DNA of 41,439 bases from a virus. The stretch spans positions 1-41,439 of the IMG/VR virus record IMGVR_UViG_3300046690_000575; one strand, written 5' to 3'. Made by a program: the position numbers and the translations under genes. The notes beneath the pieces were generated by a model, which made no database searches, was not told the origin of the DNA, and was given only the letters and a program-made list of their open reading frames with translations. Below are positions 1 to 41,439 of the stretch, one piece after another (positions within the stretch are counted from its first letter, which is position 1; each line of letters opens with the position of its first letter).

Positions 1-127
1 CAAGGCCCGCGAAGAGAAGGTGATCGAGGCCGTGCGCGGCTACCTGCCGGACGTGGAGCTCGGGAGCGGCATCGTGATCCAGATCGAGGCTTGCGCCGAG
101 CCCGAGAAGCACGACGGCGCGCTCTTC
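1..127. repeat. Left copy of 127-bp terminal direct repeat
   Basis: Bases 1-127 are identical to 41313-41439, and an open reading frame crosses the junction without interruption. The length is a common assembler k-mer size, so this most likely marks circular closure of the contig rather than a biological terminal repeat. The unique genome is then 41,312 bp. Confidence 0.95.
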
Positions 128-169
128 ACCGTCACCCAGGCCCGCGACCGCTTCGCCTGTCGTCGCTGA
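1..169 (+). CDS. Small unknown protein, 3' part (wraps the contig ends)
   Basis: This is the 3' part of a 60-residue protein whose ATG is at 41299. Base 1 is the third base of codon 5, and the frame runs to TGA at 167-169. The two halves join through the 127-base sequence present at both ends. The protein is acidic and soluble, with the central segment VELGSGIVIQIEACAEPEKH; I recognise no domain. The stop overlaps the next ATG (TGATG), and the 602-aa gene before it ends the same way, so it is translationally coupled on both sides in the late rightward unit. Confidence 0.75.
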   Translation, partial: KAREEKVIEAVRGYLPDVELGSGIVIQIEACAEPEKHDGALFTVTQARDRFACRR

Positions 170-396
170 TGGCCGAGCACGACACGACGACGCCGGAGGG
201 CGCTTTCCTGACCGAAAACCCCTACGCCGCGGAGGCCGTTCGCTTGCTCGAGACGGCGATCGAGAAGCGCTCCGAACACGTCTTGCGGCGAGCCGAGATT
301 AACGCGCACCTGGCGGTCGCCTTTGAGCAGCGGCAGACGCGCTTCGATCTCTACGTGGGGCTCGAGAACCATGCCCAGCGGACGGAGGCGCCCTGA
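169..396 (+). CDS. Unknown small protein (75 aa)
   Basis: The ATG at 169 overlaps the previous TGA (TGATG). A start further upstream in this frame would run through the previous gene and is not needed. The product (MAEHDTTTPEGAFL...) is mostly predicted helix with an acidic N-terminus, and I see no recognisable domain. It is the third gene of a run of tightly overlapping small genes between the 602-aa protein and the terminase genes. Its stop also overlaps the next ATG. Function unknown. Confidence 0.7.
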   Translation: MAEHDTTTPEGAFLTENPYAAEAVRLLETAIEKRSEHVLRRAEINAHLAVAFEQRQTRFDLYVGLENHAQRTEAP

Positions 397-620
397 TGGC
401 CGAGCCCGGACCCTGGCGCGGCGACGCGATTCGGCGCGGCCTCGCGGTCGAGCTCGGCGTCGACGTCGCTGACGAGTTGCAGGCCCTCGCCGACGACGTC
501 GTTGAGCGGGCCGATCAAATGGAGGGCGCGCACGATCGCAACAATGCGCTTGCCTTCGTCGCGCTCTGCATCGGCGGCAATATGGAGCCGGAGTCGCCCG
601 AGGGCATGGGGGGTTCCTGA
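396..620 (+). CDS. Unknown small acidic protein (74 aa)
   Basis: It starts at an ATG sharing one base with the upstream TGA and ends at a TGA sharing one base with the next ATG, so expression is coupled. The protein is helical and acidic (ELGVDVADELQALADDVVERADQ), without Cys clusters or membrane segments. The position, just upstream of the terminase genes, gives no firm clue. I do not recognise the family. Confidence 0.7.
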   Translation: MAEPGPWRGDAIRRGLAVELGVDVADELQALADDVVERADQMEGAHDRNNALAFVALCIGGNMEPESPEGMGGS

Positions 621-955
621 TGGCCCGCGAGCGCAAACACGGCGAGACGCTCGAGCAGCTCACCAAGGACGGCGGCGCGGTGCGGCTGCCGAAAAAGAAG
701 CAGCTCGCCCTCCCGCACGTCGTCGAAGAGTTCCTCTCGCTGACGATCTCCGAGCCGGACAGCTACCCGACGATGTCGGAGCAGAAGCAGGCCGAGATCG
801 ACCGGGAAATGATCGGCTTCGCCAAGGCGCAGGAGAAGCTCCGCGAGTTCATCGCGCTCTGCGGCGTCGACGCAGTCGCCGACCTGGCCGACGTCCGTGA
901 CGATCGCCAGCCGCGGCCGCAGGACGTCGGAGGGCTGCGCGTGTGGATGCGGTAG
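620..955 (+). CDS. Unknown protein upstream of terminase (111 aa)
   Basis: The ATG at 620 overlaps the upstream TGA. The protein has a basic N-terminus (MARERKHGETLEQL, then LPKKKQ) followed by an amphipathic helical segment (MSEQKQAEIDREMIGFAKAQEKLREF) that could form a short coiled coil. I cannot assign a domain. Its last 13 bases overlap the start of a small membrane-protein gene that begins at GTG 943 in another frame. It belongs to the coupled late unit that leads into packaging genes. Confidence 0.7.
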   Translation: MARERKHGETLEQLTKDGGAVRLPKKKQLALPHVVEEFLSLTISEPDSYPTMSEQKQAEIDREMIGFAKAQEKLREFIALCGVDAVADLADVRDDRQPRPQDVGGLRVWMR

Positions 956-1068
956 AGCCGCATTGGGCAGACGTCCTCGGTGGCCTGGCTTGGCTCTTGG
1001 TCGTCTTCGAGCTCGACGTCCTCTTCTGGGTCGGCGTCGTCCGCGGCTGCGAGGCTTTGCTCTCGTGA
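943..1068 (+). CDS. Small one-helix membrane protein (41 aa)
   Basis: GTG at 943 opens a 42-codon frame ending at TGA 1066-1068. The product is largely hydrophobic: after VDAVEPHWADV comes LGGLAWLLVVFELDVLFWVG, a plausible membrane helix. It exactly bridges an otherwise unexplained gap. Its start overlaps the end of the preceding gene and its stop overlaps the next GTG (GTGA), the same coupling as its neighbours. I infer a real small membrane gene from this fit. Function unknown. Confidence 0.55.
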   Translation: MDAVEPHWADVLGGLAWLLVVFELDVLFWVGVVRGCEALLS

Positions 1069-1379
1069 GCAACCACCCCGAAGACTGCCCCTGCGTCAAC
1101 TGCAACCCGACCGCCTGCACCGATTGCGGGATGGCCTCGCCGGGTGGCACCCACTTGAACGAGCGCGGGATCTGCCGCCACAGCCGGGCTTGCACCGGGC
1201 GACAGATGCTCAAGGCCGGCGCCCCCGTCGAGGCGGCCGCGGCACATGCCCAGGGGCTTGACCGCGATGCTGGCGGCGTTGCCCCCGAGCTCACGCTGAC
1301 CGAGGGTGAGCTCCGCAACGGTGAGTCGTGGATGCCCGACGAGTGGCCCTTCGACGACGACCCGCCGGACCCGCTCTAG
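1065..1379 (+). CDS. Cys-rich putative zinc-binding protein (104 aa)
   Basis: GTG at 1065 overlaps the stop of the membrane peptide; starts further upstream in this frame would give an Arg-rich extension typical of an out-of-frame shadow. The first 45 residues hold seven cysteines (C8, C10, C13, C18, C21, C37, C43) and H30, compatible with one or two zinc knuckles. The C-terminal half is acidic and ends in DDDPPDPL. The stop TAG overlaps the next GTG. A nucleic-acid-binding role is a guess from the metal-site pattern. Confidence 0.65.
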   Translation: MSNHPEDCPCVNCNPTACTDCGMASPGGTHLNERGICRHSRACTGRQMLKAGAPVEAAAAHAQGLDRDAGGVAPELTLTEGELRNGESWMPDEWPFDDDPPDPL

Positions 1380-1645
1380 TGGCCTTCGGTCCCCTCAAGC
1401 GCGGTCCCCAGACCGACGACCCGATCGACGCGCAGTTCAAGATCCGCGTCCGCGAGAAAGACCTCGAGGCGATCGAGCGCATGGCTCGCGACGGCGTCAC
1501 CCTGCCCGAACGGAAGATCCCGCCGGGGGTCAACAAATCCGAGCTCACCCGCTTGGCGCTCGGCCTTGACGATCCGCCGGACACCACCCCCGGCGCCAAC
1601 GCCCTCGAAGAGCTCACCCGCCGGGTGAAGAAGGGAGGCACCTAA
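1379..1645 (+). CDS. Possible ribbon-helix-helix protein (88 aa)
   Basis: It begins at GTG 1379, overlapping the previous TAG. Residues about 19-25 (QFKIRVR) could form a beta strand, followed by helix 27-39 (KDLEAIERMARDG) and, after a loop, helix 52-63 (NKSELTRLALGL). This is the order seen in Arc/CopG-type ribbon-helix-helix DNA-binding proteins. A regulatory or terminase-associated DNA-binding role would fit its place immediately before terS. The assignment rests only on pattern, with no diagnostic residues. Confidence 0.55.
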   Translation: MAFGPLKRGPQTDDPIDAQFKIRVREKDLEAIERMARDGVTLPERKIPPGVNKSELTRLALGLDDPPDTTPGANALEELTRRVKKGGT

Positions 1646-1663
1646 CCAGCGAAAGGAGCGCCA

Positions 1664-2458
1664 GTGGCAAAACGGGACTACAGCTCCCAGGAAATCGACT
1701 TGGCGCTCGCAGCCTTTGCCCTCGAGGGCGGCCGTGAAAAGCCGGTGTTGAAACTCCTCCGTGCCGCTGACGTCAAAGTCCCCTTCGGCACCCTGCGCGG
1801 CTGGGCCTACGACACCCACGCCGATCGCTACCAGCAGATCTCGCTCGAAGTCGAGCAGACCGTTCGCTCGCGGATGGCCGACGACTTTCACCGCCTTGCC
1901 CGCAAGTCGACCGAGCTCTCCGAGGACGTCCTGCGCCGGATCAAAGTGACGCTCGAGCGCAAGGACGGCGAATTCAAAGTGGCCGACGAAAAACTCGTCG
2001 ACGCCGAGCGCCGCCTCGCCGAGATCAACGTCCTGATCGACCTCGACCAGCGGGAGATTGCGTCGGCGATCGAGCTGCCCGACGTCGACTCCTTGATCGA
2101 GGAGATCCTCGCCAACCCCGGCGATCTCGAGCTCCCCAAGGACAAGGTCGCCAAGCTCAACGGGGCCTACAAGCGCCGCGGTGAGATCGTCGAGGAGATC
2201 AAGGCCGCGTGGATTCGGCGCAACGCCGCGGAAGTCACCTTCAAAGAGCTCGGCAAGATCCTTCACGAGTCGGCCGTCATGGGCGGCGTCTCGACCGAAA
2301 AGCTCCAACTGCTCACCGGCCAGGCGACCGATCGCGTCGAACACAGCTTCCCCGAGTTGCAGCGGGCGCTCGCAGCCAAGGGCATCCGTCTCCTCCCCGG
2401 CCAGGGGCAGGCGAAGCCGCTCCCCGTCAAGGCGCTCCCGGCGGCCAGCGATGGTTGA
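1664..2458 (+). CDS. Terminase small subunit-like protein
   Basis: GTG 1664 follows a good ribosome-binding site (GAAAGGAG). The 264-aa product has an N-terminal segment (about 5-50: YSSQEIDLALAAFAL... VPFGTLRGWAYDTH) that reads as a helix-turn-helix, followed by a long charged helical region (about 60-235). This is the layout of phage small terminase subunits, which recognise the packaging site and assemble as rings. Its 3' end overlaps the large-terminase start by 8 bases. The role is inferred from that adjacency and architecture; the sequence family is too diverged to be certain. Confidence 0.65.
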   Translation: MAKRDYSSQEIDLALAAFALEGGREKPVLKLLRAADVKVPFGTLRGWAYDTHADRYQQISLEVEQTVRSRMADDFHRLARKSTELSEDVLRRIKVTLERKDGEFKVADEKLVDAERRLAEINVLIDLDQREIASAIELPDVDSLIEEILANPGDLELPKDKVAKLNGAYKRRGEIVEEIKAAWIRRNAAEVTFKELGKILHESAVMGGVSTEKLQLLTGQATDRVEHSFPELQRALAAKGIRLLPGQGQAKPLPVKALPAASDG

Positions 2459-4076
2459 GCTCGCCCGCGCGGACGGCATCGGCGGTTCGATCCCTCCCGG
2501 CTTCGAGCTCGAGGTCGACGACCCGGCGCTGCTCGAGGACCCGGAGGTTCTCGATCTACTCGCCAAGGCCAACGAGGCGGCCGAGGAAAACCCGCTCTAT
2601 CGCTACGTCCCCCACCCGCGGCAGAAGATCTTTCACGAAATTCGGGTGAAGACGAAAGCCTTCGTCGGCGGCAACCGTTCCGGCAAGTCCACGGCCACCG
2701 CCGTCGACTGCTTGATCCAAGCGATCGACGTCGATCAGATCCCGCCCGACCTGATGCCCTACCGGATCTGGCCGAAGGGCACCAAGTTCAAGTGCCGCTT
2801 CATTACCCCCGACTACGGCAAGCCCTTTCAGTCGCTCATTGAGGCGATCCAAGAGTGGGTGCCGCCGTCGCAGTTGAAGGGTGGGTCCTGGGAGACGGCC
2901 TACAAGGACAAGGACCACATCCTCTACTTCGCCAACGGGTCGCTCTTCGACTTCATGACGACCGAACAGCCGGCCTCCAAGCACGGCGGCTCGGCGCGTC
3001 ACCGAATCGTCTGGGACGAGGAGCCGCCCGATACCGAAGAGGGCGAACGGATCTACAACCAGGCCCGTATGCGGATCGCCGACTACCACGGCGACATGCT
3101 CTGGGGCTTCACCCCGATCAGCGAAAAGCTCGGCTGGGTCTTCGACGAGATCCACGAGCAGGCGGTCGAAGAAGGCGAGAATCTCTCCGAGCGGGTGTGG
3201 CTCAACGAGGCCGAAGGTCTGCTCTTGGTGCAGGTTTCGATCTACGAGAACCCGCACATCGACGAAGAAGGCCGCGAAGACGCGATCGCCGGCATCCGCG
3301 GGGATCAGCGCGCCGCGGTGATCGACGGCTCTTTCACCAACGCGAAAGGCTTGGTGTGGGAGGCATTCGAGCCGCGGCCCGAGGACCACATCCACGTCGT
3401 GCCCGAAGAGTGGATCGACAAGGATCTTGTCGGCGGCCTCGAACACCTTGACTCGATCGACCCCGGCCAGGTGCAAACGGCGATCCTCTTCGGCGGCGTC
3501 GACAAGCACAACCGCGTCGTGATCTACGACGAGCTCGCGCTCTCCGGCCGAGCCGCGGTCCCTGAGCAGGCGGCGGAAACGATCGCCACCAAGCGTGAAG
3601 GGTGGGGGCTCAACGAGGTCTGCAAGTACACGATCATCGACCCGGCCGCGAAATCGCGTGACCTCTCCAACGGGGAGAGGATCGGCCAGGCTTGGATCGA
3701 CGCAGGGGTGCCGGTGATCTACGGCAAGAACGACCTCGAGGCGGGCTGCATGGAGGTCGAACGGCGGATGATCCACCACATCGACGGCGAGGATGGCAAG
3801 GAGCCCTTCCCGCTGATCGTGATCTCTTCCCGTTGCACCAACCTCATTAAGCAGATGCGGAAATACCGCAAGAAGCCCAAAGAGGACGGCAGCTTCGGCG
3901 TGGTCAAGAAGGACGACCACGCCTGCGACGCGCTCCGCTACCTGTGCATGGAACGTCGCATCCCGGTCAAGCGCAAACGTCGTCGCTCGAGGCAACAAGC
4001 CTGGGTGCCCGGCACCGCCCCGGCCTACAAACCAGCACCCCGTCGACGCGGCACCGTAATGGGCCGCTTTACCTGA
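2451..4076 (+). CDS. terL: Terminase large subunit
   Basis: This 541-aa ATPase/nuclease pumps DNA into the prohead and cuts it. The ATPase domain has Walker A GGNRSGKS (73-80), Walker B IVWDEEPP (186-193) and a coupling-type motif GFTPI (219-223). The RNase H-like nuclease half shows acidic positions at D337 (DSIDPG), D397 (IIDPAAKSRD) and the D488/D489/D493 cluster (KKDDHACDALRY). The tail is very basic (RKRRRSRQQ, RRRG). ATG 2451 is chosen because it couples to terS by an ATGGTTGA overlap and starts just before the conserved region. The length is normal for TerL. Confidence 0.93.
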   Translation: MVELARADGIGGSIPPGFELEVDDPALLEDPEVLDLLAKANEAAEENPLYRYVPHPRQKIFHEIRVKTKAFVGGNRSGKSTATAVDCLIQAIDVDQIPPDLMPYRIWPKGTKFKCRFITPDYGKPFQSLIEAIQEWVPPSQLKGGSWETAYKDKDHILYFANGSLFDFMTTEQPASKHGGSARHRIVWDEEPPDTEEGERIYNQARMRIADYHGDMLWGFTPISEKLGWVFDEIHEQAVEEGENLSERVWLNEAEGLLLVQVSIYENPHIDEEGREDAIAGIRGDQRAAVIDGSFTNAKGLVWEAFEPRPEDHIHVVPEEWIDKDLVGGLEHLDSIDPGQVQTAILFGGVDKHNRVVIYDELALSGRAAVPEQAAETIATKREGWGLNEVCKYTIIDPAAKSRDLSNGERIGQAWIDAGVPVIYGKNDLEAGCMEVERRMIHHIDGEDGKEPFPLIVISSRCTNLIKQMRKYRKKPKEDGSFGVVKKDDHACDALRYLCMERRIPVKRKRRRSRQQAWVPGTAPAYKPAPRRRGTVMGRFT

Positions 4077-4086
4077 GAGGAATCCC

Positions 4087-4425
4087 TTGGACCCGAAGCT
4101 CGTCACTCTGCCCGCTCACAACTCCAAGCCGCCGCACACGTGCGTCGTCACTGGCCGCCGCGATGGCGAGGTCGTCGACTTCGGCAAGGACTTCGACGGC
4201 GTCGACCCGCACATCTACATCCGCCGCGAGACGGTCGAAGTTGCGGCCGAGCTCTGCGGGATGGTGCGCCAGGTCGAGGTCGACGAGCTCAAGGCCGAGC
4301 TTGAGGAGGCCAACGCCGAGGCCGGGCGCCTGCGGGCGATCGTCGCCGGCAAGGAGGGGTTGTCCGCTGCCGAAGACAGACTGCGCGAGGCGCTCGACCC
4401 CGCACCAACCCCGGAGGGAAGCTGA
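4087..4425 (+). CDS. Unknown protein with C-terminal coiled coil (112 aa)
   Basis: The start is TTG 4087, eight bases after GAGAGGAA, which serves as its binding site. The N-terminal half is beta-like (HTCVVTGRRDGEVVDFG, HIYIRRETVEVAAELCGM). The C-terminal half (VDELKAELEEANAEAGRLRAI) is a clear heptad coiled coil. The stop overlaps the next ATG. It lies between terL and the portal, where head-completion or small virion proteins are common, but I cannot assign a function. Confidence 0.65.
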   Translation: MDPKLVTLPAHNSKPPHTCVVTGRRDGEVVDFGKDFDGVDPHIYIRRETVEVAAELCGMVRQVEVDELKAELEEANAEAGRLRAIVAGKEGLSAAEDRLREALDPAPTPEGS

Positions 4426-4886
4426 TGAACAACACCCTGCTCAAGCCCGAAGACCGCTCCGCGACGTCGGTGAGCGAGGATCAGAACACTCCCGCCGGCC
4501 AGCGCGGGGTGATGCTCACCCTCGACGTCACCAAAGCACCGCCCAAAGCGCGCGAAGCCAAAGAAGGCGAAACGGAAAAAGAAAAAGCCGAACTCGCTGC
4601 CGAAAAAGCTGCCGAAGAAGGCACCCTCGCCGTCTCCCTCGAGCTCCGCGATCCGGCCTCGGGCAAATACGTCCCGATCACCGTCTTCGCCGTCACCAAA
4701 AAAGCAAAAGAACTCGAAGCCGGCGCCACGCTCGCCTACACGATCTACCCCGGCGCCGCCGAGACGGCCGCGGTCGGCAGCCATGAAGTGATGGCGCTGC
4801 CTCTGCCCGGCAAGTGGCGCGTCAAGGTGACGCACTCGGCCGGTGGCAAATGGACCTACACGGTCGGGGCCTCGAAGCTCCAATGA
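4425..4886 (+). CDS. Probable small virion structural protein (153 aa)
   Basis: ATG 4425 overlaps the upstream TGA. After a Lys/Glu/Ala-rich helical linker (about 45-68) comes a beta-rich domain: LAVSLELRDPASGKYVPITVF, AGATLAYTIYPGA, and a C-terminal LPGKWRVKVTHSAGGKWTYTVGAS. The combination of a RDPASGKY strand, a YPG turn and a terminal WRV-x-Y-x-VGAS strand resembles a small beta-sandwich protein found next to structural genes in many tailed phages. A decoration or minor structural role is inferred from this recollection and from position; I cannot name a specific homologue. Confidence 0.55.
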   Translation: MNNTLLKPEDRSATSVSEDQNTPAGQRGVMLTLDVTKAPPKAREAKEGETEKEKAELAAEKAAEEGTLAVSLELRDPASGKYVPITVFAVTKKAKELEAGATLAYTIYPGAAETAAVGSHEVMALPLPGKWRVKVTHSAGGKWTYTVGASKLQ

Positions 4887-5254
4887 TCGCGATCCTCCTA
4901 GCCACCCTGGGCCTCCTCGCGCTTCTCCTCTATGGGGAGTGGCGCTCGAGGCGCGATCGCCACGAGGCGGCCGCGGAGCTGGCCCGCAGTCGCGCGGAGA
5001 CGGTTGCTGCGCGTGCTGAGCTCACCGAAGAGCGGGAGAGGGCCGCGGAGGAGCGCAGGGAGCTCTACCAGCGCATTCAGGCCCCGGAGGTCGCCGTGGC
5101 CGATGCAGCGCTCGAGAAGCGGCGAGAGACGCCCTACGTGCCCCGCAAACCGATCGGCGCCGACGACGACGCTGCTTTCGCCGCTCGAAGTGAGGCTCGA
5201 CGAACCAAGCGGGCCGCAGAGCGCGCCGCCGAGGGAGAGGTAGAGGGTGGCTGA
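4883..5254 (+). CDS. Membrane-anchored coiled-coil protein (123 aa)
   Basis: ATG 4883 overlaps the previous TGA (ATGA). Residues 1-18 (MIAILLATLGLLALLLYG) form a single N-terminal membrane helix. A long charged coiled coil follows (about 25-70, SRRDRHEAAAELARSRAET... EERRELYQRIQ), then a basic tail. The shape resembles an inner-membrane spanin, but it lies upstream of the portal, far from the lysis genes, so that identity is weak. It overlaps the portal gene start by 8 bases. Confidence 0.6.
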   Translation: MIAILLATLGLLALLLYGEWRSRRDRHEAAAELARSRAETVAARAELTEERERAAEERRELYQRIQAPEVAVADAALEKRRETPYVPRKPIGADDDAAFAARSEARRTKRAAERAAEGEVEGG

Positions 5255-7400
5255 GGTCGCCGAAGCGCCGCAGAAAGCCGACGTCAACGGCAAGGAGACG
5301 ATCCCCACCGACGTCGAGGCGCGGCTCAAGCGCGGCCGCACCGGGCTCGAGGAAGTCGTCGCCCGTCGTCAGCTCGGCATTCGCTTCGCCAACGGCAAAC
5401 ACTTCGCCGAGCTCGACGACACCGGCACCAAACTCACTGACGTCTCGACGTCGGTAGCTGCGCTGGGTGGCGAGAAGCCCGATCACCGGGTGCGGCGATC
5501 GCACGACATCGTCTCGCCGATGCTCAAGCGGAAGATCTCCTCCGCGACGCAGCGCGAACCGGAATGGGAGTCGACGTCGGTGACGTCAGATCCCGAGGAC
5601 TACGCCGCCTCGAGGATCGCCATGCGGCTCGCCAAGGCCGGCTATGAACTGTGGGGCTTCCCTGTCGCTGAGACGAAGGCCCTGTGGTGGGCGATGGTGA
5701 CGGAGGAAACCTTCGGCCGGGCCGTCTTCAACGGCAACGTCGGTCCCTACATCGACGTCTCCCAGCACCCCGAAGCCGACAAGGTCGAAATGGTCGACGA
5801 CGGCGAAGGTGGTCAGCGCGAACACCGTCCCTACGAGGGCCAGCCCGATTCCGAAAATCCGCAGTTCCGCGGCCGCGGTGAGATCGAGCTCGTGATCTAC
5901 TCCGGCCTCGAGGTTCTCTGGGAGCCCGGCGTCGACTTTGAGAAGAGCCGTTGGTATGCCGTCGAGCACGCCCGTTCGATCGAGGAGCTCGAAGATGAAC
6001 CCGGCTTCCTCAAAGTTCCCAACGGCAAACTTCAACCCGACGCTGCGACGGCCGAGAGCCGCTCGACAGCCAAGGAGAAGAAGGGCGCCAAGCTCGGCAT
6101 GGTCACTGAATACTTTGAGCGGCCCTGCCCGAAGTACCCGAAGGGGCGGTGGGGCACCTACGCCGGGGGCCGCAAGATCTTCAAGGACGAGGACTACCCG
6201 ATGGTCGACGGCAAAGGCCAGATCGTCGATATCCCTTGTCTGCGCCGCTTGATTTACGACGTCGACGGCGCCAACGATCGCGCCCGCGGCCTCGTGCAGA
6301 AGATCGTCGACGAGGTCCGCAGCTACGACCAGGCGATCAACAAGCAGGCCGAGTACAGCCAGATCGGCCTTGTCGCGCAGATCATGGCCGCCGAGGGGGT
6401 GCTGCTCACCGACCCGACCGACGAGCCCGGCCTCGTGCTCGAGTACGACCGGACCCTCGCCAACGGGGAGAAGCCGGAATGGCGCGAAAACATCGAGTTC
6501 CCCTCCGAGCTCTTTGAAATGGAAGAGCGCGCCAAGCAGCGCTTCACCGATATCTCCTTCGATCAGGACATCCCCAACCAAGTCGAATCGGGGACGGCGA
6601 TCAACTCGGTCGTCGAACTCTCCCGCGTCGCTTGGCAGAAGTTCGTCGACGACTTCGACCGCTTCCGCTCGGGCCTGATGTCCGACTGCCTCGTGATCGC
6701 CCAGCGCAAGTACGGCGCCGATCGGATCTTGAAGTTCCGGGGCACGATGGGCTGGGAACCCGTAGGCGACTTCACCGGGGCCGACATCCGTAATCAAACC
6801 GACGTCGCCGTGAAGCAGTCGGCCGCCAACACCCAGACGCGGCCGCAGATCGAACAGCGGATCATGCAGCTCGTGCAGACCTTCCCCGGTGTCTTCCCGC
6901 CGGAGGTCGTGATCGAGGCCCTCAACTCGGCGCACCCCGAGAAACTGATTCAGGGCTACGAAGAGGACATCGGTCGCGCTCACCGCATGATCGAGCAGCT
7001 CCGCGACGGCACCTTCTGGAAGCAGCCGCTTCGGCCGGCGCTGCCCGGCGAGGAAGTGCTCGAGGAAATCGGCGGCCGTCCAATGGTCCCCGGTTGGCTG
7101 CCGCGCCCGTTCGACTCGTTGCCGATCCTCAAGTCGGCGATCGAGGGATGGATGAAGACCGACGACTGGGATCGCTCCCCGCGGCAGACGAAGGACGCCT
7201 CGCTCTTCTACTACCAAAAGCTGCTTGACCTCGAAACGCAGGCCAAGGCCCGCGAAGAAGAAGTGCAGAATCAGGTCGCCGAAGAACAGGGGATGGTGAA
7301 TGCCGGCAAGGAACAGGAACCGAAGTCCTCGCCCTCTCTCCCCGGCGGCGGTCCTGCACCTGGCGGCACCCAGTCGGGCGACGAACGCCCACCCGAATAA
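5247..7400 (+). CDS. Portal protein (P22-size class)
   Basis: The 717-aa product starts at GTG 5247 behind a purine-rich site (GGGAGAGGTAGAG). It forms the dodecameric ring at the packaging vertex that TerL and the adaptor dock on. Order after terL, length near the P22-type portals, and portal-like segments (SHDIVSPMLKRKISSATQREPEW near the N-terminus; WGFPVAETKALWWAMVTEE; RARGLVQKIVDEVRSYDQAINKQ in the middle, a likely wing/stem helix) support this. The C-terminal 50 residues are Gln/Glu/Pro/Gly-rich and probably disordered. The call is by family resemblance and synteny, without a catalytic motif to confirm it. Confidence 0.85.
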   Translation: MAEVAEAPQKADVNGKETIPTDVEARLKRGRTGLEEVVARRQLGIRFANGKHFAELDDTGTKLTDVSTSVAALGGEKPDHRVRRSHDIVSPMLKRKISSATQREPEWESTSVTSDPEDYAASRIAMRLAKAGYELWGFPVAETKALWWAMVTEETFGRAVFNGNVGPYIDVSQHPEADKVEMVDDGEGGQREHRPYEGQPDSENPQFRGRGEIELVIYSGLEVLWEPGVDFEKSRWYAVEHARSIEELEDEPGFLKVPNGKLQPDAATAESRSTAKEKKGAKLGMVTEYFERPCPKYPKGRWGTYAGGRKIFKDEDYPMVDGKGQIVDIPCLRRLIYDVDGANDRARGLVQKIVDEVRSYDQAINKQAEYSQIGLVAQIMAAEGVLLTDPTDEPGLVLEYDRTLANGEKPEWRENIEFPSELFEMEERAKQRFTDISFDQDIPNQVESGTAINSVVELSRVAWQKFVDDFDRFRSGLMSDCLVIAQRKYGADRILKFRGTMGWEPVGDFTGADIRNQTDVAVKQSAANTQTRPQIEQRIMQLVQTFPGVFPPEVVIEALNSAHPEKLIQGYEEDIGRAHRMIEQLRDGTFWKQPLRPALPGEEVLEEIGGRPMVPGWLPRPFDSLPILKSAIEGWMKTDDWDRSPRQTKDASLFYYQKLLDLETQAKAREEEVQNQVAEEQGMVNAGKEQEPKSSPSLPGGGPAPGGTQSGDERPPE

Positions 7401-7499
7401 CACTCTTACCCGGAACAAGGGGACCGCAAATCCCCCTCCGATCAAACAGTGGACAAGCGCTCCCGAGCGCCCCACACACACCAAAAGGAGTCATATCCG
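7401..7499 (+). other. Short gap between portal and scaffold genes
   Basis: These 99 bases hold two weak hairpins (GGGGA...TCCCC near 7420-7437, and GCGCT-CCCG-AGCGC near 7456-7469) but no T-run after either. They end in the ribosome-binding site AAAAGGAGT ahead of ATG 7500. I see no promoter. The hairpins may slow transcription or protect the downstream capsid mRNA, but the evidence for that is weak. Confidence 0.4.
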
Positions 7500-8477
7500 A
7501 TGAAGGATCAGCCCTCCGGCTCTGACCGGAACAAGGCATCCAACGCCCTCCCGATGCTCGACGAGGTCCTTGCGATCGCGCCGAGTCTCGAAGCCAACTG
7601 GCCGGCAGAAGCCGCGGCCACTCCACCGGGGACGCTCGTTTGTCGAGTCGAACCAGGGGTGCCCCCGGCAGCAGTCGAGCCCGGTGGTGAGGGAGGGCCC
7701 GGCGGCGGTACTGAGCCCGGCTCCGAGGAGGACTTTCTTGACTCCTTCGACCTCGACAGCGTCCCGCCCGAGGCCCGTCCTGCGGTGGAAGCCTTGCAGA
7801 AAGATTGGCAAGGCAAATACACCCAGCGGCGACAAGCCGAGAGCGCCGAAGTTGCCGAGGCCAGGCGTGAAGCCGAACAGTCGCAGGCCCTCATCCAAGG
7901 GCTGCGCGACCCCTCAACAATGCCCCACTACCTGCAACTCATGGGGATCGACCTGTCGGACCCGCAGACGCTCGAGCTCCTCGGAGTTCAGGCGCCGGCG
8001 AGGGGCGGCGGGGAGGTCGACGACGAGTTGCGTCAGTTGCTCGAAGACGGGGGCGACGAGGACGAGCTTGAGGCTCGCCTCGCCACTCTCGAGGGAGAGC
8101 GGCAGACGGAAAAACAGGAAAGGGAGGCCCAGCAAGTCGAGGATGCACTCGACGAACTGGCCGACACGGAACTCGAGAAAATCGAGGGCGAGTGGGGCCG
8201 CAAACTGGACGACTACGAGGACACCATCATCCGCCAACGCGCGGAGGCGTCACCGGGGCCGGACGGTTTGCCCGACTACGAGAGTGCAGCCACTCTGCTC
8301 AAGAGCTGGCTGGCGTCCCGCGAGCAATCGTGGGCCGAGCAGCGCTCGCAGCCGGGACGTGGGGCACCGGGTGGTAGGCCCGGCGGCAAGGCGCTCGACG
8401 TCAACAAAGACGAGGACCGCGCTGAAATCGGCCTTGCTTCGGCCGAGGCGGCGCTTGCCTCGCTCAATAACGACTAG
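7500..8477 (+). CDS. Scaffold-like protein
   Basis: ATG 7500 is preceded by AAAAGGAG at good spacing and is preferred over an in-frame upstream GTG. The 325-aa protein is highly acidic, with a Gly/Pro/Glu-rich low-complexity N-terminal part (about 45-85) and a long coiled-coil core (DELRQLLEDGGDEDELEARLATLEGERQTEKQEREAQQVEDALDEL). The C-terminus is a helix (EIGLASAEAALASL). This composition and the position directly before the capsid gene match phage scaffolding proteins, which guide prohead assembly and leave or are degraded. No sequence signature is decisive. Confidence 0.75.
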   Translation: MKDQPSGSDRNKASNALPMLDEVLAIAPSLEANWPAEAAATPPGTLVCRVEPGVPPAAVEPGGEGGPGGGTEPGSEEDFLDSFDLDSVPPEARPAVEALQKDWQGKYTQRRQAESAEVAEARREAEQSQALIQGLRDPSTMPHYLQLMGIDLSDPQTLELLGVQAPARGGGEVDDELRQLLEDGGDEDELEARLATLEGERQTEKQEREAQQVEDALDELADTELEKIEGEWGRKLDDYEDTIIRQRAEASPGPDGLPDYESAATLLKSWLASREQSWAEQRSQPGRGAPGGRPGGKALDVNKDEDRAEIGLASAEAALASLNND

Positions 8478-8485
8478 GAGCTCTG

Positions 8486-9694
8486 ATGCAGAACGCAACG
8501 GCTTTCAAAGCCGTAATGAAGGACACGTTCTTGTCGGACTCGATCGAGAACTCGGTCTTCGTAGGAAGCCCGCTTCTCGACCAGTTCGTCAAACTCACCC
8601 CCGAGGGTGAAAACGGTGACACTTGCCGCGTCGCCGTCCGTACCGGACTCTCGGGTGGCTACTCGGCGGTGGGCCGCAACGGTTCTTCGGAACTGAACGA
8701 AGGCACCAACATCGTCACCAAGCGGGCGGATTACCTCTACTCGCACAACTGGTTCGACGTCATTATCGAGTCGGCCGTGATCGACGAATCGGCCACGTCG
8801 GCTTTGGCTCTGTCCAAAGCGGTCGAGGCCGAGCGGCAGGGTGCCGTCGACGGCATCAAACGGCAGTTGCAGCGCGGGCTGTTTTCGGACGGCTCGGGCA
8901 TCATCTGCTCGCTCAACGACAGTGAAGCTGCGGTCAACACCTTCACTCTCGACAGCGTCGGGAAAGGCGCCCTCAAGCGTGGGCACCTGTACCCCGGCCT
9001 CAAGGTCGACATCGGCACCAAAGCGGCCGAGGACGAAAAAGGCGACAAACGGGAAATCACGGCCGTCTCGGTCAAAAACGGGACGATCACGATCTCCGGT
9101 GCCGCCTTCGACTCCGAAGCCAACGGGAAATTCTTCGTCTCGATCGCCAACGCGCGTGACGGTGAAGAATCCTTCGAGGTCGACGGGTTGCTGGCGATGC
9201 TCAGCGACACCGTCGTCTACGGGGGCATCGACCCGGCCGAAGTGCCGACGTGGTCGGCGTTCGTCGACACGACCGCGCAGGACGTCAGCACCAGCCTCGT
9301 CTACGAGCTCGAAGACGAAGTCTTCCAGGGCTCCGGCGAGGAGCCGGATTGGTGCATTTCCTCGGCGAAGCAGATCCGCATCCTGAGTGAAGAACTTCAG
9401 GCGCAGGTCCGCTTCAACGCCGGGGACTCCTACAACACCGGCAAGCGCAACGGGCTCACCACCCCGCAGGGCACTCCTATCGAGCGTCACTTCGACTGCC
9501 CCGATACGTGCCTGTTCATGCTCAAGAAATCGGACCTCGGTTCGATTCGGAGCAAGCAGGGTCCTCAGTGGGCCTCGGAGGAAATGATTCGTTACATCGA
9601 GGGAACGACTCACTACCGGGGCGCCATGTACTGGCGGCTCAACTCCGCGCTGACGCGGCGCAACACCCACGCGGCGGCGAACAAACTCAACTAG
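8486..9694 (+). CDS. Major capsid protein
   Basis: The start is ATG 8486 with TAGGAG just upstream. The 402-aa product has the expected size and location. Its features fit the HK97-fold capsid class: N-terminal helical arm (MQNATAFKAVMKDTFLSDSIEN), a T/S/D-rich beta-region with an inserted domain around 170-235 (GLKVDIGTKAAEDEKGDKREITAVSVKNGTITISG, an Ig/OB-like strand set), and a C-terminal segment IRYIEGTTHYRGAMYWRLNSALTRRNTHAAANKLN. It is followed by a strong hairpin terminator, as often seen after capsid genes. The assignment is by synteny and fold pattern. Confidence 0.85.
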   Translation: MQNATAFKAVMKDTFLSDSIENSVFVGSPLLDQFVKLTPEGENGDTCRVAVRTGLSGGYSAVGRNGSSELNEGTNIVTKRADYLYSHNWFDVIIESAVIDESATSALALSKAVEAERQGAVDGIKRQLQRGLFSDGSGIICSLNDSEAAVNTFTLDSVGKGALKRGHLYPGLKVDIGTKAAEDEKGDKREITAVSVKNGTITISGAAFDSEANGKFFVSIANARDGEESFEVDGLLAMLSDTVVYGGIDPAEVPTWSAFVDTTAQDVSTSLVYELEDEVFQGSGEEPDWCISSAKQIRILSEELQAQVRFNAGDSYNTGKRNGLTTPQGTPIERHFDCPDTCLFMLKKSDLGSIRSKQGPQWASEEMIRYIEGTTHYRGAMYWRLNSALTRRNTHAAANKLN

Positions 9695-9700
9695 CAGCTC

Positions 9701-9733
9701 GAGGGGCGGCCTTGACCGGGCCGCCCCTCTTCT
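9701..9733 (+). terminator. Hairpin terminator after capsid gene
   Basis: An 11-bp perfect stem, GAGGGGCGGCC (9701-9711) with GGCCGCCCCTC (9719-9729), closes a 7-base loop and is followed by TTCT. The T-run is weak, so it may act as a partial terminator or a 3' stabiliser that sets capsid mRNA apart from the downstream tail genes. Confidence 0.7.
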
Positions 9734-9780
9734 GCGTTCCAAGACTTCGGCAGTCCTTCAACGACCAAAAGGAGCACACA

Positions 9781-10143
9781 GTGTTCAAGCGATTTGCATT
9801 TGCGATCTTCGCCGCGCTCGCCTCTCTCGGGGCGCTGGCGGTCGGCAAAGCTCCGAGGAAGAAGTCTGTCCCCGGCGACGCGAAATTGGTGGTCAAGCCG
9901 ATCACCTTCCCGACGAAATACCTTCAGGCCGACAAACTGAAAGCGGCCGACCTGGGCCTCAAGAAGGTGTATTACGGCTTTGCGGTCCTGACCGGGATCG
10001 GCACCGGCACGGTCAACATCGCCAACGTGGTCTATGACCCGGTCGCCGAAACGCTCAAGCTCTTCGACGAGACGCCGGCCGAGGTCGCCAACGAAGCCGA
10101 AGTCAAAAAACCGACCTGCACGGTCTACGCCTGGGGCTACTGA
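9781..10143 (+). CDS. Unknown protein downstream of capsid (120 aa)
   Basis: GTG 9781 follows AAAAGGAGCACACA. The N-terminus (VFKRFAFAIFAALASLGALAVG) is hydrophobic after a basic residue, like a signal peptide or membrane anchor; the rest is beta-rich (KLVVKPITFPTKYLQADKLKAADLGLKKVYYGFAVLTGIGTGTVNIANVVYD) and ends CTVYAWGY. A small protein just after the capsid gene is often a decoration or head protein, but the hydrophobic N-terminus is unusual for one. The role remains open. Confidence 0.6.
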   Translation: MFKRFAFAIFAALASLGALAVGKAPRKKSVPGDAKLVVKPITFPTKYLQADKLKAADLGLKKVYYGFAVLTGIGTGTVNIANVVYDPVAETLKLFDETPAEVANEAEVKKPTCTVYAWGY

Positions 10144-10146
10144 CCG

Positions 10147-10743
10147 ATGCCTGTCACCCCCTCCGGGCTCCAGGTCCCCGTCAGCCGCGAGGAGCGTCTG
10201 CGGGCGATCGACGCCCTCACCGAGAAGATGGAGACTGGCGAGCCCGGAGGGGAGGCCCTCGAGCGCGAGATGCGTCAGGTCGACGATCGTATTCGGGTGG
10301 TCAAGATCGCCGAGCGGGCCGGTGAGCTTCATCCGCGGAGTCGCGCTCCCGGCGTGATCCCCGGCCGTTGGCACGTCAAGCTGCTCACCCGCCCCAGGAA
10401 CGCCTACTTCGCTCTCTGCGGCCCTGACTGGGCCTACGCGGAGCCCGGCCTCTACTGGGTCGAGAAGTTCAAGGCGGCTGATCTCTGGCGCGATGGTGCG
10501 CTCGAGGACATCCGCAAGGCCGAAGACAAGGAGGAGCGCGCCCAAGCTCGCGCCCTCTTGACCGAGCGCGAGGGGCGCGCGGACAACATCGCGGCTGACT
10601 GGCGGGCGCTCAAGCGGGTGGCCGGCGATGGCGGTCTCGATCGGCGCCACGATCGCAAAGGCCAGCGCGGCACCCCCTACGCGGGCGGGGTCAGCTTCCC
10701 GAAGTCGTCCGACTCGGGCCTTCTACTTCCGGCGGGGGCCTGA
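10147..10743 (+). CDS. Unknown head/neck-region protein (198 aa)
   Basis: ATG 10147 begins four bases after the previous stop, without an obvious ribosome-binding site, so it probably depends on coupling. The protein is charged and mainly helical: an N-terminal SREERLRAIDALTEKME and EREMRQVDDRIRVVK, a central aromatic segment (GRWHVKLLTRPRNAYFALCGPDWAYAEPGLYWVEKF), and a basic C-terminus. No family is recognised. It is followed directly by the adaptor gene, so a role in head completion is possible. Confidence 0.65.
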   Translation: MPVTPSGLQVPVSREERLRAIDALTEKMETGEPGGEALEREMRQVDDRIRVVKIAERAGELHPRSRAPGVIPGRWHVKLLTRPRNAYFALCGPDWAYAEPGLYWVEKFKAADLWRDGALEDIRKAEDKEERAQARALLTEREGRADNIAADWRALKRVAGDGGLDRRHDRKGQRGTPYAGGVSFPKSSDSGLLLPAGA

Positions 10744-11364
10744 GTGACTCGGAAAGAAATACGCGAAGAGATCGTCGCCCTGGGCGCTGAGAACATCCTC
10801 AATGACACCGGGGGCGAAGCTCGGATCAACCGCTGGATTCAGCAGGTGATCCGCGAGATCTGCGACTACAAACCGTGGCCCTTTCTCTTCGCCGAGAAAG
10901 AAGGGGCGGCCCCGTTGGCGATCGCCGACCTGGGGCACGTCGTCGCCGTCTCCGATCTCACCAACCGCAACCCGCTCGAACCGGCGACGATCAACCAGCT
11001 CGTCCTTGGCGACCCGACTCTCTCCGGCGCTGGGCAGGCGGCTTACTGGTACACCGAGAACGGGACGACGATTAAGGTCTACCCGGTCCCCGGCGGCGGC
11101 GGCAGCTTCAAGGTGCGCTACCGCAAGGTGCCGGTGGCGCTGACCGACGAAGAAGAACCGATCATCCCCGGCGACTACCACGATCTGATCGTCACTCGCG
11201 TCAGGGTGAAGGTCTACAAGGCGACCGACAATTGGGAGGCCGCTTCGGAAGCGTGGAAGGACTACGAAAAGGAGCGCGGGGGGATGGTTCACGCTCTGAT
11301 GAAGCCCAACTACGACAAAGAGCGCCGTCTAACGCGGCAGGGCGGCGCTGGGGACTATCTCTAG
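10744..11364 (+). CDS. Head-tail adaptor-like protein
   Basis: GTG 10744 directly abuts the previous stop. The 206-aa product begins with helices (TRKEIREEIVALGAENILN... INRWIQQVIREICDYKPWPFL), then a beta-rich middle (YWYTENGTTIKVYPVPGGGGSFKVRYRKVP) and C-terminal helices (YHDLIVTRVRVKVYKATDNWEAASEAWKDYEKERGGM). This arrangement is typical of the adaptor that seats below the portal in short-tailed phages, in the position of P22 gp4. It overlaps the next gene by one base (TAGTG). The call is inferred from pattern plus gene order. Confidence 0.65.
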   Translation: MTRKEIREEIVALGAENILNDTGGEARINRWIQQVIREICDYKPWPFLFAEKEGAAPLAIADLGHVVAVSDLTNRNPLEPATINQLVLGDPTLSGAGQAAYWYTENGTTIKVYPVPGGGGSFKVRYRKVPVALTDEEEPIIPGDYHDLIVTRVRVKVYKATDNWEAASEAWKDYEKERGGMVHALMKPNYDKERRLTRQGGAGDYL

Positions 11365-12884
11365 TGCCAACTCCTCCCAAACCGATCCCCTTCACCAACT
11401 TCGGGGGGTTGATTCTCAACAAGTCGCTTGACGACGTCGGCGCCGACAACGCGATCGACCTGCTCGACGTCGATTGGCCGAGCTCCGCAAGCGTCTTGCA
11501 CTCACGCGAGGGGGCCAAAGCGCTGACGGCAGCGGCGGCTTTCAACTACAACTCCCTCTTTGCCCATTCCGATACTCGTCTACTCACCCGCAGGGGAGTC
11601 AAAACGTTGGTCGTCGTTGAAAACGCGGGTGTTGAGATCGCCGGTAAAGAAGCCACCACCGCGGAAAGACACCTGGCCTTCGCCCGCGTTGGGACTCCCA
11701 CGGCTTCCTATTCCTACATCGCCGATCAGGAAAACACGCTCAAGCGCTATGACGGCACGAGCTTCACCGAACCCAAAGCGACGGTGGACGGGGTTGCCGA
11801 AAAAGCGATGCCGAAGGGCAAGTCCCTGGCGACTTGGACCGACGAGGGCAATCGGCTTGTGATCGCCGGCACGGCACCCAACGGCGGTCCTAACGGCGCG
11901 ATCTCTTCCGGCTCTCATGTGTGGTTCGCCAAACCGGGTGAACCGGAGGGCTATGAATCGACTGCCTTTGTCCAGCTTGATCCCGGCGACGGAGAGAACA
12001 TCGTTGGTTGCTGCGTGTGGAGCGGGATGCTGTTTGTCTTCAAGGAAACTCGCCTCTTCGTCTTCTACGGGGTGTCGGCTGACGACGCAGGCAAACCCGT
12101 CTTCAACTTCCGCTCCGTGGATCTCGGTACGCGGATCTTGCCGCCCGGTGTCAACACGGGGGAGCAGATCGTTGCGGGCACCGACAGCGTCTACTTCGTC
12201 TCCAACGACGGCGTGTGGGCGACCACCGGCTCAGAACCGGCCCTGCTCTCTGCCGATCTCGATCCGTTGGCTCACAGCCAAGCGTTGATTGGGCCGGCGG
12301 CCACTACGTTCGGGACTCGGCGCTGGACCGACGCGAAGGGGATCGCCGTGGTCGGCGAAGTGCTCTACGTCGGGCTCGGCGCAGCGGAAGTCGATCGCTT
12401 GCTCAAGTTCGATCTACGCGAGCAGCGCTGGACCGTTTGGAGCGCTTCGCTTTTCAGCATGGCGGCCTGGAACGAAGAGACGGCTACTCACCGGATGCGT
12501 CTGTTCTTCTCGGGCTCGGGCGCCGGCAACAAGAAGCTCTACTTCTACACCCCTGCCGAAAACGCCGATCCGACCGTGGCAATGGAACCGCGTTGGCAGT
12601 CGGGTTTCTATGAACTCGAAGAGGCTGACGAAAAGACCTTTGTGGCGACGAAGCTGTGGGGCACCGGGGAAGTCACGGTGAAGGTTGCCGAGGATTACAA
12701 GGCGCTCGGCAACGGCGTCAAATACAAACTCGGTGTTGCTCCGGCGATCGCCCAACGGCAGAAGCAGAGGGGGCAGTCGGCGACTCTCTTCTCCCACCAG
12801 TTCTCGGGTGCCGCGCCCTGGTCGGTGCAGCGCCTCGATCGCTACTTGCGCGAGACGCGGGTGCCGGAGACGCAGAAGCCATGA
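11364..12884 (+). CDS. Beta-propeller-like tail hub protein
   Basis: GTG 11364 overlaps the adaptor stop. The 506-aa product consists largely of repeated short strands with blade-like phrases (YSYIADQENTLKRYDG, NRLVIAGTAP, GCCVWSGMLFVFKETRLFVFYGVS, DSVYFVSNDGVWATTG, GEVLYVGLG, RLLKFDLREQRWTVW). This suggests a propeller, as in the P22 gp10-type hub that plugs the tail and carries the fibres. The C-terminal part is a separate beta region (WQSGFYELEEADEKTFVATKLWGTGEVTVKV). Its stop overlaps the fibre gene. The assignment depends on fold pattern and gene order. Confidence 0.65.
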   Translation: MPTPPKPIPFTNFGGLILNKSLDDVGADNAIDLLDVDWPSSASVLHSREGAKALTAAAAFNYNSLFAHSDTRLLTRRGVKTLVVVENAGVEIAGKEATTAERHLAFARVGTPTASYSYIADQENTLKRYDGTSFTEPKATVDGVAEKAMPKGKSLATWTDEGNRLVIAGTAPNGGPNGAISSGSHVWFAKPGEPEGYESTAFVQLDPGDGENIVGCCVWSGMLFVFKETRLFVFYGVSADDAGKPVFNFRSVDLGTRILPPGVNTGEQIVAGTDSVYFVSNDGVWATTGSEPALLSADLDPLAHSQALIGPAATTFGTRRWTDAKGIAVVGEVLYVGLGAAEVDRLLKFDLREQRWTVWSASLFSMAAWNEETATHRMRLFFSGSGAGNKKLYFYTPAENADPTVAMEPRWQSGFYELEEADEKTFVATKLWGTGEVTVKVAEDYKALGNGVKYKLGVAPAIAQRQKQRGQSATLFSHQFSGAAPWSVQRLDRYLRETRVPETQKP

Positions 12885-13867
12885 CCCTTCCTCTGCCCAG
12901 GCCGAACGTCCAGATCAATCCTGGGCGCCAGGGGCCGCCTCGACTCACCCCCAAGGAGGAACAGGCGCTTGCCGAGATTGACGATCCGGCGATGCGCAAG
13001 ACGCTTGGCGAGATGTTCCTTGCGGCTCGGGGGAACCAAGAAAACTTCGACGAGCTCGCCCAGCAATTTCCGATCCAACCTCACAACGTTGCCGAAGCGG
13101 TTGAAGCAGGTACGGAAGGCCCCGAAGGCCCCGAAGGTCCTGAAGGCAAAGAAGGCAAAGAAGGTAAAGAAGGCAAAGAAGGTAAAGAAGGCACGGTCGG
13201 GGGGGGCAGCACCGTATCCGCGGTTCCCGAATTTGAAACCAAAGGCAACACCAACACTTTGATTACGTTGCCCGCGTTCTGTCACATGGTGCAGGTCTTC
13301 ATCGTCACTTGGGGCAAGACGGTAGACCTGACTCCTTTTGAATCTGTGACGCTTGGCGGCAATGCTTCCTCAAAAAATCAGGTGATCGGCACTAACGCTG
13401 GCGCCCAGATTTCTACTCACTTCTTTCAAAGCGCCGGTGGCTTCATCAAGGGCGACTACAACCTGGCGATCACGATGGATGCCCAGCACCAAAAAATCCC
13501 CTACTCGGTGTTCGTGTTTTGCCTTCAGCCTCCGGGCACTGTCAGCAGGACGGAAGAAGTGAATACTCCGGCGGAAGGGAAAGAACCGGGGACGGCGGAA
13601 GTGACGCCAACTGCTCGGTGCTTCATCCTGATGGGGGTGCTGATCGGCAACTCGAGCGCGGCCCCTACGGCCATAAGCGACACCGCATTGGTGAGCGTCA
13701 CCAAACACAAACTTTTTGCCGAATCGGGGGCTGAAACCGGCGGCTTCGCATCTGTTTACGTGCAGTACGTTTTCTTTCCCGCGGCGGTGAAACGAAAATT
13801 CACCTGGACTTTCGCGGCGGCAGTAAAAGAAAGCAATGCACAGTGGCTTAATCATCAATACGCATAA
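12881..13867 (+). CDS. Tail fibre with collagen-like repeat
   Basis: ATG 12881 overlaps the hub-gene stop. After an 76-residue N-terminal part come about ten Gly-X-Y triplets (77-107), first PEG units, then repeated KEG units. A C-terminal beta-rich domain of about 220 residues follows (TLITLPAFCHMVQVFIVTW... GGFASVYVQYVFFPAAVKRKFTWTF). Collagen-like stalks that trimerise a C-terminal receptor-binding domain are common in phage fibres, so an N-terminal particle anchor plus a distal host-binding domain is the likely layout. Location right after the hub gene supports it. Confidence 0.75.
   Translation: MTLPLPRPNVQINPGRQGPPRLTPKEEQALAEIDDPAMRKTLGEMFLAARGNQENFDELAQQFPIQPHNVAEAVEAGTEGPEGPEGPEGKEGKEGKEGKEGKEGTVGGGSTVSAVPEFETKGNTNTLITLPAFCHMVQVFIVTWGKTVDLTPFESVTLGGNASSKNQVIGTNAGAQISTHFFQSAGGFIKGDYNLAITMDAQHQKIPYSVFVFCLQPPGTVSRTEEVNTPAEGKEPGTAEVTPTARCFILMGVLIGNSSAAPTAISDTALVSVTKHKLFAESGAETGGFASVYVQYVFFPAAVKRKFTWTFAAAVKESNAQWLNHQYA
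13125..13193 (+). repeat. Tandem 9-mer repeat encoding Gly-X-Y triplets
   Basis: Short tandem units, GAAGGCCCC-type then GAAGGCAAA/GAAGGTAAA-type, encode the PEG and KEG triplets of the fibre stalk. The third-position alternation C/T is the only variation in the second block, so this tract can expand or contract by slippage or recombination. Confidence 0.85.
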
Positions 13868-13883
13868 GAATCGGAGGAACACG

Positions 13884-14549
13884 ATGGCAGCAGCACTTGG
13901 AAACGCTAGGTCCCGCGGTCGCGGCCGTGGCGGCATTGGGCGCCTGCCTGGGGGCAACTTGCCGCGCGGGATCAAACCGATGCCCCTTGGTCCCGGCGGT
14001 CGCTCACCGCAGACGCCGGGTAACGGTGGCACCGGGGCACCCGGCCCTGGCCGCGGTGGTCGTGTCAACCCTCCGGGCCGCGGGATGATGAATCCCCCCG
14101 GCCAGGGTCCGGCCGGCGGTCGGCCCCAGCGCGGGGTGGGCGCCAACGGCAAGGGCCAGGGCGCGGCCAACGGTAAGGGCATCGGCGTTGGCGGTGCTGC
14201 CCTGCCCGGCCCCGGCGGCCGTCAGCTTGCCGCTCGCGTCGAGTCTGGGGCGATTACTCAAGAGCAGGCTCAGCGCACGATGCAGCAGCGACAGACGCTC
14301 GCCAAGGCCCTCGGGTCGGACTGGCAGGACAAGCTGAGCGTCGGCGGCTCGTCCTTCGCTCAGGTCAACAAACAACTCAAGGCCAATCCCGGCAATCCGA
14401 AGCTGGCGGCGATCCGCAAGAAGCTCGTCGCCAATCGCTCGACGCTGCTCACCGCTGCTCGCGCCAAGAACAAGGGTGGCGGCGAAGGCGAAGACGAAGG
14501 CGCCGTGCCCGGCAAGAAGAAAAAGCAGGCCGGGGCGGGGGTCGAATAG
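13884..14549 (+). CDS. Gly/Arg/Pro-rich basic protein (221 aa)
   Basis: ATG 13884 follows TCGGAGGAAC. Residues 1-120 are Gly/Arg/Pro-rich (SRGRGRGGIG, NPPGRGMMNPPGQGP, GKGQGAANGKG) and surely disordered. About 125-200 is helical (GAITQEQAQRTMQQRQTLAKALGSDW... KLAAIRKKLVANRSTLLTAARAK), and the tail is KKKKQ. It opens a four-gene block of basic proteins after the fibre gene, the place where P22-type phages carry DNA-ejection (internal virion) proteins. An internal virion role is inferred; the RG-rich part would bind nucleic acid. Confidence 0.65.
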   Translation: MAAALGNARSRGRGRGGIGRLPGGNLPRGIKPMPLGPGGRSPQTPGNGGTGAPGPGRGGRVNPPGRGMMNPPGQGPAGGRPQRGVGANGKGQGAANGKGIGVGGAALPGPGGRQLAARVESGAITQEQAQRTMQQRQTLAKALGSDWQDKLSVGGSSFAQVNKQLKANPGNPKLAAIRKKLVANRSTLLTAARAKNKGGGEGEDEGAVPGKKKKQAGAGVE

Positions 14550-15290
14550 ATGGCCCGCGGTCGCAGCTACGTCGCCAACGCAAGCCGCCGTGTCGCCGCG
14601 GCGCGAGCTCGGCAGCGCGGTCGCGGCCGTGGTGCTGTCGGTGGCCGCGGTGGCGCCGGTCGGGGTAAATCGGGCCTCGGCGCTCCGGCTCCGATGCCCT
14701 GGGACTCGACGGCGCAGCGGGAATCGGGTGAACTCGGCAACGAAGCCGCTGACACTCGCGCCTCGCTGGCTGCCGGCTATGCCAAGGCGCAGAGCGAGCT
14801 CGGCTTTGGCTCGGGGTCAGGCAATCCCTACTCGAAGTCGGCCGAAAACAAAACCAACCTCGAGAGCAGTCAGCGGGGGATCACCAACATCGCCGGCAAT
14901 CAGCTCTACGCGGGCTCCACGCTGAATGCGCAGTCCGAGGCTCGATCGGGCTACGACAAAAATCAAAAAGCGCTTGAAGACGCCTACGCCGAAGCGCAGA
15001 ACGCCTACATGGGCGGGGTGGCGAAGACGGGCCGCGACGAATCTCTCGGCCAGAACGCGATCCGCGAAGGGGCGATCGGCCGTGCCGCGGCGAGCGATCC
15101 AGAACCGCTCGGCGTCGGCAGCGGGGGTGGCCGAGGAAAAGGCGTCTCACGCGGCCGCGGGCGGGTCACTGGCCCCGGTCGAGATGGCAGGAACGTCCGT
15201 CGCCCCGGTCAGGCTCGCTCCATGAACGCCCAGGCTCGAGCGATCAATGCTCGCATCAACTCGCGCAGTCGCGGAAGGGGGAGGGTCTAG
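14550..15290 (+). CDS. RG-rich putative internal virion protein (246 aa)
   Basis: It begins ATG directly after the previous TAG. Both ends are Arg/Gly-rich: MARGRSYV... RQRGRGRGAVGGRGGAGRGK at the N-terminus and GRGKGVSRGRGRVTGPGRDGRN... RSRGRGRV at the C-terminus. Between them (about 50-170) lies a helical Ala/Ser/Gln/Asn-rich region (SLAAGYAKAQSELGFGSG... DKNQKALEDAYAEAQNAYMGG). Same start motif (MARGR) as the following gene, suggesting an ancestral duplication. An ejection-protein role is inferred from the block it belongs to. Confidence 0.65.
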   Translation: MARGRSYVANASRRVAAARARQRGRGRGAVGGRGGAGRGKSGLGAPAPMPWDSTAQRESGELGNEAADTRASLAAGYAKAQSELGFGSGSGNPYSKSAENKTNLESSQRGITNIAGNQLYAGSTLNAQSEARSGYDKNQKALEDAYAEAQNAYMGGVAKTGRDESLGQNAIREGAIGRAAASDPEPLGVGSGGGRGKGVSRGRGRVTGPGRDGRNVRRPGQARSMNAQARAINARINSRSRGRGRV

Positions 15291-16490
15291 ATGGCTCGAG
15301 GTCGAGGTCGAGGTCGGATCAGCAGCGGGGGGCCTCGCAGCGTTCGTCCTGCGGGCGGTGGCGGCCGCGGTAGGGGCCGTGGCCGTGGTGGGGGCGGTGA
15401 CAGCGTCGGGCAGTTCCTCGGCCCCCACACTGGTCGCCAGGCGGGTCACGTTGCCAACGCCGAGGCGGGGGTCGAATACAACCCCGGCCTCCGTGAAACA
15501 CGGGAGCAGATCAAGGGCAGCCGCAAGCGCGGGCAGGATCTCGGCTCGTGGTACGCGCAGCTCGCCTCCGACTACCAGGGCGCCCAGAACCAGGGCGCCG
15601 CGGCGTTGCAGTCGGTCGAGGACACCACGAGCAAACAGCTTGCCGAAGCTGGCGCCCGGAGCTCGGCCGATCAGGCTGCGCTCGGTGCCTCAGACGAAGC
15701 CTTCGCCAACCTCGTCGGCGGCCCCAAGGACACCGCGGGGCTCGCCAAGATCGCCCAGGCCGGCCAGGCCGCCGCGGCCGCTCGAGTCGATCAAGCCAAG
15801 CTCCCGGTTTCCGAGCAGGCCAACTTCGTCGCCCGCACCGGCTCCGACAAGACGGCGGCCCGGATGCAGGGGATCGAGGAACGCCGCTCTGAGCAGCGCC
15901 GCCGCGACAAGCTCAAGACCGACCTCGCCGCGCAGCGCAAGGAAAAGGGCCAGGCCCGCGTCTCCAACAAGGAGAAGCTCCGCGAATCCGACCGGGGCTA
16001 TGTCCGCGAAGGGCAGCAGCTCAGGCTCCAAAAACGTGAAGCAGCGTCGGCGGAACGCTCTGCCGCGGCCGACGCTGCCCTCGCTCAGATCCAAGCCGCC
16101 CAGCAGGCGCGCCAGGACGCGATCGGCAACCGCCAGGCGCAGCAGCGCATCGGGATCTCCGCGAAGAACGCGCGGACGTCGGCCCGCTCTCAGCGCGCCA
16201 CCGCCCAGCACTACAAGCAGAGCGGCAAAGACGGGGGCCTCTCGCCTAGCACGAAGAACACCAACAAAAAGGAACGGCAGAACGCCGCGGCGCTCGTCCA
16301 CTCGGCCATCTCGCAGGCCGGGCCTCCGAAGTCGAAGTCCGAGGCTGCCGAACTCGAAAGGCTCGCCGTCGAAGCCGGTGGCGCCCCTCGAGAGGTCCAC
16401 CGTGCCGTGCAGACCCTCCTCAACCGGGGCAAGGCGAAGAGCCGCAAGGGCTACAGCCGCCGCCGGGGCCTGCCCTCCTTGGGTTGGTAG
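15291..16490 (+). CDS. RG-rich putative internal virion protein (399 aa)
   Basis: ATG follows the previous TAG without a gap. The first 40 residues are RG-rich (MARGRGRGRISSGG... GGGGRGRGRGRGGGG). The remainder is long, helical and Ala/Gln/Lys/Arg-rich (about 65-380), with coiled-coil-like runs (EERRSEQRRRDKLKTDLAAQRKEKGQARVSNKEKL; ASAERSAAADAALAQIQAAQQARQDAIGNRQAQQ). The C-terminus SRKGYSRRRGLPSLGW is basic. Such Ala-rich helical proteins are typical of phage ejection proteins that form the trans-envelope channel. That role is inferred. Confidence 0.65.
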   Translation: MARGRGRGRISSGGPRSVRPAGGGGRGRGRGRGGGGDSVGQFLGPHTGRQAGHVANAEAGVEYNPGLRETREQIKGSRKRGQDLGSWYAQLASDYQGAQNQGAAALQSVEDTTSKQLAEAGARSSADQAALGASDEAFANLVGGPKDTAGLAKIAQAGQAAAAARVDQAKLPVSEQANFVARTGSDKTAARMQGIEERRSEQRRRDKLKTDLAAQRKEKGQARVSNKEKLRESDRGYVREGQQLRLQKREAASAERSAAADAALAQIQAAQQARQDAIGNRQAQQRIGISAKNARTSARSQRATAQHYKQSGKDGGLSPSTKNTNKKERQNAAALVHSAISQAGPPKSKSEAAELERLAVEAGGAPREVHRAVQTLLNRGKAKSRKGYSRRRGLPSLGW

Positions 16491-16493
16491 TCA

Positions 16494-19400
16494 ATGGGCT
16501 GGGGCGACCTCCCCGATCTGACCGATCCGGGGAAACGCAAGAAGAAGAAGCGTGGCCGCGGCCGCGTCTCCCCGACCGGCCCTTACCGGGCTGAGTCGGG
16601 GAACAAGAAGATCCGCTCGAAAGCGAGCTCGGCCGAACGCCGCCGCTTCTCTCGCGGATCGACCCCCACCGCCACCCGAGCTCGCAAGCTCGAGCGGAAG
16701 GACCGCCGCGACGCGGCACAGGCGAAACGCGATGCCGCGAAGGCGACCACCGCCGTCACCAAGGCGAAGGCGTCACGCCCAATCGAAACGTTGCGCAAGG
16801 CCGAAGCCAAGCTCGAGCGGCGCGAGGACCCGAAACTCCGCGAGGCGACGCGGAGGCTTCGCCATGCCCTCGCCTCCGAGGCCGCCTTCAAAGCCGAGCG
16901 GAAGACGCCCGAAGGCGCCCCGAGGAAAGCCAATGAGCCCGAGAAGGCGCTCCGCAGCGTGGCGCCGCGGGCCTACCGCAAAGCTCTCAAATCGGCTGAG
17001 CCGGGCGGCCACGGCTCCTCTCGAGGGCTCGGCGAACCCGAAGACCTGACCACGGCGATCACCCTCGCCGCACCTGGCGGGGGTCTCGCCGGCAGGGCCG
17101 TTGCCAAGGGCCTCGAGGCTGGCGGTGAGAGGGTCGCCGCGGCGCTCGGCAAGAGGGCGGCCGAGAAGGTCGCCTCCGAGACCGAGCAGTCGGCGGCGCA
17201 GGTCGCGGGCAAGAGCGCGGCCAAACGGATCAAGGTCAAGGCGGGCAGTCACGTCCGGGCTCGAGGCGAGCGGGTGAAGAGCTCGCCGAAGCGGGCGGTG
17301 CGTCGAGCCAAGGAGACACCGCGGCGAGTCCGCGAGGCTCCGGCTCGAGCTCGTCGGGCGGCCACCACCAAGGCAGGACGTCGCGCGGCCGCGAAACGGG
17401 CTGCGCGCTCGAGCGTCCGTCACCCGATCCGCTCCGGTGCCGCCGGCTTGGCGGTGCTGCCGGTTAAACCTGAAGGCGGCGGGGTGCTGCCCGGAGATCC
17501 GCTCAATCGCCTCTCGGCTTTCGGCAAGGGCGAGCTCGCGGCCGCGGTCGGCCACCCCGGCAAGTACGCGGAGACGACCGCTCACGCCGGGCTCGGTGCG
17601 CTGGCCTACCCGCTCGTCCTCGGCGGCGCCGGGGTCGAGTCGGTGAAGAGCGGCTCTCCCAAGCCGTTGATTGAGCAGGGCGAGAGGGCCGTCGAGGGGA
17701 CGAAGAAAATGATCGGTGACCTGGCCTCCGGCGATGCCAAGCGAGTCGAGCGCTCGGCCTTGCAAGAGACCGGCGCGGTGCCCTTCATCCCTGTCCCCGC
17801 GGCCCTGCGGCGGTTGAAAGGCACCAAGGCTTACGAGGACGCACGTGCGGCCGCGAGAGCGGCTGTCGAGGGCAAGCGGGCACCGAAGCGCGAGGCGGCG
17901 ATCGCGGCCGACAGGAAGGCCCAGGAGACGGGCGACTACCGCTCCCGCAAATCGCAGCGCAAGATCAAGCGCACCGCCGCGGTGCCCGACACGGCGCGGC
18001 CCGGCGAGCACTACGTCAACCGGCGTCTCGGCCGAGGGATCGAGAAACAGCGCTCGAGGCACCGCATCGCCCGCGAGTTCGCCCGGATCACTCACGAGGA
18101 AAGCCAGGCGCGCAAGGCCGTCGAAGAGATCGCCAAGCCGCTGCGCAAGTCGAAGGGCGCGACGCAGAAGGACGTCGCCGACGTCGGCACCGCGCTCCGC
18201 ATCGTCGGTCGCTACGGGCTGCCCCACGACGAGGCAAAGGGGATGGCCTTCGTCGAGCGCCTGCACGGCGGCTGGGAGAAGGGCGAGCCGGGGAAGTCGC
18301 CCGGCGGTGTCGCCCTCGATCGCCACGCGACCGCCTACATCATCAGCCACCCGGAGATCTTCCGTAACCCGAAGTTCTGGGAGGGGGTCGCCCGGCTCGA
18401 CAAGCTGCAAAAGGAGGTCGCGACGTCGCCGCGGCATCAGTTCATGGCGCAGCTCGATCAGCTCGTCAACCCGATCCGCGAGGAGGCGGGCAAACACCGG
18501 CTGCTCAAACCCGAGGAGATGGTGACGCCCGAGGCGTTGAAGCTGCTCCCGAAACGCGATGCCGGCGGCCTGCTCCCCTCGCAGGTCAAAGAGTTGCAGG
18601 CGCTCAAGGAGCTCGAACGCCGCGGCCAGGTCCCGAAGGGCGCGGCGCCGAAGGGCGGCCACCTGGCCGTCGCCGCGCGCCCCAAGCCGGTCGGCGAATG
18701 GTCGCGCTCGGAGGCGTTCGACTACCTCAAGGAGCTCAGGCAGGGCAGCGGCCGCGACCAGGCCCGCGCCGCGGCGTTGCAGAACGCTCTCGAAGACGCT
18801 GGCGGCGGTCGCAGGCTGATGGCCCCGCCCGAGCATGGCGGCGCCGAGGGCGGCGTCTCGACGACCAGGGCGGTGCCGTGGACGTCGGAGATGTTGCAGC
18901 GCCACTTGAAGCAGATCCGGCCCGAGCTCAAACGGCTGGGCCTGCGCGAGCCGACGCCCTACCTCGCCGACGTCCTGCCCTCGAAGATGCCGGGGGGCGA
19001 GCCCAGCTACGGGACCGGGCTGCCTCGAGCGGTCCATGCCTCGCAGGGCCTCGCGGCCAAATCGGGCAACGCGATCGCCGACTTCGATCAGGCGCTTCAC
19101 CACTCGGCGGTGCTGCCGCGGCGTCGCAGGGCGATGGTGACGGGCCTCAATCGCGTCTTCGACCACTTCTCCCGCAAAGTCGCCGGCCACCGCTACCTGA
19201 CCCGCAGCCAGGTCGAGAAGGCGATCAACAATCACGAGTGGCCGCCGGGGACCGTGCCGGTGCGGACGCAGATGCTTCGCTCGTTGCTCGAGGGCGACAC
19301 GCCCGCGGCCGAGAGCGAGTTTAAGCAGGCCCTCGAAGCCGAGCTCGAGCACGGCCAGGCGCTCGTCGGCGGCGGCAAAGAGGAGCTGCGCGCGGCGATG

Positions 19401-21092
19401 GAAGCCGCCAAAGAGCACGGTGTCAAAGGCGACAAGTTCGCGCCGATGGACGCCGTTGCGATCAACGAGCTCATGGGCCACCTTGAGGGACCGGGCGCCG
19501 TCACCAAATGGGCGGGCCACGGCTCCAACTTCGCCACCCGGACGATCCTCAACTCGCCCGCCTTCGAGGTAAGCCAGTTCTTCCAGGAAGGCATCCCCGG
19601 CGCGATCGCCCTCGGCCGAGACATCGTCCACATCCCCAAGGCCGTCAAGCAGATCGAGAAGATCAACGAGCTCCCGGTCGCCGAGCAGAACCGGGTGCGC
19701 GCGGTGATGGGCGCTTCGGTCGGCCTGCGCGGCGCTCCCAACATCAAGGAGACGGAGGGCTTCCTCGACCCCGTCCGCTCGGCCGCGCCGAAGCAGGTAT
19801 GGCGCCACGCCTGGGAGCTCGTCAACGGCTCGAAGATCTCGCGCTTCGACATCGCCCGCTCAGGGAAGTTCCGCGAAGTCGCCGCCCTGGCGAGGATCGA
19901 GGGCGACTTCCGGCGCTCAGAGAAAGGTTTTCAGGGGTGGCGCCACTCGAGCCGCAACCTCTTCAAGAATGAGAGCCAGGCGATCAAAGATATGAAGGGC
20001 ATGGACGGTGGGGAGCGCGCCCTCTACATCGCCGAACACCCGCGCTTGGGCGACAACATCGTCAAGGATATGCGCGGCATCCTGGGCAACTGGGACGCCT
20101 TCACCGTCTTCGAGAAGCACATCGCGCCCTTCGCGATCTTCTACCCGTTCCAGCGCTTCTCGGCGCTGTGGACGCTCTACCACTTCCCCCTCGACCACCC
20201 GGCCGCGGCGACGTCGCTGGCGATGCTCGGGGCGGTCAACGCGGCCGAAGTGAAACGGGCGGCGGAACTCGAAGGCGGCACCCCCTCCGTCGTCGACTAC
20301 ACCAAGCCGGTAATCAACGGACGGGCGATCCTCCCCGCCGGCCAGCGCTTCTCGGCCGGGCTCGGCTCGATCCAATCGGCGATCCTCGAGCACAAGCCAA
20401 TGCAGGCGCTACAGGGCCTCAACCCGGCGCTCGGGCTGCCGATCGAAGCCCTCTCCGGCAAGAACGCCTACACCGATCAGCCGATCGGGGAAAACGGCTT
20501 CGAGTACCTCGCCCGCCAGGCCGCCAACCTCTCGCCCTTCTCCCGCTTCCTCGGCCTCCCCGACGTCGGCAAGGGCGCTCCCTCGCCGGGCAGTCAAGCC
20601 TTCGCCGAGCAGGACCCGCTCAAGCAGCAGCGCTCGCTCTTTGACCCGTTGATCGGCCAGTCGGTCAAACAGTTCGCCAAAGAAAAGCGGCTCGAAAAGG
20701 ACTTCAAGACGAAGTACGGGGAAGGCGCGATCCCCGGCCCCTTCGACTCGCAGATGGTGATCGACCTCCTCTACGGCGGCAAGGGCGGCAACCCGCAACC
20801 GGAGCTGCTCCCGCATGTGATCCGTCGCATCCACGAAGCCGAAAGGGCAGGCAATCGGGTCAAACGGGCCGAGGCTCCCTACCTGCCGAAGAGCAAGGAT
20901 TTCTCGCAGCTTCAAACCGAACTGCTCCAAGCGGTCGAAGACGCCTGGCAAACCGGCCCCGAGTCGACGTCGGGCGGCAAGTATGCGGGCGCCCTTGCGA
21001 AGAAGCCGCTGCCGGGCCAGGGCAAGTACGGCGGCGCCTTCAAGGGAGCGTCGACGACGTCGGGCAAGTACGCGGGCAGCTTCGGCCAATGA
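16494..21092 (+). CDS. Giant internal virion/ejection-type protein (1532 aa)
   Basis: This is the largest gene. Residues 1-330 are very basic (KRKKKKRGRGR near the start; an Arg/Ala/Lys stretch around 267-313). The Gly/Ala-rich hydrophobic segment 362-385 could cross a membrane. The middle is helical. Around 1195-1245 (LGNWDAFTVFEKHIAPFAIFYPFQRFSALWTLYHFPLDHP) it resembles the motif 'FE...PF-x-xF-R' seen near the C-terminal end of very large polyvalent phage proteins. The last 40 residues carry three GKY(A/G)G(A/S) repeats. I see no transglycosylase or other enzyme motif. It is last in the basic ejection block and overlaps the lysis genes. Confidence 0.7.
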   Translation: MGWGDLPDLTDPGKRKKKKRGRGRVSPTGPYRAESGNKKIRSKASSAERRRFSRGSTPTATRARKLERKDRRDAAQAKRDAAKATTAVTKAKASRPIETLRKAEAKLERREDPKLREATRRLRHALASEAAFKAERKTPEGAPRKANEPEKALRSVAPRAYRKALKSAEPGGHGSSRGLGEPEDLTTAITLAAPGGGLAGRAVAKGLEAGGERVAAALGKRAAEKVASETEQSAAQVAGKSAAKRIKVKAGSHVRARGERVKSSPKRAVRRAKETPRRVREAPARARRAATTKAGRRAAAKRAARSSVRHPIRSGAAGLAVLPVKPEGGGVLPGDPLNRLSAFGKGELAAAVGHPGKYAETTAHAGLGALAYPLVLGGAGVESVKSGSPKPLIEQGERAVEGTKKMIGDLASGDAKRVERSALQETGAVPFIPVPAALRRLKGTKAYEDARAAARAAVEGKRAPKREAAIAADRKAQETGDYRSRKSQRKIKRTAAVPDTARPGEHYVNRRLGRGIEKQRSRHRIAREFARITHEESQARKAVEEIAKPLRKSKGATQKDVADVGTALRIVGRYGLPHDEAKGMAFVERLHGGWEKGEPGKSPGGVALDRHATAYIISHPEIFRNPKFWEGVARLDKLQKEVATSPRHQFMAQLDQLVNPIREEAGKHRLLKPEEMVTPEALKLLPKRDAGGLLPSQVKELQALKELERRGQVPKGAAPKGGHLAVAARPKPVGEWSRSEAFDYLKELRQGSGRDQARAAALQNALEDAGGGRRLMAPPEHGGAEGGVSTTRAVPWTSEMLQRHLKQIRPELKRLGLREPTPYLADVLPSKMPGGEPSYGTGLPRAVHASQGLAAKSGNAIADFDQALHHSAVLPRRRRAMVTGLNRVFDHFSRKVAGHRYLTRSQVEKAINNHEWPPGTVPVRTQMLRSLLEGDTPAAESEFKQALEAELEHGQALVGGGKEELRAAMEAAKEHGVKGDKFAPMDAVAINELMGHLEGPGAVTKWAGHGSNFATRTILNSPAFEVSQFFQEGIPGAIALGRDIVHIPKAVKQIEKINELPVAEQNRVRAVMGASVGLRGAPNIKETEGFLDPVRSAAPKQVWRHAWELVNGSKISRFDIARSGKFREVAALARIEGDFRRSEKGFQGWRHSSRNLFKNESQAIKDMKGMDGGERALYIAEHPRLGDNIVKDMRGILGNWDAFTVFEKHIAPFAIFYPFQRFSALWTLYHFPLDHPAAATSLAMLGAVNAAEVKRAAELEGGTPSVVDYTKPVINGRAILPAGQRFSAGLGSIQSAILEHKPMQALQGLNPALGLPIEALSGKNAYTDQPIGENGFEYLARQAANLSPFSRFLGLPDVGKGAPSPGSQAFAEQDPLKQQRSLFDPLIGQSVKQFAKEKRLEKDFKTKYGEGAIPGPFDSQMVIDLLYGGKGGNPQPELLPHVIRRIHEAERAGNRVKRAEAPYLPKSKDFSQLQTELLQAVEDAWQTGPESTSGGKYAGALAKKPLPGQGKYGGAFKGASTTSGKYAGSFGQ

Positions 21093-21334
21093 GCCCGGCC
21101 GAGCGGGTCGAACAGCGCTTGGCCGACCTCGAGGCGATGGTCTTCGGCATCCGCGGGGAGGGCGGTCTGTCCGACCAGCTCTCGGGCCTGCGCAATGACT
21201 TCAAGGACTGGCGAAAGGAAGACCGCGACCGGCGAGAACTCGCCACGCGGGCAATGGTCATTTCCCTCGGTTCGGCCGTGATCGGCCTGCTCGCCGTGGT
21301 TGTGACCCTGATCGGAATGGTGGTGGTGAATTGA
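21089..21334 (+). CDS. XhlA-like membrane protein, lysis cassette (81 aa)
   Basis: ATG 21089 overlaps the previous stop. Residues 1-50 are a charged coiled coil (ERVEQRLADLEAMVFGIRGE... DQLSGLRNDFKDWRKEDRDRREL). Residues 54-80 are one C-terminal membrane helix (RAMVISLGSAVIGLLAVVVTLIGMVVV). This is the architecture of hemolysin XhlA-type proteins that assist holins. It opens the lysis cassette, and its stop overlaps the TTG of the next gene (TTGA). Confidence 0.65.
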   Translation: MSPAERVEQRLADLEAMVFGIRGEGGLSDQLSGLRNDFKDWRKEDRDRRELATRAMVISLGSAVIGLLAVVVTLIGMVVVN

Positions 21335-22005
21335 GCTCCGAAACCAGCAAGGCCGAGGCTTGGATCGCCGAGCACTCGATCCGCATCTTCCTCGTGATCG
21401 CCGTGTTGATCTTGGCCGGCGCCTACTTTGTCGTCAGCGCCTTCCTCAAGTCGGGGGAGGCGGCGCGTGAAGTCGATGTCCTCAAGCCACAGGTGACGAA
21501 GATCTACGCGGCGGCCGCGGCCTGTGCCCCGAAGACGATCGCCAAGGAGGGCGGCGAGGAACGCTGCTCTCGCCTCCTCACCGTGGCGCTGCGCAACTGC
21601 CGTCAGGCGCCGAACTGCCGGGCTGCCTTCCTGGCGATCCTCACCTACCCGCCGCCGGCCAGGCCGACGTCGACGACTCCCTCGAGCACCACGGCGCCCA
21701 CCACGGCGCCCGACTCGAAAGGGGGTGCCACTCAACAGCCGTCTAACCACGGCCACCAACCACCCGGCCCCGTTAAGGGGCCTCACGGTGGCGGTGACGA
21801 AGAAGAAGCCCAGGAACCGGCTCCTACGCCCTCTCCGGGCGCGTCAGGGGGCGAAGCCGCCCCTGAAGGCGGTCAGGGCCAGGAAAGCCCCGGAAACAGC
21901 GCAGAGGGCGGCTCCTCGTCCGGCGCTGATGTTGAAGTCTGCGCCCTTGAACGAACTTGCGTCGGCATAGAAGTCGGCCTCAACCCGAAAGGACTCCAAC
22001 CGTGA
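21331..22005 (+). CDS. Membrane-anchored protein with disordered tail (224 aa)
   Basis: The start TTG 21331 overlaps the previous TGA. A single N-terminal membrane helix (17-38, IRIFLVIAVLILAGAYFVVSAFL) leads to a short region with four Cys (AACAPK... ERCSRLL, NCRQAPNCRAAF) and then a long Pro/Thr/Gly/Ser/Glu-rich disordered tail with two more Cys near the end. It sits between the XhlA-like protein and the endolysin, so a lysis or envelope-disruption role is likely, but the exact function is unknown. Cys pairs may form disulfides outside the membrane. Confidence 0.6.
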   Translation: MSSETSKAEAWIAEHSIRIFLVIAVLILAGAYFVVSAFLKSGEAAREVDVLKPQVTKIYAAAAACAPKTIAKEGGEERCSRLLTVALRNCRQAPNCRAAFLAILTYPPPARPTSTTPSSTTAPTTAPDSKGGATQQPSNHGHQPPGPVKGPHGGGDEEEAQEPAPTPSPGASGGEAAPEGGQGQESPGNSAEGGSSSGADVEVCALERTCVGIEVGLNPKGLQP

Positions 22006-22880
22006 CCCCCGACTCCCCCCGCTTCGTCCACCGATCGCTGCACCTGGCGACGCCCCTGATGAAAGGGCCCGACGTCCACGCCCTTCAGGAAGTCCTCAAG
22101 GCCGAGCTCGCCGACCAAAAGATCGACTGGCTGCCGATCACCGTCGACGGCGACTTCGGCCCACAGACGCTCCACGCCGCTCGCTTCTTCTCTTGGGTGA
22201 TCGGGCTCGGCGGCGGCCACCGCAAGGCGATCAAGAAGGGCAACTTGGCCGAGGCGACGCAGACGCTTCTCCGCAACCCGAAGAAGCGGTCGAAGATCGA
22301 GCGGGCCAGGGCCAAGCGCCGTCAGCCGCGGCTCCGCAAGATCCGCGCTGCGCAGGCCGCGGGTCCGTCCCTCGCCGTCGAGGGCGCGCGGGCCTGCGTC
22401 GGGATCACCGAGAGCCCGGCCGGCTCCAACACCGGCCCCGATCGCACGATCACCGTGCGCGGCAAGAAGTACACGGTCGGCGTCTCGGCCTTCGAGCGGT
22501 ACTGGGGGCTGGGCGCTTGCTATTGGTGCCTCTGCTTCGCCTGTTTCTGGGTGAAAGAGGCCGGGGGCCGGATCTCCGGCAACTGCGCCTACTCAGTGGC
22601 GATCGAAGGCTACGCCCGCAACCACGAAAACGGCTTCATTCAGGTGCCGCTCGCCGAGCGTCGTGAAGGCGATCTCACCATCTGGAAGTTCGCCGGTCCC
22701 TCGGCGCTGAGCGATCACGGCGAGCTCGTCGCCACCCTGCACGAAGACATCGGCGGCAACACGAGCTCGGACTCGGGTGGCAGCCAGAGCAACGGCGGCG
22801 GCGTCTTCCCGAAGGACGTCCCCGGCCCCGCCCGCTCCCTCGCGCAGCTCTCAATGGTTGTGCGCCCCCTCTACAGCTAG
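22002..22880 (+). CDS. Endolysin: PG-binding domain plus CHAP-type peptidase/amidase
   Basis: GTG 22002 overlaps the previous stop. N-terminal residues 18-70 match a peptidoglycan-binding domain (GPDVHALQEVL... ITVDGDFGPQTLHAARFF). A basic linker follows (94-117). The second half resembles a CHAP domain: a cysteine in ACYWCLCFACFWVKEAGG (C176 as the likely nucleophile, from the family pattern) and a histidine in SDHGELV (H239). It hydrolyses cell-wall peptide or amide bonds at lysis. There is no signal peptide, so it needs the holin. The C-terminal 45 residues are Ser/Gly-rich and then basic. Confidence 0.85.
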   Translation: MTPDSPRFVHRSLHLATPLMKGPDVHALQEVLKAELADQKIDWLPITVDGDFGPQTLHAARFFSWVIGLGGGHRKAIKKGNLAEATQTLLRNPKKRSKIERARAKRRQPRLRKIRAAQAAGPSLAVEGARACVGITESPAGSNTGPDRTITVRGKKYTVGVSAFERYWGLGACYWCLCFACFWVKEAGGRISGNCAYSVAIEGYARNHENGFIQVPLAERREGDLTIWKFAGPSALSDHGELVATLHEDIGGNTSSDSGGSQSNGGGVFPKDVPGPARSLAQLSMVVRPLYS

Positions 22881-22890
22881 GAGAACCAGC

Positions 22891-23394
22891 ATGAAGAATT
22901 TCGTCAGCACCATCGGCGATCGCCTGCAAGCGATCTTCCCTCCCAACCGCCTCATGCTCGTCCTCGCAGGCCCGATCACCGCAGGGTCGATCTGGCTCTC
23001 GGCGTGGATCACCGCCAACGTCCCCGGCGTCACCTTGCCGGTCGGGGTGATCGCGGGGGCGATGGGGGTCGTCGGCCTAATCGTCGTCACCCTGATCTAC
23101 AAGTGGTTCGATCAGTGGCAGGCCGGTGAACCGCTCACCTTCGACAAGGATCTCGAACAGGCGCTTGCAGAACTCGAGGAGACGACCACCGCATTCCTCG
23201 CCGAACACGGCGCCATGCAACAGGTCGGGACCGCGCTCCAAGGGCTTCACGACGGGATCGCCAAAGGCTCGGTCAACGAGGCCGAAATCGCGGCCGGCGT
23301 CTCCGAGATCCTCGACTCGATCAGTCCCCTCGAGGTCCCGGCGGCACCACCCGCCAATGTCGAGCCTCCCGCAGCACCCGCACCGGCTGCGTGA
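22891..23394 (+). CDS. Two-helix holin-like protein (167 aa)
   Basis: ATG 22891 lies ten bases after the endolysin stop, behind TAGGAGAACC. Two membrane helices are visible, 20-42 (RLMLVLAGPITAGSIWLSAWITA) and 50-71 (PVGVIAGAMGVVGLIVVTLIYKW), with a short loop. A coiled-coil-like acidic C-terminal tail follows (about 83-115, FDKDLEQALAELEETTTAFLAEHG), ending in PAAPPANVEPPAAPAPAA. Next to the endolysin this fits a class II-type holin that forms the lesion for endolysin exit. Its stop overlaps the RusA start. Confidence 0.65.
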   Translation: MKNFVSTIGDRLQAIFPPNRLMLVLAGPITAGSIWLSAWITANVPGVTLPVGVIAGAMGVVGLIVVTLIYKWFDQWQAGEPLTFDKDLEQALAELEETTTAFLAEHGAMQQVGTALQGLHDGIAKGSVNEAEIAAGVSEILDSISPLEVPAAPPANVEPPAAPAPAA

Positions 23395-23783
23395 ATCGCG
23401 CGCAGTTCGTCGTCAAGGGACACCCTGCGCCGAAGGGCTCGAGGGTGTTCCTTGGCGGCTCTGCGAGCAAGGAGTCAAGCGACGGCTGCAAGCCCTGGGT
23501 CGAAGCGATCGCGATGTCGTGCCTCGGCCAGCGGCCCAAAGGCGTCGGCCTCCTCAAGCCGCCGTACAAGGTCGGCCTGCGCTTCGTTATGCCGCGCCCT
23601 GCGGGGCCGAAATACGACTGGCCCTCGGCAGACGGGGATCTCGACAAGCTCGCTCGAGCGGTCCTCGACGGGCTGACGCAGGGAGGGTTGATCCTCGACG
23701 ATCGCCACGTGGTGCAACTCGACTGCTCTAAGGAGTTCGTCGAAGCGGGCAGACAAACCGGCGTCTCGATCGTGATCCTCTAG
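23391..23783 (+). CDS. rusA: RusA-type Holliday junction resolvase
   Basis: GTG 23391 overlaps the holin-like stop. The 130-aa protein carries the RusA pattern: PAPKGSRVF near the N-terminus, the acidic DGDLDKLARAVLDGL (D81, D83, D85, D93) and LDDRHVVQLDCSKEF (D103, D104). RusA resolves branched DNA by symmetric cuts, and in phages it can clear replication intermediates before packaging. It is the last gene of the late unit and is followed by terminators. The length is normal for the family. Confidence 0.85.
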   Translation: MNRAQFVVKGHPAPKGSRVFLGGSASKESSDGCKPWVEAIAMSCLGQRPKGVGLLKPPYKVGLRFVMPRPAGPKYDWPSADGDLDKLARAVLDGLTQGGLILDDRHVVQLDCSKEFVEAGRQTGVSIVIL

Positions 23784-23829
23784 ACTTCACTTCCTCGCGA
23801 TCCCTTCGGATCTCGTTCATGCGGCAACT

Positions 23830-23860
23830 GGCCCCTCGCCTTCACTGGCGGGGGGCCTTT
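23830..23860 (+). terminator. Rho-independent-type terminator after late unit
   Basis: An 11-bp stem with one G-T pair, GGCCCCTCGCC (23830-23840) with GGCGGGGGGCC (23847-23857), closes a TTCACT loop and is followed by TTTGTCGTT. It ends the long rightward late transcript just after rusA. The tail sequence CCTTTGTCGTTC recurs at the two other hairpins listed below. Confidence 0.8.
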
Positions 23861-23893
23861 GTCGTTCCTGGGGGTTATGCTCTTTCTCGTCTA

Positions 23894-23928
23894 CGCCGCT
23901 CCGTGCCTGCCTTCCAACGGACGGAGCC
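23894..23928 (+). repeat. Inverted repeat between two terminators
   Basis: GCTCCGT and ACGGAGC form a perfect 7-bp inverted repeat enclosing about 16 bases. It lies between two terminator hairpins and may add to the termination block. No T-run follows. Confidence 0.35.
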
Positions 23929-23930
23929 GT

Positions 23931-23969
23931 GAAGGGTCGCCCTGGCTTTCGGCGGCCCTTCGTCGTTCT
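23931..23969 (+). terminator. Second tandem terminator
   Basis: GAAGGGTCGCC (23931-23941) pairs with GGCGGCCCTTC (23951-23961) over 11 bp including one G-T pair, with a 9-base loop, followed by GTCGTTCTG. It is a near copy of the hairpin at 28229-28256. It stands between the late-unit end and the promoter at 24015 and insulates one from the other. Confidence 0.7.
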
Positions 23970-23997
23970 GCGCAAGTTGCGGGAATGACGGGTGTGC

Positions 23998-24020
23998 GTG
24001 TACACCTACTCGGGTAGGGT
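23998..24020 (+). promoter_or_regulatory. Promoter with GTGTACAC operator, for 24058 unit
   Basis: The palindrome GTGTACAC (23998-24005) lies nine bases upstream of a TAGGGT -10 box (24015-24020), i.e. inside the spacer; no good -35 is seen. Transcription would start near 24027 and run into a leader with GAAGGGAG before ATG 24058. The palindrome also occurs at 26857 and 39315, each in a promoter region, so an operator for one regulator is inferred. Confidence 0.5.
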
Positions 24021-24057
24021 GCGGCCGACTGACCAACAACCCTCCGAAGGGAGACGT

Positions 24058-24600
24058 ATGAAACTCAAGATCAGGGGAACCGGCGAGGGCGCCGTCCTCG
24101 ACATCATCGAGCCCGGCCAGGGCAGCGGCGTGGAGGACACGCTCGTCACGTCGATCCCCATAGCCACCGGCAAGGAGCTCAACGTCAACCTGCCGACCGC
24201 CACGGTGGTTGAGCAGATCGAATACGCCGACGTTGTCGACACCCCCGTTGCGCCCGGCGGCGGCGTCGATCAGCCCGGCGGTGGCGACGAAGGCAGCACC
24301 GCGGGCGACGGCGGAACTCCCGCTGACGGCGGTGACGCTGGCGGCGGCACGACCGAGCCCCCGACGACCTCGGCGGCGAGCGAGAAGCCGCTCTACAAGG
24401 TCGAGGGCGACACGATCCCCGAGGGCTTCGTTGCCTCGGGCCTCGAGACGCCCGGTGACGAGACGCTCTACCACTTCAACGGCGACACCGAGGGCCAGGC
24501 GGCCACCGGCAACGTCGACGGGGTGAGCGTCTACGCCGACGCCGACGACAACGAGAAGCCGGTGCAGGCGGCGGCTCCGGCCGACACCCCCTCGGCCTAG
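24058..24600 (+). CDS. Unknown protein with Gly-rich linker (180 aa)
   Basis: ATG 24058 follows CCGAAGGGAG. The N-terminal 55 residues are beta-like (MKLKIRGTGEGAVLDIIEPG... TSIPIATGKELNVNLP). Residues 66-108 form a Gly/Asp/Thr-rich disordered linker. The C-terminal region (about 110-165: PLYKVEGDTIPEGFVASGLETPGDETLYHFNGD) is a second small domain. The first gene after its own promoter. No family is recognised. A surface or decoration protein is one possibility, but it lies outside the late unit. Confidence 0.65.
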   Translation: MKLKIRGTGEGAVLDIIEPGQGSGVEDTLVTSIPIATGKELNVNLPTATVVEQIEYADVVDTPVAPGGGVDQPGGGDEGSTAGDGGTPADGGDAGGGTTEPPTTSAASEKPLYKVEGDTIPEGFVASGLETPGDETLYHFNGDTEGQAATGNVDGVSVYADADDNEKPVQAAAPADTPSA

Positions 24601-24797
24601 TGCATCCGGGCACCGAACAGATCCTGAGCCATTTCTCCTACGACCACCTCCCCGAGGAGTTGCAGGCGGTGAGCCAGCCGATTTGCGAGCTCGCTCACCA
24701 AATGGCGAAGGATCTGCCCGAGGGTCCCGAGTTGACCACCGGGCTCCGCAAGCTGCTCGAGGCTAAGGACTGCCTCGTGCGCGCCGCGCGGACGTAG
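24600..24797 (+). CDS. Acb2/Tad1 hairpin-like small protein (65 aa)
   Basis: GTG 24600 overlaps the previous TAG. The sequence MHPGTEQILSHFSYDHLPEELQAVSQPICELAHQMAKDLPEGPELTTGLRKLLEAKDCLVRAART forms two helices joined by LPEGPE. I know this shape (LP-x-GPE-x-T-x-x-LRKLLEAKD-x-x-VRAA) from small proteins widespread in actinobacterial phages, whose second half resembles the Acb2/Tad1 hairpin domain of cyclic-nucleotide sponges that block CBASS. Family membership is plausible, but binding residues cannot be checked here. It stops just before a tRNA-like hairpin. Confidence 0.6.
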   Translation: MHPGTEQILSHFSYDHLPEELQAVSQPICELAHQMAKDLPEGPELTTGLRKLLEAKDCLVRAART

Positions 24798-24801
24798 CGC
24801 T

Positions 24802-24834
24802 GGCCGGGGCGGGGTTCGACTCCCTGCCCCGGCC
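24802..24834 (+). other. tRNA-like acceptor/T-arm minihelix (continuous form)
   Basis: Five bases after the TAG at 24795-24797 lies one uninterrupted hairpin. GCCGGGG with CCCCGGC gives a 7-bp acceptor-like stem (plus one G-C pair outside it). CGGGG with CCCTG gives a 5-bp T-like stem with one G-T pair. The loop is TTCGACT, a canonical T-loop (TTCRA). The stem is followed by C-TTG, as in the two minus-strand elements at 37074 and 37643. There is no D or anticodon arm and no CCA end, so this is not a tRNA gene. Confidence 0.6.
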
Positions 24835-24844
24835 TTGGAGGGGC

Positions 24845-24860
24845 GTGAGGTACGCCTCAC
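24845..24860. promoter_or_regulatory. Inverted repeat upstream of 24881 promoter
   Basis: GTGAGG-TACG-CCTCAC is a perfect 6-bp inverted repeat with a 4-base spacer, 20 bases upstream of a TAGGGT -10 box. It could be a binding site or a hairpin; no protein is assigned. Confidence 0.4.
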
Positions 24861-24880
24861 GGATCAGGCCCCTCCTCTTG

Positions 24881-24976
24881 TAGGGTGCCGCTCGAGAGCG
24901 AACCCGGTCCCCTTGGAGGCTTCGACGACAGGGGGACCGGGTCGCTCCCGTTCTGGGCCTGTCCGGCGGGCCGGAC
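24881..24976 (+). ncRNA. Candidate small structured RNA or structured leader
   Basis: TAGGGT (24881-24886) can serve as a -10 box. Close downstream is a long hairpin: GCG(24898-24900)/CGC(24943-24945) and ACCCGGTCCCC (24902-24912) with GGGGACCGGGT (24932-24942), with one bulged A and a 19-base loop. Then comes GTCCGG-CGGG-CCGGAC (24961-24976), followed by TTCCTCGG. This could be a short RNA of about 85 bases or a structured leader for the gene at 25018, which has no visible ribosome-binding site. No -35 box is evident, so the promoter is uncertain. Confidence 0.45.
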
Positions 24977-25017
24977 TTCCTCGGTTTCCGTCCGCTGGCT
25001 TTGGTCCCCTCTCCGGC

Positions 25018-25218
25018 ATGGCTGAGCTGACCGATGCAGACCGCCTCGTCAACGCTCTCGGTTTTCTCGAGGAGATCCGCGCCACCGGGAAGACGTCGAA
25101 GAGAGAGACGTCTATCGCGATCGCTCACGGCCTCGCCTACGACCCCCACGTGGACGGTCGACTGCGCCTCACCCCGCCGGGGCGGGCAAAGCTAGAGGCG
25201 GCGCAAACTGCCGCCTGA
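25018..25218 (+). CDS. Small possible winged-helix-like protein (66 aa)
   Basis: ATG 25018 opens a helical protein (MAELTDADRLVNALGFLEEIRATGKTSKRETSIAIAHGLAYDP... GRLRLTPPGRAKLEAA). The ending LTPPGRAKLEA resembles the last strand and helix of small winged-helix proteins. No ribosome-binding site is seen. The last 50 bases (25169-25218) overlap, on the opposite strand, the 3' end of the last gene of the leftward operon, and contain a CCCC-GCC-GGGG hairpin. Moderate confidence that it is coding. Confidence 0.5.
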   Translation: MAELTDADRLVNALGFLEEIRATGKTSKRETSIAIAHGLAYDPHVDGRLRLTPPGRAKLEAAQTAA

Positions 25219-25426
25219 GTTCGGTCACGAGTAGGAGCGGCTCGGCGCTGAGGCTCTTGCTGTGGATGCCGAACCAGCGAGTGCCTTTCTCGTCGAGAAG
25301 TTCGATGGTGTAGATCCGGTCGCCCCCGCCGCCCCGGATCGGCTCCGAGTAGCAGTCGAGGAGATCTCCGGGGCCGGCGGCGAGGACTGCCAGCAGCAGC
25401 AGGCGTGTCTCTGCAAGCGTCGTCAC
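25169..25426 (-). CDS. Unknown small protein, last gene of leftward operon (85 aa)
   Basis: GTG at 25426 overlaps the upstream TGA (GTGA). The protein begins with a hydrophobic helix (ETRLLLLAVLAAG) and then a beta-rich part (DRIYTIELLDEKGTRWFGIHSKSLSAEPLLLVTELRRQF). No domain is recognised. Its 3' end overlaps 50 bases of the converging gene at 25018. The same GTGA coupling links most of this operon, and so it is likely expressed. Function unknown. Confidence 0.6.
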   Translation of the reverse strand: MTTLAETRLLLLAVLAAGPGDLLDCYSEPIRGGGGDRIYTIELLDEKGTRWFGIHSKSLSAEPLLLVTELRRQFAPPLALPAPAG

Positions 25427-25638
25427 AGTTCGAGGCCGAACTCGTCCTCTTCAGCGGCGAAGCGGCGAAGGTCGACAAAGTCGGCCATGCAGATTCGCAC
25501 TTCCCGTTTGCGTTTGGAGAGGAGGGGTGAATCAGTGAGCCGGTCGTTGTCGACCACAATGGGGATGTCGGGCAGCGCCCCCTCGAGCGTCTCTCGTCGA
25601 GCGAAACGCTTGATCGTCTCGTAGGTGGTCCGGTTCAC
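25423..25638 (-). CDS. Unknown small protein (71 aa)
   Basis: GTG at 25638 is selected because it overlaps the stop of the membrane-protein gene before it (GTGA). Longer starts in this frame give His/Arg-rich shadow sequence. The protein is charged with two segments (VNRTTYETIKRFARRETLEGALPDIPIVVDNDRL; SKRKREVRICMADFVDLRRFAAEEDEFGLEL). No domain is recognised. Part of the leftward operon with a common promoter near 26843. Confidence 0.6.
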   Translation of the reverse strand: MNRTTYETIKRFARRETLEGALPDIPIVVDNDRLTDSPLLSKRKREVRICMADFVDLRRFAAEEDEFGLEL

Positions 25639-25781
25639 CCCCAGGACTCCCAGCGTCGACCGGCCAGGAAGGCGATGAAGGCGACTCCGAGGATCGTCAC
25701 CCCGAAGCGGACGTCGACGCTGCCCCACTCGACCGCGGTGAAGGCGATCGAGCAGATGATGATGATCGCCAGGCCGTTCAC
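25635..25781 (-). CDS. Small two-helix membrane protein (48 aa)
   Basis: GTG at 25781 overlaps the previous gene's stop and TGA at 25637-25635 overlaps the next start, both as GTGA, which supports a real gene despite its size. Residues 1-18 (VNGLAIIIICSIAFTAVE) and 25-41 (RFGVTILGVAFIAFLAG) are hydrophobic helices, and RRWESWG is the C-terminus. A membrane role such as superinfection exclusion or a regulator of holin is possible. Nothing in the sequence decides this. Confidence 0.6.
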   Translation of the reverse strand: MNGLAIIIICSIAFTAVEWGSVDVRFGVTILGVAFIAFLAGRRWESWG

Positions 25782-26038
25782 TCAACGAGCTCGTGCTCGG
25801 GGTGCTCTCGCACCCACCGCTTGTACTTGTCGATGGTCGCGTGGTCGTGCCAGAGCACTTCGATCGTGACCTGCTCCGGCGGCGCGGTGAGGTCGGTCAG
25901 GGAGAGCTCGTCGGCAACCTCTTTCGAGAAGACGCCCACCCGGAGCGAGTTGACCCTCGCCTCCCCCAGCGACAGTTCCTTCTTCTTGCCGAAGTCGCGG
26001 TTCTGCACCGGAGAGATCGGCTTGACGTGGATTTTCAT
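25778..26038 (-). CDS. Unknown small protein (86 aa)
   Basis: ATG at 26038 overlaps the upstream gene's TGA (ATGA), and its own stop overlaps the next GTG. The protein has a basic N-terminal part (MKIHVKPISPVQNRDFGKKKELSLGEARVNSLRVGVFS), then a segment with conserved-looking aromatic and charged residues (VTIEVLWHDHATIDKYKRWVREHPEHELVE). No family is recognised. Confidence 0.6.
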   Translation of the reverse strand: MKIHVKPISPVQNRDFGKKKELSLGEARVNSLRVGVFSKEVADELSLTDLTAPPEQVTIEVLWHDHATIDKYKRWVREHPEHELVE

Positions 26039-26559
26039 GGTGAGGCTCGGAACGTCGCTACGTACTCGTCGCGGACCATCTCCCAAACGGCGTCGATGCC
26101 TTCGGCGATCAGGACGTCGACGAAGACCTCGGCGCGAAGAGCGCTGCCGTCATACCAGCACTCGCCGGTCGGGGTGTAGGCGCAGTCGTCGCGGTGGTGC
26201 ATGTTGTCGACCTCCTCGGGCTCTCCTTCGAGCCACGCCGGTCGAGTGGCCGAGTGGTAGCCGATGTCGACACCGTTGGGGGTGGTGAGGAACGGCGACG
26301 GCGGCCGGTCGCCCCACTCGGCGGCGACGTGCGGCAGATGCCAGCCGGTGAAGATCAGCAGTGTCGTCGCGCCCTCCTTGCCCTTCAGGATCAGCTTCAA
26401 CTCGCAGCCGTGGATGCCGTAGTTCTGGGGGACGTCGCGGCCGTCGTAGGCGGTCTGGAACTCGAGCTGGCGCTCGAAGCCCTCCCACTCCTCAGATGGC
26501 GCGATCGTCAACGTCGCGATCGTCGGCGGGTAGGTCTTCCGTTGCTCGGTAGTGGTCAC
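26035..26559 (-). CDS. Unknown 174-aa protein
   Basis: GTG at 26559 overlaps the upstream TGA (GTGA); the longer start gives an Arg/His-rich shadow. The sequence is mixed alpha/beta (ATLTIAPSEEWEGFERQLEFQTAYDGRDVPQNYGIHGCELKLILKGKEGATTLLIFTGWHLPHV... TPNGVDIGYHSATRPAWLEGEPEEVDNMHHRDDCAYTPTGECWYDGSALRAEVFVDVLIAEGIDAVWEMV). It contains several His/Cys in the middle (HHRDDCAYTPTGEC), a possible metal site. I have no family name for it. It is the largest gene of this operon. Confidence 0.65.
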   Translation of the reverse strand: MTTTEQRKTYPPTIATLTIAPSEEWEGFERQLEFQTAYDGRDVPQNYGIHGCELKLILKGKEGATTLLIFTGWHLPHVAAEWGDRPPSPFLTTPNGVDIGYHSATRPAWLEGEPEEVDNMHHRDDCAYTPTGECWYDGSALRAEVFVDVLIAEGIDAVWEMVRDEYVATFRASP

Positions 26560-26834
26560 GGTTTCTTCTCCTCGTCGAATCGGCAGATGGTGAAGCGGGC
26601 GCCGCCACTCTTCGGTTCGACGCGCATCCCGTCGTCGGTGAGGAGGGCGATGCCCTTGGTGCGGAGATCTTCGATAGCGAGCCTGGCCTCGTGCTCGTTC
26701 GCCGCGGTGGCGGCGATGAACATTTCGGTCGCGTAACGCTTGCCGGTTTGGCGGCCGCCAATCACTCGAGGGCCGCCCTCCCAGAACCGTCGCTGCTCCG
26801 GCGTCATGCGGAAGTTGATCCCTGGGACCTCCAC
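26556..26834 (-). CDS. First gene of leftward operon, possibly leaderless (92 aa)
   Basis: GTG at 26834 lies about 9 bases after a minus-strand TAGGGT -10 box (26848-26843), so the mRNA could start at the GTG itself without a leader, as is common in actinobacteria; ATG at 26807 is an alternative. The product (NFRMTPEQRRFWEGGPRVIGGRQTGKRYATEMFIAATAANEHEARLAIEDLRTKGIALLTDDGMRVEPKSGGARFTICRFDEE) has no recognised domain. The six genes that follow down to 25169 overlap by 4 bases each. A regulator role is possible but not shown. Confidence 0.6.
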   Translation of the reverse strand: MEVPGINFRMTPEQRRFWEGGPRVIGGRQTGKRYATEMFIAATAANEHEARLAIEDLRTKGIALLTDDGMRVEPKSGGARFTICRFDEEKKP

Positions 26835-26842
26835 AGCGGGGC

Positions 26843-26874
26843 ACCCTAGCAAATACGTGTACACATGGTAGGCT
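26843..26874. promoter_or_regulatory. Divergent promoters sharing a GTGTACAC operator
   Basis: Minus-strand -10 TAGGGT (26848-26843) and plus-strand -10 TAGGCT (26869-26874) face away from one palindrome, GTGTACAC (26857-26864). The extended 12-mer ACGTGTACACAT is exactly the reverse complement of the copy at 39313-39324. One site can thus act on both the leftward operon and the recombinase gene. The -35 boxes are weak, which would suit regulated promoters. Confidence 0.6.
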
Positions 26875-26920
26875 GCTCCGATCCCGGCGTCAGGAACCGG
26901 GGCTACCGAAGGAGATCCAG

Positions 26921-27523
26921 ATGTTGAGTCGACCCGACCTCGTAACCCCCTGGGCGAATCGAGAGGAACTGCGCAAGCTGCTTCTCGCCGCCCGCGACAA
27001 CCACCCCCGCGACTTTCTGCTCGTCGCCCTCCTCGGCCTCAACGGCCTGCGTGTCTCTGAGGCGGTCAAGGCCGATGCTGGGGACCTCGGCAGCTCCGGT
27101 GGCCACCGCACCCTCCACGTCGTGCGCAAGGGCAGCAAGCGCGGTGTCGTGCCCCTGGCGCCGGTCGTCTGCGGCGCGATCGACGAGTTCCTCGCAGGAC
27201 GCGAGGAGGGGCCGCTCTTGCCGCGTCTCCACGCCTCCGGGGCGGTGCTAGAGCCCTGGGTCGGGATCTCCCGTCAGACGGCCTGGGATCGCGTCAAGGC
27301 CCTAGCTGACTGGATCGGCGTCAACCCCGACCTCTCGCCCCACTCCCTGCGGCGCAGCTTCGTCACTCTCGCCTTGCAGGACGGGGCGCCGCTGCATCAG
27401 GTGCAGCTCGCGGTCGGCCACGCCTCGCCGACGACGACGATGATCTACATGAAGGACGCGGGTGGCCTCGAGCACAACCCGACCTTCAACCTAGCTGACT
27501 CTCTACTTCGAGTGGAGGGTTAG
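26921..27523 (+). CDS. Minimal tyrosine recombinase (catalytic domain only)
   Basis: ATG 26921 follows AAGGAGATCCAG. The 200-aa product has the complete catalytic set: R44 (NGLRVSEA), a lysine in the beta-hairpin (RKGSKRG, K70 or K73), H141 and R144 (HSLRRSF), H167 (GHASP) and Y176 (IYMKDA). The N-terminal core-binding (SAM-like) domain found in XerC/D and phage integrases is absent, and the conserved part starts at the first residues. It may integrate the genome, resolve dimers or invert DNA. A phage attachment site is not visible near it. Confidence 0.85.
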   Translation: MLSRPDLVTPWANREELRKLLLAARDNHPRDFLLVALLGLNGLRVSEAVKADAGDLGSSGGHRTLHVVRKGSKRGVVPLAPVVCGAIDEFLAGREEGPLLPRLHASGAVLEPWVGISRQTAWDRVKALADWIGVNPDLSPHSLRRSFVTLALQDGAPLHQVQLAVGHASPTTTMIYMKDAGGLEHNPTFNLADSLLRVEG

Positions 27524-27525
27524 GT

Positions 27526-27768
27526 ATGGCGATTCCAAACGGCGAGACGATCAACTGCCGGAGCCGAAAGTCGGCAGGCTGCCACCACGGCAAGCCCACC
27601 GCGGAAACGTCAATGGACCCCGAAGGCGACGGGATGCAGGAAGACGGCACCTGGGACGGCGAGACGGTGCTCTGCGACCCCTGCTACATCGCCGAGGGGA
27701 TGCCGACCAACAACGCAAACCCCGGCCTCATAGCCGGTGGCAAGGGCACGCCGGGGCGGCCACGGTGA
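27526..27768 (+). CDS. Small Cys/His protein (80 aa)
   Basis: ATG 27526 lies two bases after the recombinase stop, behind GAGGGTTAGGT. It contains C11, C19 and a CDPC pair with nearby His (CRSRKSAGCHHGK; VLCDPCY), compatible with a zinc knuckle. The C-terminus is GGKGTPGRPR. Its stop overlaps the next GTG. No family is recognised. It belongs to the recombinase unit. Confidence 0.6.
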   Translation: MAIPNGETINCRSRKSAGCHHGKPTAETSMDPEGDGMQEDGTWDGETVLCDPCYIAEGMPTNNANPGLIAGGKGTPGRPR

Positions 27769-27926
27769 GCAGCCTTTCCTACCTCGAAGCGGCCAGGCGC
27801 TACTTGGAAGCGGCGCCCGAGCCGCTGAAGGAAATGCGCCGGATCGTGACTGGTTTGGTCGTCGAAGACGCGGCGAGCAAAGAGGCTGGGGAAACGCCGA
27901 GATTGAGAAAGGAATTTGGGGCATGA
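27765..27926 (+). CDS. Unknown small helical protein (53 aa)
   Basis: GTG 27765 overlaps the previous TGA and TGA 27924-27926 overlaps the next ATG (ATGA). The protein is helical (SLSYLEAARRYLEAAPEPLKEMRRIVTGLVVEDAASKEAGETPRLRKEFGA). Coupled overlaps on both sides are the main evidence that it is a gene. Function unknown. Confidence 0.5.
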   Translation: MSSLSYLEAARRYLEAAPEPLKEMRRIVTGLVVEDAASKEAGETPRLRKEFGA

Positions 27927-28024
27927 AGCTCGACGTCTCGCAACCGATCTGGCCGATTGCCGCGATCCCGGCCGCGATCCTCGGCGTGCTCTGGCTCGTC
28001 GAAGTGGTCGAAGGCTTGCTGTGA
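27923..28024 (+). CDS. Tiny one-helix membrane protein (33 aa)
   Basis: ATG 27923 overlaps the previous stop, and TGA overlaps the next GTG (GTGA). The product MKLDVSQPIWPIAAIPAAILGVLWLVEVVEGLL is one hydrophobic helix with a short charged end. Size and coupling are typical of small phage membrane peptides that modulate host functions. The function is unknown. Confidence 0.5.
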   Translation: MKLDVSQPIWPIAAIPAAILGVLWLVEVVEGLL

Positions 28025-28191
28025 GCCCGCGCCCCTTCGACTGGAAACGCGACTGCCCCGAGGACGTTGCTCGAGCGTTCCGGCCGGTCGCCGGCAAGGG
28101 CCGGGGCAAGGAGCTCTCGACCGAAGCGGTTGAAGAAGCTCGTCGCAAAATGCGAGGTCGCGGATTGACGTCGCGGGGGCAGCCAGCGTAG
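28021..28191 (+). CDS. Small basic protein (56 aa)
   Basis: GTG 28021 overlaps the upstream TGA. The product VSPRPFDWKRDCPEDVARAFRPVAGKGRGKELSTEAVEEARRKMRGRGLTSRGQPA is basic and helical near its end. Its 3' end carries the promoter at 28165 inside the coding sequence. Function unknown; last gene of the recombinase unit before the terminator at 28229. Confidence 0.5.
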   Translation: MSPRPFDWKRDCPEDVARAFRPVAGKGRGKELSTEAVEEARRKMRGRGLTSRGQPA

Positions 28192-28194
28192 GGT
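28165..28194 (+). promoter_or_regulatory. Strong promoter for replication unit
   Basis: TTGACG (28165-28170), an 18-base spacer, and TAGGGT (28189-28194) form the best match to an actinobacterial housekeeping promoter in the window. The start would be near 28201. The first downstream hairpin (28229-28256) has a terminator shape, so attenuation is possible before the gene at 28325. Confidence 0.7.
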
Positions 28195-28228
28195 CGGCCT
28201 CGCCTCACAGCCTCTCCCTGCTAGTCGC

Positions 28229-28263
28229 AAAGGGTCGTCCTCCGGGGCGGCCCTTTGTCGTTC
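28229..28263 (+). terminator. Terminator/attenuator hairpin, third copy of family
   Basis: AAAGGGTCGTC (28229-28239) pairs with GGCGGCCCTTT (28246-28256) over 11 bp including two G-T pairs, with a 6-base loop, followed by GTCGTTCC. It closes the recombinase unit, but it also lies about 30 bases downstream of the promoter at 28165, where it could attenuate the replication transcript. Confidence 0.7.
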
Positions 28264-28324
28264 CGTCCGACCGGCCGACCATCTTCCCCGCCGTGATTCA
28301 GGGTCACAGACTGCGAGGAGATCG

Positions 28325-29140
28325 GTGAGCGATACGGCGCCGAGGAAGGCCGTCCGCTTCGCCGACGACGTCACCCAGCAGGGCTTCACGCAGATCCCCA
28401 ACGCGATCCTCCGCGACTCGGCCCTCTCGGCCGGCGCCCGCCTCACCTACGGGCTCCTCAGCTCCTTCGCTTGGCAGAGCGACGAGTGTTTCGTCGGGCA
28501 GAAGAAGCTTGGCGAGCTGGCCGGCGTCGGTGATCGTCAGATCCGCAACTACCTCACCGAACTCGAGAGCGCGGGCCTGCTCGAGATCACACAGCAGGGC
28601 CTCCACAAGCCGAACCTCTACACCCTCTTTAGTGCCGATCCTGACCGGGCCTGTAGTTCCGGTCCAGACCGGGCCTCTAGTTCCGACGAAGAAGACGCAG
28701 GTGAAAAAGACTCAACAAACCCCCTTCCCCCTACCAGCCCTTCCGTCAAATCGAAGACGACCCAAGAAATCGAGAACGCTTGGGCAACGTACGTAGTGAA
28801 AATGAATCCCCGCGGGCGCGGCCGCGAGTTGCAACCCGACGATCGCAAGATCCTCCGCGCCGTGCTCAAGGTCGCCGACCTCGAGGAGGTCGAGCGGGCG
28901 ATCGTCGAGTGCGAGGCCAGCGACTTCCACATGAAGCGGGAGAAGCACAAAAACCGACCGGGCGGCAAGTACAACTCGCTCGGCAAGATCTTCAAGCCGC
29001 GGCCGACCAAAGGTGAGACGTGGCGATCGCGGATCGAATGGTGGCTCGATCGCGCCGACGAACGCTCGAGCGATTCGACCCCGGCCTTCGACGTCAATGC
29101 CGAGGCGAAGCGAATCCGCGAAGAGCAGGAGAGCGACTAG
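28325..29140 (+). CDS. Winged-helix replication-type protein (271 aa)
   Basis: GTG 28325 follows GCGAGGAGATCG. The N-terminal half is a winged-helix domain (about 20-100: FTQIPNAILRDSALSAGARLTYGLLSSFAWQSDECFVGQKKLGELAGVGDRQIRNYLTELESAGLLEIT), of the type seen in phage replication initiators and DnaD-like proteins. A Ser/Asp/Pro-rich linker (about 105-135) leads to a charged C-terminal half. It overlaps the helicase gene by one base (TAGTG). By position it should open origin DNA or load the helicase. Origin binding is inferred. Confidence 0.7.
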   Translation: MSDTAPRKAVRFADDVTQQGFTQIPNAILRDSALSAGARLTYGLLSSFAWQSDECFVGQKKLGELAGVGDRQIRNYLTELESAGLLEITQQGLHKPNLYTLFSADPDRACSSGPDRASSSDEEDAGEKDSTNPLPPTSPSVKSKTTQEIENAWATYVVKMNPRGRGRELQPDDRKILRAVLKVADLEEVERAIVECEASDFHMKREKHKNRPGGKYNSLGKIFKPRPTKGETWRSRIEWWLDRADERSSDSTPAFDVNAEAKRIREEQESD

Positions 29141-30510
29141 TGGGGCACGTCACCCTCGAGCCGGCGACGTCTGACGTCCCGCCGCAGAACATCGAAGCCG
29201 AGGAGTCGGTGCTCGGGGCGATGATGGTCTCCGATCCCGCGCTCAAGAAGGTGCGCGCCGAGTCGGGCCTGACCGGCAAGCACTTCTACCTCGACAAACA
29301 CCGCGAAATCTTCGACGCGATCGTCAAGGTGGCCGAACGGACGGGCACCGCCGACGAGCTCCTCGTCGGCAATGAGCTTCCGACCCTCAAGCACTACGTC
29401 TCCGAGTTGGCGGCGAAGGTGCCGGCGGCAGGCAACGCGCCTCACTACGCCGAGGTCGTCCTCACCGCGGCCAACTACCGGGCGAAGCTGGCGGGCGCGC
29501 AGACGATCCTCGAGGGGGTCCGCGAGCGCCACGACGAGGAGACGTCGGCGCGGTTGATTCGCGAGGGGATCGCGCTCGCCACGGCTGATTTCACCATCGA
29601 CTCCGAACGGACGTCGGGGCAGGAAATTCTCGAGGAGATCTTCGACACCTTCGACCGCGATACCGAGGGCGAGGTAATGGAGCTGCCCTGGGTGGAGCTC
29701 AACGAGTGTGTGATGGGCGGCTACCGGCGTAAGCAGATGTCGGTCTTCGCTGGCTGGGAAAACATGGGCAAGAGCTTCGGCCTCGATCAGATGCTCGGCG
29801 GCTTCGACGAGCAGGGCTTCAAATGCGCGATCTTCGCTACCGAGATGGCCCGCGAGGAGAGGGCGGCCAGGTGGTTGACGGCGAAGACGGCGGTGCCACT
29901 TGAACGTATTCTGCGCAACCAACTTGAGCCGAAACACATGGCCAAGTTGCTCAAGGCCGCCAACACATTCGGACGTCTTCCCTTCGACTATTTCGAGTGC
30001 TACGACTGGTCGGCCGACCGGATCTGCGAGCGGATCATCTACGGGGGTTACGACGTCGTCGCCGTCGACCCCGTTACCGAAATCCCCGGCTTCGAGAAAG
30101 CCGAGACCGCCGCGGCGATCACGCGCCGCTTCAAGCAGATCGCTTCCCGCGCCAACTGTCACGTGATCCTCGTCGCGCACTTGAACCGGGGGCGAGTGAA
30201 AGACCCGAAGGGTGTGCTGCCGCGGCCGCTCAACGTCGACCTCAAGGGCTCCGGCACCCTCGCCCAGGCGGCCAACGCTGTGCTCTTCCTGCACCGCGAC
30301 CAGGACGGGGATGCCAACGTTCTACCGACCGGGCAGATCTACTTTGGGAAGGTCCGCAACGGCTTCAAGAAGTCGATCCCCGTTGCCCAGAACAGCCGCA
30401 CCCTCGATTTCTTTTGGCTCCCGCCCGATCCGGTCCACGAGCAATCTGAGCTCGACGTCGGCCCGACCGCAGAGCCACCGCCAGGTCACGACCAACGGAG
30501 GGACGACTGA
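29140..30510 (+). CDS. dnaB: DnaB-type replicative helicase
   Basis: GTG 29140 overlaps the upstream TAG. The N-terminal domain has the DnaB hallmark PPQNIEAEESVLGAMM (14-29). The motor carries Walker A GWENMGKS (205-212), Walker B VVAVD (306-310), the sensor VILVAHLNRG (342-351, H347) and an arginine-finger region GSGTLAQAANAVLFLHRD (370-387). At 456 aa it is of normal length. It unwinds the fork during phage replication. The C-terminal 30 residues are Pro/Glu/Asp-rich and disordered. Its stop overlaps the next ATG. Confidence 0.92.
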   Translation: MGHVTLEPATSDVPPQNIEAEESVLGAMMVSDPALKKVRAESGLTGKHFYLDKHREIFDAIVKVAERTGTADELLVGNELPTLKHYVSELAAKVPAAGNAPHYAEVVLTAANYRAKLAGAQTILEGVRERHDEETSARLIREGIALATADFTIDSERTSGQEILEEIFDTFDRDTEGEVMELPWVELNECVMGGYRRKQMSVFAGWENMGKSFGLDQMLGGFDEQGFKCAIFATEMAREERAARWLTAKTAVPLERILRNQLEPKHMAKLLKAANTFGRLPFDYFECYDWSADRICERIIYGGYDVVAVDPVTEIPGFEKAETAAAITRRFKQIASRANCHVILVAHLNRGRVKDPKGVLPRPLNVDLKGSGTLAQAANAVLFLHRDQDGDANVLPTGQIYFGKVRNGFKKSIPVAQNSRTLDFFWLPPDPVHEQSELDVGPTAEPPPGHDQRRDD

Positions 30511-31052
30511 TGCTCGAGAAGTCCGACGCCCAGCGCAAACGGGAAGCCTCGAGGGAGAACCCCCCGAAGCGCAAACGGAGGTCGCCGATCACCCTGATCC
30601 CAGGGAGCGGCAAGCCCTTCTCGAGGAAGCGCCGTGTGGTGATCGACGACACGCCGCCGGCCTCTGACGATCCGGCTCGCCTCCTCAAGGCCACGCCGCA
30701 CGGCACCGACTACCCGGCGATCCGCAAGTCCTTCGACGAGGAAGGGGTGCCGCGCGAGCAGCTCGACGCCGGCACCGTCGCCGAGGCAGCCGAGGAGAGC
30801 GGCTATACGTCTTCGCCGAGCTCGGCCCTTCCTGGCGAGCCCGAGGCGGTCCCGAAAGAGGCGCAGGACGAGATCACCCGCCGGGCTCGAGAGAAAAAGG
30901 AGCGCGTGGTGATGTCCCCCCTCTACGCGATCGACAAGGATCTCGAAAAGCTCGAAGAGACCGGCCGGTACAAGCAGGGCAAGGTCCGCTTTATCCGCAA
31001 GCTGCTCAACCAGCTCGGCGAGGATGCGATGCGATCGGCGGTCGACGAGTGA
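30510..31052 (+). CDS. Unknown basic protein in replication unit (180 aa)
   Basis: ATG 30510 overlaps the helicase stop (TGATG). The N-terminal 45 residues are very basic (SDAQRKREASRENPPKRKRRSPITLIPGSGKPFSRKRRVVIDDT). The rest is acidic/helical with a C-terminal helix-rich segment (DEITRRAREKKERVVMSPLYAIDKDLEKLEETGRYKQGKVRFIRKLLNQLGEDAMRSAV). Its stop overlaps the next GTG. I do not recognise the family; helicase loader or DNA-binding factor are possibilities without evidence. Confidence 0.6.
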   Translation: MLEKSDAQRKREASRENPPKRKRRSPITLIPGSGKPFSRKRRVVIDDTPPASDDPARLLKATPHGTDYPAIRKSFDEEGVPREQLDAGTVAEAAEESGYTSSPSSALPGEPEAVPKEAQDEITRRAREKKERVVMSPLYAIDKDLEKLEETGRYKQGKVRFIRKLLNQLGEDAMRSAVDE

Positions 31053-31255
31053 GCCTGGGCAAGCTAGTTCCCCCCTACGGCGGCATTGAGCTTTGTGCCA
31101 GTTCGACCTGTCGACAGAAGCTAAGTGAGGAGGGGTCGGACGGGGCCTACCTGTTTCGCGATCTTACGAGCGAAAAGATGGTGATTTTTTGCGGTCAGTG
31201 CGCGCCGGGAATTGAGCTAAGTCACGGCGATCGCTTCGTGCTGGTGGCGCTGTGA
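31049..31255 (+). CDS. Small zinc-ribbon-like protein (68 aa)
   Basis: GTG 31049 overlaps the previous TGA. Two Cys pairs are visible, CASSTC and CGQC, 27 residues apart, giving a four-Cys zinc site as in short zinc ribbons. Between them lies DGAYLFRDLTSEKMVIF. Its stop overlaps the next GTG. A DNA- or protein-binding role in replication is plausible. Confidence 0.6.
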   Translation: MSLGKLVPPYGGIELCASSTCRQKLSEEGSDGAYLFRDLTSEKMVIFCGQCAPGIELSHGDRFVLVAL

Positions 31256-31509
31256 GCCCCTCGGCCGAGAGGGTGCAATGCCCCTTCTGCCTCGGGCACC
31301 CGAGGATCAAAAGCGACGGCACGATGTACGCCCACGACCGGGGCCGATCGGGAATGCGGAAGCGCTGCCCCGGCGCCGGCAGGACGAAGGAAGGGGCGAA
31401 GCTCGAGCGGGATGCCGCAAAGAGCGAGGGTCGAGCGCCCACCGTTCTGTCCGGCCAGCCGGACAAGGTTGATCGCCCCAGTGAAGTGCGACCCGAGGAC
31501 ATCTTCTGA
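31252..31509 (+). CDS. Small zinc-finger protein (85 aa)
   Basis: GTG 31252 overlaps the preceding stop. The N-terminal region has CPFC, then H (GHPRI), H (MYAHDRG) and C (KRCPGAG), matching a Cys/His zinc finger similar to those in phage proteins of the form CPxCG...H...C. The remaining 45 residues are charged and likely disordered. It is the middle one of three adjacent Cys-rich small genes. Confidence 0.6.
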   Translation: MSPSAERVQCPFCLGHPRIKSDGTMYAHDRGRSGMRKRCPGAGRTKEGAKLERDAAKSEGRAPTVLSGQPDKVDRPSEVRPEDIF

Positions 31510-31510
31510 A

Positions 31511-31744
31511 ATGCCGAATTGCCGCGACTGTCGAGAGCCGATCAAGTTCCCCCAGATGCTTGGGAAGACGATCCCTGTTGATGCCGAGCCGGATTGCCGC
31601 GAGGGCAGCCTCGTCCTCTATCACGACTTTGGGGTGTTGATGGCGCGGCCGGCGCGGCTCCCCCAGGACTACTCGCGGCCGCGGCACCGCCACCACTTCG
31701 ACACCTGTAAATCCCGCCGCTACCGAAAGGCCCCCCAGCGATGA
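31511..31744 (+). CDS. Small zinc-ribbon protein (77 aa)
   Basis: ATG 31511 lies just after the previous TGA. The N-terminal pair CRDC and a C-terminal HHFDTC segment form the metal site; between them is a short beta region (KTIPVDAEPDCREGSLVLYHDFG). This pattern, an N-terminal C-x2-C, a PVD-type strand and a terminal H-x(2-3)-C, is common in small phage and actinobacterial zinc-ribbon proteins. Its stop overlaps the nuclease start. Confidence 0.65.
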   Translation: MPNCRDCREPIKFPQMLGKTIPVDAEPDCREGSLVLYHDFGVLMARPARLPQDYSRPRHRHHFDTCKSRRYRKAPQR

Positions 31745-32928
31745 TTCGAGCGATCAGTTTCACCGAGTCGAGCAACATCCTTACCTGCCAGGCCCAGTGG
31801 GATTTCAACTACGGCGGTTACTTGGCCGGCGACTGCCTCAGGCCGAAGGCGGTGCCGACGCGGCTGCAAGAGGGCAGCGCATGGGGGGCCGCTGTCGCCG
31901 CCTTCCACGCTTACAAAATCTGCGAGCGCTGCCAGGACGCGGGGTGTGAGAGCTGCGGCGGTGGAGAGGCGCCCGACGCTCTCGACACCGGGATCATCGC
32001 CCTCACTGCGGCGCTTGAGAAGGAGGCCGAGAAGCTCAAAGCCAAGGGCCTCTATGACGCCGACGCGCATCGGCAGATGGCGGCGAAGTTGCGGGCGCTT
32101 CTCGAACAGTACGCCGAGGAAGAGGGCGAGCGGCCGGTGCCGCTTGCCGGCCTCTCTGGGCTCGAGCAAGAGCTCCTCGTGCCGCTGCCCTCGAGGTCGG
32201 GCAAAGGTGACTCGAATCGTTACTTCCTGCAGGTCTTCTTCGACGGCGTCCTCAACGAAGCGGTTGTCGACGAGCAGGGCCGAGTGTGGTTGGTCGAGTT
32301 CAAGCTCCGCGAAACGCTGTCGGCCCTCGAGCTCATTACCAACGGCCGGCAGATCCGCTACTACGCCTGGGCCTACCAGCGCGAGCACGGCATCCCCGTC
32401 GCCGGGGTGATCGTCGATGAGCGGCTCAACGCTCAGCCGAAGCCACCGAAGATCGTCAACTCCAAGAAAGGGGTGGGCAAGGAAGTCGAGGTCGACGTTC
32501 TCGACAAAGAGACAAAGGAACCCACGGGGGAGAAGAAGATGGTGTGGCGGGCCCCCTCGACCGACAAGGCGCAGCTCACCACCCCCGACCTCTACGAAGC
32601 CGCTTGTGCTGAATACGGGGTCGACGTCGACGAGGCGATGGTCGCCGCCCTCAAGGACCGCCGTTGGTCCCAGCGCGAGCGCGTCTTTCTGAGCCCTCGC
32701 GAGATCGAGGAGTCGGGCACCGAGCTCGTCTCCCTCGGCCGCCAGGTCGCTGCTCTTGACTCCGGGCAGACCTACCCGGTGCGGAACGTCAAGCCGCAGA
32801 ACTGCAATGGCTGTCGCTTCCGCGAGATCTGCAACGACCCACACGATCACGACCTCGTCGACGGCCTGTTTGACAGGCGCCCGCCGAAGCGCGATCGCAA
32901 ACCCGACGAGGAGGTAGTCCCAGCATGA
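31741..32928 (+). CDS. PD-(D/E)XK nuclease, RecB/Cas4-like (395 aa)
   Basis: ATG 31741 overlaps the previous stop. The core motif shows D168 (FFDGVL), E186 and K188 (VEFKLR) and the following helix Q204 (RQIRYYAWAY), as in the PD-(D/E)XK superfamily. C16 in the N-terminal SNILTCQAQW, plus C355, C358 and C364 in NCNGCRFREIC near the end, are placed like the four Cys that hold an Fe-S cluster in Cas4/AddB-type nucleases. ICERCQDAGCESC is an extra Cys cluster at 61-72. It probably processes DNA ends for recombination with its Sak4-like neighbour. Confidence 0.75.
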   Translation: MIRAISFTESSNILTCQAQWDFNYGGYLAGDCLRPKAVPTRLQEGSAWGAAVAAFHAYKICERCQDAGCESCGGGEAPDALDTGIIALTAALEKEAEKLKAKGLYDADAHRQMAAKLRALLEQYAEEEGERPVPLAGLSGLEQELLVPLPSRSGKGDSNRYFLQVFFDGVLNEAVVDEQGRVWLVEFKLRETLSALELITNGRQIRYYAWAYQREHGIPVAGVIVDERLNAQPKPPKIVNSKKGVGKEVEVDVLDKETKEPTGEKKMVWRAPSTDKAQLTTPDLYEAACAEYGVDVDEAMVAALKDRRWSQRERVFLSPREIEESGTELVSLGRQVAALDSGQTYPVRNVKPQNCNGCRFREICNDPHDHDLVDGLFDRRPPKRDRKPDEEVVPA

Positions 32929-33725
32929 GTCTCACGTTTGTAGAGCCCAGTGCAGTCGCCCCCACCCTGAACATTCTGCTCTACGGTCCTGGCGGCACCG
33001 GCAAGACCGTCAACGCCTGCTCGGCCCCCGGCCCGGTCCTGGTCGGCAACGCCGAAGGTGAGAGCGCTCTGCGCTTCGCTCGAGGCAAGTGGGGCGACGA
33101 CAAGATCCACGAGAAGGCGATCTCCTGCGCCAAGGATCTCGACGACATTTTCGTCCACGTCCGCGAGGGGTGTGAGGAGAAAACGCTCGTGATCGACTCG
33201 GTCGGCGAGGTCTATCAGCGCCTCGTCGAGGAGCTCGCCGGCAGCGGCCGCGCATCGCTGCAGAACTACGGCGACGTCAACACCAAGATCGAACGGTTCG
33301 TTCGTGCGATCAAGGATTTGCCGATCAACGTCGTGCTGATCGCTCACGAGCAGCTCGACGAGGACGATGGCGCTTCGATCAAGCGGCCGGCGACGGGCGG
33401 GAAAAAGCTGCCCGAGAAGCTCGTTGCCGCCGTCGACGTCGTCGGCTACTGCGCCGTTCTTCCCGAGTCGGAGGACACGCCCCGGCGCTACGTCGCGCAG
33501 CTCGTCGAAGCCAACGGCAAGCGAGCGAAGGATCGCTCTGGGGGGCTCGGCAAGATGCGCGATATCGACCTCTCCGAGTGGATTCCCACGGCGGTCGAGG
33601 CGATGTCGAGCGCTCAACAAGAGCTTGCGACCGAGCCGGCGGCCGAGGAGTCCGAGGCCGAGGGCGACGGCAAGAAAAAACAGTCGACGACCACCACGGC
33701 GGCGGCGAAAAAAGGAGGTAAGTGA
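32925..33725 (+). CDS. Sak4-like RecA-family ATPase (recombination)
   Basis: ATG 32925 follows GACGAGGAGG and overlaps the upstream TGA. The 266-aa protein has Walker A GPGGTGKT (21-28), Walker B TLVIDS (87-92) and the sensor NVVLIAHEQ (about 134-142). The RecA-like core is short, with an acidic/Lys-rich disordered tail. This fits the Sak4 type of single-strand annealing protein, which is found in phages next to an SSB. It directly precedes an SSB-like gene here, supporting a recombination pair. A generic AAA ATPase is the alternative. Confidence 0.75.
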   Translation: MSLTFVEPSAVAPTLNILLYGPGGTGKTVNACSAPGPVLVGNAEGESALRFARGKWGDDKIHEKAISCAKDLDDIFVHVREGCEEKTLVIDSVGEVYQRLVEELAGSGRASLQNYGDVNTKIERFVRAIKDLPINVVLIAHEQLDEDDGASIKRPATGGKKLPEKLVAAVDVVGYCAVLPESEDTPRRYVAQLVEANGKRAKDRSGGLGKMRDIDLSEWIPTAVEAMSSAQQELATEPAAEESEAEGDGKKKQSTTTTAAAKKGGK

Positions 33726-34222
33726 TGGGCTTCAAGATGAGCCTGGACGACGTCGAGCCCTGGAAGGGGGGAGGGTTGATTCTCCGCAGTGGGACTCACC
33801 CGATCCGCGTCGTCGACGAGGAGATCAAGGAACCGGGCAAGGACGGCTACGAGGGCGATCACCCGGTGGTGGTGCTTACCCTCGAGGCGATCGGCGGTGA
33901 AGAACAGGGCGGCGAGATCCGCGACTGGGTTCACATCACGCCGGACGCTCTCGGCAAGGTCGCTCAGCTCTACGAGGTCTTCGGCGTCGAGGTTCCTTCG
34001 GGCGAGTTTGAATGGATCTCGATCAAGGGCCGCCAGGCCAAGATCGTCGTCCGCGAAAAGCCCGGTCGAAAGGACCCGAGCAAAAAATTCTCGGAGGTCG
34101 TCAGCTACACGGCGCTCGCCGGCCACGACGAGGCGGTGGAGGCGCTCAAGGGTGCTTTCGACGCTTCAGAGGTCGAGGAGCCGGGCAAGGGCGGCGGCAA
34201 AGACGACGACATCCCCTTCTAG
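33725..34222 (+). CDS. SSB-like DNA-binding protein (DUF669 type)
   Basis: ATG 33725 (TGATG overlap) is preferred to GTG 33722, with GGAGGT at good spacing. The 165-aa protein has a beta-rich core (HPIRVVDEEI, HPVVVLTLEAIGG, WISIKGRQAKIVVRE) and a Gly-rich linker, and ends in DDDIPF, the acidic tip that recruits partner proteins in bacterial SSBs. The core pattern resembles DUF669-type phage proteins. It should coat single strands for the Sak4-like ATPase and replication. Confidence 0.75.
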   Translation: MGFKMSLDDVEPWKGGGLILRSGTHPIRVVDEEIKEPGKDGYEGDHPVVVLTLEAIGGEEQGGEIRDWVHITPDALGKVAQLYEVFGVEVPSGEFEWISIKGRQAKIVVREKPGRKDPSKKFSEVVSYTALAGHDEAVEALKGAFDASEVEEPGKGGGKDDDIPF

Positions 34223-34225
34223 CCA

Positions 34226-34768
34226 ATGGGGAAAGCACTCACGCCCGAGGAGCGAGCGGCCAAGAAGGCGTTCGCTGTCGAGCAGAAAATCAAGAAGGGA
34301 ACGGGGGCGATCAAGCAGGTTTGGGTCGCCCTCGCGGGGCACCTGCACGAGTTCTACACCGAGAGGATGTGGACGGCGCTGGGCCACGACAAATTCGAGT
34401 CGTGGCTTGGCTCCCCCGACATCGGCCTCAAACGCTCGCAGACCTACCAGTTGATCGAGGTCTACGAGGAGCTCGTCGTGAAGCGCGGCGTCTCGCAGGA
34501 TCAGCTCGCCGAGCTCGAGATGTCGAAGCTGGCTGTGGTGCTGCCGGCGCTGCGCAAGGGCGACGTCGAGCTTGAGGACGTCCTCGCTGATTGCGAGGAG
34601 CTTTCCCGCTCGGCGTTGCGTGAGAAGTACGGCCAGGCGGTCCCGGCCGAGCGAATCCCGCTGACCGAGTGCGAGGAGTGCGGGAAGATGTGCCGCAACA
34701 AGAGCGAGGCCGAGGCCGAGGCCGTCGACCCGAATCAGATCGCATTGGAGGAAGTCGATGCCTCGTAA
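34226..34768 (+). CDS. Helix-turn-helix-type protein with Cys motif (180 aa)
   Basis: ATG 34226 begins three bases after the SSB-like stop. A helical segment (about 40-105: FYTERMWTALGHDKFESWLGSPDIGLKRSQTYQLIEVYEELVVKRGVSQDQLAELEMSKLAVVLPAL) reads like a helix-turn-helix DNA-binding domain of the type found in actinobacterial phages. A C-terminal CEECGKMC may bind zinc. The last 11 bases overlap the next small gene. DNA binding is likely, but its target is unknown. Confidence 0.6.
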   Translation: MGKALTPEERAAKKAFAVEQKIKKGTGAIKQVWVALAGHLHEFYTERMWTALGHDKFESWLGSPDIGLKRSQTYQLIEVYEELVVKRGVSQDQLAELEMSKLAVVLPALRKGDVELEDVLADCEELSRSALREKYGQAVPAERIPLTECEECGKMCRNKSEAEAEAVDPNQIALEEVDAS

Positions 34769-34865
34769 GAACCCCCACCGCGAGAGGCCGATCCGTCGCT
34801 CGAAGAAGTGGAAGCGGCGCCAGCGCAAGGCCCTCGCACAGGGCCGCCGCGTCGACGTCGCGTGA
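34758..34865 (+). CDS. Tiny Arg/Lys-rich protein (35 aa)
   Basis: ATG 34758 lies inside the end of the previous gene, with a GGAGGAAG site upstream, and ends at TGA 34863-34865, overlapping the next GTG. The product MPRKNPHRERPIRRSKKWKRRQRKALAQGRRVDVA is strongly basic, so it may bind nucleic acid or another acidic partner. The strong ribosome-binding site and two overlaps support expression. Confidence 0.55.
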   Translation: MPRKNPHRERPIRRSKKWKRRQRKALAQGRRVDVA

Positions 34866-35281
34866 CGATCGCCAAGCCGCCCCCAGGGCTCGCTCACGAG
34901 TTCTGGGAGGCGGCGATGGCGAGGCCCCGGCCGGTTCCCTTCCTCAACAACGAACCGGCCTGCTGGCTCGCCAGCTTCGACCCCTACGAGCGGCCCTGCT
35001 CGAACGATCGCAAGTGGGAGGCATTCCACTTCTTCGGCAAGCAGGAAATCCGCACCCACGGACCCCTCCGCGACCTCACCCCCGAAGACTTCGTCTACCT
35101 CGAATGGGACCCGCGAAACGGCGGCCCAGGGTGCCAGGTTCACCACCGATCCTTCGACCATATGGACGGTCGGCCGAAGGCTCTTGTCGTCCCTCGCCTG
35201 GCGCTGCCTGGCGACGTCGAGGAGTTTCTTGATGAACGTGGTCTGGAATCTCTCGCCCAGCGACGTTTTCCGGCCCCTTAA
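34862..35281 (+). CDS. HNH-like nuclease or Zn-binding protein (139 aa)
   Basis: GTG 34862 overlaps the upstream TGA. The product has a Cys pair region (PACWLASFDPYERPCSNDR), then AFHFFGKQEIRTHG, an EWDPRNGG segment and CQVHHRSFDHMD. This order (Cys pair, His-phi-phi-x-K/R-x, R-N-G, C-x2-HH) fits HNH-type endonuclease relatives of a kind I know from actinobacterial phages. It ends the replication unit. Cleavage activity is not proved, and no zinc-site residue can be assigned with certainty. Confidence 0.55.
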   Translation: MTIAKPPPGLAHEFWEAAMARPRPVPFLNNEPACWLASFDPYERPCSNDRKWEAFHFFGKQEIRTHGPLRDLTPEDFVYLEWDPRNGGPGCQVHHRSFDHMDGRPKALVVPRLALPGDVEEFLDERGLESLAQRRFPAP

Positions 35282-35573
35282 GCGGTAACATGGCGGTGCC
35301 CGCGCGCAGACCGCCCCCCATACTGGGCGGTCAAGCCAAGAGCCACTAGCAACTAGTCGCGCTCTTGGGCCGTGAGGCAAGAGGATCTCCTCCTCGCCCG
35401 TCGTCGACCGTTCCCTGGCGGTCACTCAAGGCGGCGGGATTCTTCGCGGGGCCGCGGCTCGCCGGAGCCAGCGGACTAAGCGACCGAACGGATCTGCGCG
35501 CAACTGCCCATTCGCCCGTCCTTGGACTGGGGGGACGGGAAACAAGGGCGCGGCGCCCCCGCAGTACCGGCTT

Positions 35574-35681
35574 GGCGGTCGGGACGGTAGAGAAAGTCGC
35601 CGGAGGTAACGAGCAGGAACGTCGTAGCTGTCGCGACCTGCGTATACCCCCGGAGGGTCCGGTTCAACCCCGGAGGCCGCC
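35574..35681 (+). other. tRNA-like element with long insert (not a clear tRNA)
   Basis: TCCGG-TTCAACC-CCGGA (35658-35674) is a T-arm-like hairpin with a 7-base loop, followed by GGCCGCC (35675-35681). GGCGGTC (35574-35580) can pair with it over 7 bp with one G-T pair. The 77 bases between contain GGTAGAG, a D-loop-like phrase, but no sound D or anticodon arm. Whether it forms a tRNA-like fold is open; it resembles the T-arm elements at 24802, 37074 and 37643. Confidence 0.3.
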
Positions 35682-35686
35682 CTACC

Positions 35687-35722
35687 AAAAGTCCGGCTGG
35701 CCGGAAAATCGCCAGCCGGACT
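35687..35722 (-). terminator. Terminator of leftward operon
   Basis: On the minus strand, AGTCCGGCTGGC (35722-35711) pairs perfectly over 12 bp with GCCAGCCGGACT (35701-35690), loop GATTTTCCG, followed by TTT (35689-35687). It lies about 16 bases past the stop of the leftward operon's last gene (35738) and is a good Rho-independent terminator for that operon. Confidence 0.8.
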
Positions 35723-35737
35723 CCGGCAGTACCGGCC

Positions 35738-35893
35738 TCACGTAGCAGCGTCGGTGCGCCACTGACTGCCGCGCCCTCGTTTCGCTCTGGATTTGCGCAT
35801 TCGTTTGGCGCTGTCGCTGTTGCGCAATCCCTCGGTTACGCGCATCTGCGCGACTAAGGCCCGGTGTCGGGCTCGCTTGTCGTTAGGGCTCAT
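35738..35893 (-). CDS. Small Arg/Lys-rich protein (51 aa)
   Basis: ATG at 35893 overlaps the upstream TGA (ATGA). The product MSPNDKRARHRALVAQMRVTEGLRNSDSAKRMRKSRAKRGRGSQWRTDAAT is strongly basic, so it may bind nucleic acid. It is the last gene of the leftward operon; the terminator begins right after it. Function unknown. Confidence 0.55.
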   Translation of the reverse strand: MSPNDKRARHRALVAQMRVTEGLRNSDSAKRMRKSRAKRGRGSQWRTDAAT

Positions 35894-36108
35894 TCGTTGG
35901 CCTCTCGGATCAGTCGGTTAGCGGTCTGTCGGGGGATCTCCTTGGGTGGGATCTTGCGGCCCTCCTCAAGCGTTAGCTCGGGGTGGTCGCGAGCCTCAGC
36001 GAGCGCGGAGCCGAGCCGCTTACGCAGCTTGGCTCCGGTCGCTTCCCACTCGGAGATTTCCTGAGCGGTCGCGCCGATGTCGAGCCGCACTTGCTCGGCT
36101 TTCTTCAT
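35890..36108 (-). CDS. Unknown 72-aa protein, possible HTH
   Basis: ATG at 36108 overlaps the protease TGA (ATGA). The protein (MKKAEQVRLDIGATAQEISEWEATGAKLRKRLGSALAEARDHPELTLEEGRKIPPKEIPRQTANRLIREANE) is helical and basic and contains a KLRKRLGSALAEARDH stretch reminiscent of the first helices of Cro/C1-type repressors, with DHPELTLEEGRKIPPKEIPRQTANRLIRE after it. A regulator is possible but unproven. Confidence 0.55.
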   Translation of the reverse strand: MKKAEQVRLDIGATAQEISEWEATGAKLRKRLGSALAEARDHPELTLEEGRKIPPKEIPRQTANRLIREANE

Positions 36109-36530
36109 CGGCTCGCCTCCCAGCGCCACAGCGCCCGCCAGCACAGCGCTGGTAGGTGCGTGAGGCTCGGGTACATCACGCTCTGCGGATCGTCGGAGTG
36201 CCCGAGCCCGCGCAAGTGCCCGAGCTCGTGGATCTCGACGGCGCAGGCCGTGCCGATGCTGGCGGGTCTCGCCAAGGACCGGCTGATGTACAGGGTGCAT
36301 TCCACTTCTTCGCCGGGTGAGGTTTCGGTTGCCTCGCCAAGCGCTTCGTTCGGCAGCGAGCCGTTGGGGACGATCTCTCGGTCGAGCGTCGAGCAGCCAA
36401 GCGGGCCGCCGCCCCAGTAGGAGGCGGCGAGCCCGTAGGCATGGTCGAGGCTCGCATCGAAGGGCGCAGCCTGCGCCGCTGGCGCGGCAATCACACCGGC
36501 CAGCAGCGCGGCTACGGTCGCGCGCCTCAT
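36105..36530 (-). CDS. Secreted metzincin-type metalloprotease (141 aa)
   Basis: ATG at 36530 overlaps the upstream gene's TGA. A signal peptide is clear (1-22, MRRATVAALLAGVIAAPAAQAA). The catalytic motif HELGHLRGLGH (101-111) is the metzincin zinc site HExxHxxGxxH, with E102 as general base, and SVMYP (117-121) gives the Met-turn (M119). Cys at 46, 78, 96 and 130 may form disulfides. At about 119 mature residues it is small for a matrixin-like enzyme. A secreted peptidase could act on host surface proteins or lysis inhibitors. Its phage role is unknown. Confidence 0.85.
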   Translation of the reverse strand: MRRATVAALLAGVIAAPAAQAAPFDASLDHAYGLAASYWGGGPLGCSTLDREIVPNGSLPNEALGEATETSPGEEVECTLYISRSLARPASIGTACAVEIHELGHLRGLGHSDDPQSVMYPSLTHLPALCWRALWRWEASR

Positions 36531-37039
36531 TCGGCGTAGTGCTCTGGCCGCTCGACCCCAAAGCGGTCAAGGGTCGCGGCGACGTGCTCCATGAAGCTCG
36601 CCGCGCTGCGCCACTGGTCCTTTCTCGGGACGCCTTGCGCGATCACGTGGGCGGCTTCGGCCGAGCGATCACCCGCGCGGTCCTGGCGGTCCAGCGTTGC
36701 CAGGAGGCCGTTAGCCACATCGACTGCGTTTGCGATTGCCTCGACGGTTGCAGCGGTGCCCCCGTCCCCGTCTTCGTCGGGGAGCTTCCACTCCCCACCC
36801 AAGAGCGTCAAGCATCCACGCTCAACGGCAATGCGTGGCCGGTCCTCGGCGTTGCTCTCGGGGTAGACGTAGATCGTCTCTCCGGCCGTTGATGTGATCG
36901 CAGGGCCGCCGTCTTGGGTTGAGTCCTGCGCGGCCGTGATCGCGCCGTGCAATTCGTCGGACGTGTCGAACTTCCGTGCTTGGGGAGCGTCCCCGGCCTC
37001 GACCTGGCGCCGGAGCAACTCCTCGTTGAGCTTCAACAT
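36527..37039 (-). CDS. Unknown 170-aa acidic protein
   Basis: ATG at 37039 is preceded by the leader ACCGAAGGGAG. The protein is acidic, with a beta-like middle (PAITSTAGETIYVYPESNAEDRPRIAVERGCLTLLGGEWKLPDEDG) and helices at both ends (KLNEELLRRQVEAGDAPQARKFDTSDELHGAIT; AATVEAIANAVDVANGLLATLDRQ...). No domain is recognised. Its start is separated from the previous gene by the minihelix at 37074-37116, with the conserved leader between. Function unknown. Confidence 0.65.
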   Translation of the reverse strand: MLKLNEELLRRQVEAGDAPQARKFDTSDELHGAITAAQDSTQDGGPAITSTAGETIYVYPESNAEDRPRIAVERGCLTLLGGEWKLPDEDGDGGTAATVEAIANAVDVANGLLATLDRQDRAGDRSAEAAHVIAQGVPRKDQWRSAASFMEHVAATLDRFGVERPEHYAE

Positions 37040-37073
37040 CGGTACTCCCTTCGGTTGTCGTCATGGGTACAAG
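37040..37073 (-). promoter_or_regulatory. Repeated leader (copy A)
   Basis: On the minus strand, CTTGTACC and then ACCGAAGGGAG precede ATG 37039. Almost the same arrangement precedes the starts at 37607 and 38928. The purine block is the ribosome-binding site. The CTTGTACC part is shared with copy B and begins at the 3' end of the minihelix. Confidence 0.55.
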
Positions 37074-37116
37074 AGACGGCGCGGGAGTCGAACCCGCGCC
37101 AGCCGCCGGGCCGTCT
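37074..37116 (-). other. tRNA-like acceptor/T-arm minihelix A
   Basis: On the minus strand AGACGGC (37116-37110) pairs with GCCGTCT (37080-37074) as a 7-bp acceptor-like stem. A 12-base linker (CCGGCGGCTGGC) leads to GCGGG-TTCGACT-CCCGC, a 5-bp T-stem with a canonical T-loop. The stem begins at the last base of the preceding gene's TGA. No D or anticodon arm, and C-TTG follows instead of CCA, so it is not a tRNA. Same size (43 bases) and plan as the element at 37643. Confidence 0.7.
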
Positions 37117-37607
37117 CAGTAGGGCTGCTGCCCGATCAGGCCGCCCTCGGCCGTTTCTGGGCCGTCTGGGCGCACAGGCGCGGAGATCTCGCCGCCTTCC
37201 TCGACCTCTAGCTCGTTGCCTTCGGCGCGGGCCTTGAGCGCCGCCTCCATGCGGTCGATAGCGGGCGCGAGGAACGAGCAGTAAAGCTCGTCGGGGTGGT
37301 GCTCTTCGATTTCGCCGATCAGCTTCGGCACGTCCTCAACCTCGCCCCGCGTCGCGATGATCTCCCCGGCTTCCTGCACGATCGCGTCTACGCCGTTGGC
37401 AGGCCGCGAGTCGATCAGAGAGGCGAGCCGGTCCTCTAGCGCGTTCTTGTAGTCGATCACGGCATCGACGCCGCCGAACTGCTCGTCGTCCATGCCGTCG
37501 CTGTAGCCGGTGGCCTCGGCCAGTTCCCGTAGCTCTTTCCGGCCGCGCGTCTCCTTGGGCTCCTTGCCCAGACCGTCAGCGCCGGCCACCTCGGATTCTG
37601 CGTTCAT
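37116..37607 (-). CDS. Unknown acidic protein (163 aa)
   Basis: ATG at 37607 follows AACCGAAGGGAGCACC; longer in-frame starts would run through the minihelix B sequence and are unlikely. The protein is acidic and helical (GYSDGMDDEQFGGVDAVIDYKNALEDRLASLIDSRPANGVDAIVQEAGEIIATRGEVEDVPKLIGEIEEHHPDELYCSFLAPAIDRMEAALKARAEGNELEVEEGGE). Its stop forms the start of minihelix A. Function unknown. Confidence 0.65.
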   Translation of the reverse strand: MNAESEVAGADGLGKEPKETRGRKELRELAEATGYSDGMDDEQFGGVDAVIDYKNALEDRLASLIDSRPANGVDAIVQEAGEIIATRGEVEDVPKLIGEIEEHHPDELYCSFLAPAIDRMEAALKARAEGNELEVEEGGEISAPVRPDGPETAEGGLIGQQPY

Positions 37608-37642
37608 GGTGCTCCCTTCGGTTGTACTGCTCTTGGTACAAG
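37608..37642 (-). promoter_or_regulatory. Repeated leader (copy B)
   Basis: On the minus strand CTTGTACCAAGAGCAGTAC then AACCGAAGGGAGCACC leads into ATG 37607. It matches copy A (37040-37073) and copy C (38929-38965) over most of its length. The block AACCGAAGGGAG is the ribosome-binding site; the repeated GTAC groups are shared by all copies. Confidence 0.55.
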
Positions 37643-37685
37643 GCCGCGCCCCGGAATCGAACCGGGGCGGTGCTCCAAGCGCGGC
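37643..37685 (-). other. tRNA-like acceptor/T-arm minihelix B
   Basis: On the minus strand GCCGCGC (37685-37679) pairs with GCGCGGC (37649-37643) as a 7-bp acceptor-like stem. The 12-base linker TTGGAGCACCGC leads to CCCGG-TTCGATT-CCGGG, a 5-bp T-stem with a canonical T-loop. The stem begins at the third base of the preceding gene's TAG, and C-TTG follows the stem. The plan is identical to element A in every measured length, while the stems differ in sequence, which suggests conservation of structure. Confidence 0.7.
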
Positions 37686-37954
37686 TAGGCCCACTCAGCG
37701 ACTAGGCGGTACGTCTCCGTCGAGCGGTCGCCGATGCGAGCCCACAGCCACCACCCGCCGTCAGGGACCAGGCCGCCGAAGACCTGCTCGACCCACAGGC
37801 CGAACATGCCGCCGGGGATCGGTCCACGGTCAGGGTCGCGATCTCGGCACCACGTCCGGCGGTAGCGCGGCAGGCCACGCTTTCCCGGTGAGACGACCGC
37901 CCACTCGCTGTAGAGGCGGCTCTTGTGGATGCAGCGGATCTCGAAGCCGAACAC
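37685..37954 (-). CDS. Unknown 89-aa protein
   Basis: GTG at 37954 directly follows the previous gene's TAG. The protein is rich in Trp/Gly/Arg (FGFEIRCIHKSRLYSEWAVVSPGKRGLPRYRRTWCRDRDPDRGPIPGGMFGLWVEQVFGGLVPDGGWWLWARIGDRSTETYRLVAEWA). No domain is recognised. Its stop TAG is the first base pair partner of minihelix B. Function unknown. Confidence 0.6.
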   Translation of the reverse strand: MFGFEIRCIHKSRLYSEWAVVSPGKRGLPRYRRTWCRDRDPDRGPIPGGMFGLWVEQVFGGLVPDGGWWLWARIGDRSTETYRLVAEWA

Positions 37955-38140
37955 CTAGACCGCCGCCCCTTCGAGCAACTCGGCTAGCTCTTCGTCGGCT
38001 TCCCTCGCCATCTGCTCGACCGTGAGCGCGCCAGGGATGCCGTAGCCGACACCCACGGCAAGGATCTCGTCATTGGAGTAGAGATCGCCCATACCCTCGC
38101 TGATGCAGCGCAGCCGTTCGATCCGATCTGCGAATTCCAT
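37955..38140 (-). CDS. Unknown 61-aa protein
   Basis: ATG at 38140 has a very strong ribosome-binding site (AAGGAGG) eight bases upstream. The product (MEFADRIERLRCISEGMGDLYSNDEILAVGVGYGIPGALTVEQMAREADEELAELLEGAAV) is mainly helical and acidic. No domain recognised. Its TAG abuts the GTG of the next gene. Function unknown. Confidence 0.65.
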   Translation of the reverse strand: MEFADRIERLRCISEGMGDLYSNDEILAVGVGYGIPGALTVEQMAREADEELAELLEGAAV

Positions 38141-38151
38141 TGCCTTCCTCC

Positions 38152-38622
38152 TTACGCCGTGTAGGCGGGTCGCTTGGCTTGCGCGCCTTGCCTCTGCGCG
38201 TCCCACTTGGTTGTACGTGGCCCGATGGGCAACTCGCCCACGTAGGCGCGCCAGGCGAACCGGCGTGGGTTGGTCGGGTCCTTGTCTCCCTCGTAAGGGT
38301 CGTTGCGGACCTCGACCCCGGCACCCAGCGCGAGACGTAGCGCGTGGCGAGCCTTGGCCAGTGAGGCGAACTGCTGGAACTCGCCCACGTCTTCGATGTG
38401 GCCCTTGTCGTTGATCATTCGGATCGTCGCCTTGCGGACGCCGTCCGGCCCCTTCTCGGTCGTGAAGAAGAAGCGGTGATTAACGACGTCGTCAGCAACC
38501 CGCGAGTTGAAGAAGCTGATTGCTCCCTCACTGAAGAAGAACTGACCAGCGCGGGCGTTCTTGGCTTCGATCTCCCTGATCGTGTCGATCGGGTAGCCCT
38601 GCGGTTTGATTGGCTTGGTCAT
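38152..38622 (-). CDS. Unknown 156-aa protein
   Basis: ATG at 38622 lies four bases after the preceding gene's TGA. The protein (KPIKPQGYPIDTIREIEAKNARAGQFFFSEGAISFFNSRVADDVVNHRFFFTTEKGPDGVRKATIRMIND... RHALRLALGAGVEV...) has a beta-strand-rich, Phe-rich centre and a basic C-terminus (PIGPRTTKWDAQRQGAQAKRPAYTA). No family is recognised. It ends 11 bases before the next ATG. Function unknown. Confidence 0.65.
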   Translation of the reverse strand: MTKPIKPQGYPIDTIREIEAKNARAGQFFFSEGAISFFNSRVADDVVNHRFFFTTEKGPDGVRKATIRMINDKGHIEDVGEFQQFASLAKARHALRLALGAGVEVRNDPYEGDKDPTNPRRFAWRAYVGELPIGPRTTKWDAQRQGAQAKRPAYTA

Positions 38623-38625
38623 TGG

Positions 38626-38928
38626 TCAGCGCCCCTGAGCGACGCGACTAGCGAAGTCGGTGCGGGATTCGTCTAGCGATAGGTCGTAGTGGCCCCACTC
38701 GAAGCCGACCAGGGAACCAGGAAGGTCGCCGACCTGAATCGAGAAGTGCGCGGTTCCGTAGTGCTTGCCGCTATGCGGTGCCTGCTCACGGTGGAAGCGG
38801 ATCACTCCCTCGTTGCCGTGGGTGAAGTCGATACCCAGGACTTCCCAGCCGTTCTGCTTGCGGGCCTCAGCGCTGACCATCCGAGCGTCTTCCTCGGTCA
38901 CGGTCGGCGCGGTTCGCGTGGTGCTCAT
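38626..38928 (-). CDS. Unknown 100-aa protein, first gene of leftward operon
   Basis: ATG at 38928 follows ACCGAAGGGGGCAGC (leader copy C). The product (TVTEEDARMVSAEARKQNGWEVLGIDFTHGNEGVIRFHREQAPHSGKHYGTAHFSIQVGDLPGSLVGFEWGHYDLSLDESRTDFASRV) has a mixed alpha/beta pattern with several His, no recognised domain. It is the first of nine genes on this strand. Function unknown. Confidence 0.65.
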   Translation of the reverse strand: MSTTRTAPTVTEEDARMVSAEARKQNGWEVLGIDFTHGNEGVIRFHREQAPHSGKHYGTAHFSIQVGDLPGSLVGFEWGHYDLSLDESRTDFASRVAQGR

Positions 38929-38965
38929 GCTGCCCCCTTCGGTCGTACTGCGTTCATGTACCAGC
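38929..38965 (-). promoter_or_regulatory. Repeated leader (copy C)
   Basis: On the minus strand GGTACATGAACGCAGTACG then ACCGAAGGGGGCAGC leads to ATG 38928. It matches copies A and B at the AGTAC and ACCGAAGGG blocks. A small inverted repeat, GTACC-AGCGAC-GGTAC, lies at 38958-38973. Confidence 0.5.
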
Positions 38966-38971
38966 GACGGT

Positions 38972-39001
38972 ACAGCATCGCGTGTACTCGTAGCAGAGCA
39001 A
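38972..39001 (-). promoter_or_regulatory. Possible leftward promoter with GTGTACTC site
   Basis: On the minus strand TTGCTC (39001-38996), an 18-base spacer and TGCTGT (38977-38972) form a weak promoter. The spacer holds CGAGTACACG, one mismatch from the GTGTACAC operator, at the same relative position as in the 24015 promoter. It would drive the nine-gene leftward operon. Confidence 0.3.
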
Positions 39002-39026
39002 GGGCACGATGTGGACACATATACGA

Positions 39027-39149
39027 GTTGGCTCTACTGCTCGGGATGCAGGCTGGATATGGCGCGTTGGCTCTACACGCGCAGCAGCAAACACGCGCGA
39101 GCGTTGGTCGGACATAACGCCGGGAATGTCAACCCCTCATTGGCTCTGC
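39027..39149 (+). repeat. Direct repeats GTTGGCTCTAC
   Basis: GTTGGCTCTAC occurs at 39027-39037 and 39066-39076, with a third, two-mismatch copy (ATTGGCTCTGC) at 39139-39149. ACACGCGC also repeats at 39075 and 39091. They could be iterons for an initiator or binding sites for a regulator. Confidence 0.5.
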
Positions 39150-39314
39150 GAGTGGGCGCGGTCGCTCAGTGTTTGAGGAGGACCCGAAGCCACGCTCGGA
39201 TCATGTGCCAGCAGCGGTACAACCAGGGGGGGAGGGGAGTGCCGAACCCGCGCCGCCACCGCATCTATATATCTCCCTCCTGCTCTACAAGAATTGCCCT
39301 AAAGAGCGGCAAAT

Positions 39315-39347
39315 GTGTACACGTCCGACCCCCAGAGTCGCTAGGGT
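39315..39347 (+). promoter_or_regulatory. Promoter with GTGTACAC operator, late unit
   Basis: GTGTACAC (39315-39322) overlaps the expected -35 region of a promoter whose -10 box is TAGGGT (39342-39347). The 12-mer ATGTGTACACGT is the exact reverse complement of the one at 26855-26866. Transcription would start near 39354 and give a leader of about 135 bases before GTG 39491. Confidence 0.5.
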
Positions 39348-39407
39348 GCCGAGCCGAGGAATCGCCGGACAGCTACGGGGGCGGCACACTCCCCAGGGCA
39401 CGGCGTA

Positions 39408-39453
39408 GGGCCTCGCCATCTGGACCCTGGCGGTCGTGCCGGTGGCGAGGCCC
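39408..39453 (+). other. Leader hairpin upstream of 602-aa gene
   Basis: GGGCCTCGCCA (39408-39418) and TGGCGAGGCCC (39443-39453) form a perfect 11-bp stem with a 24-base loop that can fold further (CTGGC/GCCGG). It lies in the untranslated leader of the late unit. No T-run follows, so it is more likely a structured leader than a terminator. Confidence 0.55.
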
Positions 39454-39490
39454 GCTCTCACCCCCAGAAACCCATGAGCGAGGAGACAGA

Positions 39491-41299
39491 GTGAGCGAGC
39501 GCAACAAGGCGGGCCAGGAAGGTCCGACCCCCGACTTCATCCCCGGTTGGTTCGTCCCCCGAGAGGGCAACCCCGATCCGGCGACGCGCGAGGCCGTCCG
39601 CATCCCAGACCCCGGCGACTACTTCCCGATCACCTTCCTCCGGTCCAACGAGCGAGTGAGCCCATGCCAGCGGCCGCGGCTCGGCTTCACGATCGGCACG
39701 ACCTCCCAACCCGGTCACGACCGCTTCGACTTGTCGGTGCCGCCGGGCTACTGGATCGTCCGCGACGCAGACGGCAAGCTCTACAACTGGCGCGACGAGG
39801 ACTTCAAGGCGAAGTACGTCCGCCTCGAGCGCAAGTGGACGGCGCCGGTCGAGCGCGACGTGCCGAGCGGCGAACCTGCGGCGGCCGAGCGCACTCTCGA
39901 GGAGGCTGCGCGCGTCTTCGATCAGGCTGCCGCCGACGCGGTCGAGGCGAGAGCCCCGCGCACACCCGAGCTTGGCGAGGAAAGCCACGCCGGCCCGGTG
40001 GGGGTGCGTGGACCGACAGCGGTGGTGACGGAGCCGAAGGTCGCGAGGGAGATCGGCAAGTCGGCCCGCGGGGTCGACGCAGAGGCTTGGAAGGGGACGC
40101 CGCCCGCGGAGGGCACTCGGCGCAAGCTGATCCTCGACACGATCGAGCGGACGGCGCTGAGCTACGTCCCCGCCCGCAGCACCGCGATCCACTTCGCCGA
40201 CGCGATCGAGGAAGCGCTGCTCAAAGTCGTCGACCAGGGCGCCACCCCGGAGTCGGGCTCGCCCGCGTCGGTCGCAATGGACGTCCTCGACCGCATGGAG
40301 ATCGACCGGACCCGCGGCGGCAAGATCCTCACGATCGCCGAGCGGGTGACGGAGCTGGCCGACGAACTCGTTGCTTCCCGCCGCGAGTGCGACCGGCTCG
40401 AGATCGGCGCGTCGGTGGAGCGGCTCGACGTCTCGGCCGAAGAATCCAACTCCCGCGGCGGCCGCGAGCTCCACGTCGTGCTACGCAAGGACGACGACGA
40501 CCACTCCAACCTCCTCTTCGTCGAGATCGACAACGAGAAGGGCACGAGCGTCGGCGGCTTCGAGCGGCGCGAGGTCGACGGCCTCGTTCACATCGTGATC
40601 CCGGTCCCGTACCCGGTCGGGCCGGTCGGGGTGAAGTGCAAGAGGGGCGGCACCCACGCTTGGCCGCGCAACCCGCACCGCGACGGGAGGAGCTGCTTGA
40701 AGTGCGGCATCTTCCCCGAGGAGGCGGCCCTCGCCTTCCGCGACGACGCTTGGGTGAGCGAGGTCGCCTATCAGGTGGCCGGCGCCGCGACCCGGCCGCT
40801 GCTCGAAGACCACGGCGACTACGTCTTCCCCGCCGAGCGGGTCAGGGAGGCCGTCGCAGGACTGCTCTCGGACTTCGGCATCCCGCGGGCCTGCGCTGAC
40901 TGCGCGGAAGAGCAGATCGGCCACGGCGCCAAGGAGGCCGGTGATCGCCGGGACGCGACGATCAAGCAGCTCGAGGCCGAGGTCGGGCGGCTCGGCGCTG
41001 AGGTCGAGCGGCTGCTCACCGGACGCGAAGAGGCGCGGGCCGGCGAAGACCACTGGAAGGCCCAGCGCGACGCCGCCTTCCGACTTCTGCAATGGGTGCT
41101 CCCCGATCTCATGGGGCACCCGAGCGACACGCTGGGGGCCGACCTCGCCGACGACGCGCCCGACGAGGCCCGCGAGGACGCGCCCGGCGCCTTCGACAAC
41201 TTCGACCTGAGTGACCAGGCTCGCGCGGCGCTGTCCGCTCGGATCGAGGAGGGCCGGATCGACCCCGACGATCTGATCGAGATCGCGAGGCTCGGCTGA
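39491..41299 (+). CDS. Unknown 602-aa protein, first gene of late unit
   Basis: GTG 39491 follows GAGGAGACAGA. The order seen is: N-terminal domain (1-125) with beta-like segments (DYFPITFL, GFTIGTT, GYWIVRDADGKLYNWRDEDFKAKYVRLERKW); a linker; helical 210-300; beta 325-375 (HVVLRKDDDDHSNLLFVEIDNEKGTSVGGFERREVDGLVHIVIPV); a Cys/His cluster (C383, H389, C402, C405) that could bind zinc; helices; and a short coiled coil (about 488-512). The C-terminus is acidic. I do not know the family. It ends with TGATG coupling to the gene at 41299. Confidence 0.7.
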   Translation: MSERNKAGQEGPTPDFIPGWFVPREGNPDPATREAVRIPDPGDYFPITFLRSNERVSPCQRPRLGFTIGTTSQPGHDRFDLSVPPGYWIVRDADGKLYNWRDEDFKAKYVRLERKWTAPVERDVPSGEPAAAERTLEEAARVFDQAAADAVEARAPRTPELGEESHAGPVGVRGPTAVVTEPKVAREIGKSARGVDAEAWKGTPPAEGTRRKLILDTIERTALSYVPARSTAIHFADAIEEALLKVVDQGATPESGSPASVAMDVLDRMEIDRTRGGKILTIAERVTELADELVASRRECDRLEIGASVERLDVSAEESNSRGGRELHVVLRKDDDDHSNLLFVEIDNEKGTSVGGFERREVDGLVHIVIPVPYPVGPVGVKCKRGGTHAWPRNPHRDGRSCLKCGIFPEEAALAFRDDAWVSEVAYQVAGAATRPLLEDHGDYVFPAERVREAVAGLLSDFGIPRACADCAEEQIGHGAKEAGDRRDATIKQLEAEVGRLGAEVERLLTGREEARAGEDHWKAQRDAAFRLLQWVLPDLMGHPSDTLGADLADDAPDEAREDAPGAFDNFDLSDQARAALSARIEEGRIDPDDLIEIARLG

Positions 41300-41439
41300 T
41301 GGCCGACGACCGCAAGGCCCGCGAAGAGAAGGTGATCGAGGCCGTGCGCGGCTACCTGCCGGACGTGGAGCTCGGGAGCGGCATCGTGATCCAGATCGAG
41401 GCTTGCGCCGAGCCCGAGAAGCACGACGGCGCGCTCTTC
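41299..41439 (+). CDS. Small unknown protein, 5' part (wraps the contig ends)
   Basis: ATG at 41299 overlaps the previous TGA (TGATG). The frame stays open to the last base and continues at base 2, ending at 169, for a 60-aa product (MADDRKAREEKVIEAVRGYL...). The end of the window is only an assembly cut, not a truncation of the gene. Confidence 0.75.
   Translation, partial: MADDRKAREEKVIEAVRGYLPDVELGSGIVIQIEACAEPEKHDGALF
41313..41439. repeat. Right copy of 127-bp terminal direct repeat
   Basis: Identical to 1-127; see that entry. It closes the circle rather than marking a known packaging site. Confidence 0.95.

Follow-up and report, generated by a model that had tools for sequence, protein, structure and literature searches.

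Mini-tRNA elements at gene junctions of prokaryotic viruses and some haloarchaea: candidate sites of tRNA-type mRNA processing

Introduction

The punctuation of mitochondrial transcripts by tRNAs was reportedly set out by Ojala in 1981. Mitochondrial mRNAs are released when RNase P and RNase Z cut the tRNAs that separate the cistrons (PMC4394434). The elements described here resemble that arrangement in that tRNA-shaped structures between cistrons would delimit the mRNAs, with RNase P and RNase Z as the proposed cutters; the mitochondrial structures, however, are real tRNAs that are released and used, whereas the phage elements have neither anticodon arm nor CCA, and their cutting is putative.

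Phage RNAs are themselves known as RNase P substrates, namely the M3 RNA of phi80 and the C4 antisense RNA of P1 and P7 (PMC11143913). Like these, the mini-tRNAs are phage-encoded non-tRNA RNAs that host RNase P would cut, but M3 and C4 are single small RNAs, whereas the mini-tRNAs are repeated, intercistronic, equipped with a D arm and found in many unrelated viruses. RNase P also cuts bacterial operon mRNAs such as that of his, in studies listed in PMC11143913 (Alifano 1994; Li and Altman 2003). There too, a polycistronic mRNA is divided between genes. We know of no dedicated, conserved mini-tRNA structure described at his-type sites.

Two further relatives are structural. The tRNA-like domain of tmRNA (RF00023) shares the 12-bp acceptor and T stack, the T-loop, the reduced D loop and the lack of a usual anticodon stem, but it carries a long insert with the tag reading frame and a CCA, while the joint between D and T arms of a mini-tRNA measures at most a few nucleotides. 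Finally, top-half minihelices serve as substrates of the CCA enzyme, tRNase Z and RNase P (PMC3714273), and cleavage of a model duplex of 12 bp is efficient (PMC11221534). These models have the same 12-bp acceptor and T arm, which is enough for recognition in vitro; they are laboratory constructs, whereas the phage elements are natural and have a mini-D arm.

Results

Two elements on stop codons

The stretch of DNA analysed (“the window”) is the whole of the tailed-phage record IMGVR_UViG_3300046690_000575, 41,439 bp long with a GC content of 66%. The genes for terminase, portal and capsid lie on its plus strand, and the terminase finds its best matches, at 28–30% identity, in actinobacterial phages, among them Cellulosimicrobium phage DS1 and Arthrobacter phage Jasmine. 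The two elements lie on the minus strand among three genes (A, B and C) for which a family search of the window proteins found no family match:

37685–37954, minus strand: gene A, 89 aa; its TAG stop shares one base with element 2
37643–37685, minus strand: mini-tRNA element 2, GCCGCGC + 12 nt + CCCGG-TTCGATT-CCGGG + GCGCGGC, then C-TTGTACC
37622–37641, minus strand: hairpin TTGTAC-N8-GTACAA with a 6-bp stem, directly after element 2
37605–37623, minus strand: leader AACCGAAGGGAGCACC (Shine-Dalgarno-like) and ATG of gene B, as read from the sequence
37116–37607, minus strand: gene B, 163 aa, between the two elements; its TGA stop shares one base with element 1
37074–37116, minus strand: mini-tRNA element 1, AGACGGC + 12 nt + GCGGG-TTCGACT-CCCGC + GCCGTCT, then C-TTGTACC
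37037–37072, minus strand: leader TTGTACCCATGACGACAACCGAAGGGAGTACCGATG after element 1 and start of gene C, as read from the sequence
36527–37039, minus strand: gene C, 170 aa, downstream of element 1

Homologs of gene B occur in L210 (59/115 identical) and L266 (50/107), in both of which the stop overlaps an element, and homologs of gene C are present in L212 and L228. The gene that follows gene C (36105–36530, minus strand) matches matrixin-type metallopeptidases (PF00413, E = 3.7e-8).

The coordinates, stem lengths, loops and flanks that a first-pass annotation had given for both elements are all present in the sequence. Each element is 43 nt long and starts with the last base of a stop codon, element 1 with the A of gene B's TGA (37118–37116) and element 2 with the G of gene A's TAG (37687–37685). 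Its description of perfectly paired stems that differ between the two elements, with no anticodon arm and no encoded CCA, is likewise borne out. Its statement that the elements lack a D arm has to be corrected, as folding, together with covariation in relatives, makes the 12-nt linker a hairpin of 2–3 bp with a G-G loop.

Folded without constraints, both elements form a three-way junction, element 2 at −24.6 kcal/mol and element 1 at −24.3 kcal/mol. Element 2 has the linker GCU-UGG-AGC, the linker of element 1 forms CC-CGGC-GG, and the linkers of related elements make hairpins of 2–3 pairs around a UGG loop (GCU-UGG-AGC, GCA-UGG-UGC, GUU-UGG-AAC, GAA-UGG-UUC). The acceptor and T pairs sum to 12 whatever the split between them, and in 42-nt elements only about 4 nt separate the D stem from the T stem. 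The element is thus a mini-tRNA composed of an acceptor, a mini-D arm and a T arm, without anticodon arm or CCA, in which the G-G of the D loop could lock onto the T-loop and build a tRNA elbow.

The leaders behind the two elements share AACCGAAGGGAG, which has no other exact copy in the window. A clear hairpin stands behind only one of the two, element 2, where the following 32 nt fold at −5.6 kcal/mol; the structure after element 1 is weak. The inverted repeat TTGTAC-N8-GTACAA also follows elements in L001, L007 and L038, and the hairpin at 37622–37641 would form the 5′ end of the downstream message if element 2 were cut out. Within the window, TTGTAC occurs at 9 sites against 2.5 expected; three adjoin the two elements, and one pair makes up TTGTAC-N8-GTACAA.

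Structure is conserved rather than sequence

We built a covariance model (R1) from 28 elements of other viruses, leaving the window out. Run on the 41-kb window, R1 found element 2 at E = 1.8e-12 and element 1 at E = 4.5e-10, and because a model built from other viruses detects both, they are not chance structures. Among the 28 aligned elements, 99.0% of cells are paired compared with 59.5% in shuffles, two-sided changes occur at 13 of 14 pairs, D stem included, and the covariation score of 1.01 (0.20 in shuffles) was reached by 0 of 500 shuffles. The pairing signal is lost when the partner is slid by 1–3 columns, and the T-loop of the set is invariantly UUCGA-N-U. The acceptor and T stems had been used to select these 28 elements and the two D-stem pairs had not; the latter, unselected, are paired in 96% of cells.

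A pattern that covers the D-arm core and T-loop only, CTTGGAGC..GGTTCGANTCC, is blind to the acceptor. Many matches to the GGTTCGANTCC pattern are ordinary tRNAs, which were taken out by ARAGORN masking or by eye; 53 of the 63 non-tRNA matches of CTTGGAGC..GGTTCGANTCC have all 12 of 12 acceptor and T pairs and 5 of the 63 have 11 of 12, while swapping the 5′ flanks among matches leaves 12/12 pairs in only 12%. We further predicted that a compensated D arm, CATGGTGC, would mark genuine elements and that a mismatched one, CTTGGTGC, would not: the former gave 12/12 pairs in 55 of 81 matches (71 of 81 with at least 11), the latter in only 3 of 22. The longest unbroken stem is 11–13 bp in 121/151 matches and never 14 bp or more.

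Direct comparison with relatives points the same way. The element after the gene B homolog of L266 has the acceptor GGGCGGC/GCCGCCC where the window has AGACGGC/GCCGUCU, and the ortholog of element 2 in L212 has GCUGCGC/GCGCAGC where the window has GCCGCGC/GCGCGGC, both differences being compensatory. With these and the two-sided changes above, the earlier suggestion that structure is kept rather than sequence is upheld.

Place at gene junctions

We counted stop positions in both D-arm-pattern sets, using frames open for at least 50 codons. In 35 of the 87 cases with a stop within 14 nt, the stop ends on the first paired base of the element, about six being expected; for one of 15 offsets, this one-base overlap has p = 5e-19. 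Other copies lie 5–13 nt or more downstream of the stop. Behind the element follow 1–5 bases, often a hairpin, then a ribosome site and a start. The second base behind the element corresponds to tRNA position 74; in 90 thinned elements it is C in 70% of cases and G in 1%, position 75 is C in only 9%, and NCCA is encoded in only 4 of 121 elements.

Spread among viruses and archaea

The first-pass annotation had proposed a covariance search for such elements next to stop codons in related phages; pattern scans and R1 searches place them, adjoining stop codons, in close and distant phages alike. Scanning viral contigs for the T-loop with TTGTACC gave an element on a stop codon in the high-GC contigs L001, L007, L019, L038, L058 and L070 (twice), and scanning for the TTGGAGC-type linker motif gave many more viruses, unrelated and often AT-rich. 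R1 matches occur in 38/38 virus records with up to 12 per record, figures that describe copy number and not frequency since each record was picked because it held a match. The searches were seeded with patterns, so the diversity of the elements is underestimated.

The hosts of IMG/VR contigs are predicted from gene similarity. Among the carriers are relatives of Bacteroides fragilis phages, with a portal that shares 67% identity with that of BF503P1, and phages related to the crAss-like Cellulophaga phi38:1. The element is absent from 11 named phages picked by terminase or portal similarity (e.g., Jasmine, DS1, BF503P1, phi38:1), and its function is therefore not universal in these groups. Matches in the named phages W06, W07 and W09 proved to be real tRNAs, and that in W01 a weak fragment; a direct DNA search of the window region against named phages gave no match.

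A short-sequence search found cultured carriers: the Gordonia phages VanLee and Morgana and the Halorubrum tailed virus BLv36. In BLv36, an annotated gene ends on the first base of the element. VanLee has 14 R1 matches; Morgana has 9 with E ≤ 0.01, including a short, partial one on the opposite strand. The minus-strand operon of VanLee has 17 gaps of 25 nt or more, and 16 of them contain an element, 14 found by the model and two by eye, the latter with the same structure and the loops TTCAAGT or TTCAACT; the lone gap without one, of 362 nt, is the first of the operon. Most VanLee elements are then followed by a hairpin. The paper describing VanLee does not mention the element (PMC8320454).

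Among haloarchaea, 19 of 292 genomes have a close match to a strict 37-nt pattern, and the reversed pattern gave 0. Most haloarchaeal copies have a short C-rich/G-rich hairpin behind them and a start codon about 20 nt further on. We regard the haloarchaeal copies as a cellular use of the element. On haloarchaeal chromosomes and plasmids (L332, L465, L609–L629), the mini-tRNA usually stands ahead of genes with SipW-type signal peptides. The matches of the genome-contig scan were mostly archaeal and acidobacterial tRNAs.

Relation to known RNA classes

ARAGORN finds no tRNA in the window. The elements have the canonical 12-bp acceptor/T stack, a T-loop of UUCRANY and a D arm with GG, but with about 4 nt joining the D and T stems there is no anticodon arm with a seven-base loop, and they are not canonical tRNAs. 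On eight element loci, ARAGORN returned nothing in seven and a single 91-nt tRNA-Val call in L470 (9727–9817). No Rfam 15 family exceeds its curated threshold in the window, where only sub-threshold tmRNA and tRNA-Sec fragments appear; the tmRNA match to an element covers just an 18-nt piece of the T arm and scores below the cut-off. In the open-access literature we found precedents for parts of the element but no description of the class, and no Rfam family describes it.

Several features of processing substrates are present. For RNase P, this is the stack of about 12 bp of acceptor and T arm (11–13 bp in 121/151); for RNase Z (tRNase Z), an acceptor and T minihelix with an elbow and no encoded CCA; and for tRNA punctuation, tRNA-shaped elements at gene junctions that abut stop codons. 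The 3′ RCC(A) of RNase P substrates, which pairs with L15, has a partial counterpart here in the frequent C at position 74, while C at position 75 is uncommon. Punctuation with release of a functional tRNA does not apply to an element without an anticodon arm, nor does the plant-virus type of tRNA-like structure, which is 3′-terminal and ends in a CCA open to aminoacylation, as the elements are internal and CCA is rarely encoded.

Discussion

The structure, covariation, place, order of parts and spread of the elements are direct observations; from them we infer recognition and cutting, and in our judgement the tRNA-end enzymes of the host (RNase P and/or RNase Z) probably do cut operon mRNA at the mini-tRNAs. 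Which of the two would act, and how expression would change, we describe conditionally. The elements would work in cis in the polycistronic mRNA, after a stop codon and before the next leader, where host enzymes would mistake them for precursor tRNAs. The cut might be made on the 3′ side of the discriminator, by RNase Z or some other nuclease, on the 5′ side of the first pair, by RNase P, or at both places. The operon mRNA would be divided into separate messages, the downstream one beginning with a short leader and often a protective hairpin, the upstream one reaching to its own stop codon or to the end of the mini-tRNA. In bacteria, RNase P measures the acceptor and T stem, contacts the T-loop and pairs with a 3′ RCC (PMC10731613). 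An unbroken stem of 11–13 bp is as expected for enzymes that measure the acceptor and T stem. Judged by sequence features, the anatomy fits the mRNA processing that the first-pass annotation had suggested: a 12-bp stack, a T-loop, a G-G D-loop, C at position 74, an intercistronic place and a frequent 5′ hairpin. The elements would thus keep what processing enzymes need and drop what translation needs, and it is because they keep the former and sit where cuts separate messages that we favour punctuation.

Which cut is made may depend on the class of junction. A strong determinant for bacterial RNase P is mostly absent, since so few elements encode NCCA, and the 3′ flank of both window elements is C-T-T, not R-C-C. 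RNase P cuts would fall at 37117/37116 and 37686/37685, inside the stop codons, whereas freeing the TTGTACC leader would take a cut behind the discriminator base, by RNase Z (or another nuclease) and not by RNase P. Non-stop messages are not normally repaired in bacteria, unlike in mitochondria, where incomplete stop codons offer a parallel for a cut within the stop codon. Since an RNase P cut would take off the last base of the stop codon and produce a non-stop message, 3′ or late cutting is favoured in the stop-overlapping subclass, where the likelier options are that RNase Z cuts on the 3′ side or that only untranslated RNA is cut. More tentatively, and with rather less confidence, we suggest a general, hitherto undescribed RNA-processing code of prokaryotic viruses and some haloarchaeal operons, with one purpose-built mini-tRNA per junction that makes host tRNA enzymes cut; where an element overlaps the stop, the stop codon itself would be severed, and translation of the last codon and processing would be mutually exclusive.

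The alternative that survives best is a tRNA-like 3′ cap or roadblock, which would stop 3′-to-5′ exonucleases, or be trimmed and given a CCA, and so protect the 3′ end of the upstream cistron. Plant viral RNAs carry tRNA-like ends, and a stable structure directly behind a stop codon, overlapping it, suits a 3′-end role better than it suits cutting by RNase P; the CCA enzyme, moreover, accepts top-half minihelices (PMC3714273). A plain hairpin would suffice for this, however, and the 11–13 bp stem, T-loop, covarying D arm and C at position 74 point instead to tRNA enzymes, while the hairpin that opens the next unit suggests a new 5′ end too. We consider a cap unlikely.

Clearly less probable is a translation insulator, a structure at the stop that pauses or releases ribosomes or blocks reinitiation and so uncouples the genes without a cut. 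The exact one-base overlap in 35/87 cases is what it would lead one to look for, and the stem would be melted by a ribosome sitting on the stop, but many copies stand 5–13 nt or more from the stop, beyond a fixed register, and the tRNA elbow is left without a reason. That copies recur along a single operon, oriented with transcription, could suggest an element that acts on RNA polymerase, such as a put-like antiterminator or a pause site. Here the stem sequences are free to vary while tRNA features are kept, and the element occurs in bacterial and archaeal systems, whose RNA polymerases differ, which makes this reading improbable as well.

An intrinsic terminator with a chance T-loop sequence is largely refuted and very doubtful: one terminator-like site was called on element 1 in a scan, and a T-loop hairpin is followed by T6 in some low-GC contigs, but a T-rich tail is present in only 15 of 124 elements, a terminator needs neither a three-way junction nor D-arm covariation, and the elements lie inside operons. 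The T arm and 3′ acceptor resemble sequences that attP carries in tRNA-targeting phages such as HF2 (PMC8707807), but an origin as leftovers of tRNA genes or attP sites after integration or deletion is refuted by covariation and copy number: both acceptor strands are kept and covary, and there are up to 12–14 copies per genome with differing stems. The window also gives no tRNA match by ARAGORN or at Rfam curated thresholds.

If punctuation by mini-tRNAs is correct, phages and some archaea use the mitochondrial solution with elements pared down to the needs of the processing enzymes, and the elements offer a natural collection of minimal substrates for RNase P and RNase Z, drawn from bacteria and archaea. 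It would also explain how separate messages arise from tightly packed phage operons, and the covariance model would be able to annotate many intergenic regions. As VanLee and Morgana are cultured, punctuation can be tested at once.

Related structures

Several structures resemble the elements in part. The window itself contains a possible third minihelix without a D arm:

24802–24834, plus strand: GGCCGGGGCGGGG-TTCGACT-CCCTGCCCCGGCC, a 13-bp T-loop hairpin four bases after a TAG (24795–24797)

R1 matches this site at 24783–24833 with E = 1.7e-4, the 5′ half fitting poorly, and the hairpin is possibly a D-armless form of the mini-tRNA element. Two more inverted repeats lie behind it (window 24783–24940, plus strand).

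L013 (minus strand), L021, L045, L061, L072 and similar loci, in a group of low-GC contigs that closely resemble one another, have a 9–12 bp hairpin with the loop TTCGACT and a T-rich tail, immediately behind a TAA stop and followed by TTGTACC. Either these hairpins are cousins of the element that resemble terminators, or the T-loop has been put to use independently; with their T6 tail they were treated as possibly a kind of terminator and left out of the mini-tRNA elements.

In L236 (2943–6964, plus strand), the mini-D arm can be extended to 6–8 pairs (CCTGCA-TGG-TGCAGG) by way of the 5′ acceptor strand, and the two competing folds are a possible switch. A related element of L073 (at 118, plus strand) has an extra internal hairpin (CCTCCCGGACGGCGGGAGG) ahead of TTGTACC and is perhaps an intermediate between tRNA and mini-tRNA. 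A last case concerns L458 (about 1180–1290, minus strand) and mycobacteriophage D29 (about 47,980–48,090). In D29, an unannotated tRNA-like RNA lies ahead of gene 89, with GGGTAGC...CTACCAGGTTCGATTCCTGGCTACCC interrupted by roughly 70 nt, and relatives share the T-arm match.
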